Part shown: positions 1 through 25,048 of the stretch, one piece after another
Layout of the letters: every line of letters begins with the position of its first letter
Position numbering within the stretch: the first letter of the stretch is position 1
Origin: a virus
Strand: one strand, 5' to 3'
IMG/VR virus record: IMGVR_UViG_3300037840_000065
Coordinates: 1-25,048 of that record
Length of the DNA: 25,048 bases
Program-made: the position numbers and the translations under genes
The notes under the pieces: generated by a model
What the model was told of the DNA's origin: nothing
The model's input: only the letters and a program-made list of their open reading frames with translations
The model's database searches: none

Positions 1-1878
1 AGTCACGGGCTTGGCGACGTGGTGCAGCTTTCCGTCGTGCTGAAACACCTGCGCAAGTACCGATCCGATTGGATGGTCGATGTACGATGTGGGCGCGGCA
101 AACATACGGCTTTGATCGGCCTGTGTCACCGCGTCTATCACGACCAAGAGCCGGAATCGACCGAATCATACGATGAAACCTTCGATCTTGGCTGGTGGGA
201 GCATTACGGGCGATTCCCTAATTGCCCGAATAGCAAAGTCACCAACAACATGAAAGAGGTATTCGGCCTTGATTGGGACGAATCGCTAGGCCGCTATCAG
301 GTTAACGTCGGCACCGATGCGCTAGACCGAGCGCGCGGATACTATCAATCCATCGGAGCCAAAGAAAGCAACGGTCGCTTCAATGTGCTGCTTTTCCATA
401 CGTGCGGCAACACGTCCCCTGACAAGAAGAACCTGTTCCATTGGCAGGGAAAGGCTCTTGCCGACTTCGCCATCCACGCTGGCCGCATCCCCGTAATCTT
501 CGATTGGGACCACCGCAGCCCGCTTCCCGATGACAAGACGATCTTCTGCCCGCGCTCGAAAACGAAGATCGGCGACCGCGAACTGTGGGGCGAAGGCTGG
601 GGCTCGGGGGATGCCGAGGTCATCGCCGCCCTGCAAACGCTGGCAGAAGCCTACATCGGCATCGACAGCGGCCCTGGCAAGGTGGCGAGCGCCACGGAGA
701 CGCCCACGTTAATCTGCTGGATGCGGCATCATCCGATCCAGTTCCACGACCCAGCCGCGAACACGACGCATCTCGTGCCGAGCGACCATCGGCGAATGAC
801 GCCGTGCAGCGATGATAACCGGATAGCCGACTTCTTCGAGAAGCACTACCGATTCCGCACTTACGCTGGGGAGCATGGCATGGTCAGCGAGGCCAAGAAG
901 TGGCTTGGGGAGGTCTTCGGCTGCGGGCCAGCGGTGCCAACGTCGGTGCAATACGTGCTGCCCAACGGCATCGGGGACGTGGTGTGGGCGCTGATGAAGA
1001 TTCGCGCCGTCGCTGCGGGCAAGCCCATCGACATCATCCTGAGCGGGAACCCGAGCAACGAAATCGACCACCGCAGCGTCCCGTTCCTCAAGCGGTTCGA
1101 CTTCATCCGTAACGTCACGGTGATGGACCTGCCCGTACTTATCGACCGGGAGAAGCCTTCTGACGGGCAAGGCCGCTACCGATACGAGCCGGACGGCGTG
1201 AAGGGCCAGTACCACTATCTCGTGCCGAACGCGACACTCGAAGCCGGCAAGCGGCTGGAAACGTGGTTGCCGGACGTGCCAATTGACTGGTCGATCATGG
1301 ACCGCTTCAGTTGGGCAGGCACCGAGCGCGGCAGCGAACTGGCGTCGGCCTTGAAGCCGTTCGTGGCGTTCTACCTGGGGCCGGAGCGCGGGAACATCGA
1401 GGAAGGGCACAACCGGGGCTGGCAATGGGAGCCAAAGCACTGGATCGAGCTGGGGGGTGCCATCCACGACCGTGGATACAATATCGCCGTGGTCGGGGCG
1501 ACCTACGACCGCTCGTTCTGGGAGCGCTACGTCAAGGACGGTGTGGCGCAGGACAGCCAGATGTGGATTGACCTGATCGGCAAGCTGGAGATAGGCGAGA
1601 CACTTGCATTGCTGCGCCGGGCGGCGCTGGTTGTTTCGTATCAGTGCGGCTTGGGCATTTGTGCTCATTACTTGGGTACGCCGGTTGTGATGTGGTGGCG
1701 CCGCGAGGGGGACAGCGTGCATCCACGGCACATGATTTCGTTCAGTGAAGAAATGCGGAACGCTTGGGTTCGACCGGAGTACAAGGATCGTTATTTCGGC
1801 TGCATCTACCACCGGCAATCGGTTGGGGACATTCTGGCCGAAATCGACCATCGAGGTTGGTTAAATGAAGGACAATAG
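1..1878 (+). CDS. Two-domain GT9/heptosyltransferase-like glycosyltransferase (5' partial)
   Basis: The reading frame is open from base 1 (it reads SHGLGDVVQLSVVLKHLRKY). The paralog at 2673 has about 10 residues before the matching GLGD, so the true start lies just upstream of the window. Residues below count from the GTG at 19. Two GT-B-like units are visible. Unit 1 spans about 1-300, with the N-terminal GLGD and a DSGPGK element at 216-221, which corresponds to the DSGPxH donor-site motif of heptosyltransferases but with Lys in place of His. Unit 2 spans about 310-619, with NGIGD at 316-320 and YQCGLG at 541-546 followed by A..LGTPVV. The likely role is transfer of a nucleotide-activated sugar, plausibly ADP-heptose given the HldE-like gene downstream; the acceptor is unknown. 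The next gene overlaps its end by 14 bases. The fold family is fairly secure; the sugar and acceptor are inferred. Confidence 0.8.
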   Translation, partial: SHGLGDVVQLSVVLKHLRKYRSDWMVDVRCGRGKHTALIGLCHRVYHDQEPESTESYDETFDLGWWEHYGRFPNCPNSKVTNNMKEVFGLDWDESLGRYQVNVGTDALDRARGYYQSIGAKESNGRFNVLLFHTCGNTSPDKKNLFHWQGKALADFAIHAGRIPVIFDWDHRSPLPDDKTIFCPRSKTKIGDRELWGEGWGSGDAEVIAALQTLAEAYIGIDSGPGKVASATETPTLICWMRHHPIQFHDPAANTTHLVPSDHRRMTPCSDDNRIADFFEKHYRFRTYAGEHGMVSEAKKWLGEVFGCGPAVPTSVQYVLPNGIGDVVWALMKIRAVAAGKPIDIILSGNPSNEIDHRSVPFLKRFDFIRNVTVMDLPVLIDREKPSDGQGRYRYEPDGVKGQYHYLVPNATLEAGKRLETWLPDVPIDWSIMDRFSWAGTERGSELASALKPFVAFYLGPERGNIEEGHNRGWQWEPKHWIELGGAIHDRGYNIAVVGATYDRSFWERYVKDGVAQDSQMWIDLIGKLEIGETLALLRRAALVVSYQCGLGICAHYLGTPVVMWWRREGDSVHPRHMISFSEEMRNAWVRPEYKDRYFGCIYHRQSVGDILAEIDHRGWLNEGQ

Positions 1879-2455
1879 CGAGTATTACACGGAAGCGCTC
1901 GCGCTCCGCGAAGAGGTGGACTGGATTCTGCACCGGCCGCACGCCAAGATCGCGGAATGGCTGCTGCCGCGCATCGCCGCCAACAAATGCGAGACTGTGA
2001 TTGAGTTCGGCTGTGGCAGCGGCATTCTGGCTGCCATGCTTCCAGAGAAAAGCGACTATCTCGGCATCGACAGCAACCCGCACTTCATTCGTATGGCCCG
2101 CAACCGAAAGCCGGGATGGGCCTTTGTGAAGGATGACGTGCGCTACTGGTCTCCCGAGAAGACCTACGAACTGGCAATGGCCTGGAGCCTGTTCAAGCAC
2201 TTCTCGCTCAACGAGTGGAACGCCATCGTCGCCTGCGTGCTCGTTCACGGCCGCTTCGGCGCGTTCAACGTGCAGCTATCCGACCGCGACTTCGACGACG
2301 GCGTTGACTACCATCACGCACACGTCACCGAAGCCCATCTTGCGGAAGCGTTGGCGATGGCAGGGCACGAAGAAGTCGAGCGGCAGGTATTCAACGATTG
2401 GTCGGTGAACAGTGCGCCAGCGCGGGATGTGGCTATCTGGACAAAACGCAAATGA
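1865..2455 (+). CDS. Class I SAM-dependent methyltransferase
   Basis: This 196-residue protein has a Rossmann methyltransferase core. Motif I is EFGCGSG at 47-53, the acidic ribose-binding position is D69 in LGIDS, and a KDDVR segment lies at 89-93. The C-terminal part (FNVQLSDRD onward) fits the remaining strands of a small-molecule or sugar methyltransferase. The ATG at 1865 lies inside the end of the preceding glycosyltransferase gene (14-base overlap) and is preceded by GAGG at 1853-1856, 8 bases away. Its stop overlaps the next start as ATGA. Position inside a sugar cassette suggests methylation of a sugar or glycan, for example capping, but nothing in the sequence proves the substrate. 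DNA or protein methylation cannot be excluded, although no target-recognition domain is visible. Confidence 0.85.
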   Translation: MKDNSEYYTEALALREEVDWILHRPHAKIAEWLLPRIAANKCETVIEFGCGSGILAAMLPEKSDYLGIDSNPHFIRMARNRKPGWAFVKDDVRYWSPEKTYELAMAWSLFKHFSLNEWNAIVACVLVHGRFGAFNVQLSDRDFDDGVDYHHAHVTEAHLAEALAMAGHEEVERQVFNDWSVNSAPARDVAIWTKRK

Positions 2456-2673
2456 GACGTGAAGAAGATTTTTGCCCTATCTGTGGGGCATATGATCCAA
2501 GCATCAATTACCCTGGAGGCCACCAATGCGCTCCTGCGTCATTGCGTGGCATTGATTCAAGTATGCAACGCGATCCCGATTCGGAGGAACCGCGACAACG
2601 AACAGAAGGAAAACGATACTCTGAAGGCGTACAAATGCTTTGCCTTGTCGATAATTCGATTGAGGATTATTGA
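2452..2673 (+). CDS. Small CPxCG zinc-ribbon-like protein
   Basis: This 73-residue protein starts at the ATG that overlaps the methyltransferase stop (ATGA, 2452-2455). It ends with a TGA that overlaps the next start (TGATG, 2671-2675). Near the N-terminus C8-P-I-C11-G is followed by G-G-H-Q-C26, a plausible CxxC...HxC zinc site. The rest is charged and probably flexible. Small phage proteins with this CPxCG/GHxC pattern are common in uncharacterised contexts, and no function is known to me. A longer ORF in another frame (2459-2800) overlaps it, but it lacks the start/stop coupling and conserved-looking motifs. The DNA here is visibly AT-richer than its neighbours. Confidence 0.65.
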   Translation: MRREEDFCPICGAYDPSINYPGGHQCAPASLRGIDSSMQRDPDSEEPRQRTEGKRYSEGVQMLCLVDNSIEDY

Positions 2674-3974
2674 TGAAGCGCATTCTGCTGAGATTAACGG
2701 AAGGATATGGGCTCGGCGACGGAATCCAGTTCACGGTCGTCCTAAAGCACGTCCGCAAGTACCGTCCCGATTGGATCGTAGACTACCAGTGCGCGCCTGA
2801 TTGCGCCCGTGCTGCTATCGGCCTATGCAATGCCGTCTTCACTGACGCCGAACCTGCCACGGGCAAGTACGACCACGTTCTCGCCATCCAGCCACTGGAC
2901 AACTACAGCAACTTCCCAGACCGACCGAACACGAAGGTCACGGCAGCGCTGCACGAGAACTTCGGCATTCCATACGACCACGAGCTAGGCCGCTACGAAT
3001 GCTTCGTGAGCGACACGGCGCGGCACAAGGTCGAGCGCGCCGTGCGGAACGTGGACATCCCGCGCTACGCCGATGGCCGGTTCAAGGCGGTTCTGCTGCA
3101 CTATCAGGGCATGTCGTCCCCGCACCGCAAGAACCTGCAAGACTGGCAGGCCGATGCGATCCTGAAGGCGATTGCCGCCGCTGGCCGCACGCCGATTCTC
3201 GTGGACCGCGACGGCAAATCGCCGCTCAAGGCTCTGCGCATCAAGGGCATCGACGATTGCGAGGCGATGGCGGCGCTGATCTGGGCATGCGAGGCTTTCG
3301 TGGGTATTGACTCGGGGCCAGGTCATATCGCCAGCACGACCGACACCCCGACGCTCATTTGCTGGACGAAGAACCATCCGGTACAGTTCCACGATCCGGC
3401 ACCGAACACGACCCACATGATCCCTGTTGACCATCGCGACATCTCGCCAGCTGATGACGATGCCGTAGCTGCATACTTCGAGCGCGCGTACCTGTGGCGG
3501 ACCTACTACGGCGAGAACGGGCTTGTGGCACAGGTCACGCAATGGCTCGCCGGCCTGTTCCGCTGCGAGACGGCAGATACCGGCGTCACGTTTGTTGTGC
3601 CAGCCGATCCGAAAGCGTGTGCGTGGGTCATCGCCAAGATTCGCAGCGTGGCGCAGGGCCGGCCCATCGACGTGATCGTCAGCGAGGACTGGCGCACTGG
3701 ACGCGGACACCACGCCATGACCTTCCTGCGCAAGTTCGATTTCATTCGCTCGGTGAAGGTGTCGGACGTACCGGTCCACGTAGGCCCCGAGCGACCGCAG
3801 AACACGCGCGGGCACTACCTGTATGTACCCGATGGCTGGCGGGATGGATACTATTTCCTAGTGCCTTCTGCCACGATGCAGCTCGGCAAGACGCTCGCGG
3901 AGTGGATGCCGCAAGTGCCCATCGACGTGAAGGCGCTGGAGATGCTGAAGGAGGCCGGTTGTGACGCGGCTTGA
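2673..3974 (+). CDS. GT9/heptosyltransferase-like glycosyltransferase, truncated paralog of the first gene
   Basis: This 433-residue protein is a clear paralog of the product of 1-1878. Shared elements are YGLGD near the N-terminus, VVLKH.RKYR.DW, FHDPA.NTTH and FLRKFDFIR. The ATG at 2673 is preferred over the TTG at 2670: GAGG at 2662-2665 gives a 7-base spacing and the stop of the upstream gene overlaps it. Unit 1 is complete and keeps DSGPGH (213-218), with the canonical His that the first gene lacks. Unit 2 has only its N-terminal half; the NGIGD loop is replaced by PADPKAC, and the protein ends (VPIDVKALEMLKEAGCDAA) before the region that carries YQCGLG in gene 1. Only unit 1 is therefore likely to be catalytic. 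It may form a heteromer with gene 1 or transfer a second residue. Sugar and acceptor are inferred from context. Confidence 0.8.
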   Translation: MKRILLRLTEGYGLGDGIQFTVVLKHVRKYRPDWIVDYQCAPDCARAAIGLCNAVFTDAEPATGKYDHVLAIQPLDNYSNFPDRPNTKVTAALHENFGIPYDHELGRYECFVSDTARHKVERAVRNVDIPRYADGRFKAVLLHYQGMSSPHRKNLQDWQADAILKAIAAAGRTPILVDRDGKSPLKALRIKGIDDCEAMAALIWACEAFVGIDSGPGHIASTTDTPTLICWTKNHPVQFHDPAPNTTHMIPVDHRDISPADDDAVAAYFERAYLWRTYYGENGLVAQVTQWLAGLFRCETADTGVTFVVPADPKACAWVIAKIRSVAQGRPIDVIVSEDWRTGRGHHAMTFLRKFDFIRSVKVSDVPVHVGPERPQNTRGHYLYVPDGWRDGYYFLVPSATMQLGKTLAEWMPQVPIDVKALEMLKEAGCDAA

Positions 3975-4152
3975 GATCGACGGAACGGTTGTGCCTGCCG
4001 AACAACTGCATTTGTACGCTGTCCGCTTCGTGCAAGTTCCAGGCGGCGAGCCTGCTCTTTCCCTGTACCGCAACGGACTGCGGGTTGCGAAGGCATGGAC
4101 GCTGAAGCTGGACGTGTCGTGTGAGGCGAGTTCCTGCACTGCTCCAGGGTGA
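3961..4152 (+). CDS. Small protein of unknown function
   Basis: This 63-residue ORF has a GTG start at 3961, with a strong Shine-Dalgarno AAGGAGG at 3948-3954 and a 6-base spacer. It overlaps the end of the upstream glycosyltransferase gene by 14 bases. Its stop lies 3 bases before the ATG of the kinase-nucleotidyltransferase gene. The protein alternates hydrophobic and polar residues (LHLYAVRFVQV, LKLDVSCEASSC), suggesting a small beta-rich fold, and has two cysteines near the C-terminus. I do not recognise a family. The good ribosome-binding site and tight packing argue that it is expressed. Confidence 0.6.
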   Translation: MTRLEIDGTVVPAEQLHLYAVRFVQVPGGEPALSLYRNGLRVAKAWTLKLDVSCEASSCTAPG

Positions 4153-4155
4153 AAC

Positions 4156-5478
4156 ATGAGCCTTGATCTGGCGATGAAGCTGCAAGCGATTGGAAGGCCG
4201 AGGTGCTTAGTTATTGGCGACTACATCAATGATATTTCCATCGATTGCACGCCGCATCGGTTCGCGCAGGAAGCTGGTCACTGTCCGGTATACAAGCATG
4301 AGCGGCACGAATCGCGTCCAGGTGGCGCCGGCGCCGTACACGCGATGGCGCACGCTCTCGGCGCGGACGTTACCATCGTGTCGGGTCTGCGCCAGAACTC
4401 GGCCAGCAAGGAACGGTACTTCGTGAACGGCGTACAGGTTCTGCGCATCGATCGCGATGCCGAGCCACTGACCGATCATCGCGTAGCCGAAATGCTGGCC
4501 GCCATCGCCTACGAGATGCAGCGTGCCGACTGTGTGCTGATCGCTGACTACGGCAAAGGCGTCTTAACTCAAAGTGTTCTTCGTGCCGCCATTGAAGGTG
4601 CGTCCACGCGAGGTATCCCCTGTCTGGTCGATCCAGCCCACGGTGTTTCGTGGGATCGCTATCGCGGATGCACTGCGGTCAAATGTAATCAGCACGAATG
4701 GGACACCGCAAAGGATATTGTTCACGCCGAAAGTAATCATGGCCAAGACCTAAAGCTGATCTTCCATTTTCAGAATTGCATTGTTACTAATGGCGCGCAC
4801 GGCATGCACCATATCGGCGAGACGCCTACGTCGTGCAAGCAACGCAATGCCATCGACCCTACGGGCTGCGGCGACATGGTGCTGGCCGCGCTCGGTGTCT
4901 GCATCGCTGCCGGTCTGACGTGGCCCGATGTCTGCCAAATTGCAAACGCAGCCGCCGGCCTGAAATGCGAGCGCCGCGGCGCCGTCCCCGTGCCGCGTGC
5001 CGAAGTCGTGCTCGACTTACTCGACGGCGAGAAGCGCATCCAGCGTGCGCTGCTGCCAGTCGTCCGCGCCACTCGCCAGCGTGTCGTGTTCACAAACGGT
5101 TGCTTTCGGGTATGTCACGCTGGGCATGCGTGGCTCATGCGCTGGGCCAAAGAGCAAGGTGCCTGCCTTGTCGTCGGCGTGAACGATGACGAATCGGCCG
5201 CAAACTTGCGGCCCGGCGAGTATGTTATGCCGCTCGCCGAACGCATGGAGATCATCGCCGGCCTAGGCTGCGTCGATTACGTCGTGCCGTTCAGCGAGCC
5301 CGACCCGTGCGAACTTCTGCGCCTGCTCAAGCCGGACGTGCTCGTAAAGGGCGGCGAATATGCCGGCGAGCGCATTCCCGGCGACGACATGGTAGCTGAC
5401 GTGCGGATTGCGCCCGAGAGCCCGTATGCCACGCATGCCACGAGTCTGATTGCCGACCTTATCCAGAACCAGGATTAA
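4156..5478 (+). CDS. hldE-like: Bifunctional HldE/RfaE-like heptose-7-phosphate kinase / nucleotidyltransferase
   Basis: This 440-residue protein has two domains in HldE order. The PfkB-type kinase (about 16-290) has VIGD (19-22), PGGAGA (55-60), DYGKG (131-135), the VDP...RYRG segment (158-171) and the anion-hole/catalytic motif DPTGCGD (234-240; GAGD is usual). The nucleotidyltransferase (about 308-440) has TNGCF (313-317), HAGH (321-324), PLAERM (359-364) and VKGGEY (397-402). E. coli HldE phosphorylates D-glycero-beta-D-manno-heptose-7-phosphate and then adenylylates it to ADP-heptose. The protein is about 37 residues shorter than E. coli HldE; the missing part is mostly kinase lid between SG (76-77) and the KxR segment. 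NGCFRVCHAGH has Arg where the family usually has Asp. The start lies 3 bases after the previous stop. A related sugar phosphate remains possible. Confidence 0.85.
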   Translation: MSLDLAMKLQAIGRPRCLVIGDYINDISIDCTPHRFAQEAGHCPVYKHERHESRPGGAGAVHAMAHALGADVTIVSGLRQNSASKERYFVNGVQVLRIDRDAEPLTDHRVAEMLAAIAYEMQRADCVLIADYGKGVLTQSVLRAAIEGASTRGIPCLVDPAHGVSWDRYRGCTAVKCNQHEWDTAKDIVHAESNHGQDLKLIFHFQNCIVTNGAHGMHHIGETPTSCKQRNAIDPTGCGDMVLAALGVCIAAGLTWPDVCQIANAAAGLKCERRGAVPVPRAEVVLDLLDGEKRIQRALLPVVRATRQRVVFTNGCFRVCHAGHAWLMRWAKEQGACLVVGVNDDESAANLRPGEYVMPLAERMEIIAGLGCVDYVVPFSEPDPCELLRLLKPDVLVKGGEYAGERIPGDDMVADVRIAPESPYATHATSLIADLIQNQD

Positions 5479-6082
5479 CAGCAACTTGCGTTGATTTGGT
5501 GCTTTCGCCAGCCGAATTCACGCCCGTTATTTGGTAGTAATAATTTGTACCATTCATCAACCCGGTATCGGTATATGAAGTTGATGTTATTCCTGTCTGA
5601 TAAGGCGTGCTGCCTTCGCCACCACTACTAAGACTACGATAAAGATTGTAACTGGTCGCTCCTGGATCTGGATTCCATGTAAGCAATGCTTGGTTAAGAC
5701 CAGGCGTCCCAGAAAATCCGGTCGGCTGCGGTGGTACGCCACCAGATGATGACGAACTGGACGAACTGCCCGCGATGCAGCACGCGGTGCAATAAAGTGG
5801 CTGAGGGCTGTTGTCGCCAGGCCCCTGAAACGCACCGATCAAACGCGCATCGTAGTAAGCCGGCACCAATTTCACGCGATTCGGCTCGACTACGTAGGAC
5901 GTTTCCCGGTTGCGCATTTGCAAAGTCGATGGGTCAAGCTGCTGCACTACGCACGGGTAGATCGCTGGATTCGTTCCGCCGACTGCGGCCCCGGTCACGC
6001 GCACGATCTGCGCGAGCTGTGGGTAGATTGGCCATTCTGGGCCGAACCACGGCGGAACGATATTGGTGCTGTCGTCGTCCAT
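5459..6082 (-). CDS. Virion-like protein with poly-Ser linker and fibronectin type III domain
   Basis: This 207-residue protein has an N-terminal part (1-100) rich in aromatic and beta-type residues, a Cys cluster (C98, C101, C102), a linker of eight serines (106-113) followed by GGVPPQP, and a C-terminal fibronectin type III domain (about 118-205; the ALLTWNPDPGATSYNLYRS strands and the YYYQITGVNSAGES strands). FN3 domains are frequent on phage virion surfaces, where they are thought to bind glycans or cells. The ATG at 6082 lies 2 bases after the upstream stop and has AAGG 7-8 bases before it. This is the last gene of the minus-strand block, and its 3' end overlaps the convergent HldE-like gene by 20 bases. 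The poly-Ser tract closely matches one at 20872-20898 at the DNA level. Confidence 0.75.
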   Translation of the reverse strand: MDDDSTNIVPPWFGPEWPIYPQLAQIVRVTGAAVGGTNPAIYPCVVQQLDPSTLQMRNRETSYVVEPNRVKLVPAYYDARLIGAFQGPGDNSPQPLYCTACCIAGSSSSSSSSGGVPPQPTGFSGTPGLNQALLTWNPDPGATSYNLYRSLSSGGEGSTPYQTGITSTSYTDTGLMNGTNYYYQITGVNSAGESTKSTQVAVNPGSG

Positions 6083-6084
6083 GT

Positions 6085-6486
6085 TCAGCCTTCGCCGATA
6101 ATCTTGCGTTTCTGCATTGACACTAGAAAGGTGTGCATCATTTCATCGTTCATGGTGTTGGATAAACAAATCAAGTCTTGTTTTTGAGTAGGGATAACTG
6201 TTCCTAATTGCTTGCACCATTCTTGAACATCTTTCAAAGAAAGGCGTTCTTTGGGAACAGTCAGGAACGAAATAGTAGCTTGATCGTGCGTAGGTACGTT
6301 CCACCAATCCAGAAGGCCACAAAACATTTCGTCGCCGTCAGGAGTTAGAGTTATTATCGCCATAGCCAATCCTGCGATAGCATGATGGCCTTGTCGTGAG
6401 TCCGTGAGAAAAATCCAGCGCTTCCTTTCAGAAATAGCTTTAGAAAGGTGATTTACCAATTCATCACGATCAGTAATCATGGCCAT
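6085..6486 (-). CDS. Hypothetical 133-residue protein in AT-rich DNA
   Basis: The chosen start (ATG at 6486) overlaps the stop of the upstream gene as TAATG; a longer in-frame extension to 6513 would run into that gene. The protein (MAMITDRDELVNHL...) looks globular and mixed alpha/beta, with Trp- and Met-rich stretches (LLDWWNVP, NTMNDEMMH), and no signal peptide or membrane segment. I do not recognise it. Its DNA is clearly AT-richer (about 40-45% GC) than flanking virion genes, which suggests more recent acquisition. It sits between two virion-like genes and is probably co-transcribed with them. Confidence 0.6.
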   Translation of the reverse strand: MAMITDRDELVNHLSKAISERKRWIFLTDSRQGHHAIAGLAMAIITLTPDGDEMFCGLLDWWNVPTHDQATISFLTVPKERLSLKDVQEWCKQLGTVIPTQKQDLICLSNTMNDEMMHTFLVSMQKRKIIGEG

Positions 6487-7745
6487 TAGAACAAATCCGG
6501 CATGTCTGCCCACGGCGGTTCAGGACCGCGTACCACGGCTGTCTGCCATCCGCCACGCTCGGCATCTTGGTACGTCTGCTGCCATCGCACGCCGTCTACG
6601 AGGCTGCCGGTGGCGAATGGTAGAGCACCCGTGTAGACGCGCGACATGAAGCCTGCCGTGCCGCGTGTGATGCGGTTGTAATACTGCGTGACCCGCTCTG
6701 CTGCAATCGTGTTTGCCGTCGCCACGTCCGTTGCCAACGGGTTGCCGTCAATGTCGAACTGCACCGTGAAATCGACCCAAATCTGGTGCGTGCCAACCGC
6801 TCCAGTGAAACCTGCCGGCGCTGCCACGGTTACCGAGAACGATGGCGTCGTGGTCCATTGGAGGCTGTCCCGCCGCACAGTCTCTTCCGTGCCGTAGTAT
6901 TGGTTGCGCCGGTGGAAGTTGACAACGACGAACGCCGGCACGCGCCCGGCTCCCGTGTCGATCCACGCGAGGTCATCTTCCAGCACGCCGGCGAACCGTG
7001 CTGTGCTGGCCGCAAACACCGCATCGGCGGCTCCGATCGAGACGACTGTATACGGAGCAGCTTGTGTGAGGTCCACGGCTATACGGCAACCGATCAAGGC
7101 GAGCATATTGTTGAGCGCGTCCCATGCCGGAATGCCCGGTAGAATCCAGTTGGTCGGCGTTCCTGTTGGCACGATGGGCAAGCCTGGGAAGGCCCCGAGA
7201 AACGTCCCCTGCTGCGTCCAGAGATCGCTTATCATCTGCGACCATGTGAACGGTGCACCGGCGAGCAAACTTGCCGAGTCGTACTGGCCTGGGTAGGCCG
7301 GCGCGATGACGTTGTACTGGCTGTTGGTCGGAAACTGAAACCACGGATTGAACAGGATGCCGCGCTGATCCGTGATTTCGACCAGATAGATGGCGTTCGG
7401 ATCGGTGCTGACTCCGGTGCTGACGCAACGGGCCTGCACGATGACCAGATTCTGAAGCGTGACCTGCGTGCCGGTCTGCACGTCGTTCATTTGCAGCTTG
7501 AAATTCGTTGCGTACAAGCCGCTGCTCTGGCCGGTCGTCAGTGTGTTGTAGTCGGATCGCTTCAGCAGAATCCAGCCTTGCGCCGGCCAGCGGCCGCTCG
7601 GCACGTTGATGCTGTTGGCGAACTCCAGCTTGTCGATGAACGGGCGGCGGAAGCGCACACGGTCTGCGCGGGCTCGGCGCGGGTCGTAGAGCGGGCATAC
7701 GATTGGGCCGCCTGCGCTGCCAGGGCCAATGAAAGCGTTTGCCAT
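6486..7745 (-). CDS. Putative virion/tail structural protein (419 aa)
   Basis: This 419-residue protein starts at the ATG at 7745, overlapping the upstream stop as TAATG. It is rich in Gly, Pro, Ala, Trp and Tyr and looks beta-dominated (VTLQNLVIVQARCVSTG, YLVEITDQRGILFNPWFQF, FTVQFDIDGNPLATDV). A helical segment near the C-terminus (ANTIAAERVTQYYNRITRG) precedes a final beta-rich part. No catalytic motif is visible. Its position after the head and tail genes, together with its composition, fits a tail tip, baseplate hub or receptor-binding accessory protein. That role is inferred, since no family is recognised with confidence. Confidence 0.6.
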   Translation of the reverse strand: MANAFIGPGSAGGPIVCPLYDPRRARADRVRFRRPFIDKLEFANSINVPSGRWPAQGWILLKRSDYNTLTTGQSSGLYATNFKLQMNDVQTGTQVTLQNLVIVQARCVSTGVSTDPNAIYLVEITDQRGILFNPWFQFPTNSQYNVIAPAYPGQYDSASLLAGAPFTWSQMISDLWTQQGTFLGAFPGLPIVPTGTPTNWILPGIPAWDALNNMLALIGCRIAVDLTQAAPYTVVSIGAADAVFAASTARFAGVLEDDLAWIDTGAGRVPAFVVVNFHRRNQYYGTEETVRRDSLQWTTTPSFSVTVAAPAGFTGAVGTHQIWVDFTVQFDIDGNPLATDVATANTIAAERVTQYYNRITRGTAGFMSRVYTGALPFATGSLVDGVRWQQTYQDAERGGWQTAVVRGPEPPWADMPDLF

Positions 7746-8005
7746 TACGACACCTTGCCGCGATTCGCCTGTTGCTCCAGAAGATCGGCGTAAAACTTAT
7801 CGGTTTCTGGGCTGTTCGGCTCAAGAATAATGACGCGCGTTCCGGGCGGGAAGGCATGGGGTGCCAATTGCATGCACTCGCCTTCATCCATCCTGTCTTC
7901 ATCTTTCCAATCGGCACCCCATAAGACCCAATGCGGCTTGCCCGTGTCTTCGTCGATTTCCAGCGTGCCACCGCCGGTTTCGCACATTTCCTGTTGTTTT
8001 TGCAC
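7745..8005 (-). CDS. Small acidic protein of unknown function, GTG start
   Basis: The frame is open to 8104, but the ribosome-binding site decides for the GTG at 8005: AGGAG (8017-8013 on the minus strand) lies exactly 7 bases upstream. The ATG at 8011 would sit only one base from that AGGAG, and the extension further upstream would translate a 37-base hairpin. The 86-residue product (MQKQQEMCETGGGTLEID...) is acidic with a Trp-containing middle (HWVLWGADW) and a helical C-terminus. No family is recognised. Its stop overlaps the next start as TAATG, so it belongs to the virion operon although the homing endonuclease gene now lies between it and the flavoenzyme gene. Confidence 0.55.
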   Translation of the reverse strand: MQKQQEMCETGGGTLEIDEDTGKPHWVLWGADWKDEDRMDEGECMQLAPHAFPPGTRVIILEPNSPETDKFYADLLEQQANRGKVS

Positions 8006-8025
8006 TGGCATTCTCCTAGAATGAC

Positions 8026-8062
8026 GGGGCATCGAAGCGCCTGACACGCGCCACGATGCCCC
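8026..8062. promoter_or_regulatory. 37-base imperfect hairpin in the endonuclease/86-aa intergenic gap
   Basis: GGGGCATCG (8026-8034) is perfectly complementary to CGATGCCCC (8054-8062). Inside it, after a 2x2 internal loop, GCGC (8037-8040) pairs with GCGC (8048-8051) around a 7-base loop. No T-run follows on either strand, so it is not an ordinary intrinsic terminator. On the minus strand it lies 8 bases before the AGGAG of the 86-residue gene; on the plus strand it lies in the leader of the endonuclease gene. Possible roles are mRNA stabilisation, a processing site, or part of an endonuclease-related junction. Confidence 0.6.
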
Positions 8063-8072
8063 TGACCAGTTC

Positions 8073-8093
8073 CAAACCTGAAACCGAGGTTTG
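8073..8093 (+). promoter_or_regulatory. Hairpin overlapping the ribosome-binding site of the homing endonuclease gene
   Basis: CAAACCT (8073-8079) pairs perfectly with AGGTTTG (8087-8093) around a 7-base loop. The Shine-Dalgarno GAGG (8086-8089), 6 bases before the GTG start at 8096, is mostly inside the 3' arm. In T-even phages, RNA hairpins that sequester the ribosome-binding site are known to hold down homing endonuclease translation in some transcripts; the arrangement here is consistent with the same logic. Confidence 0.6.
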
Positions 8094-8095
8094 TC

Positions 8096-8731
8096 GTGGC
8101 TCACTGTAAGTCTACAACTTCCATCCCGCCTTTTCCATCCGACATCGACCGCGACTACTTCGGAGCGTGGCTCTCAGGCTTTGTGGACGGCGAAGGATGT
8201 TTTTACCTTGGCGTTCACAAACGAAAAACAAGTACCGATTCGGCACGAGCCTTTTTCCAAATCAAAGTCCGTGACGACGATGAAGCAATAATTCGACGCA
8301 TTCAATCGTTTCTGCAATGCGGATGGGTTAAATTGGTTGCTGATCCTGGCCGAAGTGGAAACCATCAACCGCAAGCTGTTTTCCGTGTGAATAGCATTGT
8401 TGATTGCTTCAAAATCATCACCCCGATATTTGAAAAATACCCCTTACTCGCCAAGAAAGCCGATGATTTTCGCATTTGGTCTGAGGCGGTTCGCCTGTTC
8501 TATACGGTCTCATGCCGTCCTCGTAAGCGACATGTTTTATTCGGAAAAGGAACCGTCACAAGATGGGAGAAAGGCGAATTTAATACCTACCTGAAATTAA
8601 GCAACTTGCTCCGCAAAGCCCGTGCGTATCGCAATCGTTCAGATGGTAGGACCGTCAGGATCGAGGTTCTTGACGAAATCAGGCAACTCGACCTTTGGAG
8701 CGCTCCCGATATGTTTGACCAACAGCCGTGA
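8096..8731 (+). CDS. Free-standing LAGLIDADG homing endonuclease (single motif)
   Basis: This 211-residue protein carries WLSGFVDGEGCF at 25-36, a textbook LAGLIDADG helix (LSGFVDGEG aligned to LAGLIDADG), with E33 at the metal-binding acidic position. A YPLLAKKADDF segment at 116-126 matches the KYPL..KK region typical of the LAGLIDADG_1 family. Only one motif is present, so the active form should be a homodimer with a near-palindromic target. The GTG start has GAGG 6 bases upstream. The gene lies on the plus strand inside a minus-strand virion operon, its DNA is AT-richer, and its last 93 bases are antisense to the end of the flavoenzyme gene: signs of invasion by a mobile endonuclease. No intein or intron boundary is visible, so it is free-standing. 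Confidence 0.88.
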   Translation: MAHCKSTTSIPPFPSDIDRDYFGAWLSGFVDGEGCFYLGVHKRKTSTDSARAFFQIKVRDDDEAIIRRIQSFLQCGWVKLVADPGRSGNHQPQAVFRVNSIVDCFKIITPIFEKYPLLAKKADDFRIWSEAVRLFYTVSCRPRKRHVLFGKGTVTRWEKGEFNTYLKLSNLLRKARAYRNRSDGRTVRIEVLDEIRQLDLWSAPDMFDQQP

Positions 8732-10120
8732 TGCTGTGTTAGCACTTATCAAAGCGCCATTCAATGTTGAGTCGAAAAAATAATCCCCAACAAGAAATAC
8801 GCCTGGACAATCTTCGCAAGGCTGGTGTTCGCCTTCCAGTTCTTCAACAGGCCATGAACCGGGCTGGGCATTCAAACTACCGAGATAGCGGTCCACCTGC
8901 GCCTCGACAAACTCGCCGGCAGCCTTAGCTGCCATGTCCGCCGGCATCGAATCCAGCACGTACCGGACAATGCACTCGTCAGACTGATTGTGCGAACACA
9001 TGAGTAAAGCATCTTGTCCGGCAATCAAGAAGCTCAGCACATGTCCGCGCGTACTGCGCCAGCGCGTGCTTTCGTCGTACACACACATGCCATTCATGAC
9101 ATCCATCATCCAAAACTCGCCCGGCATACCCATGTCCTGCCACCACATCGACCGGAACCGCATCGTCACGCGCAAATAGTGGGCAGGCAGGTCATAGTGA
9201 GCGCACACGCTGTGGATGGCCTCGCGCAGCTTCTCACCTTCCCACGCAATTTGCGAGAGCCAGTGGTTCGGCAGGCACACAATGACCTGATCGAAGTCTT
9301 GATGGCTGTCGCTATCATCGCTCTTGAACGCCACGCGATATTGCTCGCCGACTTTGCCGATGCCGCACACGCGCACACCGAGCCGCACGTCAGCCTTGAT
9401 CTTGCTCGCCAACGTCTTGGCAACTTTGCCGATGCCGCCGATGACGTGATAAAGCTGCATGTACTCGTCGTTGTCCATCAGCACGTTCTTGATGCCGTTC
9501 AAGCCGTTGCAGGTCCACGGCTCCGTAGCCAGGTCACTGTGAACGCTTGCTAGGATGTAGGCCCGTGCATCCGGGTTGTCCGGCAGTTCTTTGTGCAGGC
9601 ATTCCCAGAACGTCAGCGGCGCCCACGGATGCGAGTTGTCCGGCTGCCAGCGGTTCGCGTACTTGTCCAGCGGCATCAGTTCAGCTGCCCGCTTGTGGAA
9701 GCACTTGACGGCTTCGCGCGTCGGCTCATCGAGCGCATCGTAGTCCGGCAATGGCTTGTCGCCCATGACCACGCCGCCGCCGCTCATGTTCACCGTCTTG
9801 AGCCCGAGGTCGTCTTCGATGAGTGTCCGCAGCGGGTCTGCTTTCTTGCCGTGGTACTCGTACAGTTCGGCGACCCCGGCCTCGAAGCGCGTGCCGTCGC
9901 TGAACTTGTCCGTGCGAATCTTGCCGCCGAGTCGGTTGCTCGCCTCGAAGATCGTGACATGCACATCGGGCAAGCGCAGGTTGAGGATGTACGCCGCGAA
10001 TAAGCCGCCCGGTCCCCCGCCAATAATGGCAACGTGCGGATCGGAGCGCAGCCAGCGGCCCTCGCCGGCGCTGACCCAGCCTTTGCCAGGGGATTCTGAG
10101 CTGAAGCGTTCCTCAATCAT
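8639..10120 (-). CDS. FAD-dependent amine-oxidase-like flavoenzyme
   Basis: This 493-residue protein is an FAD/NAD-linked oxidoreductase of the amine oxidase/protoporphyrinogen oxidase type. VAIIGGGPGGLF (GGGPGG at 34-39) is the dinucleotide-binding loop, E59 in IFEAS is the ribose-binding acid and RLGGKIRT follows as usual. Near the C-terminus FLVGDYFFDSTLNGALISANTASRL carries the GD...S.NGA..S motif that closes the FAD site. The ATG at 10120 overlaps the stop of the minor head gene as ATGA; longer in-frame starts would lie deep in that gene. The substrate is unknown. Coupling to a head gene is unusual for an enzyme. The last about 20 residues extend past the usual family end and are antisense to the homing endonuclease, so the C-terminus may have been altered by that insertion. 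Confidence 0.85.
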   Translation of the reverse strand: MIEERFSSESPGKGWVSAGEGRWLRSDPHVAIIGGGPGGLFAAYILNLRLPDVHVTIFEASNRLGGKIRTDKFSDGTRFEAGVAELYEYHGKKADPLRTLIEDDLGLKTVNMSGGGVVMGDKPLPDYDALDEPTREAVKCFHKRAAELMPLDKYANRWQPDNSHPWAPLTFWECLHKELPDNPDARAYILASVHSDLATEPWTCNGLNGIKNVLMDNDEYMQLYHVIGGIGKVAKTLASKIKADVRLGVRVCGIGKVGEQYRVAFKSDDSDSHQDFDQVIVCLPNHWLSQIAWEGEKLREAIHSVCAHYDLPAHYLRVTMRFRSMWWQDMGMPGEFWMMDVMNGMCVYDESTRWRSTRGHVLSFLIAGQDALLMCSHNQSDECIVRYVLDSMPADMAAKAAGEFVEAQVDRYLGSLNAQPGSWPVEELEGEHQPCEDCPGVFLVGDYFFDSTLNGALISANTASRLLVKHIGSAPKVELPDFVKNLDPDGPTI

Positions 10121-12057
10121 TTGCACCACTTCCTTGGGATGCGGAGACGGATACCGCGAATACGTGGCTCTGGTATCACATCCATGAGCGACATATTGGC
10201 TCCGCGTGACGATTTGATCCACATTTCGCTTTGGTTCTTGAGCACCTGCCGTACTTGATCTATCGCGGCCTTTCGGCTGCGCGACTTGCCTGCAATTCCA
10301 AGAGACTGCACAGCAGCGGCCAACTGATCGTCGGGCAGTTTTGCAAGCGGTTGAACCGCATGCTCTATCAGTTCTGTCCCGACATTTCCGGTCTTGATGC
10401 CATCAAGGTATGCTTTCACGGACGCCACTGCGGTCTGACCTTCTTGTGATAGCACAGGTTGTTGCTGCTGTGCAGGTCGCTGTTGCGGCTTTGGCTTCGC
10501 GAGTCGCGCGACGGATTGCAAAATCTGTTCTCGCGTCAGCCCGGTCTCGGCAGCCATCTTGTTGAGGTATTCGGCTACGACAGTATCGTGTTGCGCCGGC
10601 GCTGTTTCTGGTTGCTGCTGTTGCTCGCCTGATTGTTGCTCACCAGTTCGCTTCCAAATCTTGCCGCCTTTTTCGCCCACTCCAACCTGTTTCCAATCTG
10701 GTCCGGGCGCTTGCGGACCATGCCATTCATCCCCGACCATGCCGAGACACGCTCCCCATTGTTCAAGCGACTGCATCGAAAGCTGAATCGACAGCGGCAC
10801 GCTTTCACGCACGAAGCCTGCTGGCGGTGAAAATGGCGGCATCGGCACGAACGCGGGCGGCGTTGGTTCCACGCCTGTGTCCAGCCAGCGCTGGGCTTCG
10901 GCCACACCTTCTTCGGCGGCTTGGCGCACGGTCATGGGTATCCACGAGCAGCGATCGTTAAAATCCCACGGCGGCCGAAAGGTCTGAAACACCGGGTCAT
11001 CCGTGCGGTAGACATTACTGCCATCAATACCGTGCTTCTCCAGAGCAAGATGGTTGTGCCGTACCCGTTGATCGTGAATAGCGTGGTAACTGCTGAACGG
11101 GAAGCCGCTCTTGATAAATGGATGGCGCAGCACGTTCATCTGCCCGTCCGAGAACGCCGACTGGATATTCGTGCGGAAGATGTTCTCCATGTGCGGTTCA
11201 CCGAGGAACGATTCCGCGCCCACAGTCGCCAGAGCCTTTTCCCGGAACGCCTCATAGTCAGCCCCCTGCGCCACGTTCTCGGCCAGCAAGTCCCGGATCG
11301 TCGTCAGCGTCTCTTCCGCATCCACGCCGGCCACCGTGAACGCCTTCGCTCGCGCCGCCGCGTCCAGGTTGTCGTAGGCCGCGCGGTCCATCACGTTCTT
11401 TGTGGACAGTTCGCGAGCCGCTTCCTCGATGATCGGATACTGCACGCGCCCAGGATCGTCTGCGCCAGGCACCGGCGGCACCACGACCGGCGCAGGCTGC
11501 GCGTCGATAGCGCTGCGCACATACTGCTGCTGGTCAGGCGGCAGGTTATAGATGCGCTGCTCGCGCTGCGTGGCAGGCAACGCTCTTAGACGCTCTAGGA
11601 GAGCCGTAGCGTCGTCAGGCGGTAAAGTTGCCGGTAAAGGTGCCGATGCGCCGGCTGGCGGCACAACAGGCACATGCTGGGCCACCTCGCGGGCGCCTTC
11701 AAGCAGCGCAGCTACCTGCGTGCTGCCGAGCAAGCTGGCGAGCTGTACGCGGTAGTTCTGCACGAACCTGACCATTGCCTGTGCGGACTCAGCAGGCTCG
11801 GGTAAGCGGATGGCGGCCTCCAGTTCGGCGCGGGCGGCGATGGAGAGGTCGCGGGCGGCGCGCAGGGCGCGGTTTAAGATCGACTGGGCACGCCGGTTGT
11901 AAATATCGTGGGAGAGGTACGCATCGACCGGCAGCTTTGGCAGTGGCGCCGGCTGCATCTCGACAGCCATTTCTGCCGCAAGCAGCGCTTCCCCGAGGTC
12001 AGCGCCTTCGTTTAGCGCTCGCACAAAGAGCGTTCTGTGCCACTCGGTTGCGGTCAT
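10117..12057 (-). CDS. Minor head protein, SPP1 gp7/Mu gpF-type head morphogenesis family
   Basis: This 646-residue protein has the hallmark core of the Mu F-like/SPP1 gp7 family at about 290-380: RTNIQSAFSDGQ (295-306), YHAIHDQRVRHNH (324-336), a DDP segment, and PPWDFNDRCSW (362-372). These proteins bind the portal and sit inside the head or help DNA entry. The N-terminal 200 residues are helical and Pro/Ala-rich. The core is followed by a Gln-rich linker (about 460-540) and a C-terminal helical module (LPDDQLAAAVQSLGIAGKSRS...) that resembles a small SAP-like DNA-binding unit; that part is a guess. The start overlaps the portal stop as ATGA, and the stop overlaps the flavoenzyme start as ATGA. 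The family call is strong; the tail-end module is uncertain. Confidence 0.88.
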   Translation of the reverse strand: MTATEWHRTLFVRALNEGADLGEALLAAEMAVEMQPAPLPKLPVDAYLSHDIYNRRAQSILNRALRAARDLSIAARAELEAAIRLPEPAESAQAMVRFVQNYRVQLASLLGSTQVAALLEGAREVAQHVPVVPPAGASAPLPATLPPDDATALLERLRALPATQREQRIYNLPPDQQQYVRSAIDAQPAPVVVPPVPGADDPGRVQYPIIEEAARELSTKNVMDRAAYDNLDAAARAKAFTVAGVDAEETLTTIRDLLAENVAQGADYEAFREKALATVGAESFLGEPHMENIFRTNIQSAFSDGQMNVLRHPFIKSGFPFSSYHAIHDQRVRHNHLALEKHGIDGSNVYRTDDPVFQTFRPPWDFNDRCSWIPMTVRQAAEEGVAEAQRWLDTGVEPTPPAFVPMPPFSPPAGFVRESVPLSIQLSMQSLEQWGACLGMVGDEWHGPQAPGPDWKQVGVGEKGGKIWKRTGEQQSGEQQQQPETAPAQHDTVVAEYLNKMAAETGLTREQILQSVARLAKPKPQQRPAQQQQPVLSQEGQTAVASVKAYLDGIKTGNVGTELIEHAVQPLAKLPDDQLAAAVQSLGIAGKSRSRKAAIDQVRQVLKNQSEMWIKSSRGANMSLMDVIPEPRIRGIRLRIPRKWCK

Positions 12058-13526
12058 GCTGCCTTCCGAAGTATCTGGCGTGCCAGCGCACGCGCCCGAT
12101 CCATGCTAGTCGCGTTGGCCAGCGAGAACAGTGCCGCCGGTGCGACCGGTGCGAACGGGTCAGCCGGCTGCGTGCCCGGCTTATTCTGTGCCGCAAACTG
12201 TTCAGGCGTCGGCGGTGCAGCTGCGTTGCCCGCGTTCGTGGTCTGCTTGTCCTGCTGGACCTGCTTCATCTTGTTCTTCGTCTCCAGCAGGCTCTTGACC
12301 TTCACGTCCCACCGCACATCACCGAAATTCCACCGCACCAACGGCGCTAGCACCTGCGCCACGAACAGGCGCAAGATCGCATCCGCAATCTTCTGCTGCG
12401 CAGCCAAGAAGCTTTCAAGCGGGATTTGCCGACCGCTGTAGCCAGAGCCGGTTTCGCCGGCTTGCAACAACTCCGGTGGCACGCCCACGCCATAGCTGAT
12501 CTGGTCTTGCAGGTACTTGGCATAGTTAATAAGCCCGTCCACGTCGATTGTGTGATCGGGCCATTCAATGCCCCATTTGTAATCGCCGCCTTGTTCGGTC
12601 GGATATTTTCCAGATGGTAAGCCGACAGCAGCGCCGGCTTTAATCTGCTCGCAGATTTGCCGCATTACGTCGCGCGCCCAGCGGCGCGGCCGTCCCTGTG
12701 AATCGAGCGCCGTCCCCGGCACCATCGGTTGCGCAGTCTGCACTGCTTCTTCTGGATAGCGACCAATTGGACCAGAAAATCCAAACCGATAGACGCCCGT
12801 GTCGATGACCGTCTCAGCCCCGTCCTTCCATCCCAGACGCCGCCACGGGCGCCACGCGCCGAATAGCTGACTCTGCCCATAGTAGATGTGGTAACGCGGA
12901 TCGTGAGCGTACCAGAGGCCCTTTGCAGGCACATCCCGCGATGCAAGCCAAAGATCGACCGCGCCGTTGACGGCCCGTTCGTTCTTCGCCTCGCGGATGT
13001 TCTTGATCCGCACCCCGACCGGCTTCGAGTCCTGGGTCAAGATATGCGCGTCCCGTGGCGCGAACTGGTGCAGATCGTCCCACTTGAGCTGCCCATAGTC
13101 ATCGACAAACAGGTTCTCGCTGCCGATCCAACCGTAATCGTAGCCGCCCTGAATCTTCGGAACTCCCCTGTCCCAAAATCGGTTGCACTGCTCAAGCACG
13201 AACTCGCCGACCTGCGGATTCTCCGCACAGACTGGCAAACCCATTTGATCGTCTGGATTTAGTGGGTTTGCCCCGCCCCAGAACTGTGCCCCTGAAATGC
13301 CGCTCTTGAAGTAGTTCAGTGCGTTGCGGACCATCGGGTGAATCAGCATCCGTTCGATGTCTCGGATGAGCCAGAACTGCGGCATCATGTCGCCATCGAA
13401 CGTCCACTCGGGGATCGTTGGCCGATAGCCTTCCGTCAACGGGTCGCCGGTCAGATTCTCCTGAATCTGCTGGCGTTCGGCCGTGCCGTTCTTCGACGGT
13501 GCATCGCCCCAAAGTAAAGACGGCAT
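12054..13526 (-). CDS. Portal protein
   Basis: This 490-residue protein has typical portal features: RDIERMLIHPMVRNALNYF near the N-terminus, a central beta part, a YGQSQLFGAWRPW segment, then YGVGVPPELLQAGETGSGYSG, and a long helix (SFLAAQQKIADAILRLFVAQ) followed by a Gln/Ala/Pro-rich C-terminal tail. Portals form the dodecameric DNA channel at the head vertex. The open frame extends to 13796, but the added part is an arginine/serine-rich shadow of the upstream gene. The ATG at 13526 lies 1 base after the upstream stop and has AGGGGA about 7 bases before it. The immediately following gene is a minor head protein, the classical portal partner. It lies after the tape measure region, which is unusual. 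Confidence 0.82.
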   Translation of the reverse strand: MPSLLWGDAPSKNGTAERQQIQENLTGDPLTEGYRPTIPEWTFDGDMMPQFWLIRDIERMLIHPMVRNALNYFKSGISGAQFWGGANPLNPDDQMGLPVCAENPQVGEFVLEQCNRFWDRGVPKIQGGYDYGWIGSENLFVDDYGQLKWDDLHQFAPRDAHILTQDSKPVGVRIKNIREAKNERAVNGAVDLWLASRDVPAKGLWYAHDPRYHIYYGQSQLFGAWRPWRRLGWKDGAETVIDTGVYRFGFSGPIGRYPEEAVQTAQPMVPGTALDSQGRPRRWARDVMRQICEQIKAGAAVGLPSGKYPTEQGGDYKWGIEWPDHTIDVDGLINYAKYLQDQISYGVGVPPELLQAGETGSGYSGRQIPLESFLAAQQKIADAILRLFVAQVLAPLVRWNFGDVRWDVKVKSLLETKNKMKQVQQDKQTTNAGNAAAPPTPEQFAAQNKPGTQPADPFAPVAPAALFSLANATSMDRARALARQILRKAA

Positions 13527-13527
13527 C

Positions 13528-14217
13528 TCAAAGTCCCCTGAGCAATCCTGGGCCGGTCGGTTGCGACTGCTGATCCGGCTGGCTCCACGGCACCTGCATC
13601 CCCGTGGGCAACTGCGCGTCCGCCCGAATATGCTCCCCGAGATTCGGCGGCGGAAGCTGCGGTTTCTTCGGCGGGATCGCCACGAAATACCATAACTCCC
13701 ACTGGTTGAAGAATAACGGCACGCCCGAGTAGTTCCCGACCACGCGGTTGCCCAAGGACCATTGTAGCTTGCCTGGTATCGCTGGCACCCCAGCAACTGT
13801 CTTCAAGCCAGGCACGGGAATTTGATAGCCGACGCGCAGCGCAAAGCCTTTCAGCACGAATTGGTACTCGCTCGTGGCCATGCGCTGCACGGTGTCCGTG
13901 AACTTGCCGACCGATGTCAGGTTGACGCCGTTGACGTTGTTGTCGAGGTTCACGTCGAAAGCGCCGGCAACGGCCAGCGTGTCGATGGCCTGCGGCACCT
14001 GCGGAAGCTGCTTATGCAGGACCATGCCCGCATCGAGATAGCATTCAATCCACATTTGGTATTCGAGAAAACTGTAGCGCGGGTTGACGACGTAGGGCAG
14101 CGTCAACCCTTTCTCGTTGACTGAGCCATCGTCTACGTCGGTTACGCCGAACTGAAAAGCGTTGTTCGGCGGGATGCCGGCAGTCGTGTTCGCGTCTTGG
14201 ATGAAGCGGTATGCCAT
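13528..14217 (-). CDS. Putative tail/virion protein (229 aa)
   Basis: The 229-residue product begins with the ATG at 14217, overlapping the previous stop as TAATG. It is beta-rich with many aromatic residues (RYSFLEYQMWIECYL, FFNQWELWYFVAIPP) and ends in a Pro/Gln-rich tail (KPQLPPPNLGEH...). No motif identifies it. Its position directly after the tape measure and a large beta-rich protein suggests a distal tail or tail-tip role; its position directly before the portal gene would also allow a head-tail interface role. Unrecognised family. Confidence 0.6.
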   Translation of the reverse strand: MAYRFIQDANTTAGIPPNNAFQFGVTDVDDGSVNEKGLTLPYVVNPRYSFLEYQMWIECYLDAGMVLHKQLPQVPQAIDTLAVAGAFDVNLDNNVNGVNLTSVGKFTDTVQRMATSEYQFVLKGFALRVGYQIPVPGLKTVAGVPAIPGKLQWSLGNRVVGNYSGVPLFFNQWELWYFVAIPPKKPQLPPPNLGEHIRADAQLPTGMQVPWSQPDQQSQPTGPGLLRGL

Positions 14218-15563
14218 TATGGCGCGCCCAACTGAAGATCGACAATCGCGTCTTGGGTCGGATCAAGGCTGTTCGGCAGGTTGCCGGTCCAGCCCTGGAT
14301 ATTGCGGACTGAGGTGACCCAATTCTGTCCGCCTTCCGTACCTGCCGTGCGCCACACGCCTGTAGCACGGAGAATATGGCTATAGGTCGTCATTAGTCGC
14401 CAAGACGCATGGAAGGTTATCGTTTTCTGATCCAGCGCAAACCCTTCATCGAAACCAAAATCAATCAGGATTACCCGTTGCTGATTGTTTTGGTTCGCCT
14501 GATTTGCTTGAAGCGCGTTGCCGACAGCAACCAGCGCTTGACCTACAGCAGGCTGGCCGGCAATACCAGCTCCCATATTGACCAGAAAGTTGAACACCGG
14601 ATTAGGCGCTGGTGGTCCAGGCTGTTGTGGATCGGCACCGTTGTTGCCAAGTGCTGCGATATTTCCGAACGCACCTTGCCCCATGCGGAATTGCAAGAGC
14701 GTAGCGAAGTGAAACCACGCGCCACGGCGTGGCAGACTCTTGGCAATCGTATATGTGTAGTTCAAGCTGCATATCCATTGCACAAGTCCCGGACCAGTCT
14801 TCGCTGGCCGCACCGTGAACCGTCCGCGCGCACTTGGACATCCCCACGGCAAGCCCTGCGGTGGCAGTTCTTCCGCAAGGAACTCCCATTCCATCGTGCG
14901 CTTGTCGCGCGAGACGTTGAATTCGCGGCGCTGAATCCGGAAGCGGGTCAAGTCTATCGTGTTAGCGACCTGATCCAGAAACTGCTGACGGAAAGCATCA
15001 ACGGTAGTCGTCACAGCGCGACTGTTCTGACTCGCGCGCGTCTCGCCTATCTCCATCGTGCCCTTGATGCTGTACGTGCTATATGCCTCATCGTCGTAGG
15101 TGATGGCGATTTCCTCATTGAACTGCACAAGCGGCCCGTTGCGGAACGCCGTCACCGGAATCGTGAACTTGACCTGCCATTTCACAATGGCCGACCGCGA
15201 TGCGCCAAGAGGTTGCAATTCCAGTATCTCCGGAATCGGCCCCCACGCTATGTCTTGCAGACCGCCCGGCTTGTTGACCGCGAACGATTGCCCGAATCCC
15301 TTGCCGCTGTAGGTCAAGATGCCGCCTTGAGCGCTAAGAAGCTGCCGCATCGCTGACACGGTGCCGTCAATCGTGGTCTGCCCGGTTTCTAGCGTCACGT
15401 AGCCATCGACCGTAAGCGTACACTCAATCGCCTTGATCGTGCGATTGGCGGCGTCCGGCAACTGTTTACACGACATCGACGTATGCTGCAACGACGAAAA
15501 CACGCAGCGGTTGTAATTCAAAACGCCGATGTCAGGCAACGGGGCTAATCCGGTCGTTGGCAC
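14217..15563 (-). CDS. Putative distal tail / virion protein (448 aa)
   Basis: This 448-residue protein starts at a GTG (15563) with a strong AGGAG 8 bases upstream; no ATG is as well placed. It follows the tape measure gene with an 11-base gap. The N-terminal two thirds are beta-rich (ECTLTVDGYVTLETGQTTI, RFRIQRREFNVSRDKRTMEWEF). A Gly/Pro/Asn-rich stretch with a hydrophobic NFLVNMGAGIAG segment and a Gln/Asn-rich run (about 310-370) precedes a final beta part. The place after a tape measure gene is usual for distal tail and tail-hub proteins, but no family is recognised, so the role is positional inference. Confidence 0.6.
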   Translation of the reverse strand: MPTTGLAPLPDIGVLNYNRCVFSSLQHTSMSCKQLPDAANRTIKAIECTLTVDGYVTLETGQTTIDGTVSAMRQLLSAQGGILTYSGKGFGQSFAVNKPGGLQDIAWGPIPEILELQPLGASRSAIVKWQVKFTIPVTAFRNGPLVQFNEEIAITYDDEAYSTYSIKGTMEIGETRASQNSRAVTTTVDAFRQQFLDQVANTIDLTRFRIQRREFNVSRDKRTMEWEFLAEELPPQGLPWGCPSARGRFTVRPAKTGPGLVQWICSLNYTYTIAKSLPRRGAWFHFATLLQFRMGQGAFGNIAALGNNGADPQQPGPPAPNPVFNFLVNMGAGIAGQPAVGQALVAVGNALQANQANQNNQQRVILIDFGFDEGFALDQKTITFHASWRLMTTYSHILRATGVWRTAGTEGGQNWVTSVRNIQGWTGNLPNSLDPTQDAIVDLQLGAP

Positions 15564-15574
15564 AGCAACGTCTC

Positions 15575-17509
15575 CTAAAGCTGCGGCACCTGCACACCTG
15601 ACCCTGGCGCACCAGCTCGCAGATAACCAGCTAGCGCATCCTGTGTCGCAGTCTCAATTTCATTCGCCTGTTGCTCACCAAACCACCTGTCGATGAACTC
15701 AAGAATGTGAATGATCGGGGTGGTGGCAACGAAAATCTTGCCGCCGATCTCAACCAACGGCAGCATCTTCTCCAGCACCTTGACCCCACCCGTCACCGCC
15801 GGCAGAATCTGCTCAAGTAACCGTGTCTGAATGTCCGCGAACTTCTGCTGGAAATCTGCCCGTGCGTTGACATACCGAGCAAGTTGCGGCCCGACTTCCT
15901 GCGCCCGGCGCAGGTCGCCCATCACCTGCCGCACCTCGCCCATTGCTTCGGCGACAGCCAGTTGTGGATTGTATTCGCCGAACTTGCTGGCGTTCGCGTC
16001 GATGACTGAGAGAAGCTTGCCGAACGAACTTACCGTCTCGCCCACTACGCTGCCGAGCACGCTGACAGTCGGACTCAAAAGGAAAATGCTATCCGCTGTC
16101 TTTTTGTAAGACTGGCCCAACGTGTCGATGAGCTTCGCTGGCGCGGGGTCGGCGTCAAGCAACGCTCCAGCGAATCCACTGGCGGCCTGCACGGTGCCGG
16201 TCATCACGTCGCCAAGCGCCTTCATGCCAAGCAACACGGCACCAACAACGGGCACGGCTGCGCCAAGCGCAGCCATCGCGCCTCCAGCCACAGCCGCGCC
16301 TTCGCCGACAGCGCCGAGCGCTTCGCCGGCTGCTGGTGCGGCTTGCGCGGCATCGGACTCGAAGGCGATGCCCATTGCTGGGCCTGATGGGGTAGCAGGC
16401 TGCGGCGCGGCCGGCTGCACATACTCCGGCGTTTTGGTGTAATCGCGGAATTTCGGCAGACCGATTGGCGCAAATATTTCTGGTGGTGCCGTTTCTGGCG
16501 CTTGAACTTCATGCGAACGCGGAATTAATTGCTTAAGTGGTCTGCCAGGTCGCCCAAGCAATCCTTCAGGCTCTGGAGCCGGTTCACGAGCCATTGACCC
16601 AAGAGGTGATTCTCGTCGGCGTTGAAGTACCTGCTCCCGAACCGACTCTATAGAAATCGGCGAGAGGTCTGGCTTTGGTGTTGCGCTTGTAAGTCCTGCC
16701 GATTCAAACTTCTGAAGCTCTTTCAGCCGATGGTATTCCTCAACCGTGGCCGCACCAAACACCGGAGATGGCTTCTTACGTGCCGCGTCGATCTCAGCTT
16801 GGGTCAGCGTCGGTGGGGGCGGCTGAATCGGTTCCCCTGGAGCCGATGGGCCAACATGCCCGGCCAACGGAATCGGTTGCTCGCCAATCTCAAAAATATC
16901 CGGCTTCGGCGCGGCCGGTTGTATCTGGCTTGGTTCAACCAACGGAATCCCACCGGGCACAACCGGCTCCGGTTCCTGCACCGGCTTTGGCGCTTCCGGC
17001 TGGACCGGCGTTGGCACTTCCGGCTTTCGCGTCAGCGCTGACAGCGCCGTTGGCGTCAACGCCGGCCCCAGCGCGCCAGCTGACGCATTCCGGCTCGCCT
17101 GCCGCAGCGCCGCCACCACATCGAACACGCTGCCGACCAGCACGCCAAACGCCCCTCCTAGCCGCGTCCTGTGCGACGTGAAGATGTCCGCAAGGGCTTC
17201 CAGTTCGCTGTCGGCGCGTCCAGCAGCTTTCTTCTGCTGTGCCAGCCGTTTCCTCTCTTCTATCGCCGTCTCGCCGTACAGCGTCTTATACTGCGCACGC
17301 ACACTCTCCCGCGCCGTCTCAAGCTGGCGCATCTTCTGCGCTTCGGCTACCGGGTCGAATATCTTCGCTTGCTGCGCACCAGCAGCTTTGCCGGCAGACG
17401 GCTGCGCTGGTGTGGCTGCGCCGGGCTCGGCTGGGCGCGCGCCGCGAGGACCGGCGCGGTTGGCGTCAGCGTCCTCAACCTTAATCCGAAGTACAGCTTC
17501 ATCAGCCAT
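15575..17509 (-). CDS. Tape measure protein (probable)
   Basis: This 644-residue protein has the composition of a tape measure. It has a charged, helical N-terminus (EAQKMRQLETARESVRAQ), a long Pro-rich middle (about 160-390), a Gly/Ala-rich hydrophobic stretch (GAAVPVVGAVLLGMKAL) that could insert in a membrane, and a helical C-terminus with a second apolar stretch. Tape measure proteins set tail length and take part in DNA delivery. At about 0.15 nm per residue (the lambda rule) 644 residues would fit a tail near 95 nm, although the Pro-rich middle makes that rough. It directly follows the candidate tail tube gene, as expected. The start (ATG at 17509) lies 4 bases after the upstream stop with only a weak ribosome-binding site, so it may be translated by coupling. 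Confidence 0.7.
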   Translation of the reverse strand: MADEAVLRIKVEDADANRAGPRGARPAEPGAATPAQPSAGKAAGAQQAKIFDPVAEAQKMRQLETARESVRAQYKTLYGETAIEERKRLAQQKKAAGRADSELEALADIFTSHRTRLGGAFGVLVGSVFDVVAALRQASRNASAGALGPALTPTALSALTRKPEVPTPVQPEAPKPVQEPEPVVPGGIPLVEPSQIQPAAPKPDIFEIGEQPIPLAGHVGPSAPGEPIQPPPPTLTQAEIDAARKKPSPVFGAATVEEYHRLKELQKFESAGLTSATPKPDLSPISIESVREQVLQRRRESPLGSMAREPAPEPEGLLGRPGRPLKQLIPRSHEVQAPETAPPEIFAPIGLPKFRDYTKTPEYVQPAAPQPATPSGPAMGIAFESDAAQAAPAAGEALGAVGEGAAVAGGAMAALGAAVPVVGAVLLGMKALGDVMTGTVQAASGFAGALLDADPAPAKLIDTLGQSYKKTADSIFLLSPTVSVLGSVVGETVSSFGKLLSVIDANASKFGEYNPQLAVAEAMGEVRQVMGDLRRAQEVGPQLARYVNARADFQQKFADIQTRLLEQILPAVTGGVKVLEKMLPLVEIGGKIFVATTPIIHILEFIDRWFGEQQANEIETATQDALAGYLRAGAPGSGVQVPQL

Positions 17510-17513
17510 GCGC

Positions 17514-18053
17514 TCACGTCACGCTGAAGGGCAAATTGCCAGCACTGGAGCCCGCTCCGACATACGGGATCAGCACCATTTCGATCGGCATCTCACGAAC
17601 TTTCGAGGTCATTATCATCTCGGTGTTCGTGTTCGGCGCGAAGCCCGCATTCGTCGCCGTCAGCGTCTGCGGTGTCGTGGGCGGATTGCCAAGGATCGCC
17701 GTCAGCACCAGCGCCTGGCAGTATTTCGTCCACCGATCGCCGATCGCGCCCAGCGTCGGCGCAAGCGTGTTTGCAGTTGCGCCGGGCATGTTGCCGCCCT
17801 GCCAGCCGAACATCTGTACGATGCTCAGCAGGCCGGTCTTGTTCCATTCGAGTCCGCGCAGGCGCAAGCGCCAGTTCTGACCGCGGTAGATGCCCTCGAC
17901 TAGGGTCATCCCGTATGCGTCGGACTCGTTCACTTCTTGACCCTGAAGAGTCACATTCAACTGAAAGCCATCATCTCCTTGGGTTCCTAATGGCAGACCA
18001 TTAAATGTGCATGTGTACGGCCCACTGACAGGCACCACGAGTCCGGCGGCCAT
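17514..18053 (-). CDS. Major tail tube protein (probable)
   Basis: This 179-residue protein is beta-rich with a central helix. GPYTCTFNGLPLG and DDGFQLNVTLQGQEVNESDAYGMTLVEGIYRGQNWRL show the pattern 'x-G-x-T-x-(V/I)-(D/E)-x-I-x-x-G' seen in siphovirus tube subunits; it ends with SKVREMPIEMVLIPYVG. Tube proteins stack as hexameric rings around the tape measure, whose gene comes next. The ATG at 18053 has AGGGAG 7 bases upstream, and the 14-base gap to the previous gene suggests independent, strong initiation, fitting a high-copy protein. Confidence is moderate because identification rests on position, size and pattern only. Confidence 0.6.
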   Translation of the reverse strand: MAAGLVVPVSGPYTCTFNGLPLGTQGDDGFQLNVTLQGQEVNESDAYGMTLVEGIYRGQNWRLRLRGLEWNKTGLLSIVQMFGWQGGNMPGATANTLAPTLGAIGDRWTKYCQALVLTAILGNPPTTPQTLTATNAGFAPNTNTEMIMTSKVREMPIEMVLIPYVGAGSSAGNLPFSVT

Positions 18054-18067
18054 AGTATTTCTCCCTA

Positions 18068-18430
18068 TTAGGAAACTGCCACGGCTCCCGCCTGGCGTTC
18101 TTCGATCTCAGCCATCGCCACCTTGAACTCGTCCGTTGCCTCACAGTCTGGGCACGTCACCGCCCGCGGATCGTCCGACCGCGTGCAAAGGTACGTCTCG
18201 CCGCCCTTCTGCACCGGCATCACGTTCGCCCGCTTCGGCTGGCACGCGATGTAGCCGGCGCAACCAGGCACCTTGAACGGGTAGTGCTTGCCGCCGTCCT
18301 TCGGTTTGGCCAGCCGCGCATCGGGTATCTTCACCGGACCAGCGTCATCTTTGACGAAGTAGCAGATACGGACACGGCGGTTGCCGTATTCGTCCGGCGG
18401 CAGCGTTCTCAGGACCACGACTCGGTTCAT
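18068..18430 (-). CDS. Small Cys-rich protein, paralog of the preceding gene
   Basis: This 120-residue protein has cysteines at 23, 57, 63, 82, 93 and 96. The segment RSDDPRAVTCPDCEATDEF (84-102) matches RSADPRVVSCPMCMATKEY in the 86-residue product encoded immediately upstream, and Cys63 (IACQP) matches its Cys30 (VACVP). The C...CPxC arrangement suggests a metal-binding fold. The start (ATG at 18430) overlaps the previous stop as ATGA. It lies between the connector/tail-assembly genes and the tail tube gene. The function is unknown. Confidence 0.65.
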   Translation of the reverse strand: MNRVVVLRTLPPDEYGNRRVRICYFVKDDAGPVKIPDARLAKPKDGGKHYPFKVPGCAGYIACQPKRANVMPVQKGGETYLCTRSDDPRAVTCPDCEATDEFKVAMAEIEERQAGAVAVS

Positions 18431-18687
18431 GCAAGCACCATCTTGTAACGAGGTCTCGGCAGTTCGGCTGCCGTTGTAATTGCGTCATTGTACTCTTTCG
18501 TGGCCATGCACATCGGGCACGATACCACGCGCGGATCGGCAGAGCGCTGCCATGCCGGCTTATTCTCGTGCGTGTGCAGATAGCGCAACTCTGGCACGCA
18601 AGCGACGCGCTCCCGGTCTGTCACGACAGAGAAGTGCGTCGGGATGATGACGGTCCCATCGTCCAGAATCATCTCCTGCGTCCTCAC
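18427..18687 (-). CDS. Small CPxC protein (86 aa), GTG start
   Basis: The GTG at 18687 overlaps the upstream stop as GTGA and has GGAGG 7 bases before it, so it is preferred over the internal ATG (18672) or the longer open frame. The 86-residue protein has Cys30, Cys57 and Cys60 in the pattern VACVP...SCPMC, plus histidines at 38 and 40, enough for a zinc site. Its C-terminal half is paralogous to the next gene's product, so the pair looks like a tandem duplication. No function is recognised. Confidence 0.62.
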   Translation of the reverse strand: MRTQEMILDDGTVIIPTHFSVVTDRERVACVPELRYLHTHENKPAWQRSADPRVVSCPMCMATKEYNDAITTAAELPRPRYKMVLA

Positions 18688-19229
18688 ACGTACACCTCCG
18701 GCGGCTGGAAGCGCCTCGCGTAATCGAAGTGCAGCGTACCCTTGAGCCCGACTTCCGTTTTGCCTGCCTTCGCTCCGAACCATTCGGGGCCGACCAGTTG
18801 CGGCTTCTCGCGGCCCGTGTACCGCGATGCTTCGCAGAAACCGTAGATGATCTCCGCGTCCGGCGCGAACTCCACCATCTTCTCGTTCGCGTTCTGGATC
18901 ACGTTCCAGTTCATGTGGCAGAGGTTCTTGAGATCGTCAGCCCGCTTGTTCCAGCCTGACTCGCGCGCCAGCTTCTTCGCCAAGAGCGAATTGCCAACGC
19001 GGTCCAGCGGTATGCCCTTCAGCTTCATCGTCAGCGTGATGTTATAGGCGTAATAGATGTCCAGATTGCGGTGACTCGTGCTCTGTTCGCCGCCTTCATG
19101 GATGCTCACGAACACGTCTCCGCACGCGGCTGGCGGCATCTCATCGTCCATCAAGTCGGCGTGCGCAGCATCGTACTTCAGTTCCTTGCGGACTGCATCG
19201 AGAACCGAATGCAGAAGTGCGTCAATCAT
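18684..19229 (-). CDS. Putative tail terminator / head-tail joining protein (181 aa)
   Basis: This 181-residue protein starts at the ATG (19229) that overlaps the previous stop as ATGA. The N-terminal helix (IDALLHSVLDAVRKEL) followed by CGDVFVSIHEGG, then NLDIYYAYNITLTMKLKGIPLDR, then a helix, is the order of elements found in gpU-like tail terminator proteins, where a strand bearing an Arg/Lys plus 'P-x-D' follows an edge strand. That similarity is by pattern, not by a diagnostic motif. It lies between connector-type genes and the tube gene, fitting a tail-completion role. Confidence 0.5.
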   Translation of the reverse strand: MIDALLHSVLDAVRKELKYDAAHADLMDDEMPPAACGDVFVSIHEGGEQSTSHRNLDIYYAYNITLTMKLKGIPLDRVGNSLLAKKLARESGWNKRADDLKNLCHMNWNVIQNANEKMVEFAPDAEIIYGFCEASRYTGREKPQLVGPEWFGAKAGKTEVGLKGTLHFDYARRFQPPEVYV

Positions 19230-19525
19230 CCCGCGATTACTCCCGAGCGCCTGGAGGCGAACCGCTCCAACTCTATCGCCGCCTTCTCAATCGGCACCTG
19301 CAACGCCCAGCAAATCTGCAAAAACATCTGGTAGGCTTCGACAGCGTTCAACGGCGTTACCTCGACCATCTTCTCGGCGAAGCAGTTGTCCGCCAGCTTG
19401 ATGAGCCGTTGGATGCAGCGCTTGCGCAGTTTGTCCGCCTGCTCGCCGACTCCGATGCATGAGAACAGCCGCATCACCGTCTTGCGGTTGTCGAGTCCGT
19501 CAAAATACTCGATCTGACTTTTCAC
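19226..19525 (-). CDS. Small helical protein (99 aa) coupled to the frameshift product
   Basis: This 99-residue protein is predicted mostly helical (VEAYQMFLQICWALQVPIEKAAIELERF) with four cysteines and no recognisable motif. Its GTG start (19525) overlaps the TGA that ends the -1 frame upstream (GTGA), and no good Shine-Dalgarno is visible. Initiation therefore probably depends on ribosomes that terminate in the -1 frame. Its stop overlaps the next ATG. A tail-assembly accessory is possible, but the function is unknown. Confidence 0.6.
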   Translation of the reverse strand: MKSQIEYFDGLDNRKTVMRLFSCIGVGEQADKLRKRCIQRLIKLADNCFAEKMVEVTPLNAVEAYQMFLQICWALQVPIEKAAIELERFASRRSGVIAG

Positions 19526-20153
19526 GGCATCAAACCCCGGTCCATCCTCGCGTTCGCCCTATCCGTCGCCGCCTTCTGCGCTGACGCTTCTGAGTATCCG
19601 GCATCCTTGCACAGCATCAGCAAGCCTTCCGAATCCAGTTCCCAGCTTACCTTCGGATCGTTGACCATTTGCCATGCCTTGACTGTCCTGAGCGCCCCAA
19701 ATAGCACGTCTTCCGTGAAGGGGTCGATGTCGAGCATCCCTAGTCCGGTGAGAATCGGAGTTCGGTACTCGGCGGCGAGGATGGCTCGTCCTTGGATTTC
19801 CTTTGAAAAAAACTGGCCAGTTTCTCCTTCTCTTCGCCAATCATGGCGACGAACTCCAACACCTCGGCCAGCGTCAGGCCCTGCACTCCGTTCGGGCAGG
19901 CTTCGCTCTTGGTCAGGTCCATCACGAACTGCCAGGTCGCCTTGTTGCAGGCTTCGAGGTTGGCGTCCGGCACACCGCCGCTTTCGTCCGTGAACTGCGA
20001 GCGGATGACAACCCACTGGTTGTAGACCGCCACCACGTCCACGGTGAACTGCACTTCGTCGGCGCCTTCGTCACCGAACACGAAGGTGCGTTTTCCTTTG
20101 CGGCCGATTCTCAGGATGCCGTTCGCGGACGGTATGGTTGCTGTCGCTTCCAT
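19522..20153 (-). CDS. Predicted -1 frameshift extension product of the tail-assembly gene (210 aa)
   Basis: A -1 slip at the T7 run (19812-19806) would join residues 1-116 of the short product to 94 residues read in the -1 frame down to a TGA at 19524-19522. The resulting 210-residue protein ends with DRANARMDRGLMP. The -1 frame region looks like real protein (ILTGLGMLDIDPFTEDVLFG, VSWELDSEGLLMLCKDAGY) and its stop overlaps the next start as GTGA. Tail assembly chaperones of many siphoviruses (lambda G/G-T) are made this way. The alternative is a separate short gene starting at the ATG at 19737, two bases after the frame-0 stop, but it lacks a properly spaced ribosome-binding site. Confidence 0.6.
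19740..20153 (-). CDS. Tail-assembly-chaperone-like protein, frame-0 short form (137 aa)
   Basis: The ATG at 20153 overlaps the upstream stop as TGATG; the open frame continues to 20240 but that part is antisense-like shadow of the previous gene. The product begins METATIPS-type sequence (MEATATIPSANGILRIG), continues with a beta-rich half (TFVFGDEGADEVQFTVDVVAVYNQW) and a helical half (LTLAEVLEFVAMIGEEKEKLASFF), then ends in a short charged tail (QRKSKDEPSSPPSTELRFSPD) that looks disordered. A slippery sequence sits at codons 114-116. The layout of a short form with a disordered end and a longer -1 form is that of lambda gpG/gpGT. It lies earlier in the operon than usual, five genes before the tube and tape measure genes, so the chaperone role is probable, not proven. 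Confidence 0.6.
   Translation of the reverse strand: MEATATIPSANGILRIGRKGKRTFVFGDEGADEVQFTVDVVAVYNQWVVIRSQFTDESGGVPDANLEACNKATWQFVMDLTKSEACPNGVQGLTLAEVLEFVAMIGEEKEKLASFFQRKSKDEPSSPPSTELRFSPD
19806..19829 (-). promoter_or_regulatory. Programmed -1 ribosomal frameshift site with upstream Shine-Dalgarno-like stimulator
   Basis: On the minus strand, seven T residues (19812-19806) are read in frame 0 as T|TTT|TTT, a perfect X XXY YYZ heptamer. Eleven bases upstream is AAGGAG (19829-19824). In E. coli dnaX an internal Shine-Dalgarno-like element about 10 bases before the slippery run stimulates -1 slippage, and this arrangement is nearly the same. The spacer also forms most of a 14-base perfect palindrome (AAACTGGCCAGTTT, 19810-19823). 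A T7 run is notable in such GC-rich DNA. Confidence 0.7.
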
Positions 20154-20821
20154 CAAAGTCTCCCCATGAAGAAAATCACGATGTCGATCACGCCTTCTCT
20201 CGCCTGCTCGAGCTGGTCCCTCCACCAGCTTTGCGGCCACTTACGCGGGCTAGGCCACAAACGCCGCTGCGGGAGCGGATAGTCGCCGTCCGGCTTGCCT
20301 TCGTGGTTCGCCTTGGCGCCCTTGCGATTCGTGCCCACGATAGCCACGCCCTTACCGACTTCACGCACGCCGTCCGGCGCTGGCGGGAAGTCTGTCGGCG
20401 CCGTGTCCGGGTCCACACCCGGCGAGAAGCTGTTCAGCAGCAAACCTTTGTCCCGCAGGATCGGTACTGGCGGCTCGCCATACCGCGTGATGATCGACCG
20501 ATCCGCTTGCGCGCGGCGCAGAAACATATCGAAACTGACGCGCTGGCCGTGCTCGGCTTTGTAGTTCCGGTGCGCCGTCGTCATCACCGAATGCTCTGCC
20601 CACGAATCGCCAGCTTCGTCGATGCCACGGGCCGACTTCACCACGAACGCCTTGCGGATGCGGCCGAGAATCGTCAGGCCAACCCGCACCAGCAGCGCTC
20701 GACTGACCATGCTGGCGCTCGCATCGTTCCCAGCTGCCGCGGCCGCCACGCGCCGCAGCGCAGCGTGGACCGCTTGCCGACTGGCTCGCACACGAACAAC
20801 GGTTTCCTGCGCGTGTCTCAT
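20153..20821 (-). CDS. Mu gpG-like virion morphogenesis / tail completion protein
   Basis: This 222-residue protein has the features of the phage virion morphogenesis family (Mu gpG-like). A helical N-terminus is followed by RIRKAFVVKSARGIDEAGDSWAEHS, then PVPILRDKGLLLNSFSPG, then VAIVGTNRKGAKANHEG and a proline-rich PLPQRRLWP. These correspond to 'i..aF..k...G..W', 'ILr.tG.L..S' and 'iGTn..YA..H..G....P.R.f'. Such proteins act in head-tail joining or tail completion. The start overlaps the previous stop as ATGA and its stop overlaps the next start as TGATG. Confidence 0.72.
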   Translation of the reverse strand: MRHAQETVVRVRASRQAVHAALRRVAAAAAGNDASASMVSRALLVRVGLTILGRIRKAFVVKSARGIDEAGDSWAEHSVMTTAHRNYKAEHGQRVSFDMFLRRAQADRSIITRYGEPPVPILRDKGLLLNSFSPGVDPDTAPTDFPPAPDGVREVGKGVAIVGTNRKGAKANHEGKPDGDYPLPQRRLWPSPRKWPQSWWRDQLEQAREGVIDIVIFFMGRL

Positions 20822-21318
20822 CGTAATGCCAATGGCCGATAGCGGATCGTTGCCAGAACCTGCGGCACCGTGCCGCCAGACGACGACGAACTGGACGACC
20901 CAGACTGCGTTGACTTGCCGACGAACCGAATGCGTGCCCCGAGCTGCATCTGGTTATTGCCGTTGCCAGCCGGCGCCACGCCAGCCACCCGCGTCTGCTG
21001 GACCGCACCGACTGCCGCCATGGCGCCGGCAGACAGCGAGAACACAGCTTGCCCGGTGCCATTCCAGACCAACCACGCTATGTCCACCCACGTTCCATCC
21101 CCCATGTCGGTCTGCATCACCACGTAGGCTGACTGTGCACTGACGCCTTGCGTGGTCAGCGTGACGATGGCCTCGATTGCCTGATAGTAAAGCGTGTTGA
21201 ACGGGTCTTGCGTGGCCTGATTATAGAGGTCTGCTTCGTTCGACGTGACCGGCACATTGAGCGCATACGGCAGCGAATTGCCGTTGAGCAGTCCTTTGAT
21301 GTTCGGAAACGTCGCCAA
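20818..21318 (-). CDS. Virion protein with poly-Ser linker near the C-terminus (166 aa), TTG start
   Basis: No ATG or GTG lies early in this frame. The TTG at 21318 is chosen because GAGGG (21330-21326) lies 7 bases upstream; anything longer would run back through a terminator-like hairpin. The 166-residue protein has a beta-rich core (EAIVTLTTQGVSAQSAYVVMQ, VDIAWLVWNGTGQAVFSLSAG, MQLGARIRFVG), then seven serines (141-147) and GGTVPQ, then a last strand. The poly-Ser/GG/P-Q linker is nearly the same as that of the FN3 protein at 5459-6082. Its stop overlaps the next start as ATGA. The function is unknown; position between capsid/connector genes and the gpG-like gene suggests a head surface or neck role. 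Confidence 0.6.
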   Translation of the reverse strand: MATFPNIKGLLNGNSLPYALNVPVTSNEADLYNQATQDPFNTLYYQAIEAIVTLTTQGVSAQSAYVVMQTDMGDGTWVDIAWLVWNGTGQAVFSLSAGAMAAVGAVQQTRVAGVAPAGNGNNQMQLGARIRFVGKSTQSGSSSSSSSGGTVPQVLATIRYRPLALR

Positions 21319-21332
21319 CTTACCACCCTCAA

Positions 21333-21367
21333 CAAAAAACAGCCCGCCCAACACGTTCGGGCGGGCT
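21333..21367 (-). terminator. Intrinsic terminator-like hairpin with T-run
   Basis: AGCCCGCCC (21341-21349) is perfectly complementary to GGGCGGGCT (21359-21367), with a 9-base loop. Read on the minus strand, the stem is followed by GTTTTTTGTT (21340-21331). This is a canonical Rho-independent terminator for the operon running right to left. It lies 27 bases after the stop of the 241-residue gene, and its T-run abuts the GAGGG ribosome-binding site of the next gene. Confidence 0.85.
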
Positions 21368-21394
21368 GCCGCGACAAGGCAGGAGACTGATTCA

Positions 21395-22120
21395 CTACGC
21401 CGGCATGATCTCCGCATCAATTTGGCTCACCACGGCGCCACCCGGCGCCGCACAGGTGATGACCAGTGAGTTACCCGGCGTCCCGAACACACCGCCCGAG
21501 CCCGTGCCTGGAATCGGCGGGTCCAGCGGTATCTTCACCTTGTACGACGCATCGGCAGAACTGCTGATAGCGTACTCCTGCCAGAGCGTTGCCGAGCCTC
21601 CGTCTGAGACCGTCACGAGCACCGGAGCAGCCGGCACCGCCGAGAAGCTGACGACCAGCGTGCGGCAGCGCCATGCACGATTCGGCTGGGCTGCGATGGT
21701 CAAGACATTAGCGACGCCAGCGCCACCCTGCTGGTTGACGAACACCGATGTCGAGACGAGGAACGCTTCCTGATAGGACAGGTCCAAGGATGCGCCGATG
21801 GCGACCTGCGCCGAGCCGCTGACGCGGTTGAATGTCACGCGCACGGCAACATAGTTCTGCACGTCCCGCTCGAATGAGCCGTTGACCGTCGTGGACGACT
21901 GCGGAACTTGTGCGCCGGTGCCGACCGGCGGGAACGGCGTGACGTTCAGCGGGCCACCCTGCGGATTCGACGCGAAGTTGACGCCATCGAATGAGCCCTG
22001 GAACAGGATCGTGCCAGTCCAATTGCCGCCGATGTTGAAGCCGACCTTAGACATGCCTGCCACGTTCATGGTTAACGTGGTCTGAGTTGCGGTCAGCGTT
22101 TCTCTGATTATGGCTGCCAT
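21395..22120 (-). CDS. Beta-rich virion protein (241 aa)
   Basis: This 241-residue protein starts at the ATG at 22120 with AAAGGA 8 bases upstream. It consists of repeated beta segments: GFNIGGNWTGTILFQGSFDGVNF, then YVAVRVTFNRVSGSAQVAIGASL, then a second half with RTLVVSFSAVPAAPVLVTVSDGG. The 'GxWxGT(I/L)xFxGSxDGxxF' pattern is common in phage surface or tail proteins with jelly-roll-like domains. It follows the connector gene and is the last gene before a strong terminator. A capsid surface, neck or fibre-accessory role is possible, but the sequence does not settle it. Confidence 0.65.
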   Translation of the reverse strand: MAAIIRETLTATQTTLTMNVAGMSKVGFNIGGNWTGTILFQGSFDGVNFASNPQGGPLNVTPFPPVGTGAQVPQSSTTVNGSFERDVQNYVAVRVTFNRVSGSAQVAIGASLDLSYQEAFLVSTSVFVNQQGGAGVANVLTIAAQPNRAWRCRTLVVSFSAVPAAPVLVTVSDGGSATLWQEYAISSSADASYKVKIPLDPPIPGTGSGGVFGTPGNSLVITCAAPGGAVVSQIDAEIMPA

Positions 22121-22132
22121 TTCGTGATTCCT

Positions 22133-22894
22133 TTAGAACTGGAAGAGGAACGCTGAATTCCAATCAATGAACTGCGGGTACACGGTCGGCGTGCCCTCAC
22201 TCATCTGCGGCTCGACGCGAATCTTGTTGTAGTCGTACCGCACATCCACGGTGACGTTTGAGAAGAACGGCCAGCCGCTCGTGCGCGTGCCGATGTCCTC
22301 GATGGACAGGTTGCCGATCCGCACGTCCTTCAGTTCGGCCATCGTCTCCTTGTACTCTTCCGCCAGCGCGTCTGTCATGCCCTGCCCGCGCCGCTCGGCC
22401 ACCCACTTCGTTGCGATGATCGTGGCCCAATTGTAGACCGTCCACGCGGTCGCCAGTTGCGAGTCGTCGTAGCGCCCGCAGCAATAGCTCTTGACGCGGC
22501 CCGTGGCAATGCTCGCCGCCTCAATCAGCAAGCTTGCAAGATAGAGCGTGACGCCGGAATCGCTGGCGTAAGCCAACGGCGGCAAGTCGAACGCCAGCGG
22601 CGCGACCGATAGCGACGTGGCCCCGACCAGCCCCGTGGACGTGAGCACGACCTGCACGAGTTGCGGCACACCGCCGCCGTCGAACTGGAGCACGGTGCCC
22701 GGCAGCAGCGGCGCCTCCAGCGGCGCCACGTTGATCGTAACCGAGCCGGCTGGCGCATCGGCTGTGACCTGGATCGTCTGCCCACTGCCGTTGTTGGCGT
22801 CGTCCAGGCGCAACTGCGTACCTTCCACGCCCCACCGCTTGAAGATCGCGTTGGGGTTCGTGTACAGGTTCGGCAGTGTGACGAGGTTCGCCAT
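22133..22894 (-). CDS. Putative head-tail connector / head completion protein (253 aa)
   Basis: The ATG at 22894 overlaps the major capsid gene stop as TAATG; an extended open frame to 23086 is a shadow. The 253-residue protein has an N-terminal ANLVTLPNLYTNPNAIFKRWG, a beta-rich middle (about 35-100), then a helical part ASLLIEAASIATGRVKSYCCGRYDD followed by VYNWATIIATKWVAERRG. The helix, 'Y', short loop, then a helix ending in RRG, fits gp6/gp36-type connector proteins that bind under the portal. The position right after the capsid gene supports this. Moderate confidence. Confidence 0.6.
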   Translation of the reverse strand: MANLVTLPNLYTNPNAIFKRWGVEGTQLRLDDANNGSGQTIQVTADAPAGSVTINVAPLEAPLLPGTVLQFDGGGVPQLVQVVLTSTGLVGATSLSVAPLAFDLPPLAYASDSGVTLYLASLLIEAASIATGRVKSYCCGRYDDSQLATAWTVYNWATIIATKWVAERRGQGMTDALAEEYKETMAELKDVRIGNLSIEDIGTRTSGWPFFSNVTVDVRYDYNKIRVEPQMSEGTPTVYPQFIDWNSAFLFQF

Positions 22895-24123
22895 TAGAAC
22901 ACCACGGTCGCCGGTGCGATGACCAGCGGAACATACAAAATCGGGACGGCATTGAGCAGGCCGAGCAGTTCGACCGCGCTTGGCTGCGTGACAAACTCGT
23001 GCCAGAAATACCAGCCGGTGCGGAGCACGCCGGCCATGCCGGGGTTCTCGACGACGTACTCGCCGCCGAGGTGCATCCGGCACCATTCCGGCCCAGGCTC
23101 CGTCGAGAAAATCGCCATGCCGTCCGGGATCAGCTTGGCCAGGCTCGCGGACGCCGGCGCTGTGCCATAGCTAGGGTCGATGTCCGTGTTCAGCGCCAGC
23201 GCGTCATCGCAGAAATGCCACTCGATGCCGGGAATGCCAGTCAGCGTGGCTTTGAACTTGTTCGACGGTCCCGTGCCTCCGAAGCCGGCGTCCGGCAACT
23301 GCGTCCAGGTCGCAAACGGCGTATTCACGGCTCCGGCTGCATTGCGAATCTGCTGGTTGAGGATGATGCTCGTCCAGAGAGTGCTGTTGATCCAGATGTC
23401 CGTCATCGTGTACCTGGACAGCAGCGCGTAGGCGGCACGAATTGACTGGAGATCGCCGAGAATCGGCGCGTTCGGATTCTGCCAACCCACCGTGAGCAGG
23501 TTACCGCCGCCAATGTTTGTACCCATCTGGTTGGGCAATTGGCCCTTGTTGGTTGCCGGGATCAGGAAGTTAATCTGGAAGCCGAACTGCGTGGCCGACG
23601 GCGGCGTGAAGGACGGCAACCAGTTGTCGCCGACGACGATGAAGTACAGGCTGTCCCGCATCATGCCGGCGCCCATCATCTCGACCATGTTGTTGGCCTG
23701 CTCGCCAAGGAACGTGGTCTGGCGCTGGATGTAGTCCTTGCCACCTGCGTCAATGACGCTGTTCGGGCCGATCATCGGCGTGAGCTGCCCGAGGAACTCG
23801 TAGCCCAGCGAAATCTTCTGGTGATAGCGAGCGATGGAGATGTTGTTCGTCCCCATCGGGTTCTGCGCGACCGTGCCCGGACCCGTGCCAGGCGCGCGAC
23901 CCTTCATCGGCACGCGCGTATGGTCGAAGATGCGGTAACTCACCTGCCGCACGCTGCCCGAGCCGGGAATCGTGTTCGGCCCCGAGACCGTCACTGTCTC
24001 TGGGTCGAAGCTCATCGGCTGGAAGCCAAGCCACGACGCGAGCGGGCCACGGCCTTTCTTGAGACGGCTGATCACGTCCAAGATTACTTGCGGCTGGAGC
24101 AATTCAACCAGAGAAGCGGCCAT
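22894..24123 (-). CDS. Major capsid protein (gpE-type)
   Basis: This 409-residue protein has the order and size of a lambda gpE-like HK97-fold capsid subunit: an N-terminal helix (SLVELLQPQVILDVISRL), a loop region with YRIFDHTRVPMKGRAPG, a long helix (FLGEQANNMVEMMGAGMMRDSLYF), a spine-like segment QSIRAAYALLSRYTMTDIWINSTLW, and a C-terminal beta part. The gene follows a lambda-D-like decoration gene, as in the lambda D-E order. AGGGAG lies 8 bases before the ATG at 24123, a good site for a high-copy protein. The stop overlaps the next start as TAATG. Confidence 0.8.
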   Translation of the reverse strand: MAASLVELLQPQVILDVISRLKKGRGPLASWLGFQPMSFDPETVTVSGPNTIPGSGSVRQVSYRIFDHTRVPMKGRAPGTGPGTVAQNPMGTNNISIARYHQKISLGYEFLGQLTPMIGPNSVIDAGGKDYIQRQTTFLGEQANNMVEMMGAGMMRDSLYFIVVGDNWLPSFTPPSATQFGFQINFLIPATNKGQLPNQMGTNIGGGNLLTVGWQNPNAPILGDLQSIRAAYALLSRYTMTDIWINSTLWTSIILNQQIRNAAGAVNTPFATWTQLPDAGFGGTGPSNKFKATLTGIPGIEWHFCDDALALNTDIDPSYGTAPASASLAKLIPDGMAIFSTEPGPEWCRMHLGGEYVVENPGMAGVLRTGWYFWHEFVTQPSAVELLGLLNAVPILYVPLVIAPATVVF

Positions 24124-24164
24124 ATCGAAAACTCCCTAAGAAGCGTGTGATTCCTCTTGACCGC

Positions 24165-24950
24165 TTACGACACCGTGATGACGTTGGTGCCGGCCGAGTA
24201 ATTGACCGCGTACCACTTCGTACCGGCGGCGTTCGAGTACAGCTCCACGCCGCCGCCGATGAGCTGGACGCCTGTCTGGAAAGCCAGCGTGTTGGCGACG
24301 GCGTTATTGAATGCCACGATGTTGCCGCCCTCGAATGACGTGACCAGCAGGTTCTGGTTGGCCACGACGCGGAAGCCGAACTTGTAGCCGTTCAGGATCG
24401 GCGGCAGCGTGAACGTCACCGGGCCGGCGGCGCCGATGTTGTCGAAGTGCGTGAAGTTGTCTGTGGGTTGGATTGAGTAGTTGGCGATCTTCGAGACGAA
24501 GCTCAGCCACTCGTAATCTGCGTTGCCAGGCAGGTTGTCGTCGAAGATGAAGTGCGGTGCCATCTGCGCCCGCGCCTGATTGTCCAGACCGATGATCTTC
24601 GAGCCCTGCACACCACCCGAGACCATGACGCCGAAGAACTTGGCGACATTGACGCCGGTCAAGATGTCCTGCATGCGCAGGCCCTGGATCAGCACGCCGG
24701 CTGCAATCTGCGAACCATCGCTCGCTGTCGGGTTGTAGTTGACCCATTGCCCGGTGGCGAACTGCTTGCCAAGCAGCAGACCGGGGCGCAATTCCCACGT
24801 CGGCGAGTTGGTGGGATCGGCACAGGCGGCGCTGATGTATGCAGGAGCGAAGTAGCGCGGGTACGGCCCCCAAGCGAAGGCTTGCTCGAACGTCTCGACG
24901 ACGCCTTGCATGCCGGGGAGATTGGCGAATGAACTGCCGAAAAGCGCCAT
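24165..24950 (-). CDS. Capsid decoration protein, lambda gpD-like N-terminal part with extra C-terminal domain
   Basis: This 261-residue protein starts at the ATG at 24950 with GGAG 6 bases upstream; the TTG at 24962 would place the start in the ribosome-binding site itself. The segment WELRPGLLLGKQFATGQWVNYNP...SDGSQIAAGVLIQG is the core pattern of lambda head decoration proteins ('lrpG.ll.k...tG.y..y...adG...a.GvL'). The C-terminal third (GPVTFTLPPILNGYKFGFRVV ... GVELYSNAAGTKWYAVNY) is a beta-rich module seen appended to various phage virion proteins. It is followed by the major capsid gene. Trimers would stabilise the capsid at three-fold positions. The leader carries a hairpin. Confidence 0.75.
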   Translation of the reverse strand: MALFGSSFANLPGMQGVVETFEQAFAWGPYPRYFAPAYISAACADPTNSPTWELRPGLLLGKQFATGQWVNYNPTASDGSQIAAGVLIQGLRMQDILTGVNVAKFFGVMVSGGVQGSKIIGLDNQARAQMAPHFIFDDNLPGNADYEWLSFVSKIANYSIQPTDNFTHFDNIGAAGPVTFTLPPILNGYKFGFRVVANQNLLVTSFEGGNIVAFNNAVANTLAFQTGVQLIGGGVELYSNAAGTKWYAVNYSAGTNVITVS

Positions 24951-24956
24951 GGCTGA

Positions 24957-25004
24957 CTCCAAACGAAAAGGGGCCGCAGGTCTCGTTAGACCGCGACCCC
25001 CCTT
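24957..25004 (-). terminator. Terminator-like hairpin directly upstream of the decoration gene
   Basis: Read on the minus strand, AAGGGG...CGCGGTCT and AGACC...GCG...CCCCTT (25004-24968) pair around an AACG loop with small interior mismatches: GGTCT/AGACC, GCG/CGC and AAGGGG/CCCCTT. The stem is followed by TTTTCGTTTGG. This resembles a Rho-independent terminator. Its T-rich tail runs into the GGAG ribosome-binding site of the decoration gene, 6 bases from the ATG. Confidence 0.65.
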
Positions 25005-25019
25005 GAAAGGGCAGCGATG

Positions 25020-25046
25020 TCAAGGCATCTCATCGGGGATCAGCCG
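25020..25046 (-). CDS. Possible 3' end of an upstream minus-strand gene
   Basis: One minus-strand frame is open from the window edge and ends RLIPDEMP followed by TGA at 25022-25020, just before the terminator-like hairpin. Only eight codons are visible, so this is a weak suggestion. It would be the gene preceding the decoration gene, where a capsid maturation protease or scaffold is common. Confidence 0.25.
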   Translation of the reverse strand, partial: RLIPDEMP

Positions 25047-25048
25047 AC

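Follow-up and report, generated by a model that had tools for sequence, protein, structure and literature searches.

A phage gene cassette predicted to activate and transfer a sugar, with a tandem GT9-type protein and an altered HldE-like enzyme, located next to a tail-type gene

The viral sequence analyzed, hereafter referred to as the window, represents an entire IMG/VR contig of 25,048 b, with no readable sequence 5′ of base 1, so that related phages were used instead. Positions 1–5478 harbor six plus-strand ORFs that overlap or lie 3 b apart, the successive overlaps being 14 b, ATGA, TGATG, and 14 b, with one remaining gap of 3 b. These ORFs and the convergent gene following them are listed below:

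1–1878, plus strand: tandem GT9-type protein, 625 aa (PF01075, two stretches); the 5′ end is open at the contig edge and the first residues are missing
1865–2455, plus strand: SAM-dependent class I methyltransferase, 196 aa (Methyltransf_25/PF13649, E 1.2e-9)
2452–2673, plus strand: possible ORF of 73 aa with a CPIC pair, of doubtful gene status; ATGA/TGATG overlaps with both flanking ORFs
2673–3974 (alternative TTG start at 2670), plus strand: shortened GT9 paralogue (PF01075, 28.6 bits)
3961–4152, plus strand: small protein, 63 aa, GTG start, directly 5′ of the HldE-like gene; homologues in relatives
4156–5478, plus strand: HldE-like protein, 440 aa, with a PfkB-type (HldA-like) kinase (~1–290) and an HldC-like nucleotidyltransferase (~300–440)
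5459–6082, minus strand: convergent gene of tail type, fn3 domain at the C terminus (PF00041, E 4e-6; PHROG tail families)

A previous sequence-only reading of the window had proposed this run of plus-strand genes with GT9 proteins, a methyltransferase, and an HldE-like fusion, which was confirmed by the ORFs and by domain matches far above chance. The convergent virion gene postulated there is likewise present as the tail-type, fn3-containing gene, which shares 20 b with the HldE-like gene and whose N-terminal part is kept in the relatives. The 73-aa frame may not be a gene, given its atypical third-position GC (0.36 vs. 0.65–0.78 in the other five ORFs), and domain and profile searches returned no family match for it. 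The 63-aa ORF is supported as a gene, because homologues were identified in four relatives (G001, G005, G006, and, fused to a methyltransferase, G002). Homologues of the methyltransferase at 1865–2455 are located close to the cassette in G001, G002, G004, and G006, and this enzyme likely modifies the sugar or the acceptor. Rfam, tRNA, and PADLOC scans revealed nothing relevant to the cassette.

Both proteins previously described as GT9-like exceeded the PF01075 gathering cut-off of 22 bits (47.7 bits for 1–1878 and 28.6 bits for 2673–3974), with the correction that 1–1878 comprises two GT9-type halves in one chain (residues ~1–300 and ~313–625), and that 2673–3974 is a shortened paralogue. The latter shares 42% identity with residues 2–442 of the tandem protein, spans the entire first half, and terminates midway through the second half, before the donor-binding part. 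Within the tandem protein, the first half features the motifs GLGD, KKNL, and GIDSGPG, and all three canonical residues (base Asp, donor Lys, donor Asp) are present in it, as judged by eye from the correspondence to WaaC and TibC. Two of the conserved residues in this half match, again by eye, D110 and K230 of TibC, which were shown to be essential (PMC4358343). Wherever the region is present, GLGD, KNL, and GIDSGPG are invariant in eight aligned proteins. The second half retains GIGD, and its donor Asp is replaced by Gln (SYQCGLG) in the HMMER alignment to WaaF; Gln occupies this position (SYQCGL) in all six second halves, and the RWP position carries no Lys. Absence of a donor site from both GT9-like proteins had been named beforehand as an observation that would refute the proposed cassette: by sequence, the first half keeps the canonical residues, and the second half has lost two of them.

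Fold matches for the second half ranged between Z 15 and Z 19 across 3tov (Z 18.6), WaaF (1psw, Z 17.2), and WaaC, and its comparison with TibC/AAH, a group characterized by an iron-bound dodecamer in which Arg286/Trp305 contact the sugar, indicated a shared GT-B fold only (Z 14.6). The structure model of the first half is of low confidence, and its profile matched no GT9 structure by sequence. The common origin of the two halves is deduced from the PF01075 matches, because the score of the profile–profile comparison between them was not significant. The equivalog models for LPS heptosyltransferases, TIGR02193 and TIGR02195, were not reached (23.5 and 32.9 bits vs. cut-offs of 185.3 and 134.6).

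In the protein encoded by 4156–5478, a PfkB kinase (PF00294) is followed by a cytidylyltransferase-like domain (PF01467), which is the domain order of HldE. The profile search of these domains recommended in the earlier reading yielded strong matches to HldE and rfaE models (E 3.8e-67 and 226.9 bits for the HldE model NF008454; E 1e-46 for the rfaE kinase and E 5e-34 for the rfaE nucleotidyltransferase domain); however, the scores remained below the equivalog cut-offs, namely 521 for NF008454, and 159 of 345 and 117.2 of 181.5 bits for the HldE domain models. The AlphaFold model of the protein (pLDDT 90) showed its best fold match to HldA (4e84, Z 34.0), followed by the ribokinase family (Z 27), and HldC (5xf2) matched the nucleotidyltransferase half with E 1.2e-11. 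The catalytic loop GxGD of the kinase is present as GCGD, including the Asp, and D131/Y132/K134 are present; the Asn of GGAAN is replaced by Ala and the lid is shortened. A tree of full-length HldE sequences placed the window protein outside the other GT9-linked proteins, and therefore separate domain trees were calculated. As the kinase half differs in ancestry from the nucleotidyltransferase half in these trees, the gene fusion is probably of mosaic origin, the kinase having apparently been exchanged while the nucleotidyltransferase domain was kept.

Searches of viral contigs with single HldE-like and GT9 sequences, as well as with a two-sequence alignment, returned no relatives. Six related IMG/VR phages with a tandem GT9 (G001–G006) were found by a scan with a degenerate DNA motif for HPxxQFHDP, and five of the proteins are full length and share 56–59% identity. 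A search of 50,697 phage records yielded no match to the tandem GT9. At least 559 relatives of HldE were detected in viral contigs, so that this gene by itself is not rare. An HldE relative occurs in five of the six tandem-GT9 phages, in four of them within about 5 kb, and a GT9–kinase pair was also located on a MAG contig. On MAG contig L126, the tandem GT9 is present, and no HldE-like gene lies between it and the tail genes. The full enzyme set appears not always to be retained among the relatives: G006 encodes the nucleotidyltransferase and lacks the kinase, and the nucleotidyltransferase of G005 features GAHH in place of HxGH, the first His being missing. Most relatives carry further glycosyltransferases and methyltransferases, their islands including additional GT9 and GT1/GT47-like transferases, O- and C-methyltransferases of the sugar type, and a single nucleotide-sugar dehydratase/epimerase; G006 has one PF01370 match, which also matches GDP_Man_Dehyd. 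Among the other sequences considered, H2/MT838225 is labelled as a phage, but this record, in which HldE adjoins a gene for a nucleotide-sugar epimerase, appears to be bacterial and was used as an outgroup only, and AGRM01000002, a piece of a Salmonella assembly, was set aside.

From the gene content, sugar activation and transfer by the phage cassette is well supported as a prediction, and the sugar is probably heptose or a close analogue. The earlier proposal of heptose activation and transfer thus holds for an HldE-type enzyme recurrently paired with GT9 near late structural genes, whereas ADP-heptose as the product would be less secure, since cut-offs were missed and the pocket is changed. 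We consider the chances about even that the cassette, convergent with late structural genes, combines sugar activation with glycosyl transfer and most likely targets a virion protein. Phosphorylation of C1 would be carried out by the HldA-like kinase half, as indicated by homology and by its conserved catalytic residues. A host GmhB-type phosphatase may then remove the 7-phosphate. According to homology, the HldC-like half would join the sugar 1-phosphate to a nucleotide, yielding an NDP-sugar that may be ADP-heptose or a close analogue, homology leaving the specificity uncertain. Both homology and co-occurrence suggest that the sugar would next be transferred to the acceptor by the GT9 proteins, mainly by the N-terminal half of the tandem one, and the methyltransferase may trim or cap the product. 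Our best guess for the acceptor in this entirely predicted pathway would be the phage's own virion protein(s) and, less likely, the host envelope. It had been suggested that GmhA and GmhB could be encoded outside the window or come from the host; searches of the window and the six relatives of 58–88 kb (seven incomplete records, no SIS_2 or GmhB match) revealed neither these two enzymes nor HldD, and host supply of these missing heptose steps is the likeliest reading.

The identity of the sugar depends on the nucleotidyltransferase, which retains HxGH as HAGH and belongs to a clade with 100/98 support in the domain tree. Members of this clade carry an Arg at a position occupied by Asp in 81 of the 82 remaining viral HldE sequences of the alignment, the sole exception (L016) being the same contig as G001. 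Furthermore, the clade has lost the STT of (F/L)xxGxSTT, which reads HAT in the window, and mostly also KG (in the window, it is replaced by Arg plus a gap, KG..RP being lost). Both motifs were associated with heptose nucleotidyltransferases (PMC7993394, PMC11461863), the assignments of PMC7993394 being docking-based predictions. These changes, which affect sites that are invariant among other viral HldE and co-occur with the tandem GT9, may indicate that the enzyme was re-tooled for a non-heptose sugar and that GT9 uses the new NDP-sugar. The apparently exchanged kinase and the dehydratase/epimerase and sugar C-methyltransferase of the relatives fit with this idea, which we regard as a serious possibility falling short of an even chance: for both domains, the nearest characterized relatives belong to heptose metabolism, the motif assignments are predictions, and the pocket changes could concern the nucleotide instead of the sugar. 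Unlikely as a whole is a more elaborate scenario, in which the nucleotidyltransferase would derive from HldC with its sugar pocket reshaped for a non-standard NDP-sugar, the two-headed GT9 would decorate virion proteins, and kinase modules would be swapped as the host sugar-phosphate supply changes.

Functionally characterized GT9 enzymes act for the most part on the LPS inner core. Accordingly, the donor sugar might alter LPS or another envelope glycan of the host, for example blocking superinfection or hiding receptors from progeny phage. Glycosyltransferase operons changing LPS are known from horizontally acquired elements (PMC3688519), and the extra glycosyltransferases of the relatives could build a short chain. 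However, a change to LPS would require a host that has LPS, no membrane transferase or flippase was recognized in the cassette by domain and profile searches, and no integrase or resolvase was found in the seven incomplete records, which argues weakly against long-term lysogenic conversion and makes stable conversion unlikely. The lack of both a flippase in the cassette and an integrase/resolvase in these records suits a cytoplasmic target in lytic growth, and we consider the host surface a somewhat unlikely target.

The truncated second GT9 copy, the GT9 half without donor residues, and the losses in G005 and G006 may suggest decaying or cargo genes with no current function in the phage, as a 'stuffer DNA' role was also considered for cyanophage LPS clusters (PMC3037559). 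This is very unlikely, because the tandem GT9 is 56–59% identical over 620 residues across five phages and includes long runs without any substitution, which, together with intact reading frames, GC values that are normal by codon position, and conserved partners, indicates selection. Glycosylation of DNA or nucleotides, instead of protein or envelope, is extremely improbable: DNA methyltransferases lie close to the island in G002 and G004, but the window revealed no gene of the hydroxymethylase type, and we know of no GT9 enzyme with a DNA acceptor.

Phage heptose cassettes beside tail genes and active viral heptose enzymes are already published, and the novelty of the present cassette is the fused GT9 transferase and the altered sugar-activating enzyme. 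If our reading is true, phages go beyond borrowing heptose genes, in that they keep and remodel a pathway for sugar activation and transfer that is tied to late genes. The cassette would also represent a testable case of phage-encoded virion or envelope glycosylation, possibly with a new nucleotide-sugar enzyme specificity, and a caution that homology alone is insufficient for labelling such genes 'ADP-heptose synthase'.

Among the known systems, cyanophage LPS clusters have been reported (PMC3037559), and P-SSM2, S-CAM1, and S-SSM7 likewise encode an HldC-like nucleotidyltransferase and a PfkB kinase adjoining tail-fibre genes. However, kinase and nucleotidyltransferase are separate genes there, and an annotated phosphoheptose isomerase (GmhA) is present, which was not found for the window phage with its fused enzyme, altered nucleotidyltransferase pocket, and tandem GT9. 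Bacterial HldE, or HldA plus HldC, resembles the window protein in the kinase-then-nucleotidyltransferase order, the HldA and HldC folds, HxGH, and GxGD, whereas the window protein scores less than half of the cut-off, has lost KG and STT, shows the Asp-to-Arg and GGAAN Asn-to-Ala replacements, and combines halves of different ancestry. WaaC/WaaF and TibC, the latter glycosylating proteins with ADP-D,D-heptose (PMC4358343), share motifs with the GT9 proteins described here, as well as a probable GT-B fold matched by the second half of the tandem protein, but the tandem protein has two halves per chain, the second without the donor Asp and Lys positions. Viral NDP-heptose enzymes, of which at least one set was shown to be active (Tang et al. 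2024, reviewed in PMC11461863), likewise represent virus-encoded activation; they carry (F/L)xxGxSTT, which is missing in the window clade. A full-length fused HldE near glycosyltransferases also occurs in the huge phage LR756511; no tandem GT9 was seen beside that gene, and the enzyme features canonical motifs and belongs to a different clade.

The window represents the complete 25,048-base IMG/VR contig, a linear fragment, and carries six plus-strand ORFs at positions 1–5478, in which neighbors either overlap or are separated by a 3-base gap. The sequence-only reading, which proposed a heptose activation and transfer cassette together with a convergent virion gene, was borne out regarding this gene arrangement, which includes the following features:

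1–1878, plus strand: tandem GT9 protein (625 aa)
1865–2455, plus strand: methyltransferase
2673–3974, plus strand: shortened paralogue of the tandem GT9 protein
3961–4152, plus strand: 63-aa protein, encoded upstream of the HldE-like gene
4156–5478, plus strand: HldE-like protein with a PfkB kinase half and an HldC-like nucleotidyltransferase half
5459–6082, minus strand: tail-type gene with an fn3 domain, converging on the six-ORF cassette

The structural module, encoding head decoration, Mu Gp36-like, Mu-like portal, and Mu F-like proteins, is also located on the minus strand.

Both ORFs previously described as a GT9 pair are indeed of the GT9 type; however, the first one was found to feature two GT9-type halves, and the second one represents its paralogue (42% identity), ending within the second half. 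In the first half, GLGD, KNL, and GIDSGPG are conserved in the family wherever this region is present and, as matched by eye, correspond to the base Asp, donor Lys, and donor Asp positions; the base Asp and donor Lys (D110 and K230) are required by TibC (PMC4358343). The second half resembles GT9 structures (3tov, Z 18.6; WaaF, Z 17.2; WaaC, about Z 15.5), with the donor Asp being replaced by Gln in all six sequences and no Lys at the RWP position. The model of the whole protein is of moderate confidence (pLDDT 69), its first half being poorly modelled.

Ordinary protein searches of sequenced phages and viral contigs revealed no relative of the GT9 proteins. Relatives were retrieved by means of a degenerate DNA motif derived from the GT9 paralogues, which matched six related IMG/VR phages of 58–88 kb (G001 to G006). 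Five of them encode the tandem GT9 protein at full length (56–59% identity), and G003 only its first half. An HldE relative is likewise encoded by five of the six, at a distance of 2–5 kb from the GT9 gene in G002, G004, G005, and G006, and of 17 kb in G001. Since the portal, Mu F-like, and tail genes of the window have homologues in G002, G005, and G006, the window and its relatives are distant kin within one phage group. Relatives were also found on two bacterial MAG contigs. In L126, labelled Gemmataceae, the tandem GT9 gene converges with tail genes like those of the window, and, judged by these, L126 is evidently a phage contig. In L127, labelled Hyphomicrobiales, the gene of a single GT9-type protein overlaps that of a PfkB kinase; no nucleotidyltransferase accompanies them, though this contig ends shortly afterwards. 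Both bins provide weak hints at the host.

The cassette region is a glycan-handling island rather than a chance gene pair. Near the tandem GT9 gene, the related phages encode further GT9 proteins, GT1/GT47-like glycosyltransferases, Methyltransf_24 O-methyltransferases, one sugar-type C-methyltransferase, and radical SAM proteins, complemented in G006 by a nucleotide-sugar dehydratase/epimerase. The window methyltransferase has homologues in G001, G002, G004, and G006, and the 63-aa protein in G001, G005, and G006, being fused to the methyltransferase in G002. The 63-aa protein, belonging to no known family, shows a conserved LYxDGxRVxxxW-type pattern; in several related phages, it is linked to either the HldE-like gene or the methyltransferase gene. 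The C-methyltransferase of G001 (L109 7537–8697; PF08421, PF13489, PF08484) adjoins the tandem GT9 gene and is of a type acting on NDP-sugars. Radical SAM proteins are located in the islands of three relatives (L111 3741–4670, L113 12890–13756, and L115 11532–12527), one with SPASM, and G001 harbors an additional radical SAM fragment.

The HldE-like protein matched HldE with an E value of 4e-67, yet scored less than half of the equivalog cut-off; its HldC match reached 1e-11. Its AlphaFold model (pLDDT 90) was closest to HldA (Z 34.0, rmsd 2.2 Å over 280 residues), ribokinases scoring lower (Z 27). The protein was compared in an alignment to 81 viral sequences and E. coli HldE. This comparison set was chosen via two peptide patterns that exclude the positions discussed below, but is not a random sample. 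Kinase GxGD, DYxKG, and K106/R108/R118/D120 (E. coli numbering) are retained; the lid is shortened, and the GGAAN position is Ala, compared to Asn in 50 and Leu in 32 of the 82 other sequences. The nucleotidyltransferase retains TNG, HxGH, VKG, and R396. Asp350 is replaced by Arg in the window, G001, G002, G004, and G006, but present in 81 of the 82 others, the sole exception being L016, a contig identical to G001. STT, part of the (F/L)xxGxSTT motif described for heptose nucleotidyltransferases (PMC11461863), is replaced in the same five proteins. The KG..RP loop, KG being one of the predicted HldC substrate motifs (PMC7993394), is reduced in the window, G001, G002, and G004, while G006 has KG and lacks RP. 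G005 retains Asp, KG..RP, and STT, but features GAHH instead of HxGH (L115 18519–19805); in this phage, a TGA was also reported within the match to the tandem GT9 protein, and joint decay or sequencing error are possible explanations.

The five sequences with Arg cluster as a single clade in the nucleotidyltransferase-domain tree (support 100/98). In the kinase-domain tree, the window groups with E. coli-type sequences, its exact position being unsure because of a long branch, and G001, G002, G004, G005, and L127 form a separate clade. Constraining the GT9-linked kinases together was rejected (AU p 0.005; 0.010 after removal of two long-branch rows). The domain trees were interpreted after inspection of the full-length tree. 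Given their conflict and the presence of a nucleotidyltransferase without a kinase in G006, the most parsimonious interpretation is an altered nucleotidyltransferase that stays associated with the GT9 protein, combined with an exchange of kinase modules.

In the most likely mechanism, the substrate would be a sugar 7-phosphate presumably made by the host. Homology and motif conservation suggest that the kinase half phosphorylates it at C1, that the nucleotidyltransferase half forms the NDP-sugar, and that the GT9 protein transfers the sugar. Between the first two of these steps, a host enzyme would presumably dephosphorylate the product; the acceptor would most likely be a virion protein, and capping by the methyltransferase is possible. 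Activation and transfer of some sugar by the cassette is considered probable; the chances that this sugar is heptose are even, and a virion acceptor is slightly favored over the envelope. No match to SIS_2/GmhA or GmhB was obtained in the seven incomplete records (window and six relatives), and the one generic epimerase among them is encoded by G006. TibC heptosylates proteins with ADP-D,D-heptose (PMC4358343), which would make HldD dispensable in a role of this type. The same seven incomplete records yielded no integrase or resolvase, which weakly favors a lytic role over lysogenic conversion.

In cyanophages P-SSM2 and S-CAM1, HldC-like, kinase, and phosphoheptose isomerase genes adjoin tail-fibre genes (PMC3037559), and a huge phage encodes a fused, canonical HldE. 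Viral heptose enzymes that are functional were described in 2024 (PMC11461863), and viral contigs commonly encode HldE relatives (at least 559). Hence, the cassette does not constitute a new type of system. Features that appear new to us are the tandem GT9 protein together with its partner island, the nucleotidyltransferase specific to this clade, and the mosaic HldE.

Within the structural module, between the Mu F-like and tail genes, the window encodes a flavin-containing amine oxidase family protein (8639–10222, minus strand; PF01593, E 7e-25), which had no match among 50,697 phage records and has a homologue at the same place in G002 (L110 9702–11240). A LAGLIDADG homing endonuclease (8096–8731, plus strand; PF00961, E 4e-18) lies opposite to the structural genes, and its homologue in G002 (L110 6825–7469) is also encoded on the opposite strand, adjoining the Mu F-like gene.
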